This document shows positions 1 to 64,000 of a stretch of 64,000 nt of DNA, in pieces; position 1 is the first letter of the stretch; every line of letters begins with the position of its first letter. Source of the stretch: Terriglobia bacterium (GTDB lineage Bacteria > Acidobacteriota > Terriglobia > Terriglobales > Acidobacteriaceae); NCBI GenBank assembly GCA_020072815.1, contig JAIQGE010000006.1, forward strand, positions 248,001-312,000, given 5' to 3'. The translations under genes and the position numbers were made by a program. The notes beneath the pieces are model-generated. The model did not search any database, was not told the DNA's origin, and was given only the letters and a program-made list of their open reading frames with translations.

Positions 1-385
1 CGAGCAGCTTTTTCAGAATCTCCCGGTCGGGCACCGGCGTGCGCGACTGCGCGATGCGGTTCTTATCGGAAATAATGTCGGTCTTGGGCGCTTTCACCTT
101 GAGCTGGTCTTCCGGCAGAGTGATGAAGGTAGCGTTCTGCTTCTGCTGCATGGGAATGACCACCACCGAATCGCCAATCCACTTGGGCAGAAACAAGAGC
201 AGCAGGATCACCACCACGTGGACCACGCCGGAGATCCAGGCGGCTTCGCGGCGGCGGTAAGAACCTACGTCATCCTGGTACAAGTCGGCGATCAGCAGAT
301 GGAGTTCACCATCGCGCGCCGAAAAAGGCACCCGGACTTCGTCAATCTGTTCTTCGGTCAGGGGAATAGGACACCGCCAGCGCAA
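1..385 (-). CDS. TonB-type energy transducer, N-terminal part (cut by left edge)
   Basis: The minus strand is open from about 385 down to the window edge, so the C-terminal part of the protein is outside. The visible part has a charged cytoplasmic head ending in YRRREAAW, one membrane span at about residues 50-67 (VVHVVVILLLLFLP), and a periplasmic start containing KTDIISDKNRIAQSRTP. From memory, this head-span-periplasm pattern with a DIISDKNRIA-like motif is typical of acidobacterial TonB proteins, which carry proton-motive energy to outer-membrane receptors. The TonB C-terminal domain itself cannot be seen. No ATG lies in this frame; TTG at 383-385 is the likeliest start, with only a weak ribosome binding site, so the true start is uncertain. 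A second TonB lies at 14290-15192. Confidence 0.6.
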   Translation of the reverse strand, partial: MRWRCPIPLTEEQIDEVRVPFSARDGELHLLIADLYQDDVGSYRRREAAWISGVVHVVVILLLLFLPKWIGDSVVVIPMQQKQNATFITLPEDQLKVKAPKTDIISDKNRIAQSRTPVPDREILKKLL

Positions 386-543
386 GCCTTGGTTGAAGGA
401 CTTAAGACCATTCTCTCATTGAATGCAACGTATGAGATGAACTTGCGTTTATTCGGGACTTAAAAAGTCTACCGTATTCCATGGAAATGCCTGAATCACC
501 AAGGGATAGGGCACTTCTGGCTTTACAAGTGTTTACAAACTGA

Positions 544-1572
544 TTACAAGGAGTGGATTCCCGCCCGGCGGCTGTGCTCCTGAATGTGGGCCAGGATGTC
601 CAGGACCACGGCCAGCGCGCGACGGCCGTCTTCCAGCGACACCACCGGGGTGCTGCGGTTGCGCACCGCGTCCAGGAACGACTTGATCTCCGTCCGCAGC
701 GGTTCTTCCTGCTGCACTGCGGGCTTGTTCACGGTAACGCCGGGAATGGGCACGCCGGACGATTCGCCAGACATGCCCATGAGTTGGTCGAGGGAGAATC
801 TTTCTTCGTTGCTCACACGGAACTGCAGCACGTCCTGCCGGCCGTAATCCACGGAGACGTACTCGCGCGGCTGAAAAAAACGCAGCTTGCGGACGCGCTC
901 CGTGCTGATGCGGCTGGCGGTGAAGTTGGCCACGCAGCCGTTTTCAAATTCCATGCGCACGTTGGCGATGTCCACTTTGCCGCTCACCACCGGCAAGCCC
1001 ACGGCGCGAATCTCGGTGACCGGCGATTTGACGAAGGAAAGCACCACGTCAATATCGTGGATCATCAGGTCCAGGACCACGTCCACGTCCAAGCTTCGCG
1101 GGGTGAAGACGCTGAGCCGGTGGACCTCAAAGAACATGGGCTTGGTCAGCAGCGGCACCGTGGCGCGCACCGCCGGATTGAATCGCTCCAGGTGCCCGAC
1201 TTGCGCCACGCGCCGGTTGGCCGCCGCCACGCGGAGCAACTCGTCGGCTTCTGCGAGAGTGGAGGCCAGGGGCTTTTCGATCAGGACGTCAATGCCTGCC
1301 TGCATCAGCGCCTTGGCCACGCTGAGATGATGGACCGTGGGCACGGCGACGGAGGCGGCGTCCACTTTGCCCGCCAACTCTTCGACCGCGGCAAACGCTT
1401 TGCAACCGAACTGCGCGGCCACGGATTCCGCGGTGGCGCGGTTGGAGTCCACAACGCCGACCAGCACGACCGGCTGGCCTTGCTGCTGGAGATCGTGATA
1501 CACGCGGGCGTGGTTGCGTCCAAACGAGCCCACACCAACGGCGGCTACACGGATTGCACTTTGGTTAGCCAA
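544..1572 (-). CDS. Gfo/Idh/MocA family oxidoreductase
   Basis: NAD(P)-dependent dehydrogenase of the glucose-fructose oxidoreductase/inositol dehydrogenase family. The N-terminal Rossmann fold shows VGVGSFGRNHA (GxGxxG at about residues 13-18), followed by the family motif IEKPLA near residue 105 with its conserved lysine, and the DLMIHDIDVV stretch in the C-terminal substrate domain. The frame extends upstream to 1683, but that extension is encoded by a 9-bp phased intergenic repeat. Starting at TTG 1572 (ANQSAIRVAAVGVG) gives about 342 residues, the usual family length. The substrate cannot be read from sequence. In acidobacteria relatives are often found near lipid A genes, but no such genes are visible here. 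Confidence 0.85.
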   Translation of the reverse strand: MANQSAIRVAAVGVGSFGRNHARVYHDLQQQGQPVVLVGVVDSNRATAESVAAQFGCKAFAAVEELAGKVDAASVAVPTVHHLSVAKALMQAGIDVLIEKPLASTLAEADELLRVAAANRRVAQVGHLERFNPAVRATVPLLTKPMFFEVHRLSVFTPRSLDVDVVLDLMIHDIDVVLSFVKSPVTEIRAVGLPVVSGKVDIANVRMEFENGCVANFTASRISTERVRKLRFFQPREYVSVDYGRQDVLQFRVSNEERFSLDQLMGMSGESSGVPIPGVTVNKPAVQQEEPLRTEIKSFLDAVRNRSTPVVSLEDGRRALAVVLDILAHIQEHSRRAGIHSL

Positions 1573-1911
1573 GACGTTGATTTTCTCAGAGCCGGGGCCG
1601 GACGGTAAAGCTATGATTGCTTGGATCGTTGTAATCGCCGACATCGCCGGAATCGCGCGTAATCGCCGTGATCGGAAAAGCAAATCTCAGCGTCGATCAA
1701 AGCCGATGACACGCATTTGAAAATGTCGAGCGGTACGACCAGAGCCGGTTTTTGTCCGCGCTGAATCTGCGCTTATCCGCGACAAGCCTTTGGTTACTCG
1801 ATTACGGCGATGTCGGCGATCACGCGCGATCACGGGGATTGCTGGGGCCGCCAATTATTTCAACCGGAGCTTTCGCAGTTGAGCAACCGAAAGCCTCGAA
1901 AGGAGAACAAG
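1573..1911. repeat. Divergent intergenic region with inverted pair of 9-bp phased repeats
   Basis: This gap separates two divergent genes. It holds two degenerate arrays: about 1633-1675 (units of the type atcgccgac) and about 1804-1845 (units of the type cggcgatgt). They are reverse complements of each other in both sequence and unit spacing (9, 9, 10, 9 bp), so they could fold into a long hairpin across the gap. A related array lies at about 49928-49998. I see no gene here. Confidence 0.6.
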
Positions 1912-2304
1912 ATGGGCCGCGCGTTCGGATTCATCACATTGCTGGCGGTGCTGTGCGTGGGCGCCTGGTACTACATGCGCCAAAGCCAGACCACTCTCTT
2001 CGGCGGAGGAAACAACCCCAACGCCACGTCCACCGTGGACCTGATGGGCATCCGCAGTGACCTGCTGGCCATGGCCCAGGCTGAGCGCGCCCGTATCGCC
2101 CTGCGCGGCAACTACGGCTCGCTGGAGCAGATGCGGGCTGACGGCGACCTCACCATGACCCACACCCAGCGCGGACCTTATGTTTACTCGGCTGAGGTCA
2201 GCGCCTCCACCTTCCGCATCGTGGCCACCTACACCGGCCCGGACGCTCCGGGGGTGGTCAAGACCATCAGCATTGACCAGAACATGCAGATCAGCCAGCA
2301 ATAA
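1912..2304 (+). CDS. Membrane-anchored pilin-like hypothetical protein
   Basis: 130 residues. The start is set by the strong ribosome binding site AGGAG (1901-1905) seven bases before ATG 1912; longer upstream starts run through the intergenic repeat. The N-terminus is a single hydrophobic span (FGFITLLAVLCVGAWYY), then a Gly/Asn/Thr-rich linker, then a small globular domain (about residues 45-125) with DLLAMAQAERARIALRGNYGSLEQ and an alternating hydrophobic C-terminus. The layout of one N-terminal helix plus a small globular head with a GNYGSLEQM-like turn resembles pseudopilin-type proteins, but there is no clear prepilin cleavage motif, so this is a tentative fold-level comparison. Its stop lies three bases from the stop of the convergent gene at 2308. 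Confidence 0.65.
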   Translation: MGRAFGFITLLAVLCVGAWYYMRQSQTTLFGGGNNPNATSTVDLMGIRSDLLAMAQAERARIALRGNYGSLEQMRADGDLTMTHTQRGPYVYSAEVSASTFRIVATYTGPDAPGVVKTISIDQNMQISQQ

Positions 2305-2307
2305 GGC

Positions 2308-3036
2308 TCATGCCGGCTTCAGCGTAGACACCCAGACGGCGAAGAAGTGGCAGGCCGATCCGGCCAGGACAAACAAATGCCATATCGCGTGATGGAAACG
2401 CTTGTAGTCATAGGCAAAGAACAGCACTCCCACCGAATAGCACAGCCCGCCGGCGAACAAAAGGATCAATCCATTCCGCGGCAGATGGACAAAGAGCTGC
2501 CGGGCAGCGACCAGCGCCAGCCAGCCCATGGCGAGATAGATGACGACTGAGGTGCGGGCAAAGCGGCCAATAAAGAAGACCTTGAAGACCACCCCGGCAG
2601 CCGCCAGCGCCCAAATGATGCCCAGCAACGACCAGCCCCAGGCGCCGCGCAGACTGATGAGCGCAAAGGGCGTGTACGTGCCGGCGATCAGCAAATAGAT
2701 GGCGGAGTGGTCCAGAATCCTCAGAACCTGTTTGGCCCGCGGCAACCGGACTCCGTGGTATGCGGTAGAGGCGGCGTAGAGCAGCACCAGACTCACGCCA
2801 TAGATGCTGTAGGAAATCATCTGCCGCGCGTTGCCGTGCAGGCTGGCCAGCGTCACCAGCGCGGCCAACGCGGCCAGCGCCAGGGTCACGCCGATGGCGT
2901 GGGTCAGGGCGTTCCATAATTCGTCTTTGACGGGCACGGATTCCGAAAATATCTCATTCGGAGCAGTTGCTCCCGGGGCGGGCGGCGGACCGGAAGTATC
3001 GCGTGATGTACCTTTCGAGATTCCGTTTTGGCCCAT
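2308..3036 (-). CDS. Hemolysin III / PAQR-family membrane protein
   Basis: A seven-span integral inner-membrane protein of the bacterial hemolysin III (YqfA/PAQR) family, 242 residues from ATG 3036; a longer version from 3078 is possible and no start has a clear ribosome binding site. Family motifs visible: AASTAYHG (Ser/His), DHSAIYLLIAGTYTPFA (Asp plus the TYTP turn), and HAIWHLFVLAGSACHFF with two histidines in the last span. In PAQR proteins these His/Asp/Ser residues form a metal-dependent hydrolase-like site. The haemolysin name is historical and the cellular role is unsettled. The about 40 hydrophilic N-terminal residues are extra compared with the compact family core. The gene is convergent with the pilin-like gene at 1912-2304. 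Confidence 0.85.
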   Translation of the reverse strand: MGQNGISKGTSRDTSGPPPAPGATAPNEIFSESVPVKDELWNALTHAIGVTLALAALAALVTLASLHGNARQMISYSIYGVSLVLLYAASTAYHGVRLPRAKQVLRILDHSAIYLLIAGTYTPFALISLRGAWGWSLLGIIWALAAAGVVFKVFFIGRFARTSVVIYLAMGWLALVAARQLFVHLPRNGLILLFAGGLCYSVGVLFFAYDYKRFHHAIWHLFVLAGSACHFFAVWVSTLKPA

Positions 3037-3287
3037 GTAGCTTAGATGTCGAAGGCCGCGCCAGCGTGCATGTCGCAAGTTGACCAGTTCTTGCTTTTCA
3101 CGATGAACCGCATTTATGGCGCCGAACCCTGGTCGCGGCGCAATTCAGGACGCAACCATGCTTGGGCAGCAGCAAAGCGCAAGACGTTGAAGCGGCCATT
3201 TTGCCCGCAGCCTCCGCAGTCCATGTCCTGGTGAAGACGTGGTCTAGCACCCTTGATGCCTCTAAAATAGGCGCATCTAAGTACAAT

Positions 3288-4307
3288 ATGCGCAGGCGAA
3301 AGCCCAAATACCGCATGTTCAAGTTCTTGTTCAGAGTCGTGGTCATTCTGGTCATCGTAGCGGCTGCGCTGCTGGCCTACGGCCTGTATTTGCCTGCCGG
3401 CCCGACGCAGGAGCGGTTCGTGCAACTGAAACCGGGCTCGTCGGCTCGGCGCATTGCCGCCGATCTCCACACCGCCGGCATTATTCGCAGCCAATACGCG
3501 TTTTTGTTCTGGCATTACGTCCAAGGCCACAAGAACCTGAAAGCGGGCGAATACTCTTTTGATCATCCAGCGAAAGTGCGGGAAGTTTATGACCGCATTG
3601 CCCGCGGAGACATTTACGTCCACCTGCTGGTAGTGCCGGAAGGCTTCAACATGTTTGACATCGCCGCGGCCATCGAGGACGCAGGGCTGGGCACGCGTGA
3701 CGACTTCTTGCAAGTGGTCCGCAAGGATGCTTCCCTGGTGCAGGACCTGGATCCCCAGGCGCCGAACCTGGAAGGCTATCTGTTTCCCGACACGTATCGC
3801 TTTACCCGGACGCAATCGCTGCATGACATGGCCGCGGCCATGGTGCATCGTTTCCGCCAGGCGGCCAAAGCCGCTGGCTTGGACGAGGACTTCCACACCA
3901 AAGTGACCATGGCCAGCATCATCGAAAAAGAAACTGCCGTGGATGCCGAGCGGGCGGAGGTGGCCAGCGTTTTTAACAACCGCCTGTCGCGACACATGGC
4001 CCTGGCCACGGACCCCACGGTGATCTACGCTGCGCTGCTCAATGACCGCTATCGCGGGACGATTTACCGGTCTGATCTGAATTTTGATTCTCCCTACAAC
4101 ACTTACAAATATCCGGGCCTGCCTCCGGGGCCGATTTGCAATCCGGGAAAAGCGTCATTGCAGGCGGCGCTGTATCCGGCCAGGACCCGGTATCTGTATT
4201 TCGTGAGCGACAACCACGGGCGGCATAACTTCTCCAGTACCCCCGCGGAGCACGCCAAAAACGTGGCGGCTTATCGAAAAGCCGTTGCCCAGGCCATCAA
4301 CCGCTAG
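3288..4307 (+). CDS. mltG: Endolytic murein transglycosylase MltG
   Basis: Inner-membrane lytic transglycosylase that cleaves nascent glycan strands and sets their length (YceG/MltG family). From ATG 3288 the protein has about 339 residues: basic head RRRKPKYRMFKF, one membrane span (VVVILVIVAAALLAYGLYL), a LysM-like region, and the catalytic YceG domain. The signature MASIIEKET carries the catalytic glutamate at about residue 213 (E218 in E. coli). LATDPTVIYAL-like and YNTYKYPGLPPGPICNPG motifs of the family follow. The frame is open to 3162, but those upstream codons show no ribosome binding site. It is followed on the same strand by a lipoprotein gene 130 bp downstream. Confidence 0.92.
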   Translation: MRRRKPKYRMFKFLFRVVVILVIVAAALLAYGLYLPAGPTQERFVQLKPGSSARRIAADLHTAGIIRSQYAFLFWHYVQGHKNLKAGEYSFDHPAKVREVYDRIARGDIYVHLLVVPEGFNMFDIAAAIEDAGLGTRDDFLQVVRKDASLVQDLDPQAPNLEGYLFPDTYRFTRTQSLHDMAAAMVHRFRQAAKAAGLDEDFHTKVTMASIIEKETAVDAERAEVASVFNNRLSRHMALATDPTVIYAALLNDRYRGTIYRSDLNFDSPYNTYKYPGLPPGPICNPGKASLQAALYPARTRYLYFVSDNHGRHNFSSTPAEHAKNVAAYRKAVAQAINR

Positions 4308-4436
4308 TTTCCCCTCGCTTTGGGGCCCGCTTTGCCGCAAAATGTCACGCTTTGCCGCTTCCGATCCCACCTTTCACAGCCCTTAGTCCGCTATACTAGA
4401 AGAGTAACTTTCTAGACTTTGGAAATCATCTAAACA

Positions 4437-5411
4437 ATGCAAGTTTTGTCGCGAGCCAAGATCGTCCTTCTCTTCCTTCCGGTGTTGCTGTTGGCGGGTT
4501 GTGCCGTCAAAGGCCAGCATGAGCCCACCATGCGCATGATCAGCGCAGCCACACTGAGAGAAGCCACCCTGGAGCAACTGGAAGAGCGCATTGACGCGAG
4601 CGCCGCCAGCCTGCAGACCCTCAAATTGACGGTGGAGATGGACATTTCCACCGGCGGGGCCAAGAAAGGCATTGTCACCGACTACCGGCAGGTCAGCGGT
4701 TATGTGATGGTGCGCAAGCCGGGAATGCTGCACATGATCGTGCGCGCGCCGGTGGTGGGCAACCGCCTGGTGGACATGGTGAGCACCGGCAAGAGCTTCG
4801 CCGTAGCCTTTAATTCGCCAACGGCCAGCAAATATTACGTGGGATCGAACCAGGTCATTACCCCGTCGGAAAAGCCGCTGGAAAACATGCGTCCACAACA
4901 CGTGCTGGACGCGCTGCTGATCAAGGCGGTGGACCGCAACGCGGGAGAGCTGGCGGTGCTGGAACAGAGCACGGACATTGTCAGAGACCCCAAGTCGAAG
5001 AAAGATGTTTTGCGGCCCAACTACGTGGTGGTGGTGATCAGCAAGGATGATGCGGGTCCCTATCTCTCCCGCCGGATCGTATTCAGCCGCGACGACCTCA
5101 TGCCCCACGAACAGTACCTTTACAACCGCCAGGGCCAGTTGGTGACCATTGCCCGCTACGATTACACCACGCCGGTCACGGGCGATGTGGCGGACAACAA
5201 GTTTCCCGGCGTGATCCAGATCGAGCGGCCGATTGAAGAGTACGCGATGAAGCTCACGGTGGAAAAAGCCAGCATCAACCTGCCGCTGGGCGACGACCAG
5301 TTTGAAGTCGCGCAGCCACCCGGGTCCACGCTGATCAACGTGGACACAAAAAGCGCAACGGCCCTGAACCAGCCGGAGTTGAAGGCCGCGGAAACCAAGA
5401 AGCCGCAGTAG
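4437..5411 (+). CDS. LolA/LolB-like outer-membrane lipoprotein
   Basis: 324 residues with a lipoprotein signal: hydrophobic stretch IVLLFLPVLLLAGC with the lipobox ending in Cys22. The mature part contains a domain of repeated beta strands (for example LKLTVEMDI, VSGYVMVRKPGMLHMIVRAP, KSFAVAFNS, YVVVVISKDDAG, RRIVFSRDDL, VTIARYDY) with the MVRKPGMLHM pattern resembling the LolA/LolB lipoprotein-carrier fold, which binds lipid in a half-barrel. This is a fold-level guess, as I do not recognise a named family. The next gene (63 bp downstream, same strand) is an FtsX/LolC-type permease, which would fit a lipid or lipoprotein transport role. The C-terminus is rich in Ala/Lys and probably unstructured. 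Confidence 0.75.
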   Translation: MQVLSRAKIVLLFLPVLLLAGCAVKGQHEPTMRMISAATLREATLEQLEERIDASAASLQTLKLTVEMDISTGGAKKGIVTDYRQVSGYVMVRKPGMLHMIVRAPVVGNRLVDMVSTGKSFAVAFNSPTASKYYVGSNQVITPSEKPLENMRPQHVLDALLIKAVDRNAGELAVLEQSTDIVRDPKSKKDVLRPNYVVVVISKDDAGPYLSRRIVFSRDDLMPHEQYLYNRQGQLVTIARYDYTTPVTGDVADNKFPGVIQIERPIEEYAMKLTVEKASINLPLGDDQFEVAQPPGSTLINVDTKSATALNQPELKAAETKKPQ

Positions 5412-5474
5412 ATTGCGGACCGGCCGCGTGGTCCGGAGTTCGGCGGGATTCTTGCAACAGTTGAGACTGATTCC

Positions 5475-6578
5475 ATGAACAAAATGATTGTGGCCAACCT
5501 GGCCCATCGTCCCATTCGTTCCATCATCAGCATTTTTGCCGTGGCCATTGAGGTCACGCTGATCCTGCTCATCGTGGGCCTGATGCTGGGAATTCTGGAT
5601 GACAGCAAAGAACGACAGAAAGGCGTGGGAGCCGACGTGATCGTGCGTCCGCCGGGCTCGGCGAATTTCGCCGCATTTTCCTCCGCGCCGGCATCGGTGA
5701 AATACGCTGACCTCTTGCTCAAACAGCCGCACGTCACGGCCGTGGCGCCGGTGGTGCTGCAGACCACGGTCAGCTTGAGCAGCATTGAAGTGTTGAACGG
5801 AATTGATCTCAAGTCGTTTGAGTCCGTGGGCGGGCCCATGCGCTACCTGAAGGGCGGGCCGTTCCAGGAACCCTACGACATGATCGTGGACGATATTTAC
5901 GCCGCGGGAAACAAGGCGCACGTGGGCTCCACGGTGAGCGTGCTGAACCACGATTTCCGAGTGTGCGGCGTGATCCCGCACGGACGCGGAAGCCGCCGCT
6001 ACGTCCCCATCAGCACCATGCAGGCCTTGACCGGCAATGAAAACAAAGCCAGCGTGTTCTACGTAAAGCTGGATGACGTGAAGAACGACAACGCCGCCGT
6101 GCAACAGCTCAAGGAACTGCTGCCGCAATTCAATATCACCTCCACGCGCGAATGGATGGAGCTGATGACCGCGGACAACATCCCCGGTCTTTCCACGGTG
6201 ATCAAAGTGGTGATCGGGATTGCGGTGGTCATCGGGTTCATGGTGATCTTCCAGTCCATGTATACGGCGGTGATGGAGCGCACGCGGGAAATCGGAATCC
6301 TGAAGTCGCTGGGCGCGTCGAAATTTTATGTGGTGCGGGTAATCCTGCGCGAAACTCTGCTGCTGGCCGTGGCCGGCGTCCTTTTGGGCTTTGCCGTGAG
6401 CGCCCTGGGACGATTGGGCATTCTGCATAAGTTTCCCACCTTGCGCGTGCTGCCTATCACTTTCAGCTGGGCCTTGTACTCCATGCTGGTTGCCGTGGGC
6501 GGAGCCATGCTGGGCGCGTTGTACCCGGCCTTCAAAGCCGCACAAAAAGATCCCATTGACGCGCTGGCGTACGAATGA
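5475..6578 (+). CDS. FtsX/MacB-type ABC transporter permease
   Basis: 367-residue inner-membrane permease. It has a first transmembrane segment (IISIFAVAIEVTLILLIVGLMLG), a large periplasmic MacB_PCD-like domain (about residues 45-240), and a C-terminal FtsX domain with three spans. The FtsX signature is clear in MERTREIGILKSLGASKFYV and the closing LYPAFKAAQKDPIDALAYE. Such permeases work with a cytoplasmic ATPase in MacB/LolCDE-type mechanotransmission systems. No ATPase gene adjoins it, so its partner must be encoded elsewhere. It follows the LolA/LolB-like lipoprotein gene by 63 bp, probably in one transcript. The substrate is unknown. Confidence 0.88.
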   Translation: MNKMIVANLAHRPIRSIISIFAVAIEVTLILLIVGLMLGILDDSKERQKGVGADVIVRPPGSANFAAFSSAPASVKYADLLLKQPHVTAVAPVVLQTTVSLSSIEVLNGIDLKSFESVGGPMRYLKGGPFQEPYDMIVDDIYAAGNKAHVGSTVSVLNHDFRVCGVIPHGRGSRRYVPISTMQALTGNENKASVFYVKLDDVKNDNAAVQQLKELLPQFNITSTREWMELMTADNIPGLSTVIKVVIGIAVVIGFMVIFQSMYTAVMERTREIGILKSLGASKFYVVRVILRETLLLAVAGVLLGFAVSALGRLGILHKFPTLRVLPITFSWALYSMLVAVGGAMLGALYPAFKAAQKDPIDALAYE

Positions 6579-6704
6579 AGCAGCAACTAGCGACTAGCCA
6601 CTAGCTGCTGGCTCTTGCGTCGTAGGACCCACGAGCGCCTTCATTCGCGAAAGGCGTTGCCCGCACAATTCACAAGCTAGCTGCCAGCCGCTAGTTGCTA
6701 GCTG
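6579..6704. repeat. 7-bp phased inverted repeat between convergent genes
   Basis: The gap between two convergent permease genes carries an array of CTAG-containing 7-bp units (ctagcga, ctagcca, ctagctg) at about 6586-6613. A partly complementary array lies at about 6674-6706. Together they can pair as an imperfect long stem and may end transcription from both sides. This is an inference; there is no T-run typical of an intrinsic terminator. Confidence 0.55.
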
Positions 6705-9263
6705 CTATTCATGCCGCAACGCGGTCACCGGATTCACTTGCGCGGCGCGCGCCGCGGGGATGTAGCCGGCAACCAGCGCTACCATCGCCAAAATGAGCAC
6801 CGCGGTCACCATGGTCAGGGGATCCAGCGCGCTCAGGCCGTAGAGTTTTGAAGCAATGAAGCGCGTCAAGCCCACGGTGAAGCCAATCCCAATCACCACG
6901 CCAAGAACAATCATGATGCTGGTTTCGCGCAGGATCATCTGCACCACGGAGGCGCGTCCTGCCCCCAGCGCCATGCGAATGCCAATTTCATTGGTCCGGC
7001 GGGCCACGCCATAGGAAAGCACGCCGTACAATCCGGTGGCCGCCAGCAGCAGCGCAATGATGCCGAACACCGTGCACAGGCGGGCCATCACGCGAGGCTG
7101 GGCGGTGGTGCGATCCAGTGTTTCCGTCATGGTCCGTGCCAGCCCAAGGCCCAGGTCTTCATTCACTGCCTGGACGGTCTTGCGAACGCTAAGCGCCAGC
7201 TGCTGGGGATCGCCCGCCGTGCGGATTTCAAAGTTCACTCCCGGCGGCGGGCCTTCCATGGTCTGGCCGGTGGGATGGTAAAAGCGCGGCGGGACGTCGC
7301 CCCGCAAATTGTGGTCGCGAACGTTGCGCGCGACGCCAACCACTTCCATGGGGTACTTCTGGTCGCCGAACACTTCCGTCACGTGCAGGCCAATGGGATT
7401 CCGTCCGGCAAAAAACCGTTTTTGAAACGCTTCATTGATCACACACACTTTGGGAGCGGTGGCAGAGTCTTGCAGGCCAAACTCGCGGCCTAGAAGTATG
7501 GGGACGCCAACGGTGGCGAAGTATCCCGGACCGATCACGTCAAAGCGCGAGCCACGCTCGTTGTCCTTTTGCGGGGTGAAGCCTTCCACTTCCACCTGGT
7601 CGCCAGACTCGGAGCCGCTGAACAGTCCATTTTGCGAGTAGGTGACACCGCGCACGCCCGGCAGCACGCGGATGCGGTCCGCCAGATCGTTCCACAGAAT
7701 GGTCAGGCGAGCGTCTTTGTAGCCGGCGGTCACGCCGTCCACGCCCAGGACCAGAAGCTTTTCCCGCGCGTAGCCCAGGTCCGTGGCTTGCAGGTTCCAC
7801 AGCGTGCGCAGCAGCAGCCCGCCACTGACCACCAGCAGCAGGGAGAACGCTACTTGGGCGATCACCAGACCCTTGGCCAGGTTCAGCCGGCCGGAGGAAG
7901 TGGTGTTGCCGCGGCCGGAATCGCGCAGGCTGTCATTCAAGTTCACGCGCGTGCCGCGGATGGCCGGCACCAGCCCAAAGATGAGTCCGGTCAAGAACGT
8001 TACGCCGGCGGTGAAGGCCAGCACGCGCAGGTCGAGAGCAACTCCCAGGTCCAGGGCATCGCGGTCGGTCGTCATCTTCATCATGATGACCAGCAACCGC
8101 GCCGCGCCCCAGGCCAGGAGAAGTCCGGCCACGCCCCCCAGGGCGGAGAGCATCAGGCTCTCGGTGAGAAACTGCCGCACCAGCCGCCAGCGCGAGGCGC
8201 CGATGGACAGCCGCACGCCAACTTCTTTGTAGCGGGCGGACGCGCGTGCCAGCAGCAGGTTGGCCACGTTGATGCACGCGATCAGCAGCACCACGGCGGA
8301 AGCTCCAAGCAGCACCAGCAGTTGCTGCTGGAATTCGTCGCGACCGCCGAAAGCGCCCGTGCTGGCGGCCACCACTTTCAGATTCTGTTTCATAAAGCGC
8401 TTCCGGGTTTCCTGCGCCATGGCAGGCGGATAGCTGTTTTCCAGGATGCCGCGGAAGAGCACGTCCATTTCCGTCTGCACCCGGGCCACGCTTACGCCGG
8501 GTTTTACACGGCCGATCACGTGCAGCCACATGGTTTTCGCGATGTTGTCCGCGGTCAATTGTTCATGCAGCCAGTCGCGCCCCGGCATGATCATCGGCTG
8601 CATCAGCATGGGGACCCAAAGGTCCGGGCGGTCGCCCACGGTTTCGCCGCGAAATCCCGGTGGCGTAACGCCAATCACGGTAAGGCTGGCTTTGTTGATG
8701 CGGATGCTGGTGTTCAACACAGAGGTGTTTCCGCCAAAGCGTTTCTGCCAGTAGTCATAACTGATGACGGCGTAAGGATCTTGCCCCGGAGACTTGGCGT
8801 CAGCTTCTGTGAAAAAGCGTCCGATGGCGGGCTCCACGCCCAGCACGGAGAAATATCCTTCGGTCACCAGGCGACCGTGGGCCTCTTCGGGAGACGCTCC
8901 GGCGATATGCAACTGCCAGGTGTCAGCCTCTGACTCCACGGCGATCAGGCCGGACATGGTGGTGTTGTGGTCGCGCAGAGTGGTGTACTCCACGTAGCTC
9001 AGCAGCGGCCGGTCGCCGGTGCTCACGCCGATGGAAACACCGGATGCGTTGGGGTTGGTGAGCATCACCAGCTCCCGCGGATTGCGGACCGGCAGCGCCC
9101 TGAGGATGGCCGCGTTCATCACGCTGAAGATGGCGGTGTTGGCCCCAATGCCAATGGCCAGCGACGCCACGGCGACGATGGTAAACACCGGCGTGCGGAC
9201 AAATTGCCGCAGCGAGTAGCGAATGTCTTTGAACAGAGTTTCCATCCAGGCGGCGATGTCCAT
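6705..9263 (-). CDS. ADOP-type duplicated MacB-like ABC permease
   Basis: 852 residues, about twice the size of a normal MacB permease. It begins with a leader region (MDIAAWMETLFKDIRYSLRQF), then a first span (VFTIVAVASLAIGIGANTAIFSV) and a MacB_PCD periplasmic domain, an FtsX domain near residues 320-440 (ARYKEVGVRLSIGASRWRLV), a second periplasmic domain, and a second FtsX domain at the C-terminus (RRTNEIGIRMALGAGRASVV, ending PVTALRHE). This duplicated layout is the acidobacterial duplicated orphan permease (ADOP) family. As usual for ADOPs, no ATPase gene is adjacent. The start is supported by GGAAAGGA about eight bases upstream. Substrate unknown; drug or peptide export is only a guess from MacB. 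Confidence 0.92.
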   Translation of the reverse strand: MDIAAWMETLFKDIRYSLRQFVRTPVFTIVAVASLAIGIGANTAIFSVMNAAILRALPVRNPRELVMLTNPNASGVSIGVSTGDRPLLSYVEYTTLRDHNTTMSGLIAVESEADTWQLHIAGASPEEAHGRLVTEGYFSVLGVEPAIGRFFTEADAKSPGQDPYAVISYDYWQKRFGGNTSVLNTSIRINKASLTVIGVTPPGFRGETVGDRPDLWVPMLMQPMIMPGRDWLHEQLTADNIAKTMWLHVIGRVKPGVSVARVQTEMDVLFRGILENSYPPAMAQETRKRFMKQNLKVVAASTGAFGGRDEFQQQLLVLLGASAVVLLIACINVANLLLARASARYKEVGVRLSIGASRWRLVRQFLTESLMLSALGGVAGLLLAWGAARLLVIMMKMTTDRDALDLGVALDLRVLAFTAGVTFLTGLIFGLVPAIRGTRVNLNDSLRDSGRGNTTSSGRLNLAKGLVIAQVAFSLLLVVSGGLLLRTLWNLQATDLGYAREKLLVLGVDGVTAGYKDARLTILWNDLADRIRVLPGVRGVTYSQNGLFSGSESGDQVEVEGFTPQKDNERGSRFDVIGPGYFATVGVPILLGREFGLQDSATAPKVCVINEAFQKRFFAGRNPIGLHVTEVFGDQKYPMEVVGVARNVRDHNLRGDVPPRFYHPTGQTMEGPPPGVNFEIRTAGDPQQLALSVRKTVQAVNEDLGLGLARTMTETLDRTTAQPRVMARLCTVFGIIALLLAATGLYGVLSYGVARRTNEIGIRMALGAGRASVVQMILRETSIMIVLGVVIGIGFTVGLTRFIASKLYGLSALDPLTMVTAVLILAMVALVAGYIPAARAAQVNPVTALRHE

Positions 9264-10228
9264 GGTGCGCGTCCTTTCCGTTTCCAGCGTGAGAAGCGTT
9301 TCAAGGCAGAGTAGGCCAGCTAATGAGACGAGGCGAGATGCTAGCTGGTTAGCAGGGGGAGGCGAAATGTTTTGTCATGGTTTGCGGTAGGCGTGTGGCG
9401 AAAGGCGTTCAGCCGCCGGACGGGGCGAGAAGTAGGTAGGGGAGCAGTGCCTGTGCCACACGATCTTTTGGCGCAGGCGAGGGCGCCTGCGGTCCACGCA
9501 GCTTTTGTGGCGCCTGAGATTTTGGGACGATGAACTAGTTCGCGCTGGCGTTGGCGAACAAAATACAGTATAGTAATAAGATTTTCGCAATCGCCAAAAT
9601 GGCGACCGGGTGCGATGGCGCGCCCTGGACGAGATCTTTGACAAATAGCACTCAGCAATTAGCAGTCAGCAATCAGCCACCGCAAAAGGCCGACTCATCG
9701 CAAAATCCGGAGAATCAGTGAGTTAGAAGGAAAATTTACTGGTTGGTTAACAGTTGGGTGACCGTTGGGTCGAATGGAATAAATCCTGTGTTTGCAACCC
9801 GGACCTTAGGGGAGGGGTGGGGTGGGGGAGTAACTGAACGGTGATTGGCGAGATGGTAAACAGATCGCCGGGATCATCGTCAGCGATGCGTTTTTCATCG
9901 GCACAGGCAAGAGTCCTCCACCCCGCCACGCGAAGCGCGCGCCACCATCCCAGATTGCGCAAAAGCGGCGCAATCCGGGAGCCCTGGCGTCGGGGGAGCC
10001 CGATGCTTGTGCCACACGATTCTCGTAACGCAGGCGAGGGCGGCCGGTGGTCCACAAAGGACGAGTTTGGTTTGTCCACGTTGAGACGTAGCGGTGCTAC
10101 GTCTCTACGCTGAGAGTTTGGCATGCCCTGCGTGCGTCTGTGGTCGTCCTATCAACTTCCCGCATCCTCCGCCTTCGATTTACCATCTGGATTTAACATC
10201 TGAAGAGTCATTGAAAGAGAGGTCCCCC
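9264..10228. repeat. Repeat-rich gene-free region, copy 1 of a duplicated module
   Basis: 965 bp without a convincing gene between divergent genes. In order it holds: a short GC repeat (gcaggcgagggcgcctgcgg at 9473); a palindrome gttcgc..gcgaac at 9538-9559 followed by an AT-rich stretch; ctttgacaa at 9636; 7-bp phased units of the type cagcaat at about 9650-9685; a 33-nt block at 9745-9777; a G-rich run (about 9808-9830); a second copy of the GC repeat at 10030-10054; and the hairpin 10083-10105. The same order of the main blocks recurs at 33672-34060. The short open frames here have no family resemblance and I do not call them. Confidence 0.7.
10083..10105. repeat. Perfect 10-bp hairpin
   Basis: GAGACGTAGC, loop GGT, GCTACGTCTC: a perfect stem about 120 bp upstream of the pirin gene. 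It has no following T-run, so it is not an intrinsic terminator. It looks like a dispersed REP-like palindrome. Confidence 0.6.
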
Positions 10229-11140
10229 ATGTCCATCCGTCCGGTGAAGAAGCTGATCAAGTCCAAGCCTACGCTGGAGGGCGCCGGGGTGCATCTGCGC
10301 CGCGCGTTCGGGTTTGGCAGCACCACGGACTACGATCCGTTCCTGCTGCTCGACGATTTCCGCAATGAAGTCCCGGCGGACTACCTGGCCGGTTTTCCCT
10401 GGCATCCGCATCGCGGGATTGAGACCATCACCTACGTGCTGGCCGGGACGGTGGAGCACGGCGACAGCATGGGCAACCGCGGGGCCATCGGCGCTGGCGA
10501 CATCCAGTGGATGACCGCGGGCAGCGGCATCATCCACCAGGAAATGCCCAAGGGCGATCCCAACGGCCGCATGCATGGCTTCCAGTTGTGGGCCAACCTT
10601 CCTTCTGCGCTCAAGATGACGCCGCCGCGCTACCAGGAAGTGAAGGCCCCGGAGATTCCGGACATCACGGACGATGACGGCACGCACGTGCGCCTGGTCT
10701 GCGGAAGCTTCTGGGGCAAGCGCGGTCCGGTGGAAGGCATTGCCGCCGACCCGGTTTACGTTGACGTCCATGTGCCCGCGGGCAAGCGCAAGACGCTTCC
10801 GGTGGAGACCACGCGCCACGCGTTCGCGTACGTGTTTGAAGGGTCAGGCAAGTTCTGCAACGCGTCCGCGCCGCTGGCCGTGCCCACCGAGGGCGTTGGC
10901 TGGGCGGACACCGTCCCGCCGACCGAAGCCGAGAACCGTTCCCTCATCCTGTTTGACAGCGGCGACGAAGTCACCGTCCAGGCCGGCGAACATGGCATAC
11001 GCTTCCTGCTGGTCTCCGGCAAGCCGTTGCAGGAGCCCGTCGCCTGGTACGGACCCATCGTGATGAACACCCAGGAGCAACTACAGCAGGCGTTCAAGGA
11101 GCTGGATGTAGGCACGTTCTTGAAGGAGAAAGGGAAGTAG
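10229..11140 (+). CDS. Pirin family protein
   Basis: 303-residue bicupin of the pirin family. The start ATG 10229 is set by the AAGAGAGG ribosome binding site about seven bases upstream. The N-terminal cupin holds the metal site: FPWHPHRGIET gives His59 and His61, and SGIIHQEMP gives His103 and Glu105, matching the four iron ligands of human pirin (H56, H58, H101, E103). The C-terminal pirin domain (about residues 180-290) has DVHVPAGKRKTLPV and the conserved end VMNTQEQLQQAFKEL. Some bacterial pirins have quercetin dioxygenase activity or bind metabolic enzymes; the role here is not shown by context. Downstream genes run on the same strand. Confidence 0.93.
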   Translation: MSIRPVKKLIKSKPTLEGAGVHLRRAFGFGSTTDYDPFLLLDDFRNEVPADYLAGFPWHPHRGIETITYVLAGTVEHGDSMGNRGAIGAGDIQWMTAGSGIIHQEMPKGDPNGRMHGFQLWANLPSALKMTPPRYQEVKAPEIPDITDDDGTHVRLVCGSFWGKRGPVEGIAADPVYVDVHVPAGKRKTLPVETTRHAFAYVFEGSGKFCNASAPLAVPTEGVGWADTVPPTEAENRSLILFDSGDEVTVQAGEHGIRFLLVSGKPLQEPVAWYGPIVMNTQEQLQQAFKELDVGTFLKEKGK

Positions 11141-11196
11141 CGAGCTGGGCATGGTCTGTTGCATTCTTCCAAGGTGTTTTCGTAAGGAGAAGTGAT

Positions 11197-11652
11197 ATGT
11201 CGAAACTGATAGGATTGGCTTTCGCTGCAATGTTTCTGCTTCCTTCTGCGAATCCTGGCTTTGCGAAGTACAAGGCGATTGAAGCCTATGAGATTCGGCC
11301 GGGCATTCTGATGATGCCGAGGTATTCATCTGACGGACAGGTCTGTGAGATTGGACTGGCGAAGCTGCATTATTCGCCCGAAATGATCAGACTAGACTCC
11401 AGTTTATCGCGCAAAGAGATTGATCAAATGTTCAAAGAGCTCGTGCCAGCCAATGAAAGAGGCCCCAAACCAACGGATATAGGAGGAAGCGACCAGATTT
11501 CAGAGTCTGGCCGCAGCCTCGTAACGTCTTCAGAATACGAGAATATTTCAATTCAAATCTATAGTGCTGTCCTGCCCTCTTCCACGAAGCATGAAATTGT
11601 TGCCGATAATGTTGCCGCAACGATCCGGTGGAAGAATCGGAGATGCCGATAA
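11197..11652 (+). CDS. Secreted hypothetical protein
   Basis: 151 residues with a strong ribosome binding site (AAGGAG, 9 bases before ATG) and a Sec signal peptide (LIGLAFAAMFLLPSANPGFA, probable cleavage after GFA at residue 23). The mature part has about 130 residues, with Cys in QVCEIGLAKL and in the last residues RRC, possibly forming one disulfide. I do not recognise the family. Base composition is clearly lower in GC than in the flanking genes, so it may be a recent acquisition or a fast-evolving surface protein. It ends eight bases before the start of the MaoC-like gene. Confidence 0.75.
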   Translation: MSKLIGLAFAAMFLLPSANPGFAKYKAIEAYEIRPGILMMPRYSSDGQVCEIGLAKLHYSPEMIRLDSSLSRKEIDQMFKELVPANERGPKPTDIGGSDQISESGRSLVTSSEYENISIQIYSAVLPSSTKHEIVADNVAATIRWKNRRCR

Positions 11653-11659
11653 GAGCAAG

Positions 11660-12127
11660 ATGACTCAGACAATCAAACACCCCAACGCCCTCTACCTGGA
11701 AGACCTGCACGTCGGACAGAAGTTTGTCTCCGGCGAATTCCATATGGATGAAGCCAAGCTCAGGGCCTTCGCTGAAGAGTTTGATCCGCAATCGTTCCAT
11801 CTGGACGCCGCCGCCGCGCAGGCCAGCGTCTTTGGCGGGCTGGCGGCCAGTGGCTGGCACGTTGCGGCCATCGCCATGCGGCTTCTGGTGGACGGCGGGT
11901 TGCCGCTGGGCAACGGCATCATCGGACTGGGCGGCGAACTCGCCTGGCCCAAGCCCACGCGTCCCGGCGACACGCTGCATGTGGAAAGCGAAGTTCTGGA
12001 GATTGTTCCTTCGCGCTCGAAACCAAACCAGGCTGTGGTGAAAGTCCGCAGCACAACTTTGAACCAGCATGGCGATGCCGTCCACATGTTCACGGCCAAG
12101 GTACTGGTGTTCAAGCGTGTACTGTAA
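11660..12127 (+). CDS. MaoC-like hot-dog dehydratase
   Basis: 155-residue single hot-dog protein of the MaoC/enoyl-CoA hydratase 2 (R-specific) type. The motif FAEEFDPQSFHLDAAAAQASVFGGLAASGWHVA, split by positions, gives the hydratase-2 pattern: FAxxxDPQxxH near residues 37-47 with catalytic Asp and His, then the GGLAASGWH turn. It continues with ELAWPKPTRPGDTL, the conserved substrate strand. The start ATG 11660 has AAGAGCAAG upstream and lies eight bases after the preceding stop, so translation is probably coupled. Likely substrate is an acyl-CoA or acyl-CoA-like thioester; no pathway partner is next to it. The frame is open upstream to 11564 but overlaps the preceding gene. Confidence 0.88.
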   Translation: MTQTIKHPNALYLEDLHVGQKFVSGEFHMDEAKLRAFAEEFDPQSFHLDAAAAQASVFGGLAASGWHVAAIAMRLLVDGGLPLGNGIIGLGGELAWPKPTRPGDTLHVESEVLEIVPSRSKPNQAVVKVRSTTLNQHGDAVHMFTAKVLVFKRVL

Positions 12128-12153
12128 ACTTTAAGAGACGGCGCAGCATTCCC

Positions 12154-12729
12154 GTGATCTTCGTCCTCGACAACTACGATTCTTTCACTTACAACCTGGT
12201 CCAGTACCTGGGCGAGTTGGGCGAGACGGCGGAGGTTCGCCGCAATGATCAGGTCACAGTCGAGCAGATTGAAGAGCTAGATCCCACGCACATCCTGATT
12301 TCGCCCGGACCGTGTACGCCGCAGAAAGCCGGCATCAGTATTGGACTGATCAAACATTTTGCCGGCAAAAAACCCATCCTCGGCGTGTGCCTGGGACATC
12401 AGGCCATTGGCGCGGCCTTCGGCGGGAACGTGGTGCGGGCGCGGCAGATCATGCACGGAAAAGTCAGCCGCATCCAGCACGATAGCAAGACCATCTTCCG
12501 CAGCGTTCCTCAGCCGCTCACCGCCACGCGCTACCACTCGCTGATCGTCGCCGAAGAAGGCCTGCCCGGGGAGTTGGAGATCAGCGCGGAGACCCGCGAT
12601 CAGGACGGAACGCGGGTGATCATGGGGCTTCGCCACCGCCGTTTTCCCGTGGAAGGCGTGCAATTTCATCCTGAGAGCGTGCTCACCGAATCCGGACGTT
12701 TGCTGCTAAAGAACTTCTTAGAGTTGTAA
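12154..12729 (+). CDS. trpG: Anthranilate/aminodeoxychorismate synthase glutaminase subunit
   Basis: 191-residue class I glutamine amidotransferase that supplies ammonia to anthranilate synthase (TrpE) or aminodeoxychorismate synthase (PabB). Visible motifs: N-terminal FVLDNYDSFTYNLVQ, oxyanion loop SPGPCTP, nucleophile elbow GVCLGHQAIG with Cys79, and the His172/Glu174 pair in VQFHPESVL. The start is GTG 12154; an AAGAGACGG sequence lies 13 bases upstream. No trpE or pabB gene adjoins it, so sequence alone does not decide between tryptophan and folate synthesis, and in many bacteria one subunit serves both (pabA/trpG). It stands 26 bp after the MaoC-like gene. Confidence 0.93.
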   Translation: MIFVLDNYDSFTYNLVQYLGELGETAEVRRNDQVTVEQIEELDPTHILISPGPCTPQKAGISIGLIKHFAGKKPILGVCLGHQAIGAAFGGNVVRARQIMHGKVSRIQHDSKTIFRSVPQPLTATRYHSLIVAEEGLPGELEISAETRDQDGTRVIMGLRHRRFPVEGVQFHPESVLTESGRLLLKNFLEL

Positions 12730-12779
12730 CCCTGTTGGGCTACAATCTCCCCAAACGGGTCTGGTTTGGAGGCCGCAGC

Positions 12780-13124
12780 ATGACGCATTCGCCACTCGAA
12801 AAGCGTTCCATGAAGAGGTTTTCTCTGGATTTGCCGATCAGCGTCAAGTACTTGGACAACACCCGCAGCGAGGTTGCCGGCCGCACTCGCGACGTAAGCT
12901 CCCGCGGGATCTACATGTTCGTTGCCGCCCCCATGGCCCAGGGAGCGGCCATTGAGTTTGTGATGACCTTGCCTTCGGAAATCACCTTGACGGAGCCCGT
13001 CCGCGTGCACTGCCGCGGCCGCATCCTGCGGGTAGAGCAGACAGCCCCGGAGCAAGGAGCAGCGGTGGCGCAAGGCGTAGCCGTGGCCATTGATAAGTAC
13101 GACTTTGTCGGCGACGACGTTTAA
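12780..13124 (+). CDS. Single-domain PilZ protein
   Basis: 114 residues, made up of one PilZ domain, the common c-di-GMP receptor fold. KRSMKRFSLDLPISVKY contains the N-terminal Arg-rich strand, and RDVSSRGIYMFV carries the second half of the binding motif (DxSxxG). The beta strands FVMTLPSEI, VRVHCRGRILRVE and VAVAIDKYDF complete the barrel. The start at ATG 12780 has TTTGGAGG seven bases upstream; the longer open frame from 12735 has no such site. The first Arg motif is only partly conserved (RSMKR instead of RRxxR), so ligand binding should not be assumed. Two other PilZ domains in the window are fused to transcription factors. Confidence 0.88.
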   Translation: MTHSPLEKRSMKRFSLDLPISVKYLDNTRSEVAGRTRDVSSRGIYMFVAAPMAQGAAIEFVMTLPSEITLTEPVRVHCRGRILRVEQTAPEQGAAVAQGVAVAIDKYDFVGDDV

Positions 13125-13191
13125 GAGACGATCTTTGGAGCGATTTTTTCGAGAAATGCCCGGCCCGATTCTGTTAGCCTTTCAGGAAACC

Positions 13192-14184
13192 ATGAAAAGC
13201 AGTTGGTCTTTATTTTTAGGCTCGGCCTTGCTGTTTGTGCCGGCCGTGCTGGCCCAGTCCCCGGCCCAGGTTCCGGTGGGTGAACTGTTTGCCTCGGACA
13301 ACGCGGCGCAACCGCCCGCCTTGCCGGCCAGCCCGGGTATGAGCGTGGTGACCGGCTCGGAACTCTCCGCCGGCGTGGCTGCGGCCCGGCTGCGGCTGTT
13401 TCGCGGCGGCCAGGTGCGGATTTGCCCGCGCAGCAGTATCAGCGTTACCAGCGGCAGCAGCTCCGGACTCATGTTCGCCATGGGGACCGGCATGGTGGAA
13501 GTGGACTATCGCCTGCCAGTGCGCGTGGCTGACCTGCTGATTACGCCGGACTTCAGCATTAACCTGGTCGGCCCTGGAGCTTTCCACGTGGCAGTGGGCG
13601 TGAACAAAAAGGGCGACACCTGCGTGAAGCCGCTGCCCGGAAACACCGCGGAAATCAGCTTCTCGGAATTGCTCAGCTCCGCCATCTACAAGGTCAAGGC
13701 CAACGAGACGGTGGTTTTTATGGGCGGAAAACTGAGCGCCCGCGCCGACCTCAAAGAAGAGTGCGGATGTCCGCCGGGTCCGCCGATGATGCGCGCGGCG
13801 GCCCCTGCTCAGCCTGCGCCGTCCCCGGTGCCCGTCGCCGGCAACCCCAGCTCGCCGGTACCGGCGAACTCGGTCACCGCTCCGCTGCCGCAGGACCGTC
13901 CTGGCCAGGTGCACGTGGAGGTGGACACGCCGTTTGTATTCAACGCCAATGCCCGGGGAGCAGCCGCCAAGCCCTACAGCGTGGCTAAAATCAAGTTCTC
14001 CACCCTGCCCAACGTCTATTTTCTTCCCGACAAGGTGGAGCCCGTGGTTCAGGCCGCTAATCAAGCTCAACCTGCTGCCGAAGTGAAATCTGCTCCAGGC
14101 CCGGTGGCATCAGCACAAAAGAAGGAAAAAAAGGGACTTTTTGGCCGAATTGGCTCGTTTTTCCGTTCTTTGGTGCATCGCTAA
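13192..14184 (+). CDS. Secreted FecR-like protein
   Basis: 330 residues from ATG 13192 (CAGGAAACC upstream). A Sec signal peptide (WSLFLGSALLFVPAVLAQ) ends near residue 21. The central part (about residues 60-185) has the FecR-type beta-helix look: GSELSAGVAAARLRLFRGGQV-like strand, ICPRSSISVT, GTGMVEVDYRLP, LITPDFSINLVGPG. FecR-type domains bind or sense surface structures, but no sigma factor or anti-sigma domain is attached here, so function is open. The rest is Pro/Ala-rich, with an unusual cysteine cluster (EECGCPPGPP), and the C-terminus is basic (KKEKKGLFGRIGSFFRSLVHR). It precedes the TonB gene by 105 bp, possibly in the same transcript. Confidence 0.7.
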   Translation: MKSSWSLFLGSALLFVPAVLAQSPAQVPVGELFASDNAAQPPALPASPGMSVVTGSELSAGVAAARLRLFRGGQVRICPRSSISVTSGSSSGLMFAMGTGMVEVDYRLPVRVADLLITPDFSINLVGPGAFHVAVGVNKKGDTCVKPLPGNTAEISFSELLSSAIYKVKANETVVFMGGKLSARADLKEECGCPPGPPMMRAAAPAQPAPSPVPVAGNPSSPVPANSVTAPLPQDRPGQVHVEVDTPFVFNANARGAAAKPYSVAKIKFSTLPNVYFLPDKVEPVVQAANQAQPAAEVKSAPGPVASAQKKEKKGLFGRIGSFFRSLVHR

Positions 14185-14289
14185 GTTGTTCCGGGGAATC
14201 TAAATTGCTAGACTGGCACTTAAGCCCAATGCACCATTAGGAAACCTTTTTTCGCGCCAGGACGTCTATACTGTAACCAGAAACAACAC

Positions 14290-15192
14290 ATGTCTTCGGT
14301 TGATAACAAAAACTCGACAGGTTCTTCCCCCAAGGCGTCCCCCGCTCCTGCAGCACAGAAGCAGGAGGTGGTGAAGTTCGCCAAAGAACCGAATCCTGAC
14401 CCATCCACCATGCCCAGCCTCTTCGGAGGAGGGTACGGTATCTATGCGGTCCGTCCGGAAAACTTCCTTTTGTCGTTTGTGACCCACACGGCAGCCATAG
14501 GCTTGATTCTGTGGCTTTTGCATGTGGCGGGGCCGCCCAAGATTATTGAGCCCCTACGGCTGAGTTCCATTGAACTGGCGCCGTATCTGGGCAACGTCGG
14601 CAAGCAAGGTCCCAGCGGTGGCGGCGGCGGTGATGCCAGCAAGATCAAGGCTTCCACCGGCACGCCTCCCAAGGCGGCCAAACAGCAATTTACGCCGCCC
14701 GTGGATCTGCAGCCGCAGGTCAGCAAGCTGATGATGCAGCCGACCGTGGTGGCCGATTTGAAGATTCCCACCAGCAACCAACTGGGTGACCCGCTCTCCA
14801 AGCTCATGACGCCGTCCAACGGCACGGGCGTTGGCGGGGGCATTGGTTCGGGTGATGGTGGCGGCGTTGGATCAGGTCACGGAGGCCCGGGCGTTGGCCC
14901 TGGCGTGTACTCGGTGGGTGGCGGCGTTTCCGCACCCAGAGTCATTTTCCAGCCGGAACCTGAATTTTCTGAAGAAGCCCGCAAGGCCAAATTTCAGGGC
15001 GTGGTTGGGTTGAACGTGATCGTTGGCGCGGATGGCCGCATCCATCAGGCGCAGGTTGTGCGCTCCTTGGGTATGGGTCTGGATGAAAAAGCCATTGAAG
15101 GCGTCAAGCTCTGGAAGTTTGATCCCGCCAAAAAAGATGGCCGCCCCGTGGCCGTTGCCGTTTACGTTGAAGTGGACTTCCACTTGTACTGA
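14290..15192 (+). CDS. TonB energy transducer
   Basis: 300 residues. A cytoplasmic N-terminus of about 55 residues is followed by one membrane span (LLSFVTHTAAIGLILWLLHVA), a Pro/Gln-rich then Gly-rich periplasmic linker (about residues 95-215, GVGGGIGSGDGGGVGSG), and a C-terminal TonB domain: PEPEFSEEARKAKFQGVVGL, VGADGRIHQAQVVRSLGMGLD, AIEGVKLWKFDPAKKDGRPV, ending YVEVDFHLY. The TonB domain contacts the TonB box of outer-membrane receptors and transmits energy from ExbB/ExbD, which are not in this window. A terminator follows at 15224. The likely client in this window is the receptor at 54122. Confidence 0.92.
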   Translation: MSSVDNKNSTGSSPKASPAPAAQKQEVVKFAKEPNPDPSTMPSLFGGGYGIYAVRPENFLLSFVTHTAAIGLILWLLHVAGPPKIIEPLRLSSIELAPYLGNVGKQGPSGGGGGDASKIKASTGTPPKAAKQQFTPPVDLQPQVSKLMMQPTVVADLKIPTSNQLGDPLSKLMTPSNGTGVGGGIGSGDGGGVGSGHGGPGVGPGVYSVGGGVSAPRVIFQPEPEFSEEARKAKFQGVVGLNVIVGADGRIHQAQVVRSLGMGLDEKAIEGVKLWKFDPAKKDGRPVAVAVYVEVDFHLY

Positions 15193-15223
15193 TCGCTCCC
15201 GGCAAGCCCTGCAAAAAATGTCA

Positions 15224-15255
15224 AAAGGAGATGCTTGAATCGCATCTCCTTTTTG
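15224..15255. terminator. Bidirectional intrinsic terminator
   Basis: An 11-bp perfect stem (aaaggagatgc / gcatctccttt, 15224-15234 with 15242-15252) with a 7-nt loop ends in a T-run on the plus strand and an A-run on the other side. It lies between the convergent tonB and dksA-like genes and can serve both. Confidence 0.85.
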
Positions 15256-15292
15256 TTTGGCAAAAATGTTTGATCCCGACTCGCGCGCTTCG

Positions 15293-15694
15293 TTATTCGC
15301 GAGCCTCTTCCAGTTGGCCTTTTTCTTTTTTCTCCTGGCACTCAATGCAGTAGCGCGTCCAGGGAACGGCCTCCAGACGCTTGGCGTTGATCTCATTGCC
15401 GCAGCTGATGCAGTCGCCAAAGCTGCCTTCGCGGATGCGCGACAGCGCGTTCTCCACCATCTGCAGGAGCTGGCGTTCGTTATTGCTCTGGGAGAACAGG
15501 AACTCCTTGGTGTAAGAGTTCGCGGCGCGATCAGCAATGTCCTGCGCGGAGTCCTGGTCCGCGGTGCGGCCATCTTCTTCGGTCCGCGTGACCGTCTTGC
15601 GCAAGACCTGCTGGCGCTCTTCTAGTCTCTTTTTAAAGCTGTCCAGTTTCTTCTTGTCCATGGGTTTCGATAAGCCATTCATCTTAGCCGTCAT
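15293..15694 (-). CDS. DksA/TraR-type zinc-finger regulator
   Basis: 133 residues. The N-terminal half is a coiled coil (DKKKLDSFKKRLEERQQVL ...), the tip carries QDIADRA, matching the DxxDxA signature at the DksA coiled-coil tip, and the C-terminus is a four-cysteine zinc finger (C95-x2-C98-x17-C116-x2-C119). DksA binds the RNA polymerase secondary channel and cooperates with ppGpp to change initiation. The protein is shorter than E. coli DksA (151 residues), a normal size for this phylum. The start at 15694 or the internal ATG at residue 5 or 12 cannot be decided from the ribosome binding sites. It is convergent with tonB and shares its terminator. Confidence 0.9.
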   Translation of the reverse strand: MTAKMNGLSKPMDKKKLDSFKKRLEERQQVLRKTVTRTEEDGRTADQDSAQDIADRAANSYTKEFLFSQSNNERQLLQMVENALSRIREGSFGDCISCGNEINAKRLEAVPWTRYCIECQEKKEKGQLEEARE

Positions 15695-15765
15695 AGGAAT
15701 ATACCGTCAAATCTTTGAGCGACCCAATTAGATGCTCGCCAGAGGCGCTTCGTCGCCGCAGTCGG

Positions 15766-15804
15766 AAAAAGGAAAAAGAAAAAGCGGCTCGGTGAGAGCC
15801 GCTT
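15766..15804 (-). terminator. Intrinsic terminator
   Basis: On the minus strand, aagcggctc pairs with gagccgctt (15782-15790 with 15796-15804, 5-nt loop) and is followed by a T-rich run (complement of ggaaaaaggaaaaagaaaaa). It ends minus-strand transcription arriving from above 15840, before the dksA-like gene. Confidence 0.75.
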
Positions 15805-15835
15805 CACAAAGAGGCAAGGAGGGAGGGAGTTCTTC

Positions 15836-15922
15836 TCAGGAAAGGCGATGCAAGATGTCGAGGCTGACGCCAGGACGCTTGAGAACGAGAAATCGTATAG
15901 CTTGGAAGAGTCTTGAAGTCAT
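15836..15922 (-). CDS. Candidate 28-residue small protein
   Basis: A short minus-strand frame ATG (15922) to TGA (15836), encoding MTSRLFQAIRFLVLKRPG... and ending HRLS, with an amphipathic basic helix look. It stands in the 450-bp gap between the NtrC-type regulator and the terminator at 15766, and its stop lies about 30 bases before that hairpin. A weak GAGG lies about 16 bases before the ATG, too far for an ideal ribosome binding site. The codon usage cannot be judged at this length, so this may be untranslated RNA (an sRNA or the regulator's 3' UTR). Confidence 0.3.
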   Translation of the reverse strand: MTSRLFQAIRFLVLKRPGVSLDILHRLS

Positions 15923-16146
15923 TTGCACAATTATGCGGCCTCTTTTTGTTGCCCTACCTAGTGCAAGTCAAAAACCATAATCCAGTGTGATCTCATGTGG
16001 AAAGGTTGGCCACAATAACAACTGCAATTCTTTGTTGGCTTTAGAGTGGGAACAGAATTGAAAAATGGCCTAAACCGACAGCTTAATCGGATGATTAAAC
16101 AATAAGAAAAATGGCATCAATGTGCCACTATTAATCAATTGGGTTC
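15923..16146. other. AT-rich gap with no recognised feature
   Basis: AT-rich sequence between the candidate small frame and the end of the NtrC-type regulator. It has no open frame of note and no clear promoter. It may be the regulator's 3' untranslated region, read through to the terminator at 15766. Confidence 0.4.
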
Positions 16147-17586
16147 TTATTTTGTGGCCTTAACAGGTTCGTCCATCGCCTTCAGTTTGTTCAGCAATGC
16201 CTTGTAACTGATCTTGAGGATCTTTGCCGCCTGGCGACGGTTCCACTTGGTTTGCGCCATCACGCGCTCAATGGCCTCACGCTCGGCCTGCATGGCGGCA
16301 CGCTTGCCGATCTCCAGCAGCGATGGCATCTCCAGCTCAGCAGCGGCAGTGGACGGCGCAGCCTGCACGGCATCTGGCGCGTCCGTCACCGGCGGCGCGG
16401 ACAGCGACGAAACAATGGGCTTGTGGGTGGAGAGTTCGCGGATGATCTGCGCCTCATTGCCCACGATCACGTATCGCTTCACCAGGTTTTCCAGCTCGCG
16501 GATGTTTCCCGGCCAGGCGTATTCCATCATGCGCGTCACCGCGTATTCGCTGAAACTGGGCGGACGCTTGCCGTAATGCTCGCTGTACTTGCTCAGGAAA
16601 TATTCCAGAAAGACCGGGATCTCCTCGCGGCGCTCGCGCAGCGGAGGGATATGAATGGTGATCACGTTCAGGCGATAGAACAGGTCTTCGCGGAACACGC
16701 CTTCTTCCACAGCGCGTTCCAGCGGCTTGTTGGTGGCGGCCAGCACGCGCACGTCAACCTGCACGTCGCGTTTACCGCCCAAGCGGGAGAACTCGTGGTC
16801 CTGAAGCACGTGCAGCAGCTTGGCCTGCAGCGCGGGATGCATCTCGCTGATTTCGTCCAGGAAAATAGTGCCGCCGTTGGCTTGCTCAAACTTGCCCAGC
16901 TTCTGCCGCGTGGCCCCGGTGAAGGCGCCGGGCTCATACCCGAACAGCTCGCTTTCCAGCAATTCATAGGGGATGGCCGCGCAGTTGACCTTGACGAAGG
17001 GTTTGTCGCGACGCGATGACTCGGCGTAAATCATGCGCGCCACCACTTCTTTTCCCGTGCCGCTTTCGCCCCGCACCAGCACTGTGGCTGTGGTGTCCGC
17101 CACCTGCTCGATGGTCATTTTTACTTCCATCATTTTGGGGCTGGTGCCGAACAGCATGGTGAAGTCGCTTTGCCGCCGGACTTGTTCACGCAGATGCGTG
17201 ACTTCCGAATAGAGCCGCTGGTTGTCCAGGACCTTGGAGATCCGCACGTCGAGTTCCTGCGTATCCACCGGCTTGCCGATGTAATCGTCGGCGCCGAGCT
17301 TGGAGGCCCGGAAGACCTGTTCCGGGTCCTTATTGGCGGAGAGCACCATCACTGATACCGTCGGCTTGATCTGCTTCAGCCGTTCCAGAATTTCTGTTCC
17401 AGACTGGCCGTTTACTGCCGTGTCCAACAAAACTAAGATGGGATCAAAACTGCGGAACACGCGCAGGGCCTCCTGGTCGGTGGAGGCCACCACGACTTCA
17501 AAATTTCTGTGGCCCAGGTGCGCGGCCAGGTACTTGGCCATGGCCAAATCCTCGTCCACGATCAGCACCCGGTTTTTCGGCTTCAT
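16147..17586 (-). CDS. NtrC-type sigma54 response regulator
   Basis: 479 residues in three parts. The receiver domain (residues 5-120) has the acidic pair DED (11-13), phospho-acceptor Asp55 in LVLLDTA, Ser84 and Lys106. The AAA+ domain (about 145-385) has Walker A GESGTGKE (174-181), the sigma54-contacting GAFTGA (221-226), and Walker B GGTIFLDEI. A Fis-type helix-turn-helix lies at the C-terminus (RRQAAKILKISYKALLNKL). It should activate sigma54 promoters once phosphorylated. ATG 17586 is chosen because AAGGGG lies about 8-10 bases before it; a start at 17604 is possible. No histidine kinase gene is adjacent. The upstream same-strand gene encodes a GvpL/F protein (174-bp gap). Confidence 0.93.
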   Translation of the reverse strand: MKPKNRVLIVDEDLAMAKYLAAHLGHRNFEVVVASTDQEALRVFRSFDPILVLLDTAVNGQSGTEILERLKQIKPTVSVMVLSANKDPEQVFRASKLGADDYIGKPVDTQELDVRISKVLDNQRLYSEVTHLREQVRRQSDFTMLFGTSPKMMEVKMTIEQVADTTATVLVRGESGTGKEVVARMIYAESSRRDKPFVKVNCAAIPYELLESELFGYEPGAFTGATRQKLGKFEQANGGTIFLDEISEMHPALQAKLLHVLQDHEFSRLGGKRDVQVDVRVLAATNKPLERAVEEGVFREDLFYRLNVITIHIPPLRERREEIPVFLEYFLSKYSEHYGKRPPSFSEYAVTRMMEYAWPGNIRELENLVKRYVIVGNEAQIIRELSTHKPIVSSLSAPPVTDAPDAVQAAPSTAAAELEMPSLLEIGKRAAMQAEREAIERVMAQTKWNRRQAAKILKISYKALLNKLKAMDEPVKATK

Positions 17587-17760
17587 TCTTAACCCCTTGG
17601 TCATGGACGGGTACGGCCTGGATCTAAGGCCTTTTCAACCCATAGAATGCACTTTGGTTCCACTTTAAGGCACACCGATGCCAAGCGTCAAGCTTGCGAT
17701 TGGTTGATGTGCAACCATATGTCGCGAAACGCGCCGATTACTACGGGTTGAGAGGGGACA

Positions 17761-18489
17761 CTAGGAAGAGCGCTTCCCGGTGATGAAGTGATAGGGCGGC
17801 CAGGGCCCGCTCATGACCACTTCCACGCCGGGTAGATGGCGGGTGGCCATCTGATATTTGTTTTGGTATTTTTCGACCTTTTTGTGGTCAATGAGGTGGG
17901 CGATATCAATGAGCATTCCGCCGGAATCTACTTTGCGGCAACAGACGTCCTGGTCCAGCGGATCAAAGATCTTGTGCACTTGGACGGAGAGCGCGCGTGC
18001 CTTGGTTTGCCGCTCACGCTGACGGACGGCCTTCTCGCGCAGCTTGGTCAGGTATTCGCTGCCCACGGAAGCCGGCAGCTCAATTTCCTCCAACGCCTGG
18101 CGCAAAGACCCGTCTTTCACCAGCAGCTTTAGGTGCATCTCGGCTTTGCCCTTGAGCTTGGTCACGCTTTCGCTGAACGCCTTGCGGTTCAAGCGGACAG
18201 CCCGGCGCAGGGCGTCATCATTGTCAAACACCGTACCAAAGCGGAATGGCAGCACGGTGGTGCGCTTGAAACATTCACTGACCACGTGCGCGTGCTGCAA
18301 CAGGGCCGTCTGGCCCAGATCGCCGGTGGGGATGTATTCACTTACGATGACGGAGAAATCTCCGCTGGGATAGGCAAAGGTCTGCGCGTCTGCGATACCT
18401 TTCAGGTCCTCTACGGGGACGGGACGACGAGCGCGAACGCCGTTCTGGAATGCCTGCTGCTCAATGATGCAGTACGCGTACCATGCCAT
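17761..18489 (-). CDS. GvpL/GvpF family protein (orphan)
   Basis: 242 residues from ATG 18489, set by AAGGAGAAG about eight bases upstream. Family hallmarks: N-terminal WYAYCIIE, VLPFRFGTVF in the middle, a long charged coiled-coil segment (KLREKAVRQRERQTKARAL), the conserved DIAHLIDHKKVEKY, and the C-terminal SGPWPPYHFI. GvpL/F proteins form ferredoxin-like two-domain folds and act in gas vesicle assembly, but the window contains no gvpA or other gas vesicle gene. Orphan GvpL/F proteins are common in non-vesiculated soil bacteria, where the function is unknown. The NtrC-type regulator follows on the same strand after 174 bp, possibly in one transcript. Confidence 0.88.
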   Translation of the reverse strand: MAWYAYCIIEQQAFQNGVRARRPVPVEDLKGIADAQTFAYPSGDFSVIVSEYIPTGDLGQTALLQHAHVVSECFKRTTVLPFRFGTVFDNDDALRRAVRLNRKAFSESVTKLKGKAEMHLKLLVKDGSLRQALEEIELPASVGSEYLTKLREKAVRQRERQTKARALSVQVHKIFDPLDQDVCCRKVDSGGMLIDIAHLIDHKKVEKYQNKYQMATRHLPGVEVVMSGPWPPYHFITGKRSS

Positions 18490-18878
18490 GGGGATGCTTC
18501 TCCTTGTCGAAGAGCCGGCCGGATTTTTAAATTGTGTAAACTGGGCGAAAAACGCGAAGAGCTTTTGATGAATTAGATTCTTCAGATCCATCAGGCGCCG
18601 GCGGGTTTTCCAGCGCTGAATTCATCCTATGATGTTACTTGGATAAATGCAACAACCACTGTGCACGAGGACTCAAAAGTTGCCTACGAAATAGGCCAAC
18701 GTCCTGTTGGCCATTGCCGTACAGGGCGTGTCCTCGAATGTGATATGCATTGAACGTCTTTGTTTTCATTCGCTTCGATCAGAATTGAAGAGTGTGGCGC
18801 CGTTCAGTGAACCTCAAATTCGCTTTTCTTGTTGACTTTCAGGTTGCTTCGTTGGCCCAGAGTTTCCCGTGGCAGTTG
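18490..18878. other. Gap without recognised genes
   Basis: About 390 bp between two minus-strand genes. It holds only scattered stops and one short hairpin (ggccaacgtcctgttggcc around 18692). It should contain the GvpL/F promoter, which I could not place. Confidence 0.4.
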
Positions 18879-19376
18879 TTAAGGTGGAGTCGTTCCTGAC
18901 TTCCTAGTGCCTGGGTTCAGATTCGTTGAGATGATTTCGATCTCGCGATCTGAGGCCCATCGGTAAACGATTTCGATCCGCCGTCCGATCGAAGCCTCCA
19001 GAAATTCCTTTTCGGAAACGATGGTATAGCGGGGGCCAAACTTCCTGAACCTTTCCTGCTCGGCGCGGGCAAGAGAAGCGGGAGTACGTCCCGGCGTCTG
19101 ATTGAAATTATCGATCGAGTAAGAGACGCGAAATTCTCCTTCCTCTTTTTGCCAGCGCTCCAGAGGGCGCGACCTGCCCTCGGCATCCACATAGGTCGTC
19201 TGGTCTTGGCCGAATCGAATGTGCTGCTTATCCACAACCACCCCGGTGGTATGGCGGGCCATCTTGTGCTCAAGCAATTCGGTTTCCCAGTGACGAATCA
19301 AGGCGCGCCCGGCTATTACCGCAATGAGGCCGGCTACAACCAGGGCGGCCGAATAGAGGAGGATCCTTTTAGCCAT
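18879..19376 (-). CDS. Membrane-anchored hypothetical protein
   Basis: 165 residues with one N-terminal membrane span (RILLYSAALVVAGLIAVIAG) and a charged extracytoplasmic part. The region FGQDQTTYVDAEGRSRPLERWQKEEGEFRVSYSIDNF resembles small DUF3592-like beta-rich extracytoplasmic domains in feel only; I do not recognise a family. The gene starts 63 bp downstream of glnS on the same strand and probably shares its transcript. No clear ribosome binding site is visible (AAAGAAAAG nearby). GC content is lower than in glnS. Confidence 0.7.
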   Translation of the reverse strand: MAKRILLYSAALVVAGLIAVIAGRALIRHWETELLEHKMARHTTGVVVDKQHIRFGQDQTTYVDAEGRSRPLERWQKEEGEFRVSYSIDNFNQTPGRTPASLARAEQERFRKFGPRYTIVSEKEFLEASIGRRIEIVYRWASDREIEIISTNLNPGTRKSGTTPP

Positions 19377-19439
19377 GCTTTTCTTTGCCCCGCACTATTT
19401 GCGGCCGATCTTGCTGTCATCCTCCGCGTCCTCTACGGT

Positions 19440-21200
19440 TCAAGCTTTTGCTTTGGCTGGCGGCTGATTGCTGACGGCCGATTGCTTCTTCTCCACCTTG
19501 GCCCATGTGTCCTTGAGCGCTACGGTGCGATTGAACACCAGCTTGCCGGGAGTGCTGTCGCGGTCCACGCAGAAGTACCCCAGCCGTTCAAACTGGTAGC
19601 GATCGCCAGGCTTAGCGCCGGCCAGCGAAGGTTCCAGCTTGGCGTCGCGCACCGTTTCCAGGGAATTGGGATTCAGGTTCACGGTAAAGTCCTGGCCTTC
19701 CGGCACGTCAGCCGGATCGGGATTGGAGAACAGGTTGTCGTAGATCCGCACTTCGGCGTCAATCGCATGCGCCGCCGACACCCAGTGGATCGTGGACTTC
19801 ACTTTGCGTCCGTCCGGCGCGTTGCCGCCGCGCGTGGCCGGGTCATAGGTGCAATGGACTTCGACGACATCGCCCTGGGCGTTCTTCACCACGCTTTGCG
19901 CGGTGATGAAGTAGCCGTAGCGCAAACGCACTTCTTTCCCCGGCGACAGGCGGAAGTAGCCCTTGGGCGGGACTTCGCGAAAATCGTCGTGCTCGATGTA
20001 GAGCGTCTTGGAAAACGGCACCTTGCGCTTGCCCGCGCTCTCGTCTTCCGGATTGTTGACGGCGTCCATCTCCTCCGTCTGGCCTTCCGGATAGTTGTCA
20101 ATCACCACCTTGAGCGGCCTAAGCACGGCCATCACCCGCAGCGCGCGTTTGTTCAGGTCTTCGCGGACAAAATGCTCCAGCATGGCCAGCTCAATGGTGC
20201 CGTTGGTCTTGGTCACGCCGATGTTGGCGCAAAAATTCCGCATGGCTTCCGGCGTATAGCCCCGGCGGCGGATACCGCACAGCGTGGGCATACGCGGGTC
20301 GTCCCACCCGCTCACGTTCCCGTTCTGCACCAACTGCAGCAGCTTGCGTTTGCTCAGCAGAGTGTAGGTGAGGTTGAGGCGGTCAAATTCAATCTGCTGG
20401 CTGGGGAAGATGCCCAGTGACTGTATGAACCAGTTGTACAGCGGACGATGGTCCTCAAACTCCAGCGTGCACATGGAGTGGGTGATCTTCTCCAGCGAAT
20501 CCGATTGCCCGTGCGCGTAATCGTACGTGGGATAGATGCACCACTTGTCGCCCGTGCGATGGTGCTCGGCGTGGACGACGCGGTACATCACCGGGTCGCG
20601 CATGTTCATGTTGGGCGACGCCATGTCAATCTTGGCGCGCAGCGTGCGCGAACCGTCCGGGAACTCGCCTTTGCGCATGCGATCGAACAGATCAAGGTTC
20701 TCTTCCACGCTGCGGTCGCGATAAGGACTGGACTTGCCCGGCTCGGTGAGCGTGCCGCGATACTGGCGCACTTCGTCGGCGTTCAGGTCGCAGACGTAGG
20801 CTTTGCCGGCCTTGATCAGTTGCACCGCCCAGTCATAGAGTTGCTGGAAGTAGTCGGAGGCGTAGAGCAGGTTCTCCCATTGAAAGCCCAGCCACCGGAC
20901 GTCTTCCTGGATGGACTCGACATACTCGGTTTCTTCCTTCTCCGGATTGGTGTCATCAAAGCGCAGGTTGGTGCCGCCGCCGAACTCGTCCGCCAGGCCA
21001 AAATCCAGGCAGATGGCCTTGGCGTGGCCAATGTGCAGATATCCGTTGGGCTCGGGAGGGAAGCGCGTCCACACCCGGCGGTTGTACTTGTTGGTCTTCA
21101 GGTCCTCGATGAAGATTTCGCGCATGAAATTCGACGGCCGGACATTCTCCGCCGCCGGCGAGGCAGGCACGCCTTTCGGGCTCTCGTTGGCTTCGCTCAT
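19440..21200 (-). CDS. glnS: Glutaminyl-tRNA synthetase
   Basis: 586-residue class I aminoacyl-tRNA synthetase that charges tRNA-Gln with glutamine. The Rossmann catalytic core has HIGH at residues 56-59 ([19 protein letters not shown]), KMSKS-type loop SKRK at 283-286 ([10 protein letters not shown]), and [13 protein letters not shown] and [12 protein letters not shown], typical of GlnRS rather than GluRS. The C-terminal part (about 340-560) is the tRNA anticodon-binding double beta barrel. Length fits bacterial GlnRS (about 550). The last 15 residues ([14 protein letters not shown]) are encoded by a 7-bp phased repeat and are probably a tail without function. Presence of GlnRS implies direct Gln charging rather than only the GatCAB route. 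Confidence 0.97.
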
Positions 21201-21331
21201 ATCTCTATATCTTAAAGGTATATCTTAAAAGCTTTTTCTGTCCCTGCCCGGACGCTCGTGTGCACAGCCGTCCCCGGATCTGCTATCTCTCGCTTCCCAA
21301 ATTGTCAAACTTGGCAATCTTGGCAATTCTC

Positions 21332-21766
21332 TCAGTACGCCATGCCCTCGGCCAGAAACAGCGGCCCGGGTTTCTGGCCTTCGGCCGCGGCCTTGATGCG
21401 GAACAAGAGTCCTCCCCACGACGTGGTGCAACTGACGAAGTAGTCGGACTCCGCGGCCCAGTCTGCGTGGGTGAAGCGCAGCAAAGTATTGGCGCCGGTT
21501 GCTTGCAGCTTAAAGCTCAGCCGAGTGCCGGCCCATTCTTTTCCGGATTCGCAAAGCCACTCGGCCTCGCCCGGCGCGGCGAGGCGCAGCGGCTTCAGGC
21601 GGTAAACGGTATTGCGTTTGAAGAAGCCCAGCTCCACTTTGCCTTCTGGCAAGGAGTCGGTAACATCCTCCGCCCACCATTGCCGGAAGCCCTTTCCGGT
21701 AGCGATCAGGGAATAAATCTTGTCCGCGGGAGCTGCAATAGAGATTGCGTGCTTGATGTCTGCCAT
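21332..21766 (-). CDS. SRPBCC (AHSA1/START-like) domain protein
   Basis: 144 residues, one SRPBCC fold with a deep hydrophobic cavity that binds small lipidic ligands. Start at ATG 21766 with GGGAGG about six bases upstream; the longer frame to 21862 is unlikely. Family features: N-terminal HAISIAAPADKIYSLIATGKGFRQWW, the glycine-aspartate turn EGKVELGFF, a central beta sheet (TVYRLKPLRL, RLSFKLQ), and a C-terminal helix with LLFRIKAAAEGQKPGPL. The DHG-type proteins act in polyketide or stress pathways, but no partner is adjacent here, so role is unknown. Confidence 0.85.
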   Translation of the reverse strand: MADIKHAISIAAPADKIYSLIATGKGFRQWWAEDVTDSLPEGKVELGFFKRNTVYRLKPLRLAAPGEAEWLCESGKEWAGTRLSFKLQATGANTLLRFTHADWAAESDYFVSCTTSWGGLLFRIKAAAEGQKPGPLFLAEGMAY

Positions 21767-21862
21767 GGGGCGCCTCCCTGTAGCACGAAGCTGTCGCGGG
21801 AAAAGGATCTCGCACCTCCGGGATTTCACTCTAGTGTCAAAGCCCTGGCGCGAAGTGCCCAC

Positions 21863-22744
21863 TCACTTCTTCCTTACATAGATGAGATCGTAAGCCACCG
21901 CCCAGGTCTTGCCGCCGTCCGTGGACATCTCACCCAGTTGCCGGACTTTGTCCGGACTGAGCTTGGTGAAGGTCATCTTGCGGTCAACTTTGCCGTTTTG
22001 TGCGCCGGCTTCGGCCAGATAGCGCATCTCGCCGTCCACCACTTCGCCGACGTACAGCGTGGCCCGGCCGGAAGTGTCCACCCAGTACTGCTGCCACTTC
22101 TTCATCACCGGGTTGTAGATGTTGAGACTTTTGCCGTCCAGGCCGCCGCCGCTCCAGTTTTCCAGGACCACGCAGCCGCTTAGGATTTTCTGGATGCTGC
22201 TGTTGCCGGCATGCTGCCCTTGCGGCGTTTGCACGTCCCACTCGCCTACCCAGTAATCAAATTGCTTGTTGACTTCAGAGGTGTCACAAGGCGCGGCATT
22301 CTTTTGGACAGCCGCCACCACGGCCTGGAATCGCGCTGCGTTTTTCAGCGCAGCGAAGTCAGGGTCCTGCTGCAGCTGCGCCGGTCCCGCATAGCCCATC
22401 GCGGGAAGCTTCTCCAGCCAGGTGAGCGCGGCATCTGTGCTTCCCGCGCGCGCCAGAGCCGCTGCCGTGTTGTAAGTGCTGATTACCGGCAAGTACTTGA
22501 GTTCCGCTGCGCGCTGGAAGGCTGGGGCGGCGTCGGCAAACTTGTCTTGCGAATAGAGCGACATGGCAAGTTGATACCATGCGTGGCCATCCTGCGGGTT
22601 GGCCGCGATGAGCTTCTGGTATTCCGCGGCGGCCTTTGCCCAGTCCTGGGCCTTGAAAGCGGAGTCCGCTGATGAAGGGCCCTGGGCCGAAGCTTGTAAG
22701 ACGGCCATGCTTACGGCCAAAAGACACCACACCACTCTGCGCAT
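21863..22744 (-). CDS. Secreted TPR protein with C-terminal lipocalin-like domain
   Basis: 293 residues. A signal peptide (VVWCLLAVSMAVLQASAQ) is followed by two or three TPR-like repeats (residues about 25-130: AFKAQDWAKAAAEYQKLIAANPQDGHAWYQLA), and a C-terminal domain starting FDYWVGEWDVQTPQG (about residue 165) which resembles the DUF1579-type lipocalin-like fold (W-x-x-G-E-W-D). The domain contains LENWSGGGLDGKSLNIYNPVMKKWQQYW, a conserved lipocalin-like aromatic pattern. The TPR would mediate protein contacts and the lipocalin-like barrel could bind a lipid. I found no partner. It ends 96 bp before the SRPBCC gene on the same strand. Confidence 0.75.
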   Translation of the reverse strand: MRRVVWCLLAVSMAVLQASAQGPSSADSAFKAQDWAKAAAEYQKLIAANPQDGHAWYQLAMSLYSQDKFADAAPAFQRAAELKYLPVISTYNTAAALARAGSTDAALTWLEKLPAMGYAGPAQLQQDPDFAALKNAARFQAVVAAVQKNAAPCDTSEVNKQFDYWVGEWDVQTPQGQHAGNSSIQKILSGCVVLENWSGGGLDGKSLNIYNPVMKKWQQYWVDTSGRATLYVGEVVDGEMRYLAEAGAQNGKVDRKMTFTKLSPDKVRQLGEMSTDGGKTWAVAYDLIYVRKK

Positions 22745-22994
22745 CGCTGTCAGACCTCGCGTTCAATAGACGCAGGACGGCAGCAAGGGCGAGCAATCGC
22801 GGCCCAAGAAAATGACGTTTGGACGGGCTGCAATGACGCCGGGGTCTAAACGTCTCCCAACAAAACTTCATCAATCAACAGGCGCGAGTTTGGCTGACCC
22901 GGGGTTAAATCGTGACGTGGTTGTCCCGAGCGAGCGCAAACTCCCGGTTCCAGCGAACCACGGCTCGACGGGTCTCAACACAGGAGCCACTCCA

Positions 22995-23792
22995 ATGTTT
23001 ACCACTTCGAACCCATCGGCGAAACTTCTGGCTGTCTTCGCCGCCATCCTCACCACCGGGAGCTGCCTGGCGCAAGATAGCACGGCGGCCCCAGCGCAAA
23101 CGCCTTCCACTGTGCAAGCCAACCCGCAGAACGAGCAGCAGCTACCGGCTTCTGCGCCCAAGACCATCACCGTCCCGGCCGGCACGCGGATTTCTCTAGT
23201 TGTGGCGCGGCCGATGCGCATAAAACACGCACGGGAAGGTGACAGCGTTTATCTACAGACGGCTTTTCCGGTGATTGCCGGAAACAAGATGGTGATCCCG
23301 CCGGGGACCTACGTTCAGGGCCTGATTCAAAAGGTCAATCGCCGCGACACCACCTATCGCGTCCTCGAATTTGAAATGGCCTCCGCCAGCATCATTTTTA
23401 GCAACGGCTACACTGTGCCCATTTACGGGACACAGTACGTGCAGCCGACGGTGGCGCGACACTCTCCGCCAAAGCACAAGAACAACGATTCTGTTCCGGT
23501 GATGGCCGCCACCGGCGCGCCGGCTCCGCCGTCTCTGCCTCCGCTGCCGGGGTTCGGCGACGGCCCGCGCAACGCGATGATCGGCCTGGGCGTGGCTGCC
23601 GCCGCAGGACTGGTTTTTATAGGCGTGATGGCCTCCCGCAGTCCAGGGCCGCTCATGCACGCGGGGACGCCCATGGAAATGGTGCTGGCGGGCCCGCTGG
23701 TGCTCGACGCTGACCAAGTGGCTGCCGCCATCGCGATGTATAACGGACAGGTTCCGGTCCAGCCGCCCGTGCCTTATCCCGTGCCTTATTAA
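22995..23792 (+). CDS. Secreted VirB10/TrbI-like protein
   Basis: 265 residues. ATG 22995 has AGGAG about eight bases upstream. Signal peptide FAAILTTGSCLAQ. The domain at about residues 65-145 (ITVPAGTRISLVVARPMRIKHAREGDSVYLQTAFPVIAGNKMVIPPGTYVQGLI) resembles the beta-barrel of VirB10/TrbI/ComB10, the type IV secretion inner-to-outer membrane bridge, where the barrel sits at the outer membrane. The N-terminal inner-membrane anchor of VirB10 is missing here. A Pro-rich part and a C-terminal hydrophobic helix (LGVAAAAGLVFIGVMA) follow. No other secretion genes are near it. I treat it as a stand-alone envelope protein. Confidence 0.65.
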   Translation: MFTTSNPSAKLLAVFAAILTTGSCLAQDSTAAPAQTPSTVQANPQNEQQLPASAPKTITVPAGTRISLVVARPMRIKHAREGDSVYLQTAFPVIAGNKMVIPPGTYVQGLIQKVNRRDTTYRVLEFEMASASIIFSNGYTVPIYGTQYVQPTVARHSPPKHKNNDSVPVMAATGAPAPPSLPPLPGFGDGPRNAMIGLGVAAAAGLVFIGVMASRSPGPLMHAGTPMEMVLAGPLVLDADQVAAAIAMYNGQVPVQPPVPYPVPY

Positions 23793-23890
23793 GTTAGTTG
23801 TTGAGGGCTGCCAGCCGAGCGGCGAAAGAACGGCCTCATGCAATGAAAAAATCGGCGAATGGGATTTGGGTGATAGAAGGAACGGCGGGA

Positions 23891-23923
23891 ACTAAAAAAC
23901 CCTCCTGCGGTGAAGCAGGAGGG
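23891..23923 (-). terminator. Intrinsic terminator of the ompA-like gene
   Basis: ccctcctgc (23900-23908) pairs with gcaggaggg (23915-23923) with loop ggtgaa. On the minus strand the stem is followed by TTTTTTAG, forming a classical terminator just after the OmpA-like gene. Confidence 0.85.
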
Positions 23924-23963
23924 CAAGTTGGTCATTGAGCATTGAGGATGTTTATGCGCAAAC

Positions 23964-24836
23964 TTACTTGGTAGCTGGTGCAGTCGCGGCTGGGGCCGGA
24001 GCAGCGTCGCTGCTGGCGGTCATGTCGCTCAAGCTGTTCTTCATCAGGCTGATTTCCACGCGGCCGCCGCGGGCGCGCTTCATCTTGCCGTCTTCGCCCT
24101 GCAGAGGAGCGTTGCCCATACCCACGGTGTAGATGCGGTAGAGCGGAATGTTGTGGTTCAGGACCAAGTAACGGACCACCATCTGCGCCATCTCGCGTGA
24201 GCTTTCAATCGCGTGGGTTCCGGCGCCGGGCGAGAAGCCCTGCACTTCAACGATGTATCCCTTCTGGCCTTTCAAGGTCGTCGCCATCTGGTCCAGCGCT
24301 TCTTTGGCGTTGGGGCTCAGCGTGGTCTGTCCCGGACGGAAACGGATTTCAGCCTGGGTGACGGGCGTGTATTGGTCCAGTTTGCTGACCGTCTGCTCCA
24401 CGCCGTTGATGCGGGTGTGTGCGGTCTGGGCGGTCTGCTGCGCCTGGTTAGCGCGATTGCCGGCGTCCAGCGCGTGGCTGTCAGCTTCATTGGCTTTGCT
24501 CAACGCGTTGCGGATGCCTTCGGTGGAGCGGGCATCAACGTCAGCGATCATCTTGGCGTTCTTGGCGGTGAGTTCGTCCAGCTCATTCACGCGGCCGCGG
24601 ACCGGATCCAACTGGCGGTTGACATACTTTTTGCGGGCAAAGGGGTTCATGTGGCCCCAGAAACCTTCATGGCGCTCATACTTCAACGGCTCTTTGCCGG
24701 TTGCCGACTGATCAGGAGTCTGTGTCTGCTGCGCCTGTGGCTGATCTTGCGGAGTGTTGGACGTGCTCTGCTGCGCCAGCGCCGGAATTGCCAACGCTGC
24801 AACCAGTGTGAGCGACAAAATGTAATACTTCTTCAT
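23964..24836 (-). CDS. OmpA family outer-membrane/peptidoglycan-binding protein
   Basis: 290 residues. Signal peptide (YYILSLTLVAALAIPALAQ) then a Gln-rich region and a long heptad-like coiled coil (about residues 70-155: ELDELTAKNAKMIADVDAR ... NQAQQTAQTAHTRINGVEQ), followed by an OmpA-like domain (about residues 160-260) with FRPGQTTLSPNAKEALDQMATTL, EVQGFSPGAGTHAIESSREMAQMVVRYLV and RGGRVEISLMK. The domain normally binds diaminopimelate of peptidoglycan through Asp and Arg; RGGRVE holds the conserved Arg, and the Asp position (usually TDxxG) is here replaced by SPGAGT, so binding is uncertain. The start ATG has GGAGGAACT upstream. A terminator follows at 23891. Confidence 0.85.
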   Translation of the reverse strand: MKKYYILSLTLVAALAIPALAQQSTSNTPQDQPQAQQTQTPDQSATGKEPLKYERHEGFWGHMNPFARKKYVNRQLDPVRGRVNELDELTAKNAKMIADVDARSTEGIRNALSKANEADSHALDAGNRANQAQQTAQTAHTRINGVEQTVSKLDQYTPVTQAEIRFRPGQTTLSPNAKEALDQMATTLKGQKGYIVEVQGFSPGAGTHAIESSREMAQMVVRYLVLNHNIPLYRIYTVGMGNAPLQGEDGKMKRARGGRVEISLMKNSLSDMTASSDAAPAPAATAPATK

Positions 24837-25267
24837 TAGTTCCTCCGAACCGGGGGCTCGTATTTCATGCCTGAATTCTTTGCGTTGTACCAGATACCGG
24901 GGCTGCCTTGGTTTGCCCTGCCAGCCTGCGGCACATAACGCTACGCCTTTACCTAGTACACGCTGATTGCCAAACCCAGCGCCCAGGCTGGCCGTTCTAT
25001 GTTATTGATTATTAGAGTTTTACGGTTTACACCCTAGAAACCACCTCAGGCCCACCGGGTAAATTTTTCCCGATGAGGCGGCGGAAGGTATAACTTTGGA
25101 CGACCTCTCAGCCTTCGCGGTCCATAAAGCAGGTAAGCCCAAGTGCGTCCTCAAACGGCGGGTAGCCCGGGCGAGGCCGACTTGCGCGCCGAGCCCGCTG
25201 CTTCAGAAGCTGAAGGATGTTAAGCGGGAGAATCGTACGCTGGCGGTTTGGAGCGCAGCGACAAAAA
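24837..25267. other. Upstream region of the ompA-like gene, no other gene seen
   Basis: 431 bp between the divergent start of the OmpA-like gene and the end of the DinB gene. The only recognisable signal is the ribosome binding site GGAGGAAC of the OmpA-like gene. An AT-rich stretch near 25005-25035 may carry its promoter. No open frame here looks coding. Confidence 0.4.
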
Positions 25268-25780
25268 CTATCTGTATTTCTCTTGCAGCACCGCCAGGTG
25301 GTGTTCTACATGTCCGGCGATGATGTACGCCATGGCATTCACCGAGAAAACGTAACCGCTGGCGGTTCCGGTTCGCGTCCACGCTTCCGCCGGTAAGTTG
25401 CGGAAGAGCGTCAACGTCGCTTGCCGGATGGTGCGGAATTCCTCCACGTGGCTGGCCCAGGCGAATTGGTCCGCGTGGGCTGCCGCGGCGCTCACGTCCT
25501 GATCAAAGCCCGGCAGCGGCGCATCAAACCCGCGCGCAAACCACAGCGCGCGCGAGGCGAAGATACGCTCCGTGTCGTTCACGTGATTCATCATCTCCCG
25601 GATGCTCCACTTTCCCGGCGCGTAACGGTACAAGGATTTCTGTTCCGAGATTCCGTTGAGGACTTTCAAAGTGAAGTCCAGTTGCTTTTCCAGCGTGGCG
25701 ACAATGTCGCCGTCGGGTACGCGGTTGATGTATCGAAAATAATATTCAGCGGCTTCGTTGGCTTGAGGGCGGGGGACCAT
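25268..25780 (-). CDS. DinB family protein
   Basis: 170-residue four-helix-bundle protein of the DinB superfamily, a metal-binding fold related to thiol-dependent enzymes and stress-linked proteins. The three histidines typical of the family are visible: MMNHVNDTERIF near residue 62, and the C-terminal VEHHLAVLQ (two His). The block YAPGKWSIREMMNH matches the DinB_2 pattern YxxGKWxxxEVxxHVxD. Function in the family is not DNA damage repair in a direct sense; bacillithiol- or mycothiol-dependent transferases are relatives. The gene is surrounded by intergenic sequence and not obviously part of an operon. Confidence 0.85.
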   Translation of the reverse strand: MVPRPQANEAAEYYFRYINRVPDGDIVATLEKQLDFTLKVLNGISEQKSLYRYAPGKWSIREMMNHVNDTERIFASRALWFARGFDAPLPGFDQDVSAAAAHADQFAWASHVEEFRTIRQATLTLFRNLPAEAWTRTGTASGYVFSVNAMAYIIAGHVEHHLAVLQEKYR

Positions 25781-25914
25781 CTGTAAATGTTATCGCGGCG
25801 CGGAAAAACGTGCATCTTGCAGCGGGAGCACTCTGCGCTAGGCGACGGCTGTGGCCAACATTCTTTTGCTGGCTGCGCGCAAGGCTCTTGCCTGCCCTGC
25901 GCGAACCTCGCAAA

Positions 25915-28900
25915 TTACTGGATTATCAAGCTGCTTTCCAGCTGATAGGATGTACCGTCACTGTTCCGCACCACAACATCCGCAGGGCCTGAAGCGGCAG
26001 CGGGAACAATAAGGTTGATTGTGTTTTCATCAACCAAGGAGACAATCGCCGTCTGGCCGGCCACCGTTGCCGATGTTAGAGAATTGAATCCGCTTCCGCG
26101 GACGGTGATCTGCGTGCCAGGCGTCGCGCTGGCTGCGCTCAACGAGCCGATGGAGAGCGGCGCGGCGCCAAGGTCCACGATGGTGAGTCCGCGATTGGTG
26201 AGCAAGTAAACATGGCGCCCTCCAGAATCTATTGCCATGGGAACGCCAACGTTTGCGACGGTCTGGGCCAGGGAGAAGCGCATACGCAACGTGCCGTGGG
26301 GCACATCGATGATGTCGAATAGGTTCGGATAGGACACATAATAAAGGCTGCCCGCATCATTCAGCTTGGGCTCCTGCAGGGGAAAGAACGTGGACGAGGC
26401 ATCGAAGGACAGCCCGCCGTAAAAAACATCGGGGTGGGCCACATTCCCGAGCACATTGGCGGCAGAATCGGCGAAGAACCAATTCGACGTGTTCAACCCG
26501 AGTGATGCGGCCACGTTCCCGTCTCCGGAAATGGCTTTTAGATTGAGGGGTGTGAACCGGGTCCCATTAAAGCTTTGCAGCACCGCGTCATAGATGCAGT
26601 TATTGAACGCCACCCTGGTGCCGTTCTGGCTGGAAGCCACAAAATTGCCGTTCAATGCATCCGCTGCCGGGCAGTTCACGTTGTTGAACGCCGTGGAAGT
26701 CTTGGCCGAGAGATCGACTTGAAAAAGCTGTCCTCTAGGACCGCACCCAATGGCCGGTAACCCTCCGGTCACGACGAAAGCGCGATTGTTGATGCTGGCG
26801 GCCACGTACAGCGGGCCGATCGTGCAGCGCGGGTCGCCGGTGTCTACGGGTGCGACCGCGATCGCGCTGCTGCTAGCGGGGTTGTCGGGGTCCACCACCA
26901 CCAGCGATCCATCCTGCAGATCAGCGGCCAGCAAGAGGCTGCCATCCGGGCTCAACGCCATCCCCGCAAAGTTCTTCGCGGCGCCCAGAGCGGGCGGCGT
27001 GAGGGGCGCCAGGAACCGGCTGGAACTGAGAGAAAATACGTCAATGTGGTCCCCGGCTGAGAGATAGAGTTGCTGGCGCTTGCCGTCATAAAGAATTGCA
27101 TTGAAGGTATCGACCGACGCAAAGTCAGTTACGCTCTGAGCATAAAAGATGGCTCTCGGCAGCGTTGATGTGCCGGTCGGCGTAGTAACTTTGACATCAG
27201 CAAATCCCGGGACGCCGGGGGGCGCGGCAAAGCTGACCGTGCCGGCGGGGAATGGGTATCCACCAAAGGTAACGGAACTAATGCGGGGAGACGATGCCGT
27301 GATCGTTGCCGGCGACGCTGCGACGGTTATTGATCCTGCGCTGTTGCTGGATGGCAATCCAAAACCCGCGATCTGGCCTGTGGATCCGCCGTTCGGAGAC
27401 GCTCCCGCTTGAACGCTAAACTCGGCAAACGGGCCGTAGGAGAAAAAGAGCGGGTTGAAAACTTCAATGCCATTGGGGAAAAGCATCTTCACATGGACCG
27501 GCCCCGGAGCGCTGCCTGGAGGCGATGTAATCGTGAGGGTATGGCTGGAGTCCACTCGGCCTGTACCTCGGTTCGTTCCATACCAGACATCGGGTGCAAA
27601 CGGAAAAGGGTTCCCGAAGCCTCCCGACGTTGTTCCTCCCGAAAGCGGCCCAGCTTGAGGCGACATATGTTGGAGAAACGTAGGCGTCCCAGGCTCGCTG
27701 GCGACGAAATTAGTAGAAAACGTGGCGTCATCGAAAGCTATGCCGTAGTCCTCCAGCCCCAAGACCATTCCGGTATTGTCCACGGCGAAGGGAATAGGCA
27801 TAAAAAAGGGTGGAAACAATGTGGTGCCTGCCGGAATCAGGGGCATGGCTGGCGCCTTCGTAACAACCTGCAGGGTATTCGGATCGATGGTCAAGATCAC
27901 GGGGGTAAAGTCGGGCATGGACACCTCATACAGCAGGCCGGTGTCCGGACTAAATATCGTGCCCCCATCAAATGATGCGCCGCCTAAAATGGAAGACTGG
28001 CCGATCCCAGGAATTACGCCGAGAGGGTTGAAATCGCCGTCAAACATTGCATAGCCTGCCACCACGCGCGAACCGTCAAAATTCACTGAACCGGTGAGGG
28101 GCTGTCCGCCAATGTTGACGGGAATACTGAAGGATTTGGTGATCACGTCGTAAAAGAAAGCAAGTCCGCCTGAATCCGCCGGGAAGCAATACACCTTCTT
28201 GCCATTCCCGGTTTTTTGCATCAGTCCAAAGCCCCCTGGGACTGGGGCAGTGAGCGGCGTCATTGTGTTCAGAGTTGGATCCCAAATGAATGGTTGAAGA
28301 GACCCGAATCCGCCGAGAGCCGCCACCACCATAACAGTTCCATCAGAGAGCGTGAAGATTTGAAAATCTTCCCAAGGGGTAAGGCCGGAGCTGGGCAGGT
28401 TCAGAGCGGGCAGGGCGTGGCGAGTGACCGCAAAACTATTGGTGTTGATTTCGTAGATTTGTGTCCCGCCCATCCCAACCCAGACCCGGGAGTTGTCCGT
28501 GCTAATGTCCAAGCCGCGCGGGTCTTTCACGGAGATGCTGGCCGTGATGGCGTGTGTGGTGGAAGAAATCACGTCCACTCGATTCCACGAAGGGTTGCTG
28601 GCAAAGACCAGCTTATGAAGACTGTCATAAACCGCGGAAAAGGGACTGCCCTCCGTAGAAACATAGTCGGTACGGTTGTTCGGAAGTGAACCAGCCGGCT
28701 GCGTGACGTCTAAGAGGAACGTGATACTCTGCGGCGCCACGGGGGCCTGCGGAGTTCCCGTGAGCGTTATCGTAACGTTTTGTGAAATCGGCGCACTGCT
28801 GCTTGCTGTGATTGCGATGGTGGTGGACTGTCCAGGAATTATGGGATTAGGCGTAAGCGTGGCCGTAGTGCCAGGGGGGAGTCCACTCAGAGACAAGGCT

Positions 28901-29475
28901 ATGTCATAGTCTACTGCTTGGCCGCTCGCGTTGGTGAAGAACTGGATCTGGCCTGAACCACCGCCGATTCCCGCTCCAACCTCTCTGAAAATTGGAATTG
29001 CAAAGGAGAAATTCGTCGGCGTGCTCTGCACGGTGACAGAAATGTTCGCGGTGGTTGTAGCTGATCCAGCCTGCCCATTCAACGCAATCACGAAGTTGCC
29101 AACCGCGAGGTTGGCGGCCGCGACCAGAGTAATTGGCGCCCCGCCGGCGGGAACTGAAAGGGGAAACGTAGTGCTGGTGGTGAGACCGGCGGGCAGCGTA
29201 CCCAGAGTTACGCTCGGTGTGCCCGAACCGCCCGACGCTTTCACCGTGACGGTAATCGTGCTATTGGGAACGATGAGCAGCGGGTTGGGCGTAACCGAGA
29301 TCGAGAGTATCCCCGGGCCGTTGCCGCCGCCTACAGATCCGGGTTGCGACGAACCTCCTCCGCAGGAAATGATGAAACTACAAAGACATATGATTGCCAC
29401 TAGAACAACGAACTTGACTCCATGACCTGTCCACAGATCAATTTGGCATGAGTGCTCTCTTATTTGGGCATCCAT
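25915..29475 (-). CDS. Large surface lipoprotein with beta-propeller and IPT/TIG-like domains
   Basis: 1186 residues. The N-terminus holds a hydrophobic signal (VVLVAIICLCSFIISC) with lipobox IISC, so Cys at about residue 38 is probably lipidated. Bacterial Ig-like segments (SVTPNPLLIVPNSTITVTVKASGG and a second around residue 200) come next. The large middle part has YVTN/WD-like stretches (YDSLHKLVFASNPSWNRVDVI, LDISTDNSRVWVGMGG) that look like a beta-propeller. The C-terminus repeats Ig/IPT-type beta sandwiches, ending GTQITVRGSGFNSLTSATVAGQTA..., which is a clear IPT/TIG-like motif. Such proteins usually stand on the cell surface. No function is known to me. Confidence 0.8.
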   Translation of the reverse strand: MDAQIREHSCQIDLWTGHGVKFVVLVAIICLCSFIISCGGGSSQPGSVGGGNGPGILSISVTPNPLLIVPNSTITVTVKASGGSGTPSVTLGTLPAGLTTSTTFPLSVPAGGAPITLVAAANLAVGNFVIALNGQAGSATTTANISVTVQSTPTNFSFAIPIFREVGAGIGGGSGQIQFFTNASGQAVDYDIALSLSGLPPGTTATLTPNPIIPGQSTTIAITASSSAPISQNVTITLTGTPQAPVAPQSITFLLDVTQPAGSLPNNRTDYVSTEGSPFSAVYDSLHKLVFASNPSWNRVDVISSTTHAITASISVKDPRGLDISTDNSRVWVGMGGTQIYEINTNSFAVTRHALPALNLPSSGLTPWEDFQIFTLSDGTVMVVAALGGFGSLQPFIWDPTLNTMTPLTAPVPGGFGLMQKTGNGKKVYCFPADSGGLAFFYDVITKSFSIPVNIGGQPLTGSVNFDGSRVVAGYAMFDGDFNPLGVIPGIGQSSILGGASFDGGTIFSPDTGLLYEVSMPDFTPVILTIDPNTLQVVTKAPAMPLIPAGTTLFPPFFMPIPFAVDNTGMVLGLEDYGIAFDDATFSTNFVASEPGTPTFLQHMSPQAGPLSGGTTSGGFGNPFPFAPDVWYGTNRGTGRVDSSHTLTITSPPGSAPGPVHVKMLFPNGIEVFNPLFFSYGPFAEFSVQAGASPNGGSTGQIAGFGLPSSNSAGSITVAASPATITASSPRISSVTFGGYPFPAGTVSFAAPPGVPGFADVKVTTPTGTSTLPRAIFYAQSVTDFASVDTFNAILYDGKRQQLYLSAGDHIDVFSLSSSRFLAPLTPPALGAAKNFAGMALSPDGSLLLAADLQDGSLVVVDPDNPASSSAIAVAPVDTGDPRCTIGPLYVAASINNRAFVVTGGLPAIGCGPRGQLFQVDLSAKTSTAFNNVNCPAADALNGNFVASSQNGTRVAFNNCIYDAVLQSFNGTRFTPLNLKAISGDGNVAASLGLNTSNWFFADSAANVLGNVAHPDVFYGGLSFDASSTFFPLQEPKLNDAGSLYYVSYPNLFDIIDVPHGTLRMRFSLAQTVANVGVPMAIDSGGRHVYLLTNRGLTIVDLGAAPLSIGSLSAASATPGTQITVRGSGFNSLTSATVAGQTAIVSLVDENTINLIVPAAASGPADVVVRNSDGTSYQLESSLIIQ

Positions 29476-29713
29476 CGGAACCTCAGCAAAAGCATAGTCA
29501 GTTGCTTAATCAGGCTAGATTGTAACTACACAGGCTTGCAGGGAACAACAGACAATTCGTGACGATGGGAGCAAAAACTAAGACTCAATCCTCGGCGGGA
29601 CCTTGGGTTGGCGGTATTCCAGCATCATGAACCTAACCAATATTGTTCCAGCTTGCCGCGAGTCTTCTAGCGATGCACTGTTCGCAATACAATGCCATCT
29701 TTGCTTCCCGTGC

Positions 29714-30847
29714 TTAGCTGCCGATGCGCCCCATCGCTCCGCAAAACCGCCGGTGTTGTTCGCGGACGTAAGTGTCGGTCATGCCCGCAATGTAGTCGCA
29801 TACCACGCGATACACCGGCTCCTGCTGGGTCTTTTCCTGGTAGGTGGGCGGCAGGTCCTGCGGCGATTGCAGAAAAAATGCGAACAGCTCGCCAATCACC
29901 TGCTCCGCCTGTTCCTTTTCCGGCTTCAGGTCCGGGCTGAAGTACAGCGCCTGATAAAGAAATTGGCGGAGCTGGCGGCGTTCGGCGTCCACTTCCGGAC
30001 TGAAGGCAAAAAGCCGGCGGGGGAACTTGCGCACGTCGTCCACCGATTGCACGCCCGCCTCGCCGATGAGCTTTCTGGTGTTGCCAATCAAATCGCTGAC
30101 CAGGCGGTCAAGCATGCGCTTAAGCGCCTCATTGAATTTCAGTTTGCCGGCGGCGTCGGGATAGAGCCGCTCCACTTCCTCGTACAGGCGGGCGAACAGC
30201 GGGACGTTTTCCCGCACCTGGTCGCGCGTCAGAATCATGGCTTCCATGCCGTCGTCCAGGTCGGCGGTGGAGTAGGCGATTTCATCGGTCAGGTCAATGA
30301 GCTGGGCTTCCAGCGGCGGCCGCTGCTCCAAAAGGTATTCGGCCAGCTGGGGAAATCCGCGCGGGTCATAGTCGCGCGAGTGCTTGATGATGCCTTCGCG
30401 CACTTCAAACGTCAGGTTCAGCCCGGGGAAATCCGCGTAGCGCTGCTCAAACTGTTCCACCGTGCGCAGGGCGTGCAGATTGTGGTCAAAAACGTCGCCG
30501 TGCTCGCGCATCAGCGTGTCCAGCGTGCGCTCACCGGCGTGGCCAAACGGCGGATGGCCGACGTCGTGCACCAGCGCCAGCGCTTCCACCAGATCTTCAT
30601 TCAGGCCCAGTTCGGCGGCGATGGTCCGCGAAATCTGCGCCACTTCAATGGTATGCGTCAGGCGGTTGCGGAAATGATCAGAATGGCGGCGGGTGAACAC
30701 CTGTGTCTTGTTCTCCAGCCGGCGAAAGGCCCGCGAGTGCACCACGCGGTCGCGGTCGCGCTGGAAGACATTGCGGTAGGCGTGGACCGGCTCAGGATAG
30801 CGCCGTCCCCGGCTGTCTTCCGCCCGCAACGCGTAGGGAGCAAGCAT
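29714..30847 (-). CDS. dgt: dGTPase-type HD-domain triphosphohydrolase
   Basis: 377-residue HD-domain enzyme of the Dgt type, which hydrolyses dGTP (or other dNTPs) to nucleoside and triphosphate. The N-terminus has the family's RAFRRLENKTQVF motif. Metal-binding HD signature: His65 in NRLTHTIEVAQI, His94-Asp95 in ALVHDVGHPPFGHAGE, with further His/Asp in ISDEIAYSTADLDDG-like region (written IDLTDEIAYSTADLDDG), residue about 200. The length and order match the acidobacterial dGTPase-like proteins rather than the 500-residue E. coli Dgt. Substrate range was not tested; dGTP is the family default. It diverges from mbfA at 30997 with a 149-bp gap. Confidence 0.92.
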   Translation of the reverse strand: MLAPYALRAEDSRGRRYPEPVHAYRNVFQRDRDRVVHSRAFRRLENKTQVFTRRHSDHFRNRLTHTIEVAQISRTIAAELGLNEDLVEALALVHDVGHPPFGHAGERTLDTLMREHGDVFDHNLHALRTVEQFEQRYADFPGLNLTFEVREGIIKHSRDYDPRGFPQLAEYLLEQRPPLEAQLIDLTDEIAYSTADLDDGMEAMILTRDQVRENVPLFARLYEEVERLYPDAAGKLKFNEALKRMLDRLVSDLIGNTRKLIGEAGVQSVDDVRKFPRRLFAFSPEVDAERRQLRQFLYQALYFSPDLKPEKEQAEQVIGELFAFFLQSPQDLPPTYQEKTQQEPVYRVVCDYIAGMTDTYVREQHRRFCGAMGRIGS

Positions 30848-30996
30848 GGCATGATTCTAAATTTGTTTTCATCACTGCCGGAAGAATGTTTTTTCGAAGA
30901 GCGATTTCTGGAAAATGATTTCAGCCGGACTTTGGGCTGGCAAGACCGGCGCTCGGCCCAGCCGCAACAAAATCGTTTACAATTTCCGCTTAATTT

Positions 30997-31959
30997 ATGC
31001 GTACCTTTGAGAGCCTTTCTGAGCAGGAAATCCTTGCTCTGGCGATTTCGCTGGAGGAGGAAGACGAACGCATTTACGCCGATTACGCCGAGGGACTGCG
31101 CGCCGACTTTCCCGCCACCGCCACCATGTTTGACGGCATGCGTGAAGAAGAGTCCGGGCACCGGCGCCGCCTGATCGAGCTGTACCGCAGCAAGTTCGGT
31201 GAGCACATTCCGCTGGTCCGGCGCAATGACGTAAAAGGGCTGGTGCACCGCAGTCCCATGTGGCTGAGCAAGCCGTTCCGCATGGAAGCGGTGCGCCGGG
31301 AAGCCGCCACCATGGAAGTGGAGACCCGGCGGTTCTATGAAAAGTCCGCCGACCGCACGCGGGACGCCAGCATCCGGCAACTGCTCAACGATCTGGCGCA
31401 GGAAGAGCGAACGCATGAGCACCGCGCCGAGGAACTCGGTGAAAAGCTCGACGAAAACGTCCGCGGCCGCGAAGAAGCTGCCAGCCGCAAGCTGTTTGTG
31501 CTGCAAATTATCCAGCCGGGCCTGGCCGGATTGATGGACGGTTCGGTTTCCACCCTGGCGCCGGTCTTCACCGCAGCGTTTGCCAAGCAAGAATCGCACC
31601 TTGCGTTTCTCGTGGGGATGGCCGCGTCCATCGGGGCTGGCATCAGCATGGGATTTGCCGAAGCGCTCTCTGACGACGGCAGCCTCACCGGCCGCGGCCA
31701 CCCGTGGATTCGCGGACTGGTTTGCGGCCTGATGACCACCATCGGCGGCATTGGCCACACGCTGCCGTTTCTCATTCCGGATTTCAAAGTCGCCCTGACG
31801 GTTGCCGTGGCCGTGGTGCTGGCGGAGCTGGGGACCATCTCCTGGGTGCGCCATCGCTACATGGAGTCACCGTGGTTTTCCGCGACCATGCAGGTTGTTC
31901 TGGGCGGATTGTTGGTGCTGGCTACGGGGATGTTGCTGGGGAAATATGGTGGCGACTAG
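30997..31959 (+). CDS. mbfA: Ferritin-like / VIT1 membrane iron transporter (MbfA type)
   Basis: 320 residues. The N-terminal half (about 1-165) is a ferritin-like four-helix domain with carboxylate and His metal ligands: SLEEEDERIYADY, MREEESGHRRRLI (ExxH), MEVETRRFYEKSA, and LAQEERTHEHRAEEL (ExxH). The C-terminal half is a VIT1/CCC1-type membrane domain with PGLAGLMDGSVSTLAPVFTAAFA, SIGAGISMGFAEALSDDG, and three later spans. The fusion is that of the alphaproteobacterial MbfA, a membrane iron exporter that protects against H2O2 and excess iron. It shares the divergent region with dgt. Confidence 0.9.
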   Translation: MRTFESLSEQEILALAISLEEEDERIYADYAEGLRADFPATATMFDGMREEESGHRRRLIELYRSKFGEHIPLVRRNDVKGLVHRSPMWLSKPFRMEAVRREAATMEVETRRFYEKSADRTRDASIRQLLNDLAQEERTHEHRAEELGEKLDENVRGREEAASRKLFVLQIIQPGLAGLMDGSVSTLAPVFTAAFAKQESHLAFLVGMAASIGAGISMGFAEALSDDGSLTGRGHPWIRGLVCGLMTTIGGIGHTLPFLIPDFKVALTVAVAVVLAELGTISWVRHRYMESPWFSATMQVVLGGLLVLATGMLLGKYGGD

Positions 31960-32056
31960 CCCAAAAACCTTACCGCTGATTTGCGCGGATAAACGCAGAC
32001 AATAGCAAGGCCGCCGTGAAGTCGGCTGATCAGTGTGAATAGCAAGGAAGATTGCT

Positions 32057-32347
32057 ATGAAAAAGGCGATGCTCGCGGTCTGTGCCATTCCTTTTGGCTG
32101 CGGTCTTATCTCGACGGCGCTTTTCTTTTATCAGGGGGGATTTGGCGGCGGGCATGGCCGGTTCGATCAGATCATCTTCTATCTTGGTTTGCCCTCGATT
32201 CTCTTTCTCGAACAGGTTCCTTTCCCAAAACTTTTCGAGAGGTCTGATTTACTGCAAATCATCTGGGTGCCGACAGTCATTAATGTCTTCTTGTTGGCAG
32301 CAGGGACGCTTCTCTTCATGAAGCTTACGGCAAGGCGTTCCCGGTGA
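32057..32347 (+). CDS. Small membrane protein of unknown function
   Basis: 96 residues with three likely membrane spans (AMLAVCAIPFGCGLISTALFF, DQIIFYLGLPSILFL, VPTVINVFLLAAGTLLFM). It has a good ribosome binding site (AAGGAAG, 8 bases before ATG 32057). I do not recognise it. It follows mbfA by about 100 bp and may be co-transcribed. Lower GC content than its neighbours suggests either recent acquisition or relaxed constraint. Confidence 0.7.
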   Translation: MKKAMLAVCAIPFGCGLISTALFFYQGGFGGGHGRFDQIIFYLGLPSILFLEQVPFPKLFERSDLLQIIWVPTVINVFLLAAGTLLFMKLTARRSR

Positions 32348-32390
32348 GGCTGAGGACTCTCGGGAGAACTCCTGACGCGGCATGGTGGCG

Positions 32391-32456
32391 CAAGCATCCT
32401 CGGGATCTTTCGACTCGCTCTCACTCCTCCGTCGCTCGTGCTCGCTCAAGATGACA
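32391..32456. repeat. Dispersed inverted repeat (ctcgggatctttcgactcgc .. gctcaagatgac)
   Basis: Between 32391 and 32456 there is an imperfect dyad of the type tcctcgggatctttcgactcg ... cgctcgtgctcgctcaagatgacaa. Similar sequence is a well-known dispersed repeat of many environmental bacteria (memory, not a search). It lies between a plus gene and a convergent minus gene. Confidence 0.5.
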
Positions 32457-32495
32457 AAAAGCAGCGAGCCCGGATGAAACACGCAGATCAAGAAC

Positions 32496-33560
32496 TCACT
32501 CCCACAACACTGACTTATCAATCTGCTTGATCGTCGTTCTTCCGGTCAACGCCATGGCCATTTCCAGTTCCGTCTTAAGGATTTCCATCACCCGGGCCAC
32601 GCCTGCTGCCCCGGCCACGGCCAGCGCATATAAATAAGGACGGCCGACCAGCACCGCGCTCGCACCCAGGGCGATGGCCTTCACCACGTCGGTACCGCGA
32701 CGAATGCCGCCGTCCACCAGCAACGGAATCTTGCCCTGGATCTTCTCGGCAATCCGCGGCAGGGCTTCGGCGGTGCTGGGGAGCGTATCCAGATTGCGCG
32801 CGCCGTGGTTGGAGATGATCAATCCGTCCACGCCGGAGTTCGCCGCCTGCAGCGCGTCGTCAGGGTTCATCACGCCTTTGAGCAGCACGGGGACTTTGGC
32901 GATCGAGCGCAGCCACTCAATGTCTTTCCACGTCAGCTTGGGATTGAGCAGCGCGCTGTAAATCGCGCCCTGCGGCGGGCGATGGCTCACCGCGCCCAGG
33001 TTCAGGTTGGGCAGCTTGAAGTCGACCGGCAGGTTGAAATGCGAGCGGGCTTCGCGATGCCGCGCGCCCAGCACCGGCGTGTCCACGGTGACGCACAGCG
33101 CCTGGCATCCCGCGGCCTGCGCGCGCTGCACCATCTCCCGCGTGAGTTCCCGGTCCATCTGCGTGTACAACTGGAACCACACCGGATACTTGGACATGGC
33201 CGTCACGCTTTCCACCGCTTCCGTGGAATACGAACTCAGGACCGTAGCCGCGTGGGCAAGGTTGGCGCCGGCCACCGTGGCCAATTCGGCTTCCGGATGG
33301 AACAGACGATGAAACGCCGCGGGCGCCAGCAGAATGGGCGTTTCCATCTTGTGGCCCAACAATTCCGTCTCCGTGTTGATCTGCGATACGTCCACCAGCA
33401 CGCGGGGATTCAGCCGCAGGCGCTTCCAGTCTTCGCTGTTGGCGCGCATGGTGAGCTCGTCCGCCGCGCCGCCGGAAACATAGGACAGCGCCATGGGCGA
33501 CATGTGTTCCGGCGCGATGGTTTCAAATTCGCTGAGGGAGAGAATGTCTTCGGGTTTCAT
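32496..33560 (-). CDS. FMN-dependent alpha-hydroxy-acid oxidase
   Basis: 354-residue TIM-barrel flavoprotein of the alpha-hydroxy-acid dehydrogenase family (lactate oxidase, lactate monooxygenase, LldD, glycolate oxidase). The catalytic region SNHGARNLDTLPST holds the conserved His and Arg. Other family motifs are LLKGVMNPDDALQAANSGVDGLI, LVDGGIRRGTDVVKAIALGASAVLVGRPYL, and DTPVLGARHREARSHFNLP. N-terminal VSGGAADELTMRAN contains the ligand-contact start. The substrate is not determined. Oxidases make H2O2 while dehydrogenases pass electrons to quinones, and the residues do not separate these here. The gene is transcribed divergently from the region at 33561-34094. Confidence 0.93.
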   Translation of the reverse strand: MKPEDILSLSEFETIAPEHMSPMALSYVSGGAADELTMRANSEDWKRLRLNPRVLVDVSQINTETELLGHKMETPILLAPAAFHRLFHPEAELATVAGANLAHAATVLSSYSTEAVESVTAMSKYPVWFQLYTQMDRELTREMVQRAQAAGCQALCVTVDTPVLGARHREARSHFNLPVDFKLPNLNLGAVSHRPPQGAIYSALLNPKLTWKDIEWLRSIAKVPVLLKGVMNPDDALQAANSGVDGLIISNHGARNLDTLPSTAEALPRIAEKIQGKIPLLVDGGIRRGTDVVKAIALGASAVLVGRPYLYALAVAGAAGVARVMEILKTELEMAMALTGRTTIKQIDKSVLWE

Positions 33561-34094
33561 TATTCTTCAAAGTATGTTTTCAGAATTAAGGAAAGAACGA
33601 GTATACGATGCCGAAACATCGGTAAGCGCAATGCGTAAAGGCCAAGGCACCTTTTTTGGCCAGTGTCCTCTTTCGCTGCTTAGCTTTAGCGAACAAATGG
33701 TAAAATAGTCGCCAGGTCTAGCCAATGATACTGGCGAAGAACCGGTCGCCTAGGCGGCCGAGGAAGCTCTTTGACAACTTGAAGCAATAAGCAATTGGCA
33801 GTTAGCAATTCGTCAGATCCGAAGAAGCCCAAGGTTTGCGGTGAGGGACGCTAAGGGTGCAAAGAACCAGTCAGTTAGCTGGCAAATTTACTGACTGGTT
33901 AACAGTTGGGTGACCGTTGGGTCGAATGGCGCAACCCCTTTGTTTGCAACAGAGACGCACAGGGAGGGGTGGGGGTGGGGCTAGCGATATGGTTGTTAGT
34001 GAGAGGGTTACCTTCTTGCCCGCGCAGTAGGACGCAGGCGAGGGCGCCTGCGCTCCACAAAGCGGGAGAAAAACCAAATCGCCGCACGATCCAG
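33561..34094. repeat. Gene-free region, copy 2 of the duplicated module
   Basis: 534 bp with no convincing gene. It holds the palindrome ttcgc...gcgaa (33672-33693) and an AT-rich stretch, ctttgacaa (33769-33777), 7-bp phased units (about 33782-33812), the perfect hairpin AACCAGTCAGT/ACTGACTGGTT (33865-33875 with 33890-33900), a 33-nt block (33897-33929) identical to 9745-9777, a G-rich run (about 33960-33982), and the repeat gcaggcgagggcgcctgcgc (34034-34057). The palindrome-to-ctttgacaa distance is 97 bp in both copies. Confidence 0.75.
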
Positions 34095-35411
34095 CTATTC
34101 CCCGCCCAGCTCCCAGCCATCCTTTTTCATTTCTGCGTGCAGCCAGCGTTGCAGCGTGGTGCGCAGCGGAGCGGGCATCTCGTTGAACTGGACGCCGTGC
34201 TGGCCTTGCTTGTTGGTCCAGGTAACGCGTCCCGCGATTTCCGTTTCTGCCTTGGCCCCGGGGATCATGAAACGCAAGCAAACCGGTGAGCCGGACTTGA
34301 AGGCCCGTTCCGTTTTCACTCCGGCGCCGCCCAGGCTCAGGTTGAGCAGCGTTCCGGCAAATTCTTCGCCGGAATAGCGGACGCGCGCCGGCAATTCCAC
34401 GTTGGCGCGATAGTACAGCTGCTGGCTCAAACTCAGCGTGCCGGCGGGCGCCTCGACGCCCGATTCGCGATAGGTCTTCAACTTGCGCAGCAATGTCCGG
34501 CGCGAAATGCCCAGCGCCTCGGCGGCTTTGCCCTGGTTGCCGGCGTTCTTGTCCAGCGCCTGAAAGATCGCCTGGCGCTCCATCTCGTCCAAGCCGCCAC
34601 TGGAGGAGTGCTCGTCGTCGTGGGGCAAGGCCTGCGGCAGGTTGAGATCGTCCGCGGTGATTTCCGTAGCCGCGTTGGCTGACTGCAATACCGCGCGAAA
34701 GACGATGTTGCGCAGTTCGCGCACATTGCCTGGCCAGGGATAGGTGACCAGGGCCTCCACGGCGTCGGGCGTGAAGCGGGCCTCCGGGTAATGCTCATGC
34801 AGTACCTGTTCGGCGATGCCCAGCACGTCCTCCGGACGGTCGCGCAGCGCGGGCACGTCCAACTGAAACTGCGCCAGACGATGGTACAGGTCGCCGCGAA
34901 AGCGCCCGGCGCGCACCAGGTCCTCCAGATCGCGGTTGGTGGCGGCCACCACGCGCACGTCCACGCTGACTTTTTTGCTGCCGCCCAGCCGGAAGTACGG
35001 TGCGCCGTCCAGCACGCGCAGCAATTTTGCCTGGACTTTCATGTCCAGGTCGCCGATTTCGTCCAGGAAGAGCGTGCCCTTGTCGGCCAGCTCAAAGAAG
35101 CCCGGCTTGAGCGAATCGGCACCGCTGAACGCGCCTTTCTCGTAGCCGAAGAGCTCGCTTTCCACCAGGTGTTCGGGTATGGCGGAGCAATTCACCTCCA
35201 CCATGGCGTGGTTGCAGCGCAAAGAGTGGTGGTGAATGGCCTGCGCGATCATCTCCTTGCCGGTGCCGGTCTCGCCGACGATCAACACGGCCGCGGGATG
35301 GCGCGCAACTTTCTCCGCCAGCCGGATCACTCGCTTCAGTGATTCGCTGCGCACGATGAGTTTGCCGGTGTCGGCTTGGTTGGTCGTGGTCAGATGCTTG
35401 TCCTGGAACAC
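34095..35411 (-). CDS. Sigma54 activator fused to a PilZ domain
   Basis: 438 residues. No receiver domain is present; the protein begins directly with an AAA+ domain (about residues 17-245): Walker A GETGTGKE (46-53), a GAFTGA-type loop reading GAFSGA (93-98), Walker B LFLDE (114-118). A Fis-type helix-turn-helix follows (QGKAAEALGISRRTLLRKL, near residues 302-320). C-terminal residues 340-430 form a PilZ domain: YYRANVELPARVRYSGEEF, NLSLGGAGVKT, GRVTWTNKQGQHGVQF. The design suggests that c-di-GMP changes activator action, but the Arg motif (YYRANV) is degenerate. Serine in GAFSGA occurs in some activators. The DNA target is unknown. Confidence 0.92.
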   Translation of the reverse strand: MFQDKHLTTTNQADTGKLIVRSESLKRVIRLAEKVARHPAAVLIVGETGTGKEMIAQAIHHHSLRCNHAMVEVNCSAIPEHLVESELFGYEKGAFSGADSLKPGFFELADKGTLFLDEIGDLDMKVQAKLLRVLDGAPYFRLGGSKKVSVDVRVVAATNRDLEDLVRAGRFRGDLYHRLAQFQLDVPALRDRPEDVLGIAEQVLHEHYPEARFTPDAVEALVTYPWPGNVRELRNIVFRAVLQSANAATEITADDLNLPQALPHDDEHSSSGGLDEMERQAIFQALDKNAGNQGKAAEALGISRRTLLRKLKTYRESGVEAPAGTLSLSQQLYYRANVELPARVRYSGEEFAGTLLNLSLGGAGVKTERAFKSGSPVCLRFMIPGAKAETEIAGRVTWTNKQGQHGVQFNEMPAPLRTTLQRWLHAEMKKDGWELGGE

Positions 35412-35723
35412 GTGGGTCGGCGCCGATAGGGCACGGTTGGGGCTTTTGGTCGGCCTGACGGGGCGCTGTCAGTATTAATGTAGCAATTTCTTTGCGAAGG
35501 CAAGTAAAGAATCCTTCCGCAGGTTACTTTGGCAGTCAGCCGCTGGGTATGCACGCCCTGGAATCCAGCTTTGGCTTGAAGAATGAAGTCATTAAGACGG
35601 ACCGGCTTGGGTTTTGCAGGGTTGCATGGCAGCTTTCTGTTTGCTTTCGGCAACGTTTACAGGGGGACTGATTCGGACTAAACTTTTCAGTTTTCCCACT
35701 TCCAAAATAATGACGAGGCAGAT
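35412..35723. other. Divergent region, no gene seen
   Basis: 312 bp between the divergent starts of the sigma54 activator and the M13 peptidase. No open frame of note, repeat or terminator. It should hold both promoters. I could not place a -10/-35 or sigma54 site. Confidence 0.4.
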
Positions 35724-37832
35724 ATGCGTTGCACAAGAGTGTTGTTGATTACCCTTCTGGGGACGGCGGCTGCGTTGGCGCAAAGTGGCGCTCCCGTCCA
35801 GAAGACTGACTCCAAATCCGCCGGCGGCGGCTCGGCCGCGGCTTCCGCCCCCGCTGCTGAAGACAAGCAGCCCAGCCGTCCCAAGTCCTTCGATCTCTCC
35901 GCCATGGACAAAACCGTGGATCCCTGCGAAGACTTTTACCAGTACTCCTGCGGCAACTGGCGCAAGAACAACCCTATCCCGTCTGACCAGGCGCGCTGGG
36001 GCCGTTTCAACGAACTGGCGGAATATAACCGCAGCGTGCTGCGCCAGATCCTGGAAAAGAATTCCGCGAAGGATTCCAAGCGCAATGCCGTGCAGCAGAA
36101 GATCGGCGACATGTATCAATCCTGCATGGATGAAGCCGGCGTCAACGCCAAAGGCGCGGCTCCACTGAAGAATGAACTGAAGCGCATCGCGAAAATATCC
36201 AACAAAAGCCAGATGATCAAGACCGTCGCGTATTTGCACTCGCTGGGCGTGCCGGCGCTGTTCGGATTCGGCGCGCAGGCGGACCTGCACAACGCGAGCA
36301 CGCAGATCGCCAACATCGGCCAGGGCGGGCTTGGTCTTCCCGACCGCGACTACTATCTCAATAAGGATGCCAAGTCCGAGGAGACGCGCCAGAAATATCA
36401 GGCACACGTGGCCAACATGTTTGTGCTGCTGGGCGATGATGCGGAGACCTCCAAGAAAGAAGCCCAGGCCGTGATGGACATTGAGACCAAGTTGGCGGAA
36501 GCCGCTTTTGAGCGCGTGAAGATGCGCGATCCCAAGAACCGCGACCACAAGATGACGGTCACGGAACTGGCTGCGCTGGCGCCCAATTTTGAGTTCCAGC
36601 AATTCTTCGCCGCCAGCGGGGCGCCCAGCTTCACGGAAGTGAACGTGGTCCCGCCGGATTTCTTCCAGAAGGTCAACCCGGTGATTGATTCCGTCTCCAT
36701 CGCTGACTGGAAGACCTATCTACGCTGGCACCTGGTGCGCAGCGCCGCTCCGCTGCTCTCCGACGCTTTCGTGAAAGAGAACTTCAGCTTTCAGGGCCAA
36801 TACCTGAACGGGGCCAAAGAGCTGCAGGCGCGGTGGAAGCGTTGCGTGCAAACCACGGACGGCCTTCTGGGTGAAGCTCTGGGCCAGCCGTATGTGAATG
36901 AAACCTTCGGCAAGGAAGGCAAAGAGCGCATGCTCCAGATGGTGAACGCGCTGGAAGCGGCCTTGGGCGACGACATCCAGAGTCTGGACTGGATGACCCC
37001 GGAAACCAAGAAGCAGGCGCTGGTCAAACTGCAGGCCATCAGCAACAAGATTGGCTATCCCGACGAGTGGCGCAACTACGGCACAGTCAAAATCAAACGC
37101 GGCGACTTGCTGGCCAACGCGCAGCGCGCGCGCGCCTTTGAGGTCAAGCGCAACTTGAAGAAGATCGGCCAGCCGCTCGACAAAAAAGAGTGGGGCATGA
37201 CTCCGCCCACGGTCAATGCTTACTACAATCCTTCGCAAAACAACATCAACTTCCCCGCCGGCATCCTGCAGCCGCCGTTCTTCGACAGGAACGCTGACGA
37301 CGCGGTGAACTTTGGCGGCATCGGCGTGGTCATTGGCCACGAGCTGACGCATGGTTTTGACGACCAGGGCAGCAAGTTCGCCGGCGACGGGAACTTGACC
37401 AACTGGTGGACGGACGCCGATAAGAAGGAATTTGAAAAACGCACCACCTGCGTGGCCGACGAGTACAGCAAGTTCGTCGCCGTGGAAGACGTGCATCTGA
37501 ACGGCCGCCTCACGCTGGGCGAGAACACCGCCGACAACGGCGGCATGCACATCGCCTTGATGGCCCTGCACAAGCAGATGGAGAAAGATCCCAAGCTGGC
37601 GGAAAGCAAAGAAGGGTTTACGCCGGAGCAGCGCTTCTACATCGGCTTTGCCCAGGTGTGGTGCCAGAACCAGACTCCGGAAAGCGCGCGCCTGCTGGCC
37701 AAAACCGACCCGCACTCCCCCGGCCAGTATCGGGTGATCGGCACGGTGCAGAACAGCGCCGACTTCGCCAAGGCCTGGGGCTGCAAAGCCGGACAAAAAA
37801 TGGTGGCGGAAAACGCCTGCCATGTTTGGTAA
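35724..37832 (+). CDS. Secreted M13 family metallopeptidase
   Basis: 702 residues. Signal peptide (VLLITLLGTAAALAQ), a Ser/Ala-rich linker, then the M13 (neprilysin/PepO) fold. The catalytic site is complete: HELTH at residues 539-543 (VIGHELTHGFDDQG), the third zinc ligand Glu in ENTADNGG (about residue 600), and NAYYNPSQNNINFPAGILQPPFF, the NAYY-type substrate motif. The C-terminus ends CHVW, the family's CxxW ending with a disulfide. It should cleave peptides in the periplasm or outside. Start ATG 35724 has GAGG about six bases upstream. A terminator follows at 37867. Confidence 0.96.
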   Translation: MRCTRVLLITLLGTAAALAQSGAPVQKTDSKSAGGGSAAASAPAAEDKQPSRPKSFDLSAMDKTVDPCEDFYQYSCGNWRKNNPIPSDQARWGRFNELAEYNRSVLRQILEKNSAKDSKRNAVQQKIGDMYQSCMDEAGVNAKGAAPLKNELKRIAKISNKSQMIKTVAYLHSLGVPALFGFGAQADLHNASTQIANIGQGGLGLPDRDYYLNKDAKSEETRQKYQAHVANMFVLLGDDAETSKKEAQAVMDIETKLAEAAFERVKMRDPKNRDHKMTVTELAALAPNFEFQQFFAASGAPSFTEVNVVPPDFFQKVNPVIDSVSIADWKTYLRWHLVRSAAPLLSDAFVKENFSFQGQYLNGAKELQARWKRCVQTTDGLLGEALGQPYVNETFGKEGKERMLQMVNALEAALGDDIQSLDWMTPETKKQALVKLQAISNKIGYPDEWRNYGTVKIKRGDLLANAQRARAFEVKRNLKKIGQPLDKKEWGMTPPTVNAYYNPSQNNINFPAGILQPPFFDRNADDAVNFGGIGVVIGHELTHGFDDQGSKFAGDGNLTNWWTDADKKEFEKRTTCVADEYSKFVAVEDVHLNGRLTLGENTADNGGMHIALMALHKQMEKDPKLAESKEGFTPEQRFYIGFAQVWCQNQTPESARLLAKTDPHSPGQYRVIGTVQNSADFAKAWGCKAGQKMVAENACHVW

Positions 37833-37866
37833 TCGATAGAGGCAGTTTTATTTCGAAGTAATCGTG

Positions 37867-37898
37867 CCGCACCGGTTTTCTCGCCGGTGCGGTTTTTT
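37867..37898 (+). terminator. Intrinsic terminator after the M13 peptidase gene
   Basis: ccgcaccgg (37867-37875) pairs with ccggtgcgg (37884-37892), an 8-nt loop, then TTTTTT. A clear rho-independent terminator 35 bp after the stop. Confidence 0.9.
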
Positions 37899-38187
37899 CT
37901 TGCGCCACCGTACCGGCACGCTCGCCTTACTCATGGCACTAAGTGTTTCCGCTTCGAAACCGCAATGCTTTGCACTTCAAGACGCGCAAAAAATGCAGCC
38001 GTAACTCCAAATTATTAAGTCATCGTCAGTTTCAATCTGGGCTTCCGCGAACTGAATTCCTAAGACTTTTCAAATCTTAATGAAAGTTTGTGCCGCGCTG
38101 CGGGATCAAGACCAGCCAGTGCCGGAGAAGGAGTGTCTTGAGACAACAAACAAACGGGTAAACAAGATTCAAAAGGAGCGCAGCCAA
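37899..38187. other. Leader region of the multicopper oxidase gene
   Basis: About 290 bp after the terminator. The frame of the oxidase is open from 38080, but those codons have no ribosome binding site and I treat them as leader. The chosen start at 38188 has AAAAGGAG at 38171-38178. No other gene or repeat was found. Confidence 0.5.
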
Positions 38188-40428
38188 ATGAATCGTAAGA
38201 ACGGAAATTCTGATGTCTTCTTCTTGCCACAGAACGCGTCGCGAGCACGCATCAAGGAAGCGGAAAACGCCCGCAAGAATCGAGCAGAAATCGTGAAAGC
38301 CTTCTCGCACGGGCAGGTGACTCGTCGAGATCTGATCAAGTGGGGATTGATCACAACGGCAGGAGCGCTGGCCCCCATTCACGGATTGAATCCCTTCATC
38401 AAGAGCGCGTATGCCGATGATGGGGGCATCCCCACGGGCGCGCCGCCGAGCCCGCTGTTTGGCGCGCAGCCATTCACGCAGCCGATGCCGCGCTTTGATG
38501 TGCTGCCGCGCAATCCCGTGGCGTCACTGAATCCCGCTCCAACCGCGCAGGCCAACCAGACGCAGCAGCCGGTTCCGGCGATCCTCGGCGGCGGAACTGG
38601 TCCCATTGAAGGCCGCCCTCCTGGACCAATCTGGGCGCACCAGTCATTTGCCACGTTGCCGCCGCAAGCCGCTGTAGAAGTCACACAGGAAGGGGCGAAG
38701 GTCAACTTTGTTTACAGCCCCGGCGTGCCTTCGAACTTGAACTCCGGGATTGACCCGACGCAGCCGTTCCATCCGCGCTTTCACCCCAACCTGCCGGACC
38801 AGGGGCCGCTGGCGCTGTGGACTTTCAACGGCACCTTGCCGCCCAAGTTGATTCAAGTGAAGTACGGCGACCCTATTCTGTTCCGCGAACACAACCTGCT
38901 TCCGGCGGACGTGACGCAAAATGGTGGTTTCGGGCGGAACACGATTTCCACTCACGAGCACAACGGCCATCATGGGGCCGAGAACGACGGTTTTACCGGG
39001 GCGTATTTCTTTCCCGGCCAGTTTTACGACTATCACTATCCCGTGGTGCTGGCGGGCCGCAACAGCATCAACGTGAATGCCACTGATCCCCGTGCCGGCG
39101 CACCCGATGGCAGCGGCGGCATCACCAAAGTCCCCGGTGATTGGCGTGAGACCATGAGCACGCACTGGTTCCATGACCACATGTTCAGCTTCACCTCGCA
39201 GAACGTGTACAAAGGCATTGCCGGGATGTTCAACATTTACAGCGCTCTTGATCGCGGCAATGAAGCCATCAATGACGGCGTCAACCTGCGTTTGCCCAGC
39301 GGCACCGCCAACGACTTTGGCAATCTGGACTATGACATCAACCTGATGCTGGCCGATAAAGCCTGGGACCAACACGGCCAGCTCTTCTTTGACATCTTCA
39401 ACTTCGACGGTTTTCTGGGCGACGTGATGACCGTGAACCTGGTCTTCAAGCCGTTCTTTGAAGTCGAGCGCCGCAAGTACCGATTCCGTATCCTCAATGC
39501 CGCAGTCTCGCGGTTCTTCCAGCTTCAGCTCAGTGACAACTCCACCATGATCCAGATTGCCAATGACGGCAACCTGCTGCCCACGGTGGCGCCGCAGACC
39601 CGGCTTGACCAACTGGGCATCGCCGAACGGTATGACATTGTCATTGACTTCTCCCGTTACAACGTCGGCGACAAAGTATGGATGGTCAACGTGCTGGCGC
39701 ATGAGAACGGGGCCATTCCCGCCGGGGCGGTTTCGCTTTCGACGGCGCTGGCCGGGAATTCATCCGATCCTTGTGTCGGCAAGTTCCTGGAGTTCCGCAT
39801 TGTGCGCAACCCAGCCACACCTGATGTCAGCCAGGTAGCAACGAACCTGATTCCCAACCCCGATCTTAGCAATGTTCCGATGAGCGCCACGCGGACGTTT
39901 GTCTTCGGTGACAGCGCCGACCAGACGTCCAGAAATCCCATCACCGCGTTCCGCGGCCCCTGGGGCATCGGAACCGACGGTGGCGACAAACTCAATGCGG
40001 ACTTCGGCCGGGTCTCAGCGGCGCCAAAATTCGGCACCCGCGAAATCTGGACCCTGGTCAACGATGGCGGTGAGTGGGACCACCCGGTCCACATTCACTT
40101 TGAAGAAGGCCAGATCCTGGCCCGCAACGGCAGTTCCAAGAATGTGCCGCTGTGGGAAAAAGGCCGCAAAGACGTGTATCGTCTCCGGCCCGACGGCAGC
40201 GTGACTCTCACCATGCAGTTCCGTGATTTTGGCGGCATGTACATGGAGCACTGCCACAACACCGTGCATGAAGACAACGCCATGCTGTTGCGCTGGGAGA
40301 TTGATAACGGAGGCGCGCCGTTTGTGGTGCCTCTGCCAACGCCCATTCCAACGCCGCAAGGCGTTACGTTCATTCCGCCGGACGAGGTCCTGAGGACCGC
40401 GTTTACCGGAGGCAACGGCGGTAGCTAA
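38188..40428 (+). CDS. Tat-type multicopper oxidase
   Basis: 746 residues. A twin-arginine signal (VTRRDLIKWGLITTAGAL, Arg46-Arg47) follows an unusually long polar head of about 45 residues. The four copper-binding motifs are intact: HEHNGHHG (about residues 257-263), HWFHDHM (about 325-331), HPVHIHFEEG (about 632-640) and HCHNTVHEDNAM (about 687-698). The last contains the T1 His-Cys-His and the axial position occupied by Met. Multicopper oxidases reduce O2 to water while oxidising metals or organics; substrates such as Mn(II), Cu(I), Fe(II) or phenols cannot be told from sequence. The SCO-cytochrome c gene begins 131 bp downstream and may help deliver copper or electrons. Confidence 0.94.
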   Translation: MNRKNGNSDVFFLPQNASRARIKEAENARKNRAEIVKAFSHGQVTRRDLIKWGLITTAGALAPIHGLNPFIKSAYADDGGIPTGAPPSPLFGAQPFTQPMPRFDVLPRNPVASLNPAPTAQANQTQQPVPAILGGGTGPIEGRPPGPIWAHQSFATLPPQAAVEVTQEGAKVNFVYSPGVPSNLNSGIDPTQPFHPRFHPNLPDQGPLALWTFNGTLPPKLIQVKYGDPILFREHNLLPADVTQNGGFGRNTISTHEHNGHHGAENDGFTGAYFFPGQFYDYHYPVVLAGRNSINVNATDPRAGAPDGSGGITKVPGDWRETMSTHWFHDHMFSFTSQNVYKGIAGMFNIYSALDRGNEAINDGVNLRLPSGTANDFGNLDYDINLMLADKAWDQHGQLFFDIFNFDGFLGDVMTVNLVFKPFFEVERRKYRFRILNAAVSRFFQLQLSDNSTMIQIANDGNLLPTVAPQTRLDQLGIAERYDIVIDFSRYNVGDKVWMVNVLAHENGAIPAGAVSLSTALAGNSSDPCVGKFLEFRIVRNPATPDVSQVATNLIPNPDLSNVPMSATRTFVFGDSADQTSRNPITAFRGPWGIGTDGGDKLNADFGRVSAAPKFGTREIWTLVNDGGEWDHPVHIHFEEGQILARNGSSKNVPLWEKGRKDVYRLRPDGSVTLTMQFRDFGGMYMEHCHNTVHEDNAMLLRWEIDNGGAPFVVPLPTPIPTPQGVTFIPPDEVLRTAFTGGNGGS

Positions 40429-40559
40429 CTCAAAACGAACTGGCGGAGCCGCTGCTCTTGAGTGCCATCGCGTTCCGATGGCAGCGCGTGGCGGCCCGCC
40501 GGCTCCATCGTCGCGGAACATCTGCGCACAAGACACGGTGCGAAGGGGGCATTCGTCAA

Positions 40560-41555
40560 ATGCTTCGCAGGAATTCGATCATAGGCACTGTTGTGGTCAT
40601 CGCCATGGCGATGTGGGGCGCCGTTCTGCCCGCCGCAGCGCTCGACAACTCCCGCTGGGGAGCAAACTATTTTCCCAACGTAGAACTCATTACCCAGGAC
40701 GGCAACACCGTCCACTTTTATAACGACTTGATCCGCGGCAAGATGGTGGTGATTGATCTGATCTATACCCACTGCGTGGACGCCTGCCCGCTGGAGACCG
40801 CCCGTCTGGCGCAGGTGCAGCGTATGCTGGGCGACCGCGTCGGCAAAGACATTTTCTTTTATTCCATCACCATCGACCCCAAGCGCGATACACCCCAAGT
40901 GCTGAAGGAATACGCGGAGAAGTACCACGCCGGCCCCGGCTGGCTCTTTCTCACTGGCAAAACGGCCGACATCGAACTCATCAGCAAGAAGCTAGGGCTC
41001 TACTCCAATCCCAACAGCAGCCGCGACGGCCACACGCCCGCCGTCCTTCTGGGAAATGAGGCGACCGGCCAGTGGATGCGGAACTCGGCCACCGACAACC
41101 CGCGGTTTTTGGCCATCATGATCGGTGACTGGCTGAACAGCTGGAAGAATGCCAAGCCGCAAACCGCGGAAACAAATTATGCGCAGGCCACGCCGCTGGT
41201 GATCCAGGACCAGGGGCAGTACATTTTCTCCACGCACTGCGCGGCCTGCCACAGCATCGGCCAAGGCGACAAGATTGGCCCGGACCTGCTGGGCGTGGCC
41301 ACTCTCCGCGAGCGCGGCTGGCTCATGCGCTTCATCCAGACTCCCGACAAAATGCTGGCGGAGAACGACCCCATCGCGGTGGAGTTGTTTGCCAGGTATA
41401 AGCAGGTGAACATGCCCAACTTGCGCCTGGGCGAATCCGAATCGGCGGTCTTGATCAAGTTCATTGCTGCGCGAACCGCGGAAATCCAGCAAGAACGACC
41501 AGCCAGTGGGAAACCGTCAACGAATAAAACCGAACCCGCTGTGAGCAACCAGTAA
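40560..41555 (+). CDS. SCO1/SenC-cytochrome c fusion protein
   Basis: 331 residues. A signal-anchor (SIIGTVVVIAMAMWGAVLPAAA) leads to an SCO domain (about residues 40-195) with copper-binding THCVDACP (Cys71, Cys75) and the third ligand His157 in RDGHTPAV. A cytochrome c domain follows (about residues 210-310) with CAACH (227-231) and a likely axial Met284 (VNMPNLRLG). SCO proteins insert copper into cytochrome oxidase CuA, and the c-type heme could supply electrons for copper or disulfide reduction. The frame is open upstream to 40458; ATG 40560 is preferred because GGGGG lies upstream, at a long 12-base spacing. The tail is Thr/Lys-rich. It follows the multicopper oxidase on the same strand. 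Confidence 0.9.
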   Translation: MLRRNSIIGTVVVIAMAMWGAVLPAAALDNSRWGANYFPNVELITQDGNTVHFYNDLIRGKMVVIDLIYTHCVDACPLETARLAQVQRMLGDRVGKDIFFYSITIDPKRDTPQVLKEYAEKYHAGPGWLFLTGKTADIELISKKLGLYSNPNSSRDGHTPAVLLGNEATGQWMRNSATDNPRFLAIMIGDWLNSWKNAKPQTAETNYAQATPLVIQDQGQYIFSTHCAACHSIGQGDKIGPDLLGVATLRERGWLMRFIQTPDKMLAENDPIAVELFARYKQVNMPNLRLGESESAVLIKFIAARTAEIQQERPASGKPSTNKTEPAVSNQ

Positions 41556-41563
41556 ACCCTCCA

Positions 41564-42430
41564 TCAGCTTTCCGCGCCGCCCTTTGGTCCGCGCCACGGC
41601 GGCAAAGTATCCAGCCGCAGCAACTGCTTCCGCATGAGCCGGCGGGCCCGATGCAGCCGCGTGTGCGCGGTGTCCAATTTGATCCCCAGCCGCGCCGCCA
41701 CGTCGGGCATGCGCAGATGGTGGAGCTCGCGCAGCACGAACACCTGGCGGTACATCTCATCCAGCGCGTCCAGCGCCGTCTCCAAGGTTTGGTGAAACTC
41801 CTTGCGCTCCAGCGCTTGCGCTGGAGATTCTCCAGGGTGGGCAAATTGTTCAATGAAATCTTCCGGGCCCTCATGCTGCGGGCCTGGCGGCACCGAATGA
41901 AGATACTTGCGGTTTTTGCGGACGCATTTGAGGGCCTCATTGGTGGCGATCTGCAACAGCCACGCCTTGAAGCTCTGCCCGGGATGAAACTGTTCCGCGT
42001 GGGACAGCACTTTCAACAGTGATTCCTGCAGCACCTCTTCCGCGTCCGCTTGGTTGCGCAGGATGGAACGGACCGTATTGCGCAAACTCCGCATATAAGG
42101 AGAAACCAGCTGCAGCAGAGATTCGCCGTCTCCGGCTTGCAGGTTGCGGACCAGCAATACTTCTTCGCGCTGGAACCCAGTCTCTATTCCACCGGAAATT
42201 TCCCGCGACCACACAGGATGGACCTTGATGGCCTGATCGCGATAGAGAAGCATTACGGGATGCCCCGGCGCAAGCGCAGGCGGCCCGTGCCGTATGCGAA
42301 ATCCGCAGGCGCTGACGTCCATCAACTGCCCCGCCATCTTAAGTTCAAGATGGTCCACCGAAAGAACAACACTTGCGCAGACAGCCTGGCGTACCTCCGC
42401 CCTGCTGTCTGGGCTGGCACCCGGAGTCAT
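41564..42430 (-). CDS. ECF-type sigma factor with N-terminal PilZ domain
   Basis: 288 residues. Residues 12-95 form a PilZ-type barrel: VRQAVCASVVLSVDHLEL, then MDVSACGFRIRHGPP (DxSxxG, residues 38-43) and PVWSREISGGIETGFQ. Residues about 104-175 make sigma region 2 (LLQLVSPYMRSLRNTVRSILRN, ADAEEVLQESLLKVL, FKAWLLQIATNEAL) and about 220-275 region 4 (ALDALDEMYRQVFVLRELHHLRMPDVAARLGI). This arrangement suggests that c-di-GMP or another ligand controls a sigma factor directly. No anti-sigma factor gene is adjacent, which is unusual for ECF sigma factors. The convergent SCO-cytochrome c gene ends only eight bases away. Confidence 0.9.
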   Translation of the reverse strand: MTPGASPDSRAEVRQAVCASVVLSVDHLELKMAGQLMDVSACGFRIRHGPPALAPGHPVMLLYRDQAIKVHPVWSREISGGIETGFQREEVLLVRNLQAGDGESLLQLVSPYMRSLRNTVRSILRNQADAEEVLQESLLKVLSHAEQFHPGQSFKAWLLQIATNEALKCVRKNRKYLHSVPPGPQHEGPEDFIEQFAHPGESPAQALERKEFHQTLETALDALDEMYRQVFVLRELHHLRMPDVAARLGIKLDTAHTRLHRARRLMRKQLLRLDTLPPWRGPKGGAES

Positions 42431-42910
42431 ACCAACCTCTCATGACAGTTAAGCGAATTCGAAGTTTTTGTCTGCCGTTGGTGGCTGTAGATCCGTCAGG
42501 GGTGCTGACAGCCGCGAACGGAAACTTGCTTCCCGATCACAGCCTTGCAGCAGTCGATCCAGGAAATACGGCCCCGCCAACACGGGCGCCGCTGCTTTTT
42601 GTTGCCGGGCATTTTACCCGCAAACCTTGCTTCCCGTGCCTGTTTTTGTGCAAAAGTTTGCAGCTTGCGTGCCCGGTTCGACTTGCCTAGTGGTTGATTG
42701 TTGCCCACCGAAGTAACCCGGCGAAAGCACTTAGAAGGCTAATCGCTTAGCATTTTCAACAGATTACAGACTCTATCCTCGCCGCCTCAGCGGCCTTCCG
42801 GATGGGCTTACTTAAGTCACCTGTCCCCTCTATCACCAGGGTGCTATAAACGCCACCATAGCTAGTTTTCCGGAAGGGGACAGAAATTCCCCCTTTGAGA
42901 GTGTGCAGGT
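42431..42910. other. Divergent region, no gene seen
   Basis: 480 bp between the divergent starts of the sigma factor and the HEAT-repeat gene. Open frames of 70-105 codons exist in several frames but have no family resemblance and mutually overlap. I found no terminator, tRNA or convincing riboswitch here. Confidence 0.4.
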
Positions 42911-45394
42911 ATGATGGATTCTAAACAGTCGAAGCTTTTGAGCATACGGTTTGCCCGGTCTTTGCAGACGCTCATCAAGATGGTCAACATGTTTTCCGCC
43001 GACCATAAGAGCGCGGCTGGCTTGTTGCATCGGAGTTATGAATTTCTCAATCCGTTGCTCAAGCAGTCGAAGTGTCTGACGCTGGGATTTATTGACCAGC
43101 GCGTTCTCCTCAATAACATCCTCACCAACGAAGAAGGCCTCAAGCCGCTGGAAAATGAATTCCTGCGCCGGGGCATCGGTGCTGTCACGTTTGAGGCCGG
43201 TATTACCCTGGCTGCGTATCGCGCCGGCATCGCCACTATTGGGGCGAATCCCAAGGCGATTGAGGAGGCCGGCGGGCTGGGTCCGTTCCTGGAGACAAAG
43301 CAGCTCGATTTCGTGCGGATCTTCCCGGCGCTGAAAACCGAAGCGCGCAACCAGGATGGCGACACGGTCCTGGACATCGGCTCCGAGGAGTATCTGATCT
43401 CCAAGGCGCTTTCCAGCATGAACTCCGGGTTCTCGCAAGGCATTGAAACCATGCTTACGCGCATGGAAGCAGGCGTTGCTGCGGGAGGTGCTGGCGGCGC
43501 CGGAACTGGCGGCGGCACGGGCAGTGGTACGGGCAGTGGCTCGGGAGCGACAGGCGGCAACGGATTTGGCGGCGGAAGCGGCGGCTACGTCGCCGTCAGC
43601 AGCGTATTGGGCGCCGGTGGCGGCGGTGGCGGTGGCACTGCCCACGGTACCGGCGGTGGCGGAGGCATCGGCAACGGCTTCTTGACCGGCGGCAATGGCA
43701 GCGGCCACGGCTCCGGTTCGGGTGGCTCCGGCGGAAGCGGCGTTGGCAGTGGTCCTCTCATGGACATCCAGCGCATGGTTGAGCAGAAATTTGAATCCTC
43801 GCTGCGGAATCCTGAAGAAGACCCGGAAAAGGCCTACGTGGAACTGGGCAGGATGCTGAGCGGAATCCGTCCCGACCTGGTGCTCTCGAATCTGGCCGGC
43901 AAGGGCTTGCAGGATTCGGACCAGAAAAAAGATGACGTGACGGCTGAAGTCTTTGAAGATACCGCTTTGCGCTGGGCGTTGCGCCGCCTGGCCGCGGTGC
44001 CCGCCGGCGACGACGCTGTGGTGGTGCAAGAGCAGGTTTTCCGCGTGCTCATGCGCAGCTTGCAGGCCACGCATACAGCTTCCCGGCTGGCGACAAAGCT
44101 GGCCGAGCTGGCCAAACAGTATGCGCTGCCCAAGGAAACATACGCCCGCATTCAGGATGAGATTCGCTGGCTCTCGCTCTCGGCCACGCAGAAGCTCCGC
44201 GAGTTGCTGGGCATCACGCATTTCACTCCTTCCGAATTTCGCCGCGCGCTGGACTTGATCAAGGAACTGATCCGCTTGGGCAAGCCAGAGGACGCTGCCG
44301 CCATCGGCATCCAGTATCTTTCCGTGATGGAAGAACATCTTGCGCTGCGGATTGACGACGTGGCGCGCGTTCCCGAATTGCTGCGCGCGCTGGCCGGCGT
44401 TCAGGGCGAATTCTGGACTGCCGCAACCGACACGCTGGTGAACGCCATGGCCTGCCGCAAAGTCAATCAACTGGTCCACCTGCAGATCTGCAATGCGTTG
44501 ATCGCGCTGGCCAGGATTGGCGCAACCTATGAGGACTTTGAGCTGGTGCGGCGCGTCGGCAGTTCGCTGGAAGAAAGCATTGCCACCGACCACGCGGCGC
44601 ACGTGGCCTGTTGTCAGGCGGCGCTCGCCAACATTCTGCTGCCCTCCGCGGTGGACCGTATTGCTGAAATTTTCCTGGAGAGGAAAACCGATTCTGCCTG
44701 GCTCAAAAACGTGTCCTCGCTCTTGCGCTGGTCCGGCGTTGAAGCCACCGAGCGCCTGTTTGTCCGGCTGGACAATGAACAGGCCGCTTCGCAGCGATTG
44801 GCGCTCATCCGCTTGCTCTCCCGCTTGGGGACGGCGGCCCTGCAGGCCGCGCGGCAACGGCTGCAGCGTCCGGAATGGTACGTGGTCCGCAACGCCTGCA
44901 AGATCCTGGGCGACCTCAAAGATCCCGAACTGCTGCAGCACATCCCGGCAGCATTTGCGCACAAGGATGAGCGCGTACAAAAGGCCGCGTTGCAGGCGGT
45001 AATTGAAAGCCGCATGCCCCGGCGCGCCGTGGTGCTGGCTGAAGCTTTGCCGCTGCTTCCGCCCGCGCTGGTGGAAGACGCTCTCCTGGACCTGATGTAT
45101 GAAGCATCGCCGGAGAGCTTGCCTGGCCTGGAGCGCTGCTACAGCCTGCCCATGCCGGTCAACGTGCTGGCCCGCATCGTCAGCGTGGTTGCCGCGGTCC
45201 AGCACCAGGACGCCATCTTCGTTCTGGCCGGCATTGTCCGCAACGAAAAACTGCCTCAGATGGTCCGCGACACCGCGTCGCAGGCCATGGAGTTCCGAAC
45301 CTCCAAGAAAGGGCAGAAAACAGCGCAACTGATTTCCACCTCCAAGGAAGCCGCGGAACTGGTGGTCCAGAAATTCGTGCTCCGCGGAGCCTAG
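42911..45394 (+). CDS. HEAT-repeat protein with Gly-rich linker
   Basis: 827 residues without signal peptide. The N-terminal domain (1-185) contains MVNMFSADHKSAAGLLHRSYEFL and LTLGFIDQRVLLNNILTNEEG; I recall similar N-terminal regions in delta-proteobacterial and acidobacterial HEAT proteins, with unknown function. A glycine-rich low-complexity linker spans about residues 186-282. The C-terminal 500 residues are alpha-helical, with HEAT-like repeats from about residue 620 (ASQRLALIRLLSRLGTAALQAAR, EWYVVRNACKILGDLKDPELLQH). HEAT repeats form curved scaffolds for protein binding. Start ATG 42911 or 42914 is set only by reading frame. Nearby genes on the other strand are an exporter and the PilZ-sigma factor. 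Confidence 0.85.
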   Translation: MMDSKQSKLLSIRFARSLQTLIKMVNMFSADHKSAAGLLHRSYEFLNPLLKQSKCLTLGFIDQRVLLNNILTNEEGLKPLENEFLRRGIGAVTFEAGITLAAYRAGIATIGANPKAIEEAGGLGPFLETKQLDFVRIFPALKTEARNQDGDTVLDIGSEEYLISKALSSMNSGFSQGIETMLTRMEAGVAAGGAGGAGTGGGTGSGTGSGSGATGGNGFGGGSGGYVAVSSVLGAGGGGGGGTAHGTGGGGGIGNGFLTGGNGSGHGSGSGGSGGSGVGSGPLMDIQRMVEQKFESSLRNPEEDPEKAYVELGRMLSGIRPDLVLSNLAGKGLQDSDQKKDDVTAEVFEDTALRWALRRLAAVPAGDDAVVVQEQVFRVLMRSLQATHTASRLATKLAELAKQYALPKETYARIQDEIRWLSLSATQKLRELLGITHFTPSEFRRALDLIKELIRLGKPEDAAAIGIQYLSVMEEHLALRIDDVARVPELLRALAGVQGEFWTAATDTLVNAMACRKVNQLVHLQICNALIALARIGATYEDFELVRRVGSSLEESIATDHAAHVACCQAALANILLPSAVDRIAEIFLERKTDSAWLKNVSSLLRWSGVEATERLFVRLDNEQAASQRLALIRLLSRLGTAALQAARQRLQRPEWYVVRNACKILGDLKDPELLQHIPAAFAHKDERVQKAALQAVIESRMPRRAVVLAEALPLLPPALVEDALLDLMYEASPESLPGLERCYSLPMPVNVLARIVSVVAAVQHQDAIFVLAGIVRNEKLPQMVRDTASQAMEFRTSKKGQKTAQLISTSKEAAELVVQKFVLRGA

Positions 45395-45498
45395 CGCAAA
45401 ATTGCCCGCACTTCGGGGCCGCAGGGAAGCGACGCTTAGCTTCTTTTTGCGGCCCATTTTTTTCGGGCCCGCAAGCTGGATCTGGCCCAAATTGCGTT

Positions 45499-46668
45499 CT
45501 ACAGCCCGCGCAGCGCCGCTGCCACTGGACGCCGCGCCGCCCGCAACGCCGGCGGCAGTCCGCCGAAGATTCCCATGGCCAGCGCAAAAATAATTCCTCC
45601 GCCCAGCAACGGTACGGTGATCTGAAACGCAAAAGCCAGATGGGAGAAAGTCTGCCAGTTCATGGCTCCGGTGGTGAGCCCGTTCAGCGGCAGCACGGCC
45701 AGGCAGCCCACGGCCCCGCCGACAAAGGAAATGAGCAAGGCTTCCAGCAGGAATGACACCACCACGCTGGCTGTGCCAAAGCCCAGCGCGCGCAACGTGG
45801 CGATTTCCCGCGAGCGTTCTGACACCGCGGAGTACATGGTGTTGAGCGCGCCAAACACCGCGCCTATCGCCATGATGCCGGCCACAATCGAGCCCAGAAT
45901 TTTGATCATCTGGCTCAGCAGCGTTGACTGTTTCTCGTAGTACTCCACCTCGCGGATGATGTCCACGCTCAGCCGCGGATCGGCGGTGATGGAGTCTTTG
46001 AACGACTGAAATGCGTCCGGCGACGTCAGGTGCACGGTGACGGAATTGAAGAATTCCTCCGGCCGGTGATAGACCTGCTTGAGGACTTTAGCGTCGCACC
46101 ACAGCTCAGAGTCAAACGCGCTTCCAGCGGCGTCAAACACGCCAACCACCTGCCAGGTCGCACCGCCGAATTTCACGGAGTTGCCCAGCGCCAGCCCGGC
46201 GTAGGTGTGGTTCACGTTGCGGCCAATCATCATTTCAAAAAGTCCCGGCTGGATCATCCGCCCCTGGACAACTTTGATTCTGCTGCGGATGTCCATGGTC
46301 TTGGGGGAAATGCCGCGGACTTGCACATTGGCGTCCGTGCCGGTTGTGACCAGCGGAAAGGGCGCAATCAGTATGACCTCTGGGCTCACCAGCGGCTGGC
46401 CGCCGGCGCGGGCCACGCCAGCGGCGTCCTGCAGGATTTTCACCTGGTCCAGGGGAACATTACTGTCAATTTCTGAAGTTGATCCAGCGCGTCGCACCAG
46501 CGCGTTGTCGTACGACCCCGATGCAACCAGCGTTGCCTTGAATCCCTTGGCCAGCGAAAGCACGGCCACGAACACGCCCACCGTGCCGGCTATCCCCAGT
46601 ACGGCGACAATGGCTGACGTCCAGCGTTGTCTCACGCTGCGGAAGTTGTAAACCACGGGTATGGCCAT
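45499..46668 (-). CDS. FtsX-type ABC permease (MacB-like), second subunit
   Basis: 389 residues: first span (SAIVAVLGIAGTVGVFVAVLSLA), a periplasmic MacB_PCD domain (about 45-260) and a three-span FtsX domain (from about residue 275, with SERSREIATLRALGFGTASVV, ending RRPVAAALRGL). It is the last gene of a minus-strand operon: adaptor (48613), ATPase (47830), permease (46670), this permease, with a 1-bp gap before it. Two different permeases with one ATPase suggests a heterodimeric LolCDE/MacB-like exporter. The substrate is not evident. Confidence 0.92.
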   Translation of the reverse strand: MAIPVVYNFRSVRQRWTSAIVAVLGIAGTVGVFVAVLSLAKGFKATLVASGSYDNALVRRAGSTSEIDSNVPLDQVKILQDAAGVARAGGQPLVSPEVILIAPFPLVTTGTDANVQVRGISPKTMDIRSRIKVVQGRMIQPGLFEMMIGRNVNHTYAGLALGNSVKFGGATWQVVGVFDAAGSAFDSELWCDAKVLKQVYHRPEEFFNSVTVHLTSPDAFQSFKDSITADPRLSVDIIREVEYYEKQSTLLSQMIKILGSIVAGIMAIGAVFGALNTMYSAVSERSREIATLRALGFGTASVVVSFLLEALLISFVGGAVGCLAVLPLNGLTTGAMNWQTFSHLAFAFQITVPLLGGGIIFALAMGIFGGLPPALRAARRPVAAALRGL

Positions 46669-46669
46669 T

Positions 46670-47833
46670 TCACACTCTCCTCAGCGCGTCCACCACGCGC
46701 AGGCGCATGGCGCCCAGCGCCGGTGCAAAGCCGCTCACCGCGCCCACCAGCAGGGCCGCGGCCACGCCAATCAGGAACATTTGACCGGAAAGATACAGCA
46801 GCGGCAGGAACGCCCTGACTGGGTTTGCGTTGGCCGGCAGCAGCGTAAATCCTTTGGCCAGCAGCAGGCCAATCACTCCGCCCACCAGCGCGATCACCGC
46901 GGATTCGCTCAGCACCAGAAACAGCACAAACCGGTCTGAATACCCCACGGCCTTCAGCACCGCAAGCTCCGCCGTCCGCTCACGGACGGCTATGGCCATG
47001 GTGTTGCCGGTGACCAGCAGCAGGGTGAAGAACACGATTGCGCCGATGCTCTGGATGAGAAACGCGATGTTTCCCATCTGCTTGGCAAATCCGGCGGCAA
47101 AGGCCGCTTCGCTGTCCGTGCGCGTTTCATAATCAGAGTTTGAAAATAGCGCGTCCGTCGCTTTGGCGACGCGCAAGGAATTGTCCGGATTGTCCACCTT
47201 GATGGTGTACCAGCCCACCATGCCCAGGTAGCGGTTGACCTTGTTTTGCTCCAGATAGTTTTCAAAATTGTCCCAGTGGAACCAGAACTGGGTTTCATCG
47301 TCCTTGGCGCGCGTGCCCTGGTAGATGCCGTCAATGTTGAATTCCCAGGTCCCCGGCAGGAAGGTGCCTTGGATGGGAATGTGGTCGCCCACTTTCCAGC
47401 CGAAGCGTTTGGCGGTGAACGCGCCCACGATGGCCCCCTGGCGGTCCTTCACAAAGTTCTGCCATTGGTCTTCCGGGATTTTGAACTCTGGAAACACCTT
47501 GCGGTGGTTTTCCACGTCAATCACAAACTGCGGGAAAAAGTTTTTGGGGTCCTGATAGACGCCGCCGAACCAGTTGGCGTGCGTGACTTCCTTTACCCCG
47601 GGAATTTGCAGCAGCCGGTCGCGATACGACAAGGGCAGAGGATTCACCAGGCCAATGCGGTTGGTGGCGATCAGCCGGTCCGCGCCGGCCACATCCACGC
47701 CCTGATTGAAAGCGTCTTTGATCACCACCAGCAGACCAAACAGGCACATGGCCACGGCGAAGGAGCCGATGGTGAGCACCAGGCGCATTTTCTTGCGAAA
47801 CAGGTTGGCCAGGATCAAGCCGCGGAATTTCAT
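46670..47833 (-). CDS. FtsX-type ABC permease (MacB-like), first subunit
   Basis: 387 residues in the same layout: first span (RLVLTIGSFAVAMCLFGLLVVI), periplasmic domain (about 40-260), and FtsX domain with three spans (AIAVRERTAELAVLKAVGYSDRFV; ending GAMRLRVVDALRRV). Its start overlaps the ATPase stop by 4 bp (ATGA at 47830-47833), implying translational coupling. It pairs with the permease at 45499-46668 for a heteromeric exporter. Confidence 0.92.
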   Translation of the reverse strand: MKFRGLILANLFRKKMRLVLTIGSFAVAMCLFGLLVVIKDAFNQGVDVAGADRLIATNRIGLVNPLPLSYRDRLLQIPGVKEVTHANWFGGVYQDPKNFFPQFVIDVENHRKVFPEFKIPEDQWQNFVKDRQGAIVGAFTAKRFGWKVGDHIPIQGTFLPGTWEFNIDGIYQGTRAKDDETQFWFHWDNFENYLEQNKVNRYLGMVGWYTIKVDNPDNSLRVAKATDALFSNSDYETRTDSEAAFAAGFAKQMGNIAFLIQSIGAIVFFTLLLVTGNTMAIAVRERTAELAVLKAVGYSDRFVLFLVLSESAVIALVGGVIGLLLAKGFTLLPANANPVRAFLPLLYLSGQMFLIGVAAALLVGAVSGFAPALGAMRLRVVDALRRV

Positions 47834-48567
47834 CGTCCACCTCCGGCCATGGCGTTCTCCCGTTTGCCGGCCTCCACTAGCGCGCCCTTGTCCAGATGCA
47901 GCGTGGCATGGGCCCGCTGCGCCACCACCGGATCGTGGGTCACCATCAGCACGGTCTTCTTAAATTCGCCCACCAGCCGGGTGATCAGTTCCATGATCTC
48001 GTCCGCGCTCTTGCGGTCCAGGTCGCCTGTCGGCTCGTCGCACAGCAGAAACGTTGGGTCGGACACAATGGCCCGCGCAATGGTCACGCGCTGCTCCTGT
48101 CCGCCGGAGAGCTGCCGCGGATAGTGGTGGATGCGGTCGCTCAGGCCCACCAGGTCCAGCGCGGTCTCCACGTGCTTGCGGCGTTCCGCCTTGGAAAGCG
48201 AAGTAAGCAGCAGCGGCAGCTCCACGTTCTGAAACGCCGTGAGCACCGGGATGAGGTTGTACATCTGGAACACGAATCCCACGTGCCGGGCCCGCCACTC
48301 GGTGAGCGACCCGCGCGACATGTGGGTGATTTCGTCGCCCGCCACAGTAATGCTGCCCGCCGACGGCACATCCAGCCCGCCCAGCAGGTTCAGGAGCGTG
48401 GTTTTGCCCGAGCCGCTGGGGCCCATAAACGCCACAAAATCGCCCTGGTCCACGTCCAGGTTCAGTCCTTGCAGCACGTGGATTTCTTCTCCGCCGCGCG
48501 AATATTTCTTGTCCAGCCCGCGCGCGCTGATCAGGCTTGAAGTTCCTTTTCCGTCAACACGTACCAT
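47830..48567 (-). CDS. ABC transporter ATP-binding subunit (MacB/LolD type)
   Basis: 245-residue cytoplasmic ATPase. Walker A GPSGSGKTT, signature motif LSGGQEQRVTIARA, Walker B FLLCDEP with the MacB-type TGDLD, and the H-loop VTHDP are all present. These belong to the MacB/LolD branch (YNLIPVLTAFQNVELPLLL). A short extra N-terminus precedes the first strand. The gene overlaps the first permease by 4 bp and follows the adaptor gene by 45 bp. It powers the exporter encoded in this operon. Confidence 0.95.
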   Translation of the reverse strand: MVRVDGKGTSSLISARGLDKKYSRGGEEIHVLQGLNLDVDQGDFVAFMGPSGSGKTTLLNLLGGLDVPSAGSITVAGDEITHMSRGSLTEWRARHVGFVFQMYNLIPVLTAFQNVELPLLLTSLSKAERRKHVETALDLVGLSDRIHHYPRQLSGGQEQRVTIARAIVSDPTFLLCDEPTGDLDRKSADEIMELITRLVGEFKKTVLMVTHDPVVAQRAHATLHLDKGALVEAGKRENAMAGGGR

Positions 48568-48612
48568 GGCTCTTTACTCCTTGGTCCTTATTGTTCAACT
48601 CATTGTTTGGCG

Positions 48613-49848
48613 TCATTGTTTAACGTCAACGCTCTGGCCTTCACGCAGGCCTTCTCCGCCGCGCACCACCACATTGTCGCCCGGTGACAGCCCGGCCATA
48701 ATCTCCACGTCGCTGCCGTGTTCGGCCCCCAGGCTCACCGCACGGCGTTCCAGCTTGCGGTCTTTTACCAGGAAGACGATGGTCGTCCCGCCGTCATTCC
48801 GCACCGCGGACTTGGGGACAATCGCGCGTGCTTGCGGAGCGTTGGCTTTTTTCACCGGCTCCTCGCTCAAGAACGCGACCTTCACGCCCATGTCCGGCAG
48901 GATGCGCGGGTCAAGCTGGTCAAACGATACCCTGACTTTCACCGTGGCTTTCTGCCGGTCAGCCGTAGGAATGACCGTGCGCACCGTGGATGGAATCTGC
49001 CAGTCGGGGTAGGCGTCCAGCGTGGAAATCACTTTCTGCCCGGCGGTAACGCGAGCGATGTACGATTCGTTCACGTCTACTTCCACTTCCAGCGACTTCA
49101 TGTCCACCACCGTGGCGATGCCCGTGCGCGTGAACCCGCCGCCGGCGGAGATAGGCGAGACGATCTCGCCGCGCTGCGCGTCTTTGGAGACCACCTTGCC
49201 ATCGAACGGCGCCCGCACCGTGCAGTTTTCCACATCCTGCTGCGCTACGTTGATGCGCGATACCGCCGCGCGTGTTTGCTCTTTGGTCAGGGCAATCTTC
49301 GAGCGCAGACTGTCGGCGAGAGTCTGCGCCGTGTCCAGAGCTTGCGCGCTGTTCACGCCCGCGTCGCGCAAGGACTTGGCGCGCGCCAGTTCGCGATCGG
49401 CATTGCCCAACTGGACTTCCAAGTCCGCCAGCGCGGCCGCCGTGGCGTCGCGGTCACTCTTCGCCGACGCCAGCGCCGCGTTGGGTTGCGAGCAATCCAA
49501 CAGCGCCAGCACCTGGCCCGCGCGGACTTGCAATCCCTCTTCGGCGTAGACCTGTTCCACGCGGCCCGTGACCTTGGCCGCCACCGTCGCCCGGCGGCGC
49601 GGCGTGACGTATCCGCTGGCGTTCAGCAGCGCTTGCGCGCGCTGGTCGCCCGCGCTCCGCGCAGCTGACACCTCCACCAGCGGCTTCTGTCCACGCAACG
49701 CCAGCAGCAGACTTCCCACCAGCAACAGCGCACCCAGCGCCGCGGCAAAGATTCCCAGCCGCTTGCCGGTCTTGCCGGAGCCGCGCGAGCGGTCGTCAAT
49801 CTTCAGCGAGCTCAAGTCGTTCCGTGGTGGAAGGGTAGGTGTACTCAT
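48613..49848 (-). CDS. Periplasmic adaptor (HlyD/MacA-like)
   Basis: 411 residues. A short cytoplasmic head, then an N-terminal anchor (IFAAALGALLLVGSLLLAL), a split lipoyl domain (SGYVTPRRRATVAAKVTGRV ... VRAPFDGKVVSKDAQRGEIV), an alpha-hairpin coiled coil (about residues 120-220), and beta-barrel parts typical of MacA/HlyD adaptors. These link an ABC permease to an outer-membrane channel. The gene heads the operon: adaptor, ATPase (45 bp away), two permeases. The upstream gap 49849-50296 probably carries the promoter. No TolC-like gene is in the window. Confidence 0.93.
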   Translation of the reverse strand: MSTPTLPPRNDLSSLKIDDRSRGSGKTGKRLGIFAAALGALLLVGSLLLALRGQKPLVEVSAARSAGDQRAQALLNASGYVTPRRRATVAAKVTGRVEQVYAEEGLQVRAGQVLALLDCSQPNAALASAKSDRDATAAALADLEVQLGNADRELARAKSLRDAGVNSAQALDTAQTLADSLRSKIALTKEQTRAAVSRINVAQQDVENCTVRAPFDGKVVSKDAQRGEIVSPISAGGGFTRTGIATVVDMKSLEVEVDVNESYIARVTAGQKVISTLDAYPDWQIPSTVRTVIPTADRQKATVKVRVSFDQLDPRILPDMGVKVAFLSEEPVKKANAPQARAIVPKSAVRNDGGTTIVFLVKDRKLERRAVSLGAEHGSDVEIMAGLSPGDNVVVRGGEGLREGQSVDVKQ

Positions 49849-50296
49849 AAAGCCTGAACAAAATCCTCTACAAACACTCTAAAGTCTAAACAGTTCACAG
49901 CGGGCCTAGCCACCCGCCGCTTTCAATTTTGGCAATTACGGCGATTCTGGCAATTCTGGCAATCTCGCCGGTCACGCGCGATTCCGGCGATCCCCCCGGC
50001 CCATCCCCGTTCATCCCCGGAAAATAAGCACTTAGCTCAAGTCATCCCCGGCGATATCCCCAGGCCCGAGTGGCAGAGGTAATGATCAACCGGTTTGCGC
50101 CCGCTACCTCATAGCGAATTTTAAGCGAAAATAGTCATCTTGGCAATATAAGACTGGAGTCAAAAATTGCCCTAGACGCTGGCACGGACCACTTGCGACC
50201 GCCTGCGAGTCCCGTGAGGCACCGCTTCTCCCGGTTTCAACGCGCTGTTCCTTTGCGTCCTTTGCGTCCTTTGCGGTGAATTCTTCGCCCTTCTGT
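49849..50296. repeat. Repeat-rich gap with 9-bp phased arrays
   Basis: About 450 bp holding two dispersed arrays. The first, 49928-49998, has 9-bp units (acggcgatt, ctggcaatt, ctggcaatc, acgcgcgat, tccggcgat) related to those at 1633-1675 and 1804-1845. The second, 50251-50280, is ctttgcgtc in two tandem copies followed by ctttgcggtg. The rest shows no feature. Confidence 0.6.
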
Positions 50297-53200
50297 TTAC
50301 GGCGACGTCGGCGATAGGCCGGGCTTGACGCTCCGCAGCAGCTCCCGCCTGTTCTTCCGCAGATCGTCCCCGCTGGGCCCTTCCGGATACGGCTGTTCCG
50401 CGCCCTTCAACCCTTCCCACAGCACTCGGTTAAAGGACTCGCTATCCAGTTTGTCTTCCACGCTGAAGTCAAACCCTCGCGTCTTCGCCGCCCAGTACTC
50501 GGCGTCATGTTGCGCCCCGGAAGACGCGGCCTTGGCGCCCGCTTTCTTCGGCGGCAACGGCAGCTTCGTGGTCCGCAGAACCGCCGGGACACGCGCCGTG
50601 TAGCTCCACTCCGCTTGTTTCTCGCTGAACACGTCGGTCATCGGCGGCTGCAGCGCGTCATACAGCCCCAGCGCCCTGATGCCCAGGACTTCCTCGATCG
50701 TCCGCAGCACGCTCACCGTGGTGTAGTGTTCGGAAACCACCGCGCCGTGTTTCACGTACGGCCCAATCACGTACGCGATGCTGCGGTGCGCGTCCACGTG
50801 GTCCGGACCATTCTGCGCATCGTCTTCGATGATAAAAATCAACGTGCTGCCCGCATATTTGCTGTGCGCGATCTTCTCCGCCACCATGCCGATGGCGTAA
50901 TCGTTATCGGCAATCTGGGTTTCCACCGTGTTCACGCCGTCCTGGGCTTCTTTGAAAAGGCCGAAGTGATCATGCGGCAGCCGCAGCAGCTCCAGGCTGG
51001 GGAATTTGTCCCGCTTGGCGTAATCGTCAAACTCGCGTTCCCATTCCTTGAAGCGCCAGTAGTCGGCAAAGCGCATATCAAAGCTGCGGAAATACGGGTC
51101 GGTGATGCTCTCCAGCGCCTGCTTGGTGGGGAACGCCACCCGCGTGCCGCTCCTATGCGGATCATGCAAAAGCGGTACCGGCGGGACGCCCTCCGGCGTC
51201 TTGGAGTAATACGCCAGGTCCACGAAGAATCCGTAGTTGCGGACGCTGAGCCCGGCGCGCAGCGCGGAGTCCCACAGGTAACCCGCGCTGGCTTCGTCTT
51301 CCGGACCGTCCGGCGCGCCCACGTCCGCCGTCCCCGGCAGCAGATCATCCGGATCATCCACCTTGCCGCGGATTCGTTCTTTCGGTTTGCTCGCGCCCAC
51401 ATTGATGCCCCGGTTGATGCCTTCCACGTCGTAGCCAACGCCGCGCTGGGCGTAGTCCAGTGGAATGGTGCGTTCCACAAAGTCGGTGGCCCGCGCCGCC
51501 GTGCTCCAGTTCCAGCCGTTGCCGCTGACCTCGCCGCTGTCATAGAAGTTGTCCAGCGTCACAAATCGCCGCGCCAGTTCGTGATGGTTGGGCGTCATGG
51601 CTTCAGGAAAGATATTCAGCTTAGGATCGCCATTGCCTTTCTCCAGGTCGCCCAGCACCTGGTCGTAGCTGCGGTTTTCCTTCACGATGTAAATCACGTG
51701 GCGAATCTTAGTCCGCAGAAAGGCGAAAAGCTTCTCGCTTCTTGCGGTGTCTGCGGGGTTTTGCGCAGCGAAGTGGTTGTTGCGCGCTACCTGCGCCGTT
51801 AGATTCTGTAACTCCGCCGGCGTGGGGAGTGGAACCACTCCGAGCGAGCCTTTCTCCAGTTGCCAGACATACTGCTGGTCCAGAGCGCATGGGCGATCGC
51901 CTTCAGTCCTATACCCCTGCCGGCAGGCCTTGGGGTTCGGCCCCGCCGGGGACTTGGCGTTCGCCACATAAAGGAAGCGCCCGTCCGCGCTCACGCTCAC
52001 CGCGTTGGGATACCATCCGGTGGGAATCAGCCCGACAACCTGGCTGTCATCCAAATCGCGGTCCAGGCGGATTACGGCTACGGAATTCGTTCCCCCGTTG
52101 CTGACGTAAAGCGTCTTCTCGTCCGGCGATAGCGCCAGACCCGTGGGGTTCACGCCCTTGCCCTTCATCGCTGCCATCATGCCCGCCGGCGCTGCCGTCT
52201 TGATCTCCGCCACGACGCGGTCTTTCGTCGTGTCCACCAGCACCACCGAGTCGCTATTGTCGGCGACGGCGAACAGCACCGTCTGCTCTTTGTTCAACAG
52301 CATCTTCCCCGGCTGGCCGCGCGTTTTGATTCTCCCAACCACCGCCGGCGTCGCGTGCAGGTCCAGCACCACAATCTCGCGGTCGCGCAAGCTGGAGACG
52401 TAAACCTTGTCGTTGCTTTTGAAAGCCACGCCGTACGGATACTCGCCGCCCGCAACGCCCTTCTTCGCCGGATCATTCTTCCCCGGACGCAAATCCAGCT
52501 CGGCAACGACTTTCTTTGCGGCAAGATCAATGACCGACACCGAATCATTCATGTTGTTGGCGACGACCAGCCACGTTCCGTCCGCGCTCACCGCCAGTCC
52601 CGCCGCCAGCGGCTTGGTCGCTTTGCCCTTGACCATCTCGTCCGTGTTGATGCCCAGACCCGCCTTGTGCCCCAGCGCGATCGGCGGCAGTGCTTCCGCC
52701 CAGAGCGCGTCATTTTTTTTAAACACGTGAACGTTGTCATCCGACCCGCCAGCTACATAGAAGTGCCTGCCATCCGGAGCCCATGCCATTCCCATGTGCG
52801 TGTTGGCCACTTGCAATGCTTGGCGTTTTATCGGAGCGCTCTGTCGCGCGTCTGGATTCTGCGTAACGTCAAACACAAATACGTACTCGTTCGAGAACTC
52901 AGGCACCGCCTTGGCTTTGATGTCAGAGATGCGATTGAACCCGCTGGTCAGCGCCAACAGCGTGTTGCCGTCCGGGCTGAGCGCCGTGGTGATGGGATGA
53001 TCGGCGGTGAACTCCGGCCTGCCCGGCATGTCCGGATTGAGCGGCAACAAAATCGACCCGCGCGCCGCGGTCGGCGTGATGCTCATGCCCGTCGGCAAAA
53101 TTTCCGAAGGCAGCGCCTGCGACGGTTTGCTCAGAGAAGCCTGCGGCGGTTTGTTAGGAGAAGCCTGCATCTCCGCCGCGCCGCCGTGCGCCTTCAGGTC

Positions 53201-54043
53201 ATTTTCAAGCTGGCTGGTGGGGATCTTGCCCAGCGAATCGTTCAGCCATTTGGCCAAGCGCAATCCGGCCAGCGCTACTTTCTTGTCCACCAGGCCGGCA
53301 TTGGCTTTGTAATATGCCTCGTCTATCGCGGCCGGCTTGTCATCCAGAATCTTCCGCGCCTGGAGATGCGATTCGTTCGCCCAATCCTCCGGCGTTCCTC
53401 CAGCCTTCCCCTCCAGTTGTCCCAGCCGGATCACCAGTTCCACGCGCACCGCGTATTCTTCCTGGTTGAGCCCAGCGTGCTCCATCAGAATGCTGTCCCA
53501 CACCCAATGCAGGTTGCAGGGATAGTCGCCGCACTGCGGGTTGCCGAACACCGGCAATTTAATGTCATTCCCGCCGCGGGCTTCCTCCACCGCGTGCAGC
53601 GGCTGGTGGATGTCCCCCACAAAGTGCACGATCCACTTGAGCGCTTCCGCGCGCTCCGTGCGCGAAGCGTTGGCATCCGTCAGCACCTTGGTGAACATTT
53701 CAATGCGGTCCACCACGCAGTTGTGGTGGTCGGTCAGCGCGTCTTTGTGTTTGTCCTGCGGGCGGAAGCAGTCGCGCTCGCGGGAGAAGCCCGCCGCGTC
53801 CTTGGGGATGTCCACAAAGTGCCAGTCATAACTTTCGTCGTGCTCTTTGCGTACCTGGTCCGGCCAACTGGCGACGGACGCCAGCGTGTCCGCGCCCAGA
53901 AGCAGCCGCACGTTGGCCCGGGCCTGCGGCGCCAGGCGCGATTCGGCAACGTCGCCGATGGTGGCGTGGCCTTTCGGTCCCCAGGCAAGAAGCTGCGCAG
54001 GAAGCAAGGCAAGCAGAAGCACGATCGCAAAAAGCTTTTTCAT
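50297..54043 (-). CDS. S1/P1 nuclease-propeller-phosphoesterase fusion
   Basis: 1248 residues in one frame. Signal peptide (FAIVLLLALLPAQLLA) cleaves before Trp21, the conserved N-terminal Trp of S1/P1 nucleases, whose nine zinc-trinuclear ligands are all visible: Trp21, His26, Asp62, His75, His140, Asp144, His150, His179, Asp183. After a Pro/Ser-rich linker (about 285-320) comes a YVTN-type beta-propeller (about 320-760, for example LALSPDEKTLYVSNGGTNSVAV), then a phosphoesterase of the alkaline-phosphatase/PLC-like superfamily (about 780-1180) with VIYIVKENRSYDQVLGDL, VSGNGWNWSTAA and DHVDAHRSIAYV. The YncE/alkaline-phosphatase pair is a known architecture; the N-terminal nuclease is extra. 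It fits digestion of DNA/RNA to 5'-nucleotides and release of phosphate, by inference. Confidence 0.92.
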   Translation of the reverse strand: MKKLFAIVLLLALLPAQLLAWGPKGHATIGDVAESRLAPQARANVRLLLGADTLASVASWPDQVRKEHDESYDWHFVDIPKDAAGFSRERDCFRPQDKHKDALTDHHNCVVDRIEMFTKVLTDANASRTERAEALKWIVHFVGDIHQPLHAVEEARGGNDIKLPVFGNPQCGDYPCNLHWVWDSILMEHAGLNQEEYAVRVELVIRLGQLEGKAGGTPEDWANESHLQARKILDDKPAAIDEAYYKANAGLVDKKVALAGLRLAKWLNDSLGKIPTSQLENDLKAHGGAAEMQASPNKPPQASLSKPSQALPSEILPTGMSITPTAARGSILLPLNPDMPGRPEFTADHPITTALSPDGNTLLALTSGFNRISDIKAKAVPEFSNEYVFVFDVTQNPDARQSAPIKRQALQVANTHMGMAWAPDGRHFYVAGGSDDNVHVFKKNDALWAEALPPIALGHKAGLGINTDEMVKGKATKPLAAGLAVSADGTWLVVANNMNDSVSVIDLAAKKVVAELDLRPGKNDPAKKGVAGGEYPYGVAFKSNDKVYVSSLRDREIVVLDLHATPAVVGRIKTRGQPGKMLLNKEQTVLFAVADNSDSVVLVDTTKDRVVAEIKTAAPAGMMAAMKGKGVNPTGLALSPDEKTLYVSNGGTNSVAVIRLDRDLDDSQVVGLIPTGWYPNAVSVSADGRFLYVANAKSPAGPNPKACRQGYRTEGDRPCALDQQYVWQLEKGSLGVVPLPTPAELQNLTAQVARNNHFAAQNPADTARSEKLFAFLRTKIRHVIYIVKENRSYDQVLGDLEKGNGDPKLNIFPEAMTPNHHELARRFVTLDNFYDSGEVSGNGWNWSTAARATDFVERTIPLDYAQRGVGYDVEGINRGINVGASKPKERIRGKVDDPDDLLPGTADVGAPDGPEDEASAGYLWDSALRAGLSVRNYGFFVDLAYYSKTPEGVPPVPLLHDPHRSGTRVAFPTKQALESITDPYFRSFDMRFADYWRFKEWEREFDDYAKRDKFPSLELLRLPHDHFGLFKEAQDGVNTVETQIADNDYAIGMVAEKIAHSKYAGSTLIFIIEDDAQNGPDHVDAHRSIAYVIGPYVKHGAVVSEHYTTVSVLRTIEEVLGIRALGLYDALQPPMTDVFSEKQAEWSYTARVPAVLRTTKLPLPPKKAGAKAASSGAQHDAEYWAAKTRGFDFSVEDKLDSESFNRVLWEGLKGAEQPYPEGPSGDDLRKNRRELLRSVKPGLSPTSP

Positions 54044-54061
54044 GCGGCCCTTATTGTACTC

Positions 54062-54097
54062 AAAAGAAAAAGCGCGGCAGTTTTTACGCTGCCGCGC
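54062..54097 (-). terminator. Intrinsic terminator after the TonB-dependent receptor
   Basis: gcgcggcag (54072-54080) pairs with ctgccgcgc (54089-54097); on the minus strand it runs into a T-rich stretch (complement of caaaagaaaa). It lies between the receptor and the nuclease fusion, so the two are separate transcripts or partly read through. Confidence 0.85.
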
Positions 54098-54121
54098 CTG
54101 GTGGAAAGTCTCAACGGCAAT

Positions 54122-57100
54122 TTAGAAGTGGAAGCGAGCTCCCAATTGGATCTGCCGCGGAGAATAAACAAAGTTGCTGTTGGACGAAGTCCGTGTGTCG
54201 AACACGGCATTCGGCGTGAGCGTGGCCGTGGCCGGCGTGGTGCCTCCCACGATGTAGCCCGTGGTGTTCACGCCGGTAACGTTCTGCTTGTTGGCCAGGT
54301 TGAAGAAATCCGTGAGCAATTCCAGCTTGTACCGTTCGGTAACGGCAAAGCTTTTGGAAACCCGCAGATCGGTGATCCACGTGGCCGGCTGCTGAATGCT
54401 GTTGCGGCTCAGAATGCGGTTGGCGCCGCCTGAACCGTTGATGCCGCTCACCGTTCCCGTGGGAGCGTTGCCGCTCACGCCCACCGAGATCGGCAAGCCG
54501 CTCTGGATCTGGTACACCGGAGCGATCTGCCAGTCATTGGCCAGCCACTTGGCCCAGCCATTGAGGCGCCAGGGCGAGGTCATCACGGCGTTCAGCACAA
54601 ACCGTTGCGGCACGTTGTAGATGGAGTTCCCGTAGTCCGAGTTCAGGTCAAACGGATTGAACAGGGAGTTGGTGGCCACAAACGTCTGGCCGTTCACGCC
54701 GTTGTCCAGCGCGTGGGACCAGGTGTAGTTCGCTGAGAACTGTATGTGGTGGCTCATGCGATGGTTGGCCTGGAAGGACATGGCTTGATAGTTGCTGATC
54801 ACGCCGCTGAAGATGTCCGTCATGGCGCCGAAATTGGTGTTCTTGCGCGGCCCGGTGAACAACGGCAGGGTCAGCGTAGGCGATGACAGCGGTCCTCCCG
54901 GCGCCACCGCGTAGGTGATGGTGCTGGTGGAAGGGTTCAGATTGGTGTCAACAAAGCTCGGCAGTTGGCGTCCAAAGCTGCCCAGGTAGCTCAAGGACAG
55001 CACCGTTCCCCATCCCATGTCATGTTCCACCGTAAGGTCCGCTTGGCGGATCTGCGGCTGCTGGAAGTTAGGATCGAAGAACGTGACGCTCTTTCCCGGA
55101 GGCGGTGACGATCCCGGGAAAACGAACGGGAACGCCGGAGCGGCGGGCGTGGTTGAGGAGAACGTGACCGTAGTTTGCGCACCGGGCATGGCCGTGCCGG
55201 TCAGCGCGCTGAAGATGGTGGAGTTGATCACGCGGGCGTAGAAGATGCCGTAACCGCCGCGCACCACGGTCTTGCCTTTGCCAAATACGTCATAGGCAAA
55301 ACCCACGCGCGGGCCAAAGTTGTTGCCGTCGCTGGGCATCTGCGCGGTCTGCGGAACGTTGGTGTTGACCAGGTTGGGGAATACGCCGGGCAGGAATTCC
55401 CGCTCGTAGCGCACACCCAGAGAAAGACTCAACCGCGGCATGATTCTCCAGTCGTCCTGCACAAAGAACGATAGGTCCCGGGTGGAGAATTCAAAACCCA
55501 ACGGCCCAAATGCCTGCGCGAACGTGGAGTAGCAGGGCACCGGCGTATTAGGTACGCCGCTCACCGTTCCCCGGCAGCTCTTTACGGAGTTCAGGTCAGA
55601 GAAGTAGTTCAGCAGGCTGCTGTAGTTGTAGCTGCCGAACTGCGTGGCCAGGTTCTGCGAGTTGTCATACACGTGGCTGAAGTCGAAGCCGAACTTCATG
55701 CTGTGTTTGCCGTGCGTCCAGTTCACCGTGTCGGCCACCTGCCAGCGCGATTCGTCCGGGAAGCTCGGCCGGATCAGGAACGTTGGCGTGCCAAAGGTGA
55801 AGCCGTTGGTGATGAAAACGCTGGGCGGCAGCCCCAGAGGATTGGTGAACGTTGGGGTGTTGAGCAGCGTGCTCTGCTCGTACGGCGTTGGCGTCTGCGT
55901 ATTTTCGTATTCGAAATCGCGGCCGTACTGGAAACGGATTTCGTTGCCCAGAGTCGGCGTAAAGAAGGTGTTCAGTTTGGCTACGCCCCAGGTGTCCTTC
56001 ACGTAGTCATTGCCAAAGCTGGCCACGCCGAATGTGTTGGTGGCCTGCGTCTGGATGCCCGCCGGGGACGACCAGCGCATGCGGTTGAAGGTGAACGAAG
56101 CGTGGTTCTTCTGGTTTACCTGCCAATCCAGCTTGGGCAGGATGATGTCTTGGTCGCCCTTGCGCGGCACAGGACCAGTCATGCTGGCCAGGCCCGCCAG
56201 ATCATTGTTATAGATGGTTTGCGCCTGCGCGGCGGTCACTCCCAGCCGGCTGGCCAGCGTGGTCAGCGTGGCTGCAGTGGGCGCGGCGAAGAATGCTCCA
56301 GGGTTGGTGGCTGTCGCGGTGCCGGGGAAGTTGCGATGGAACCCGTCATAAGCCAGGAACCAGAATAATTTGTCCTTCTTGAGCGCTCCGCCCACGCCAA
56401 AGCCCCACATGTCGCGCCGGTCGGTCGGCTTGTAGGGACTGGTGGTGAAGGTGCCGGGCGCCGTCTGCGAGGTCAGCGTGGTGAACGCATTGGCCGCGCC
56501 AATGGCGTTGTCGCGGTCGTAATAATAGGCTTCGCCGTGCAGCGCGTTAGTGCCGCTCTTGGTCACCGTATTGACCACGCCTCCGGCAGAGCGTCCGTAC
56601 TCGGCCGAGTAGTTGGAGGTGTTCACCTGGAACTCTTCCACTGCGGCTTTCGGCGTGGAATAGCCAACGCGGGTGCGCCCGCGTTCTTCTGAGAAGAACG
56701 CCTGGTTGTTGTCGGCTCCATCAATGGTGTTGTTGTTCAGCAGCGTGCTCATGCCGCGGAAGCTCAGCAGTCCGAATCCGCTGGAGTCGCTGACCACGCC
56801 CGGCGTCAGGATGGCAAAGCTGGACCAGCGCCCGCCGTTGATCGGCAGATTGCTGATGGCGTGCTGGTTCAACGTGGGAGCAAATTCCGGCGAGCTGTAG
56901 TTGATCTGCGGCGCTTCCGCCGTGACTTCCACCGTCTCCGTAGTGGCGCTTACGCCCAGCCGCGGGGAAACTTCCGTCACGCTGCCCACCTGCACAATCA
57001 CCTGCTCGGCCTTGTAGGGAGCAAAGCCCTGCTGGTTGATGGTGACAGTGTACGTGCCGGACGAAAGATTGGTTACGCGATAGTAACCGGAATCGTCTGT

Positions 57101-57298
57101 GGTGATGGATTTCTCGGCGTTGGTCCCGTTGTTATGGACCACAACTTTGGCTTTTGCAACAACGGCGCCGTGAGTGTCAAACACAGTTCCGCCGATGGCC
57201 CCATCGGTGGTGGACTGCGCAAGAAGCAGCGTGCCGCATATCACCAGCAGCACCGCTACCATGAGCGGACGAATAGACCTCACAAAGCTTGACATCAT
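54122..57298 (-). CDS. Oar-like TonB-dependent outer-membrane receptor
   Basis: 1058 residues from ATG 57298, chosen because AGGAGAGAGAGGG lies just upstream. A longer frame to 57412 has no such site. Signal peptide (PLMVAVLLVICGTLLLAQ), then a carboxypeptidase-like regulatory domain (about 31-100, GAIGGTVFDTHGAVVAKAKV ... TITVTINQQGFA-like), a plug domain (about 115-240, with GLLSFRGMSTLLNNNTIDGADNN), and a large beta-barrel with an aromatic C-terminal FHF. This is the acidobacterial Oar-like family. The substrate is unknown. It is powered by TonB, probably 14290-15192. No TonB box was located. It lies in tandem upstream of the nuclease fusion, with a terminator between them. Confidence 0.94.
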   Translation of the reverse strand: MMSSFVRSIRPLMVAVLLVICGTLLLAQSTTDGAIGGTVFDTHGAVVAKAKVVVHNNGTNAEKSITTDDSGYYRVTNLSSGTYTVTINQQGFAPYKAEQVIVQVGSVTEVSPRLGVSATTETVEVTAEAPQINYSSPEFAPTLNQHAISNLPINGGRWSSFAILTPGVVSDSSGFGLLSFRGMSTLLNNNTIDGADNNQAFFSEERGRTRVGYSTPKAAVEEFQVNTSNYSAEYGRSAGGVVNTVTKSGTNALHGEAYYYDRDNAIGAANAFTTLTSQTAPGTFTTSPYKPTDRRDMWGFGVGGALKKDKLFWFLAYDGFHRNFPGTATATNPGAFFAAPTAATLTTLASRLGVTAAQAQTIYNNDLAGLASMTGPVPRKGDQDIILPKLDWQVNQKNHASFTFNRMRWSSPAGIQTQATNTFGVASFGNDYVKDTWGVAKLNTFFTPTLGNEIRFQYGRDFEYENTQTPTPYEQSTLLNTPTFTNPLGLPPSVFITNGFTFGTPTFLIRPSFPDESRWQVADTVNWTHGKHSMKFGFDFSHVYDNSQNLATQFGSYNYSSLLNYFSDLNSVKSCRGTVSGVPNTPVPCYSTFAQAFGPLGFEFSTRDLSFFVQDDWRIMPRLSLSLGVRYEREFLPGVFPNLVNTNVPQTAQMPSDGNNFGPRVGFAYDVFGKGKTVVRGGYGIFYARVINSTIFSALTGTAMPGAQTTVTFSSTTPAAPAFPFVFPGSSPPPGKSVTFFDPNFQQPQIRQADLTVEHDMGWGTVLSLSYLGSFGRQLPSFVDTNLNPSTSTITYAVAPGGPLSSPTLTLPLFTGPRKNTNFGAMTDIFSGVISNYQAMSFQANHRMSHHIQFSANYTWSHALDNGVNGQTFVATNSLFNPFDLNSDYGNSIYNVPQRFVLNAVMTSPWRLNGWAKWLANDWQIAPVYQIQSGLPISVGVSGNAPTGTVSGINGSGGANRILSRNSIQQPATWITDLRVSKSFAVTERYKLELLTDFFNLANKQNVTGVNTTGYIVGGTTPATATLTPNAVFDTRTSSNSNFVYSPRQIQLGARFHF

Positions 57299-57722
57299 TG
57301 CCCTCTCTCTCCTAGTGAAAGTGCTAGTAAAACGCGAATGTCTCCAGAACTTTTTCTGTCCATGTGGGCCTCTTGGGCCCGGGGGAAAATCGGGACACAT
57401 CTTAGTCGCCAACGCCGAAGTTGTGAACCAGGAAATTGCAACTGATTTGCGCCCCCAACGAATGTAACTGCCGTCTATTCTCTATGGGTCAACGCTGTGT
57501 TAAAAGATCAAAAAACAACAAAATTTGTGGAAATCACGGTGCGAAATCGCGCCGCCGAGCATCACAGCAAATCGCCCCTTCCAAAATCCGTAGAGAAGCG
57601 CATTTCGCCCCGGTTCTTCTCCAGTTTTTTGGATTTATGAACCACGCTTAAATTACCAAGTCTCGCGCGCCAAACGGTTAGAATAGGTGGCAAAGCTTGA
57701 ACCGATGAGGCAACGCAACCAA
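57299..57722. other. Gap between receptor and small gene, no feature seen
   Basis: About 420 bp between divergent starts, of intermediate GC. No terminator, no repeat and no convincing open frame. It should contain the receptor promoter. Confidence 0.4.
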
Positions 57723-58007
57723 ATGACCTGGACTGAAACTTTCGATTGTGACGTGTGCGGCAAACAGAAAGGCTCTGTGGACCATTGGTGGCTGGCGTGG
57801 ACCGAACCGCATCGCCCGCATAGCGAAGCGCCGGAGCGGCAGCTTTTCAAGATCTATCCCTGGGAAAACATGATGGCCCACGATGCCACGGTGAAACACC
57901 TGTGCGGGCAAGCCTGCCTGCAGAAGCTGGTGGACCGCTGGCTGAACTCGGAAATGAACGCCGGGCACGGCACCGTCACGGAAATCACGCACGCCGTAAA
58001 AAAGTAG
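57723..58007 (+). CDS. Small cysteine-rich hypothetical protein
   Basis: 94 residues (ATG 57723; ATG 57705 or GTG 57687 are possible, with no strong ribosome binding site). Two Cys pairs, CDVCGKQKG near residue 10 and HLCGQACLQ near residue 60, suggest one zinc site of C4 type. The middle is aromatic (DHWWLAWTEPHRP and IYPWENMMAHDATV). I recognise no family, but the pattern recalls small acidobacterial proteins of unknown role. It ends 21 bp before the stop of the convergent YgiD-type gene. Confidence 0.7.
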   Translation: MTWTETFDCDVCGKQKGSVDHWWLAWTEPHRPHSEAPERQLFKIYPWENMMAHDATVKHLCGQACLQKLVDRWLNSEMNAGHGTVTEITHAVKK

Positions 58008-58028
58008 CTTGCGCAATCCCCCGGCCGG

Positions 58029-58805
58029 CTAGCCTACTTGAACGGCCAGCATGGAGATTGACCCGCCGTCAATTCCTTCCACCGGAAACTGCACCAGCTC
58101 ACCCTGTTGCCGGGTGGCCGCCACATACAACAAAGGCAGGTAATGGTCGGGCGTAGGGATGGACCGCCGCGCGTCACTGCCCAGTTTTTCATATTCAATC
58201 AGCGGCCGCATCTCGTCCGCCAGCAGCATTTGCCGCGCCTGATCTTCGAAGCGCAGCGCCCAATCCAGCGGCTCGGCTTCTTTCCCCCAGGCATACGCGC
58301 GCAGATTGTGGACCAGATTGCCGCTGCCGGCGATCAGCACTCCCTCGTCGCGCAGCGGAGCCAGCCGTTTGCCGATTTCGTAATGAAAACTTGCGGGCTG
58401 GGTGGCGTCAATACTCAGTTGCACCACGGGGACATCGGCTTGCGGATACGCATGGCACAGCACTGACCATGTGCCGTGGTCCAGTCCCCAGGTTTCGTCC
58501 AGGTTCACCGGCAAAGGCGCCAGCAGTTTTTGCACGCGCCGCGCCAGTGCGGGATCGCCCGGCGCGGGATACTTCACCTGGTAAAGCTCGCCGGGGAACC
58601 CGCCAAAGTCATGGATGGTCCTCGGCGCCGTGGTCACCGTCACGCCGGTTTCGGGAACGAACCAGTGCGCGGAAATACTGAGCACGGCCCTGGGGCGCGG
58701 CAGCGCCTCGCCAATCCGCTTCCAGGCTTCCGTGTAAGGGTTGTGCTGGAGAGCGTTCATGGGATTGCCATGACCAAAAAAAATCGCGGGCAGCGTTGCA
58801 GGCAT
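58029..58805 (-). CDS. ygiD: YgiD-type extradiol dioxygenase
   Basis: 258 residues from ATG 58805 (GGAAAGGGTGAG ribosome binding site), close to E. coli YgiD (262). Class III ring-cleaving dioxygenase (4,5-DOPA extradiol dioxygenase family). The zinc ligands correspond to His12 (FFGHGNPM), His47 (ISAHWFVP), His166 (SGNLVHNLR) and His221 (TPDHYLP). Motif GSGNLVHN is a clear family marker. The natural substrate in bacteria is uncertain; DOPA cleavage is seen in plants and in E. coli in vitro. It stands alone, between a convergent small gene and the palindrome cluster. Confidence 0.93.
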   Translation of the reverse strand: MPATLPAIFFGHGNPMNALQHNPYTEAWKRIGEALPRPRAVLSISAHWFVPETGVTVTTAPRTIHDFGGFPGELYQVKYPAPGDPALARRVQKLLAPLPVNLDETWGLDHGTWSVLCHAYPQADVPVVQLSIDATQPASFHYEIGKRLAPLRDEGVLIAGSGNLVHNLRAYAWGKEAEPLDWALRFEDQARQMLLADEMRPLIEYEKLGSDARRSIPTPDHYLPLLYVAATRQQGELVQFPVEGIDGGSISMLAVQVG

Positions 58806-59343
58806 GTTCTCACCCTTTCCCAACATCAATTGCGTGTCTTGCAGATTGGATGCGACCCGGCTCCGCGAAGGTGCAACGACGCGCCTGGTGGGAGGCTTAA
58901 GGAGTGAGGTAAAAGGGGACCGTGCGTTGTTTGAAAGTCAGCCAAAATCCCGGCGATTGCATCGTTGCCGAACCTGCGATCCTCTGAGCGCCGGAGGCGC
59001 GAAATGAGTTAGCCCAGGCCGGAAGGCCTGGGTAAGGAGGTTATTCAGGATGCAAGCCCCGGAGGGGCGGCACTAAGTTGTTGCGAAACCCGCGAAGCTC
59101 CCAGCGCCGTAGGCGCGATGACAAGTTAGCCCACCCTGAGGCGAGCGAACGCGAAGCCGTAAGGGTGGGTAGGTGGCAAAATGATTTCGAGCGCCGTAGG
59201 TGCGACACATAAATGCGCCGCAGTTCGTGATGCGCGCGGACGACTATGTTCCAGCGCCGCAGGCGCGAAATAATGGTAGCCCAGGCCGTCAGGCCTGGGT
59301 TCGCTTGTTGGGAAAGCACGAGCCCCGGAGGGGCGGCACTGCG
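58806..59343. repeat. Cluster of REP-like palindromes
   Basis: 538 bp without a gene. Between 58987 and 59342 there are about seven short palindromes of two or three types: agcgccggaggcgcga-like (58987, 59103, 59190, 59253), agccccggaggggcggca-like (59054, 59320) and agcccagg..cctgggt or agcccaccc..gggtgggt stems (59011, 59127, 59279). They recur in alternating order. Many are preceded by a cg or ag dinucleotide and followed by ac/aa. No T-run follows, so these are not terminators. The upstream part (58806-58980) has no feature. Confidence 0.75.
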
Positions 59344-59613
59344 CTAGTCCCCGGCCGCGGCTTCTTGCTCGAATCCCGCCGTTTGGCTGGGGCTGCACGA
59401 CGCGCATTTCTTATCGCGACAGAGAAAGGCGGCAGTGATGGAGTGCTTGAACACCAGGTGCTCCTGCTCCGCGGTCTCCAGCACCAGCGAGTACTTGTCG
59501 AACGACTGGACCATGCCTGAGACCTTCAAGCCATGGAGCAGGTAGACGGTAACGTGCCGCCGGCTCTGGAGAGCAGCGCCAAAAAAAGATTCCTGGATAG
59601 TGACTGCTGACAT
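59344..59613 (-). CDS. hfq: RNA chaperone Hfq
   Basis: 89 residues from ATG 59613. Sm1 motif (HGLKVSGMVQSFDKYSLVLE) and Sm2 motif FKHSIT with Phe55-Lys56-His57 at the Hfq YKH position. Gln7 near the N-terminus matches the proximal-face Gln (Q8 in E. coli). Hfq forms a hexamer ring that pairs sRNAs with mRNAs. The C-terminus is unusual: three Cys (65, 70, 73, with a CxxC) in place of the usual acidic tail. The upstream frame is open but has no site; no strong ribosome binding site precedes ATG 59613 either. It is divergent from oxyR, with 126 bp between starts. Confidence 0.9.
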   Translation of the reverse strand: MSAVTIQESFFGAALQSRRHVTVYLLHGLKVSGMVQSFDKYSLVLETAEQEHLVFKHSITAAFLCRDKKCASCSPSQTAGFEQEAAAGD

Positions 59614-59704
59614 AAATAATGCAACGGCGGCTCGCCGGACCCTGCGGCAGCCGATAGAAATTTGGTTCGCCCCCCAAAATAGTGCTGCTTCATCCATCTG
59701 TCCA

Positions 59705-59741
59705 ATATATAATTAGACTTCAGTTCATAGGTTCTAACTAT
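59705..59741 (+). promoter_or_regulatory. OxyR-type operator and -10 in front of oxyR
   Basis: ATAG-N7-CTAT (ATAG 59727-59730, CTAT 59738-59741) is an exact OxyR half-operator. Upstream, at the right 7-nt spacing, the third tetramer is ATAT (59705-59708, 3 of 4) and the second is gact (poor). A perfect -10 hexamer TATAAT lies at 59708-59713. The operator overlaps the start codon at 59740, which fits autoregulation or repression of oxyR. Strength in vivo cannot be read from sequence. Confidence 0.6.
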
Positions 59742-60699
59742 GGAAGTCCATCAGCTCCGGTATTTCTGCGCCGTGGCCGAAACGGGGTCTTTTACCCGCG
59801 CGGCGGAGCGCGAACAAGTCGCCCAGCCCTCGCTTTCCCAGCAGATCATGAAGCTGGAGGAAGAGCTGGGCGTGCGTCTGTTTGACCGCCTGGGACGCAG
59901 CGTCCGCCTGACCGATCTGGGACAGATCTTCCTGCCTCGCGCCCGCGCCATTCTGATGGAGCTGCGCGCCGCCAAGGAAGAGGTCGCGGAAAAGCAATCC
60001 AGCGTCTCCGGGCCGGTGAGCGTCGGCGTGATCCCCACCATCGCTCCGTATTTTCTGCCGTCGCGCATCGCGCTGTTCCTGCGCAAGTATCCCCGCGCCG
60101 CCATCACCGTCACCGAAGACGTGACCGTCCGCCTGATTGACCGCTTGCGCGCCGGGTTGGTGGACCTGGCCATCATGGCCCTGCCCGCGCGCGGGCATGA
60201 TCTGGAATGTTTCCCGCTGCGCACCGAGCGGCTGTACGCCATCCTGCCCAAGAACCACGCGCTGGGACGCAAGCGCACCGTTCTGCTCAAGGAGTTGCGC
60301 CACGAGCCGTTCCTGCTGTTGCGCGAAGACCATTGTTTTCGCGAAACCGCCATTGAGGTCTGCAAGCAGGCGCGCGTGATGCCGCAAATTGTTTTTGAAA
60401 GCGGCCAGTTTTCCAGCATTCTGGCCATGGTGGGCGCCGGGCTGGGAATTTCCATTGTGCCGGAGATGGCCCTGGTGCACCGTCCGGACTGCACCTCAGT
60501 CCTCATCGCCGACGAGCGCGCCTCGCGCACCATCGGCGTGGCCACGCTCAAAGGCCGCTTCCTCAGCCGGGTGCAACGCGCCTTCCTCACCCAGTTGCAG
60601 ACGGACAGCCACGCTCATGGGCATGGTCACGGCCACGGTCGCGCCAAAAGCGCCTCTCGCTTGAAAGCGAACTCGCCGCAAAAAGTGCTGGTTCCGTAA
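59740..60699 (+). CDS. oxyR: OxyR peroxide-sensing LysR regulator
   Basis: 319 residues. N-terminal LysR helix-turn-helix (TGSFTRAAEREQVAQPSLSQQI). The regulatory domain keeps the redox cysteine pair at Cys199 and Cys208 (REDHCFRETAIEVC), exactly the E. coli OxyR numbers and spacing, so peroxide-dependent disulfide switching is expected. Further Cys occur at 10, 157 and 251. The C-terminus carries an extra His-rich tail at residues 291-299 (HAHGHGHGH, alternating His), absent from E. coli OxyR, that may bind metals. It is divergent from hfq; a perfect OxyR half-operator overlaps its start. Confidence 0.94.
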   Translation: MEVHQLRYFCAVAETGSFTRAAEREQVAQPSLSQQIMKLEEELGVRLFDRLGRSVRLTDLGQIFLPRARAILMELRAAKEEVAEKQSSVSGPVSVGVIPTIAPYFLPSRIALFLRKYPRAAITVTEDVTVRLIDRLRAGLVDLAIMALPARGHDLECFPLRTERLYAILPKNHALGRKRTVLLKELRHEPFLLLREDHCFRETAIEVCKQARVMPQIVFESGQFSSILAMVGAGLGISIVPEMALVHRPDCTSVLIADERASRTIGVATLKGRFLSRVQRAFLTQLQTDSHAHGHGHGHGRAKSASRLKANSPQKVLVP

Positions 60700-60733
60700 C
60701 GCGGGGTCACCCGGATTCAGACTGCTTCGCGGT

Positions 60734-61312
60734 TTACTTTCTTCCTGCCGCTTCCACACTGCGCGTGGGATCGGCGCCCTGCCATGTCACGTCCGCCGTG
60801 GGCCCGTAGTTGGAAACCACTCGCTTTCCCAGCAAACGCAGATAGACGCTCAACTGTGTGCGATGGTGCGCGGTGTGCAGCACCCGCCGCCAGAAAACCC
60901 ATATGCGCTGGCGCTGCACGTCAAAGAAGGGAACAACTTCCAGCCACCAGGTCTGGTCGCACGCCGCCAAACGGTCCAGCCGAGGCTTGCATAGCTCTTC
61001 CTGGCGCCGGCAAAAACCTTGCGGTGTGAGCTCCTGCGGCATCAACCCCGCGGGCTCGGGTTCGCCGGGCAGGCCGATGAACTCGGCAAAGAAGCGCCGC
61101 TCAGACAGCAACTGGTGCTTCATGATCTCCAGCACGCTGCTGGAACGGTCAGCGGGCTTGAAGCTCATGTCCGGCGGAGCGAACTCCCGCCACACGCTGA
61201 CGACCTTGCTGGTTTCGCTGGCGTAGGTGTCCAGTAGATGTTGAAAGATGGGGTTGGAAGCGCGCGGCACCGCGGACTCAGGGACCGCGGTGTACTCATA
61301 TTGCATGGGCAT
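60734..61312 (-). CDS. DinB family protein
   Basis: 192 residues. The start is placed at ATG 61312 (GAGG about ten bases upstream); a longer frame to 61351 is possible. Four-helix DinB fold with VLEIMKHQLLSERRFFAEFI (first helix His) and HTAHHRTQLSVYLRLLG, containing the two C-terminal metal-binding His. Differs from the other DinB protein at 25268 and is not a recent copy of it. It lies convergent with oxyR (34 bp between stops) and divergent from the ABC exporter. Function unknown; possibly a thiol-transferase relative. Confidence 0.82.
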   Translation of the reverse strand: MPMQYEYTAVPESAVPRASNPIFQHLLDTYASETSKVVSVWREFAPPDMSFKPADRSSSVLEIMKHQLLSERRFFAEFIGLPGEPEPAGLMPQELTPQGFCRRQEELCKPRLDRLAACDQTWWLEVVPFFDVQRQRIWVFWRRVLHTAHHRTQLSVYLRLLGKRVVSNYGPTADVTWQGADPTRSVEAAGRK

Positions 61313-61471
61313 GGCGGCGTACCTCAAGCGGAGACTATGCTGCTCTCCCAATAGAACTCAAGTCAAACGGAATTCCTGCCTGGCGGAACTTTCCGCAAGA
61401 ATCGAGAAATTTGCCGAAGCGCGAGGGACAAACCTGTAATCTAGTAGAGAGTCTTCCCCCGGAGTGTGCGC

Positions 61472-63382
61472 TTGGCGAACCCCAACGATAAGAACCCCAC
61501 CGATAAGAAAAAGAAATCATCCGCTCAGCATCTGAAGTCCGCCTTGCCGTTGATCCGGGAACTGATTCGCCCGCGGCGCGGGCTGCTGGCGCTGAGCTTT
61601 GGCGTATTGGTGATTGGGAGGCTGGCCGGCCTGGTGCTGCCCGCGTCCACCAAATACCTGATTGATGACGTGATTGGCAAGCATCGTTCGGACATGCTGC
61701 TGCCCTTGGTGGCGGTGGTGATTACCGCCACCTTGATCCAGGGCGTGTCTTCCTTTTCCATGACGCAACTGCTCTCCAAGGAAGCCCAGCGCCTGATCAC
61801 CGAGATGCGGCGGCGCGTGCAGGAGCACGTGGGACGCCTGTCGTTGAGTTACTACGACGCCAACAAGACCGGCGCACTGGTTTCGCGCATCATGAATGAC
61901 GTGGAAGGCGTGCGCAACCTCATCGGCACCGGCCTGGTGGAGTTCTGCGGCGGCGTGCTGACGGCCGTTCTGGCCCTGGGCTTTCTGCTCCGAATCAATG
62001 CCCGCATGACCGTGGTGGCCCTCAGCTTCCTGGTGGCTCTCATGGTCGCACTGGGACGCGCGTTCAAGGTGATCCGGCCGATTTTTCGCGAGCGGTCAAA
62101 GATCAGCGCGGAAGTCACCGGACGCCTCACCGAATCCCTCGGCGGCGTCCGCGTAGTGAAGGGCTACCATGCGGAAGAGCGTGAAGCCCAGGTGTTTGCC
62201 ACGGGAGCGCAGCGCCTGCTGGACAACGTGCTCAAGACCCTGACCGCCACTTCGCTCATGGGGCTTTCTTCCACGGTGATGATCGGCATTGTCAGCTCCA
62301 TCATCATGTACTTCGGCGCCAGCCAGGTCCTGGGCGGACACATGACCACCGGCGGACTCTTCAGTTACACCATGTTCATCGGTTTTTTGATTGCCCCTGT
62401 GGCGCAGATTGCCGCCATCGGAACGCAAATCACGGAAGCTCTGGCCGGCCTGGACCGCACGCGCGAAGTGCTCAACGAAGCCCGTGAAGACCAGGACCCG
62501 CAGCGCACACTCATTTTGCCGGAACCCATCCAGGGCGAGATTGCTTTCGAACACGTGGACTTTTCCTACGAACCGGGCAAGCCCGTGCTGGACGACGTGA
62601 GCTTTTCGTCGCGGCCCGGTACCGTCACCGCGCTGGTCGGGTCGTCGGGCTCGGGCAAGTCCACGATGATCGGTCTGGTGGCGGCGTTTTACAAACCAAC
62701 TTCCGGACGCGTCCTGGTGGATGGCGTTGATCTCAGCCAGGTGCGTCTCAGCTCCTATCGCGGCGCTTTGGGTGTGGTGTTGCAGGATTCTTTTCTCTTC
62801 GACGGCAGCATCCGCGAGAACATCGCTTTCTCGCGCCCGGACGCCACCGAAGACCAGATCATGCAGGCCTGCCGCATCGCCCACGTGGACGAGTTCGCCG
62901 AACGCTTTCCCGAAAAGTACGCGACCATCATCGGCGAGCGTGGCGTGAAACTTTCGGGCGGACAGAAGCAGCGGGTGTCCATCGCCCGCGCCGTGCTGGC
63001 TGATCCGCGCATCCTGATCCTGGACGAAGCCACGTCGAGCCTCGATTCCGAATCGGAAGCCTACATCCAGCAGGGCCTCAAATATCTAATGGAAGGCCGC
63101 ACGACGTTTGTCATCGCCCACCGCTTGTCCACTATCCGCCAGGCCGACCAGATTCTGGTGGTGGAAGCCGGCAAGATCGTAGAGCGCGGCAAGCACGAAC
63201 ATCTCTTGGCGCTCAAAGGCCGCTACCACGATCTCTACATGCGCCAGCACGGCCTGGAAACCAATCTGTTCCTTGCTCCCGGCGAAGGCGACAAAGTGGA
63301 AGAAGCAACAGCTTCCGGACGCGGCGGCGCCGGCGACCCCGATGCCATCAGCCTGATTCGCGGTGGGGGGTCAAGTCTCTAG
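61472..63382 (+). CDS. MsbA-like ABC exporter (fused membrane and ATPase)
   Basis: 636-residue half transporter. Start TTG 61472 is chosen because GGAG lies 7 bases upstream; GTG 61466 is in frame and possible. A basic head (KNPTDKKKKSS), six membrane spans (about 30-330), then a nucleotide-binding domain: Walker A GSSGSGKST near residue 390, LSGGQKQR near 493, Walker B ILILDEATSSLDSESE, and H-loop IAHRLST. It belongs to the MsbA/lipid and multidrug exporter group and should act as a homodimer. The last 40 residues are Gly/Ala-rich and variable. No lipid A gene adjoins it, so substrate is open. Confidence 0.93.
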   Translation: MANPNDKNPTDKKKKSSAQHLKSALPLIRELIRPRRGLLALSFGVLVIGRLAGLVLPASTKYLIDDVIGKHRSDMLLPLVAVVITATLIQGVSSFSMTQLLSKEAQRLITEMRRRVQEHVGRLSLSYYDANKTGALVSRIMNDVEGVRNLIGTGLVEFCGGVLTAVLALGFLLRINARMTVVALSFLVALMVALGRAFKVIRPIFRERSKISAEVTGRLTESLGGVRVVKGYHAEEREAQVFATGAQRLLDNVLKTLTATSLMGLSSTVMIGIVSSIIMYFGASQVLGGHMTTGGLFSYTMFIGFLIAPVAQIAAIGTQITEALAGLDRTREVLNEAREDQDPQRTLILPEPIQGEIAFEHVDFSYEPGKPVLDDVSFSSRPGTVTALVGSSGSGKSTMIGLVAAFYKPTSGRVLVDGVDLSQVRLSSYRGALGVVLQDSFLFDGSIRENIAFSRPDATEDQIMQACRIAHVDEFAERFPEKYATIIGERGVKLSGGQKQRVSIARAVLADPRILILDEATSSLDSESEAYIQQGLKYLMEGRTTFVIAHRLSTIRQADQILVVEAGKIVERGKHEHLLALKGRYHDLYMRQHGLETNLFLAPGEGDKVEEATASGRGGAGDPDAISLIRGGGSSL

Positions 63383-63600
63383 TCGCAAGATATCTTGAAA
63401 GCGCTGGTTAAGCCTTTCGCCGCGGGTTTCGCTGTTCGATAAGAATGATCGGCAACGAGCTGTTCGCGCCCGCTTCTTCGCACCCAACAATCGCTAAGCA
63501 CAAGAATCGCTGAGAAAGATTGGCCGTGACGGCTGACACATACGCTGGCGGACAAGCGCTCGTAACATCAATGGTGAGGTTCTTGGTATGAATTTCACTG

Positions 63601-64000
63601 ATGTTCTCAAAAAAACGCCGCGCGGTGCGGGAATTTACACTGGCTGCCATTTCGCGGCCGGAGATCGAAGCGCTGATTAGCGAAGCCATCGAAGCGCCCA
63701 GCGCCATGAACTTGCAACCGTGGGCCTTCGCCGTGGTGTTGGACCGCGACCAGATTGACCGTTACGCTCAGCGCGCCAAGGATTCTTTGCTGGCAAAGCT
63801 GTCGAAATTATCAGACCCCGTCCAACACAGGTTCGAGCAGCGCATGCTGGAAAACCCGGATTTCAGTCTGTTCTATCACGCGCCGGCCCTGGTGCTGGTG
63901 CTGGCCAAGTCCTCTGAGGCGCAAGCCGATGAAGACTGCTGCCTGGCCGCACAGAGCTTGATGCTTGCCGCTCGTGATCGTGACCTGGGTACCTGCTGGA
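63601..64000 (+). CDS. Nitroreductase family protein, N-terminal part (cut by right edge)
   Basis: The plus frame starting at ATG 63601 (MFSKKRRAVREFTLAAISRP...) stays open to the window edge, with at least 133 residues. The start of the family is clear: RRAVREF, LISEAIEAPSAMNLQPWAFAVV (the FMN-binding and hydrophobic core), and later LFYHAPALVLVLA, with DEDCCLAAQSLMLAARDRDLGTCW at the end. Flavin nitroreductases reduce quinones or nitroaromatics with NAD(P)H. No strong ribosome binding site was found. The C-terminal half lies outside. Confidence 0.85.
   Translation, partial: MFSKKRRAVREFTLAAISRPEIEALISEAIEAPSAMNLQPWAFAVVLDRDQIDRYAQRAKDSLLAKLSKLSDPVQHRFEQRMLENPDFSLFYHAPALVLVLAKSSEAQADEDCCLAAQSLMLAARDRDLGTCW

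Follow-up and report, generated by a model that had tools for sequence, protein, structure and literature searches.

BoxA antitermination is known mainly from rRNA operons, phage operons and CRISPR arrays. At the pilE locus of Neisseria, a cis promoter transcribes a noncoding sequence that forms a G-quadruplex (G4), a single locus tied to pilin variation. In Escherichia coli, the recruitment of Nus factors and SuhB by boxA extends beyond rRNA (PMC4807359), and in Legionella a boxA raised the transcript of synthetic CRISPR arrays about 10-fold (PMC7862264). Among dispersed bacterial repeats, REPs are 20-40 bp long (PMC3733652).

The elements described here, two of which lie in the window (the whole 64,000-nucleotide stretch of DNA analysed), have points in common with each of these systems. 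Like an rRNA operon leader, with its boxB-boxA arrangement and Nus-factor antitermination, they typically carry a YCAG hairpin, a hairpin-to-boxA distance and a boxA sequence as found in the 16S leader of a congener (genome G004); unlike it, they continue into noncoding repeats, have a different promoter and occur in dozens of dispersed copies. Like boxA-led CRISPR arrays, they place boxA ahead of a predicted noncoding, repeat-bearing transcript, and they differ from such arrays in their units of 11-bp pitch, the absence of spacers and of a cas link, and their dispersal. Classification as a CRISPR array was rejected, as unique, similarly long spacers between regular repeats are absent. With REPs, MITEs and other dispersed repeats they share an intergenic location, multiple copies, lineage specificity and palindromic parts. 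They were not classed as REP elements, which are palindromes of 20-40 bp linked to a RAYT, since they span about 300 nt; unlike these dispersed repeats they also have their own promoter and antitermination-type leader, and neither fixed ends nor terminal inverted repeats were seen in them. The Neisseria pilE G4 shares the promoter and the noncoding G4 and has no boxA or iterons; it is an analogy only.

The leader and the dispersed repeat are each of a known kind, and their combination is, as far as our searches go, undescribed. Literature searches covering repeats of Acidobacteria, boxA and noncoding RNA turned up no account of such an element. Rfam gave no family at or above the gathering threshold for the elements (whole window, and copy 2 at a relaxed threshold), the phage and plasmid collections gave no match, and neither did an exact 23-mer search of GTDB genome contigs and IMG/VR, from which the source genome and its near relatives may be missing.

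A family of dispersed noncoding repeats

An earlier note on this DNA had described two gene-free gaps that share conserved blocks in the same order. On re-checking both gaps, we found all its coordinates borne out: the two palindromes were re-located, CTTTGACAA starts at 9636 in copy 1 and at 33769 in copy 2, a G-run is present in both copies, and the identical block (9745-9777 in copy 1, 33897-33929 in copy 2) proved one base longer, so that the longest identical run between the copies is 34 nt (Table 1). The spacing of 97 bp from palindrome to CTTTGACAA is likewise exact in both (TTCGC from 9539 to 9636 and from 33672 to 33769); it is not a family feature, and because the palindrome-to-boxA distance ranges over about 73-132 bp among copies with both ends findable, the agreement is a coincidence and reflects no constraint. 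The elements encode no protein, and no scored gene overlaps the core in any copy.

The source genome is a 5.29-Mb draft of 32 contigs, the window lying in contig 6. Here BLAST with copy 1 returned 48 matches, and the conserved 33-nt block occurs in 35 dispersed copies. A sequence profile of 72 positions, made from 29 copies, matched 47 times in the source genome and 31, 29, 25, 20, 6, 2, 1 and 0 times in eight congeners. Five of 100 sampled genomes of the bacterial family had a match, namely the source genome, one congener and three genomes of other genera (3 of 98 sampled, with one match each). The search for further copies in this and related genomes, proposed in the earlier note, was therefore successful, and the profile counts and the family sample together indicate that the repeat was amplified in this lineage. 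The similarity of the two gaps is far beyond chance, and each gene-free stretch is one copy of a dispersed noncoding repeat family about 47 strong.

Table 1. Features of the elements in the window
Feature	Position	Strand	Remark
Copy 1 promoter region; palindrome GTTCGC-n10-GCGAAC at 9538-9559, -10 TATAGT at 9569-9574	9538..9574	+	-35 match weak here
Copy 1 leader hairpin GGGTGCGATGGCGCGCCC, boxB position, 7-bp stem	9608..9625	+	without the YCAG loop of most copies
Copy 1 boxA GATCTTTGACAA	9633..9644	+	matches rRNA leader boxA of congener G004
Copy 1 degenerate 7-bp repeats, AGCAxTC type	9645..9680	+	
Copy 1 conserved core TGGTTAACAGTTGGGTGACCGTTGGGTCGAATGG; 9-bp units, 11-bp pitch	9744..9777	+	
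Copy 1 core hairpin, TTTGTT-TGC-AACAAA type	9787..9800	+	covariation over 42 copies
Copy 1 G-run with G-quadruplex motif	9809..9828	+	
Copy 2 promoter region; palindrome TTCGC-n12-GCGAA at 33672-33693, likely -10 TAAAAT at 33701-33706	33672..33706	+	
Copy 2 leader hairpin GGTCGCCTAGGCGGCC, boxB position	33744..33759	+	present in predicted fold
Copy 2 boxA GCTCTTTGACAA	33766..33777	+	matches rRNA leader boxA of congener G004
Copy 2 conserved core, same as copy 1 over 34 nt	33896..33929	+	
Copy 2 core hairpin TTTGTTTGCAACAGA	33939..33953	+	
Copy 2 G-run with G-quadruplex motif	33962..33980	+	
Degenerate third relative, core subtype C CCGGGGATGA...GAGCTAAGTGCTTATTTTCCGGGGATGAACGGGGATGG, preceded by promoter-like TTCGC...TTCGCTATGAGG	~49930..50150	-	by eye

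The pattern of the degenerate third relative recurs in loci L085 and L099. Separately, an identical palindromic repeat, GCAGGCGAGGGCGCCTGC, is found upstream of copy 1 (9473-9490) and downstream of copy 2 (34034-34051), and similar REP-like units recur near many copies. The window also holds two Acido-Lenti-1 RNAs (RF01687) at 58987-59032 and 59253-59299 on the reverse strand, about 270 bp apart, which suggest that the source genome belongs to the Acidobacteriota.

A predicted promoter and an rRNA-type leader precede the repeats

The copies have a common order: a sigma-70 promoter, a variable leader, a hairpin, boxA, repeats, 9-bp units, a core hairpin and a G-run. The promoter is often TTGAT(A/T)-17-TATNNT, with the TTCGC/GCGAA palindrome covering the -35. 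The mean best promoter score was 8.5, compared to 6.9 (sd 1.07) in shuffles, with a spacing of mostly 17 bp; some copies are without a clear promoter. Similar promoters also precede other core subtypes that share the pattern TAAG(T/C)C(C/T)TTT followed by a G-run.

BoxA-like 9-mers (CTTTGAMAA) were found at -160 to -80 in 24 of 34 copies, compared to 1.4 expected from shuffles and one on the reverse strand; the other ten had no recognisable boxA in this interval. Because SSU rRNA is absent from the draft, the operon used for comparison was that of congener G004, which has a 16S gene. Its 16S leader reads CCGC-TCAG-GCGG, then 15 nt, then GGTCTTTGACAA, and the element leaders match it in the YCAG-loop hairpin, the distance to boxA and the boxA sequence itself. 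The stretch preceding the 23S gene of the same genome contains GCCGC-TCAG-GCGGC and, farther on, GATATTTGACAACTGAATAG. As noncoding repeats follow boxA in the elements and rRNA genes do not, they are leader-like without being rRNA operons.

The earlier note had proposed a check for compensatory base changes, and these were found in two hairpins, that of the leader and that of the core. For the former, we collected 36 boxA sites with YCAG at most 32 nt upstream, the G004 16S leader counted in; sites were chosen by the loop alone, and the null was obtained by re-dealing the 3' arms among copies in 5000 rounds. Mean stem pairing was 4.36 bp, compared to 1.88 bp (sd 0.23) after re-dealing, and none of the 5000 rounds reached as high, in a set of related copies whose changes, like those counted in the core hairpin, are non-independent events. 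As the stems differ in sequence between copies (CCGC/GCGG, CGGC/GCCG, ACCC/GGGT, CGTC/GGCG), the pairing reflects compensation. A further 18 boxA sites lack the YCAG loop; the two window copies are among them and have other hairpins at this position. This hairpin before boxA, which the earlier note did not name, is the best-supported RNA structure of the element.

Repeats, core hairpin and G-run

Downstream of boxA lie degenerate repeats of 7-9 nt (7-mers and 9-mers), which are very different between copies. Repeats resembling the element 7-mers, of the types AGCTACT, AGCTTTC and AGCTGC, were also observed in the 16S-23S spacer of G004 (L103). The core is made up of one to about six 9-bp palindromic units standing 2 nt apart, which gives the 11-bp pitch. 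Units of the GGGTSACCG type occur in 35 copies of the source genome, and those of the CGGTSACCG type in other copies and in congeners; GTTGGGT-type units are confined to the source genome.

The core hairpin, TTTGTT-TGC-AACAAA, shows compensatory changes over 42 copies, one pair being UA in 17, GC in 10 and UG in 9. The paired-arm region that had been listed among the shared blocks fared less well: arms of the form AATCAnnnnGT / ACnnnnnnGT before the core gave a small excess only over partner shuffles (6.69 compared to 6.35 bp; 28/5000), and this stem was dropped on that weak support. Plain RNAalifold on a 170-nt core alignment returned almost no structure, and the folding energy of the whole element was mildly below that of shuffles (z of -1.4 and -1.7), which is unexceptional. 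In 25 of 33 copies the sense strand has a canonical G4 motif, and no copy has one on the antisense strand; among random 60-mers the motif occurs in 0.13%. No defined 3' end or downstream terminator was found for the elements.

A predicted antiterminated transcription unit

The further copies, the covariation in two hairpins and the failure of the IS-remnant alternative (see below) support the original reading of the gaps as a selected structure, either an RNA or a miniature element. From the sequence features, we consider it rather likely that every copy forms a noncoding transcription unit of its own, with an rRNA-type antiterminated polymerase running it. RNA polymerase would start at the copy's own sigma-70 promoter, where a protein bound to the palindrome that covers the -35 may act as a gate. 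Transcription of the leader hairpin and the rRNA-operon-type boxA would follow, and Nus factors would convert the polymerase to an antiterminated, Rho-resistant form able to continue through untranslated, repeat-rich DNA with its 9-bp palindromic units, small hairpin and G4-forming run. The leader and the core would be kept, while the remainder would turn over by repeat slippage and inter-copy exchange, and the family would multiply within the lineage as a non-autonomous repeat.

We infer that the elements are transcribed and that Nus factors act on them, and suppose that what selection maintains is either the RNA or a structure that forms at the G-run upon transcription. The likely use of boxA here is to take polymerase through structured DNA that is not translated. 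If so, either this bacterium maintains many additional antiterminated units for unknown RNAs, or a selfish repeat makes use of the rRNA machinery. Far more tentatively, the family might be a new class of spreading element, a dispersed noncoding RNA gene with a captured rRNA antitermination leader, by which rRNA-type polymerase complexes would transcribe dozens of chromosomal sites through palindromic iterons and a G-quadruplex, with the species-specific iterons read by a partner.

Turnover and the possibility of a DNA repeat

The gap occupied by copy 2, between an FMN-dehydrogenase gene and a sigma-54/PilZ gene, is 534 bp long here and 22 bp in G003, and the matching gap of G002 has a small ORF and no element; both genomes are too distant for base-exact junctions at this site. 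This absence at matching sites, the lineage-specific amplification and the species-specific cores, with GTTGGGT-type units in the source genome only, are what a non-autonomous mobile or selfish DNA repeat of MITE type would give, its promoter and leader being baggage or serving its own spread and its RNA having no host role. However, all-against-all comparison revealed a mosaic homology, in which pairwise matches have no common ends. No terminal inverted repeats, target duplication of the element's own or sharp ends were seen, and a DNA transposon has no need of a covarying RNA hairpin. We regard such a repeat as possible though doubtful, and favour selection on the leader and core, to which a selfish-repeat component is added, rather than a pure DNA repeat.

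Among the compared loci, the pair L087/L044 is the only one with clear flanks shared between the source genome and another, the element there being reversed and of another subtype. Turnover could be followed in an orthologous pair beside a universal-stress-protein-like gene, L106 (G030) and L120 (G005); G030 is assigned to a different genus, and the contig in question may be a stray from a closer relative, which leaves the comparison valid. In windows of 60 columns, the adjoining coding DNA is mostly 90-100% identical. The stretch running from the hairpin to the end of boxA has one mismatch and the core an identity of 98-100%, and the difference between the two iteron blocks is exactly one 11-bp unit. 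The 7-mers vary freely, one copy has a module of about 200 nt inserted at its G-run, and from a point just before the promoter the upstream flanks bear no relation to each other.

Such flanks, swapped at the promoter while the element stays, and the module inserted at a G-run would also suit a transcription-coupled DNA site, in which the promoter would open the palindromic iterons and the G-run, as an R-loop or a G-quadruplex, into a recombination or protein-binding site for accessory-gene exchange. The restriction of the G4 to the sense strand, the odd palindromes with a central S at 11-bp pitch, which suit a DNA-binding protein, and the preference of IS1595 for these elements (see below) point the same way. 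By itself, however, this proposal leaves the conserved rRNA-type hairpin and boxA unexplained, and we consider it unlikely.

Gene neighbourhood

Neighbouring genes were called by a simple codon-usage gene caller. The next downstream gene is convergent in 24 of 35 copies, copy 2 included, and most copies are therefore not mRNA leaders. A 5' leader controlling the downstream gene, as an attenuator or antitermination leader of an mRNA, would suit copy 1, which lies upstream of a co-directional pirin gene, and the 11 of 35 copies whose next gene is co-directional; with the majority convergent and neighbours that have no common function, we judge this very unlikely. At the site of copy 1 by pirin, G002 (L076) has, by eye, a reverse-transcriptase-like gene, which suggests that this spot is variable.

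Many orphan genes are found among the neighbours, and some neighbours look defence-like. Upstream genes of the latter kind (L006, L019, L022, L034) comprise a Schlafen AlbA_2 protein, the end of a type IIG restriction enzyme, a KAP NTPase and a piece of a methyltransferase; because these proteins were hand-picked, no enrichment of defence genes is claimed. In L014 and L021, paralogous small genes (open frames of about 150-190 aa) with no Pfam match lie about 300-950 bp upstream of the core.

IS1595 as an invader

The notion that the elements are IS or MITE remnants, to which their high copy number, intergenic location and lack of an ORF would be congenial, and which the earlier note had named as fatal to its own reading, is highly improbable, as IS1595 copies interrupt elements of this superfamily and end inside them, with 8-bp duplications where both ends were read, making the elements older targets, while no match was found in phage or plasmid collections or Rfam and no transposase gene was seen that has element sequences on either side for its ends. 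Eight of the 11 IS1595-family transposases in the source genome lie inside elements of this superfamily (L092-L096, L098, L099 and L138, on G000 contigs C21, C6, C2, C7, C12 and C13), at differing positions within elements that have the G-run. The target preference of IS1595 for these elements is strong, and it offers a handle on target choice in the IS1595 family. Three of the 8-bp target duplications were read: GAGATAAG, GACCATTG and GTTGGAGG. Only one copy (L018) was found to have a Y1 transposase next to it, and a similar one stands, by eye, beside L024.

Follow-up and report, generated by a model that had tools for sequence, protein, structure and literature searches.

The window, the whole 64-kb stretch of DNA that was analysed, holds on its minus strand a gene for a 288-aa protein (P0001) in which an N-terminal PilZ domain precedes the two regions of an ECF sigma factor (Table 1). 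The gene is a single uninterrupted frame with an ATG start, and in all three of its parts G+C is lowest at codon position 2, the pattern expected of coding DNA. Its end is 8 bp from that of the convergent gene for SCO1/SenC fused to cytochrome c. On its other side lies the divergent gene for a HEAT-repeat protein, which has a long Gly/Ser-rich insert of varying length between relatives. With these two neighbours, the statement in the preliminary description that no anti-sigma gene is adjacent was confirmed.

Table 1. Features at and around the PilZ-ECF gene (positions in the window; aa, residues of P0001)
Feature	Position	Strand	Basis or remark
Sigma-54 activator (AAA+, Fis HTH), C-terminal PilZ without RxxxR	34095..35411	-	Pfam, motif scan, synteny
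Block between M13-like peptidase and HEAT genes	37833..42910		~360 bp in congener G002
Multicopper oxidase, within block absent from G002	38080..40428	+	Pfam, synteny
SCO1/SenC-cytochrome c fusion, convergent neighbour, within block absent from G002	40458..41555	+	Pfam, synteny
PilZ-ECF sigma factor gene (P0001)	41564..42430	-	288-aa ORF and Pfam
Sigma region 4, aa 214-265	41636..41791	-	Pfam
Sigma2-sigma4 linker without the clade's P....DWREIPSE motif, aa 193-205	41816..41854	-	Relatives' alignment
Sigma region 2, aa 108-175	41906..42109	-	Pfam
PilZ domain, aa 10-87	42170..42403	-	Weak Pfam match, homologue alignment, fold comparison
DxSxxG motif (DVSACG, aa 38-43)	42302..42319	-	Motif scan and alignment
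RxxxR motif (RAEVR, aa 10-14)	42389..42403	-	Motif scan and alignment
AGAGG, ribosome-binding-site-like, just 5' of the PilZ-ECF ATG	42436..42440	-	Sequence
HEAT-repeat protein, divergent neighbour, common to congeners G002, G003, G008	42911..45394	+	Pfam, synteny

By domain content, P0001 is an ECF (group IV) sigma factor, predicted to take part in transcription with core RNA polymerase. Regions 2 (PF04542, E 2.3e-15) and 4 (PF08281, E 3.9e-12) are the only sigma regions present, and each is over its Pfam cut-off. Among the NCBIfam models, one for RNA polymerase sigma factors ranks first without reaching its own cut-off, and TIGR02937 (sigma70-ECF) is over cut-off. Region 2 has an acidic DAEE where the DAED motif normally sits (the role of this motif is taken from the available part of PMC8103513). 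In the full-length model, the sigma2 and sigma4 blocks mostly reach a pLDDT of at least 87, and the last PilZ strand (IETGF, to residue 86) passes with next to no linker into the first helix of sigma2 (residues 85-98). The frame, the Pfam sigma regions and the PilZ homology described below bear out the earlier description of an ECF sigma factor with an N-terminal PilZ domain, directly followed by regions 2 and 4.

The N-terminal domain is called PilZ-type by homology, because its Pfam score is under the cut-off: the match to PF07238 reaches 15.7 bits (E 0.019), or 17.9 bits in a genome-wide PilZ search, against a curated cut-off of 22.5 bits. A search of 399 genomes from the class with residues 1-123 gave matches in 44 other genomes (best E 9.3e-12). 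The 29 non-self loci examined among the 46 non-self matches listed encode standalone PilZ-type proteins, and the two of these homologues that were tested by Pfam are both over the PilZ cut-off. The N-terminus of P0001 is thus homologous to accepted standalone PilZ proteins and aligns with them. Sixteen invariant columns were defined from 14 such homologues, with P0001 excluded. P0001 keeps 14 of them, including R10, E12, R14, D38, S40, G43, R45, W74, R76, G85 and F86, and has lost a Gly (19) and an Ala (70). A predicted model of residues 1-94, built on an alignment of the three PilZ sequences of the window, has seven strands and a mean pLDDT of 70.8, with residues 1-13, which hold most of RxxxR, below 50. 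Foldseek gave a weak best match (E 0.065) with PilZ entries leading. In a structural comparison, rows 1-11 were all PilZ or BcsA-PilZ (Z 8.0-8.9), with BcsA, MotI, VCA0042, PP4397 and PA0012 among the top matches. The model therefore shows a PilZ beta-barrel fold, which is supportive and not decisive because model confidence is moderate and some unrelated, non-PilZ barrels reach Z ~7.8. Altogether, the N-terminal domain of P0001 is a divergent PilZ-type domain, and the PilZ call is sound. The DxSxxG pattern that had been noticed earlier stands (DVSACG), and the boundary then given, 12-95, is replaced by 10-87.

RxxxR and DxSxxG are described as the c-di-GMP receptor motifs of PilZ domains in the accessible portion of PMC12564702. 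Both are found in P0001, and its PilZ domain would be expected to bind c-di-GMP through R10/R14 and D38/S40/G43. Absence of the arginine pair had been named at the outset as grounds for giving up a c-di-GMP role; checked in the sequence, R10 and R14 are present.

The sigma part points to a different ancestral mode of control. In a tree of 59 ECF pieces, P0001 is nested in a clade of 16 rows (support 100/99), as sister to a locus of the same genus (L011 in G002; support 94/82) and on a long branch (1.56). The named loci within the clade or beside it are from Acidobacteriota. Among the 29 family relatives examined (eight further listed matches are outside this count), a zinc-finger anti-sigma (ZAS) is directly downstream in 25, in the same orientation and at most 105 bp from the sigma stop; it is on the opposite strand in two (L015, which has an additional same-strand ZAS 1 kb away, and L194) and fused in frame to the C-terminus of the sigma factor in one, L011. 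A ZAS is thus adjacent or fused in 28/29. The remaining relative, L185, has neither a ZAS within the 1.4 kb examined nor a PilZ domain, so loss of the ZAS need not by itself require a replacement. In family f6, all 10 relatives examined, from a longer match list, have a ZAS. None of the 39 relatives (29 and 10) has a PilZ domain in front of the sigma factor, and the sole weak PilZ match among the 29 covers 21 residues well downstream of the sigma factor in L018. From its place in the tree, the sigma part of P0001 is judged to descend from this ZAS-controlled clade (L009-L023, L182-L195), with which it shares ~36-42% identity; the clade uses a ZAS, whereas P0001 carries a PilZ domain instead.

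Regulator architecture varies within the clade in other ways. The sisters P0001 and L011 have two differing non-standard arrangements, and in L009 and L019 the ZAS domains carry a long fused domain at the C-terminus, which we take to resemble a MEDS-type sensor. The ZAS proteins of L012, L016, L020 and L023 have, by eye, a hydrophobic stretch and a C-terminal part bearing CxxC, and are apparently membrane-anchored.

P0001 itself has neither an adjacent nor a fused ZAS. When the 64-kb window was scanned on both strands for the zinc-finger motif, the only two matches were chance ones antisense to other genes. The simplest reading is a regulator swap in which an ancestral ZAS would have been lost and the N-terminal PilZ domain gained; we rate this at somewhat better than even, because the ZAS of the clade is missing around P0001 while a PilZ domain is present. 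The earlier suggestion that the PilZ domain could be the regulator in cis is supported by this missing ZAS together with the arginine pair, as read from the sequence.

A ligand for such a receptor is probably made by the host cell, judging by the six GGDEF domains of its genome and by 20 PilZ matches besides P0001, 18 of them over cut-off. Of the genome's 21 PilZ matches, three fall within the 64-kb window. Besides P0001 these are a small protein (12735-13124), whose PilZ domain has RSMKR and DVSSRG, and the sigma-54 activator, which has no receiver domain. Two PilZ-controlled transcription factors had been claimed for the window, and this claim is only half borne out. The activator does have a clear C-terminal PilZ domain behind its Fis HTH (E 7e-17, Pfam), with NLSLGG; the c-di-GMP arginine pair is lacking, however, QLYYR standing in place of RxxxR. 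The activator belongs to the conserved core, with a syntenic copy of 82% identity in the congener G002, whereas PilZ-ECF is an accessory gene; nothing links the two.

The PilZ domain of P0001 might act otherwise than through c-di-GMP, as a protein-docking or structural module, in which case control of the sigma factor would fall to its own transcription or to a partner protein. Some PilZ domains bind no ligand, and the other PilZ transcription factor here, the activator, lacks RxxxR. Orphan ECFs, moreover, may be under transcriptional control alone (PMC8103513, in the portion available). This explanation is nevertheless considered unlikely, as the full motif set of RxxxR, DxSxxG, W74 and G85-F86 has been kept despite the fast divergence of P0001 as a whole.

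That divergence raises a second alternative, namely a decaying or non-functional gene that lost its anti-sigma, acquired a PilZ domain by chance fusion and is drifting. Of 60 columns with one residue shared by 14 or more of 15 relatives, P0001 keeps 42; the other relatives miss 0-6, a contrast that is partly built in because the relatives define the columns. Seven of its 18 changes at these columns fall in residues 193-205 of the sigma2-sigma4 linker, where the P....DWREIPSE motif carried by the relatives is lost; such a loss counts in favour of the swap, as a lost anti-sigma contact would explain it, but so would drift. The 42 columns kept, the branch length of 1.56 and the occurrence of PilZ-ECF in a single genome all count against the regulator swap, and all three would also fit decay. 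However, the frame is intact, base composition is coding-like with its minimum at the second codon position throughout, regions 2 and 4 are still over their Pfam cut-offs and 14/16 invariant PilZ columns have been kept, which makes decay improbable.

An anti-sigma encoded elsewhere could still control P0001, for example the ZAS paired with its paralogue at C21, and crosstalk between non-cognate sigma and anti-sigma factors has been raised as a possibility (PMC8103513, as far as its available text goes). The profile of the clade's ZAS has two matches in the genome. Both adjoin other ECF genes of their own, leaving no unpaired ZAS of the clade type in the genome, and they score 68.6 and 29.9 bits, compared with best scores of at least 107 bits in the genomes of five relatives (G002, G004, G005, G011, G013). 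Four further ZAS loci of the same genus were read and lie beside ECFs without PilZ. The residues conserved in the clade that P0001 has lost also speak against control by such a protein. The searches used a zinc-finger motif and profile, and the argument covers the zinc-finger class; within it, a distant anti-sigma is very improbable.

The same fusion was looked for in other genomes, as had been proposed in the preliminary description, and no genome but this one was seen to carry it, so that recurrence lends no support. No second PilZ-ECF fusion was found with full-length P0001 among the best candidates per genome in 61 genomes (own included), with the same query in 180 genomes of the family (own included), with residues 1-185 in 396 genomes of the phylum, or among 10 loci examined from a long list in family f6 (full-length query, 170 genomes). 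In the search of the class with residues 1-123, none of the 29 loci examined of the 46 matches listed has an in-frame sigma factor behind the PilZ domain. The genome samples overlap, and rare fusions could be missed because a limited number of candidates was scored per genome. A match in G033 starting at residue 14 was rejected, because it bridges a stop codon; it has no PilZ domain and two ZAS genes downstream. In a plasmid collection, tblastn with P0001 gave matches in the ECF range only. The titles and opening abstract lines of the literature searched mention no PilZ-ECF fusion; a 2021 NAR paper, reportedly a reclassification of ECFs, could mention one. The word 'PilZ' is absent from the available portions of two ECF reviews (PMC8999054, PMC8103513). 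A fusion created by assembly error, as a single genome in 32 contigs could suggest, is hardly credible, given a listed completeness of 100% with 0.14% contamination and a seam between PilZ and sigma that lies inside one continuous frame.

The surroundings of the gene also differ within the genus. The gap between the HEAT gene and a peptidase that we take to be M13-like from its HELTHGFDDQG motif is 5.1 kb in the window, where it holds the oxidase, SCO1/cytochrome c and PilZ-ECF genes, vs ~360 bp in the congener G002, which keeps the gene order of HEAT, M13-like peptidase, PilZ-bearing sigma-54 activator and further genes. In G003, G008 and G019, the HEAT gene lacks the neighbours from the block in the stretches read. 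PilZ-ECF is thus accessory in the genus, the block being absent at the same site in G002. The oxidase and SCO1/cytochrome c genes form a two-gene module (38080-41555), whose oxidases show ~65-77% identity across several genomes of the class and Betaproteobacterial replicons; the genome itself has another multicopper oxidase copy, at C11. Eighteen other oxidase loci were examined, and 16 (all but L150 and L152) also carry SCO1-cytochrome c. The pair also occurs in other genomes and on large Betaproteobacterial replicons without PilZ-ECF, and none of the 18 loci carries PilZ-ECF, which is therefore no constant component of the oxidase/SCO1 module. ECF matches at two of these loci (L147, L159) are 27-28% identical, have no DxSxxG in front and were rejected as PilZ-ECF. 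The ECF promoter patterns tried matched at chance level and revealed no ECF-type promoter in front of PilZ-ECF or its neighbours, nor a promoter shared by PilZ-ECF and the oxidase module.

Under the regulator swap, control could operate within one protein. The PilZ domain would bind c-di-GMP via R10/R14 and D38/S40/G43, binding would turn it against sigma2, and the turn would expose or hide the sigma2 surface that docks on RNA polymerase. Such a ligand-driven turn would be felt by sigma2 because there is almost no linker between them. As to direction, the ligand-free PilZ domain may hold the sigma factor off and c-di-GMP may release it, to which we lean only weakly, since the few extensions studied in other ECFs hold the sigma factor inactive when ligand is absent (PMC8103513 and PMC8999054, in their available portions). 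The binding of c-di-GMP, the direction of its effect and the regulon of P0001 are what we infer. The chances appear about even that P0001 is a sigma70-family factor with a built-in c-di-GMP receptor, setting the promoter choice of RNA polymerase within one polypeptide.

Parts of this proposal have counterparts in known systems. MrkH (PDB 5kec/5kgo, among the fold matches of the PilZ model) has, like P0001, a PilZ domain in a transcription factor, but it is an activator and not a sigma factor, and WhiG is a sigma factor that is not an ECF. In RsiG-WhiG, c-di-GMP directly controls a sigma factor, as proposed here, through a separate coiled-coil anti-sigma with the motif E(X)3S(X)2R(X)3Q(X)3D and without PilZ, in contrast with the fused PilZ domain of P0001 (PMC8325347, in the part available). 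A PilZ-PrsW protease fusion in Leptospira likewise grafts PilZ onto ECF/anti-sigma control, by a proposed action of the protease on the anti-sigma, whereas in P0001 the PilZ domain is on the sigma factor itself (PMC12943098, from its accessible text). It is well established that some ECFs carry regulatory extensions and have no anti-sigma (PMC8103513, PMC8999054, in the sections available). P0001 resembles them in having sigma2 and sigma4 with a fused extra domain and no zinc-finger anti-sigma gene nearby; their extensions take the place of the missing anti-sigma and are thought to bind a ligand or partner, as is proposed for its PilZ domain. The extensions studied, as far as those sections describe them, are C-terminal and none is PilZ, unlike the N-terminal PilZ domain of P0001. 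Known already are ECF extensions and a sigma factor under c-di-GMP via RsiG; a PilZ domain fused to an ECF appears to be new.

N-terminal ECF extensions, described for groups from Planctomycetes, were a class without mechanistic information as of 2021, according to the available part of a review of that year (PMC8103513), and P0001 has an extension of this class. If the proposal is true, a receptor fused to a sigma factor would be the shortest route from c-di-GMP to RNA polymerase. Together with its ZAS-bearing sister genes, P0001 would offer a natural before/after pair for the study of a sigma factor changing its master.
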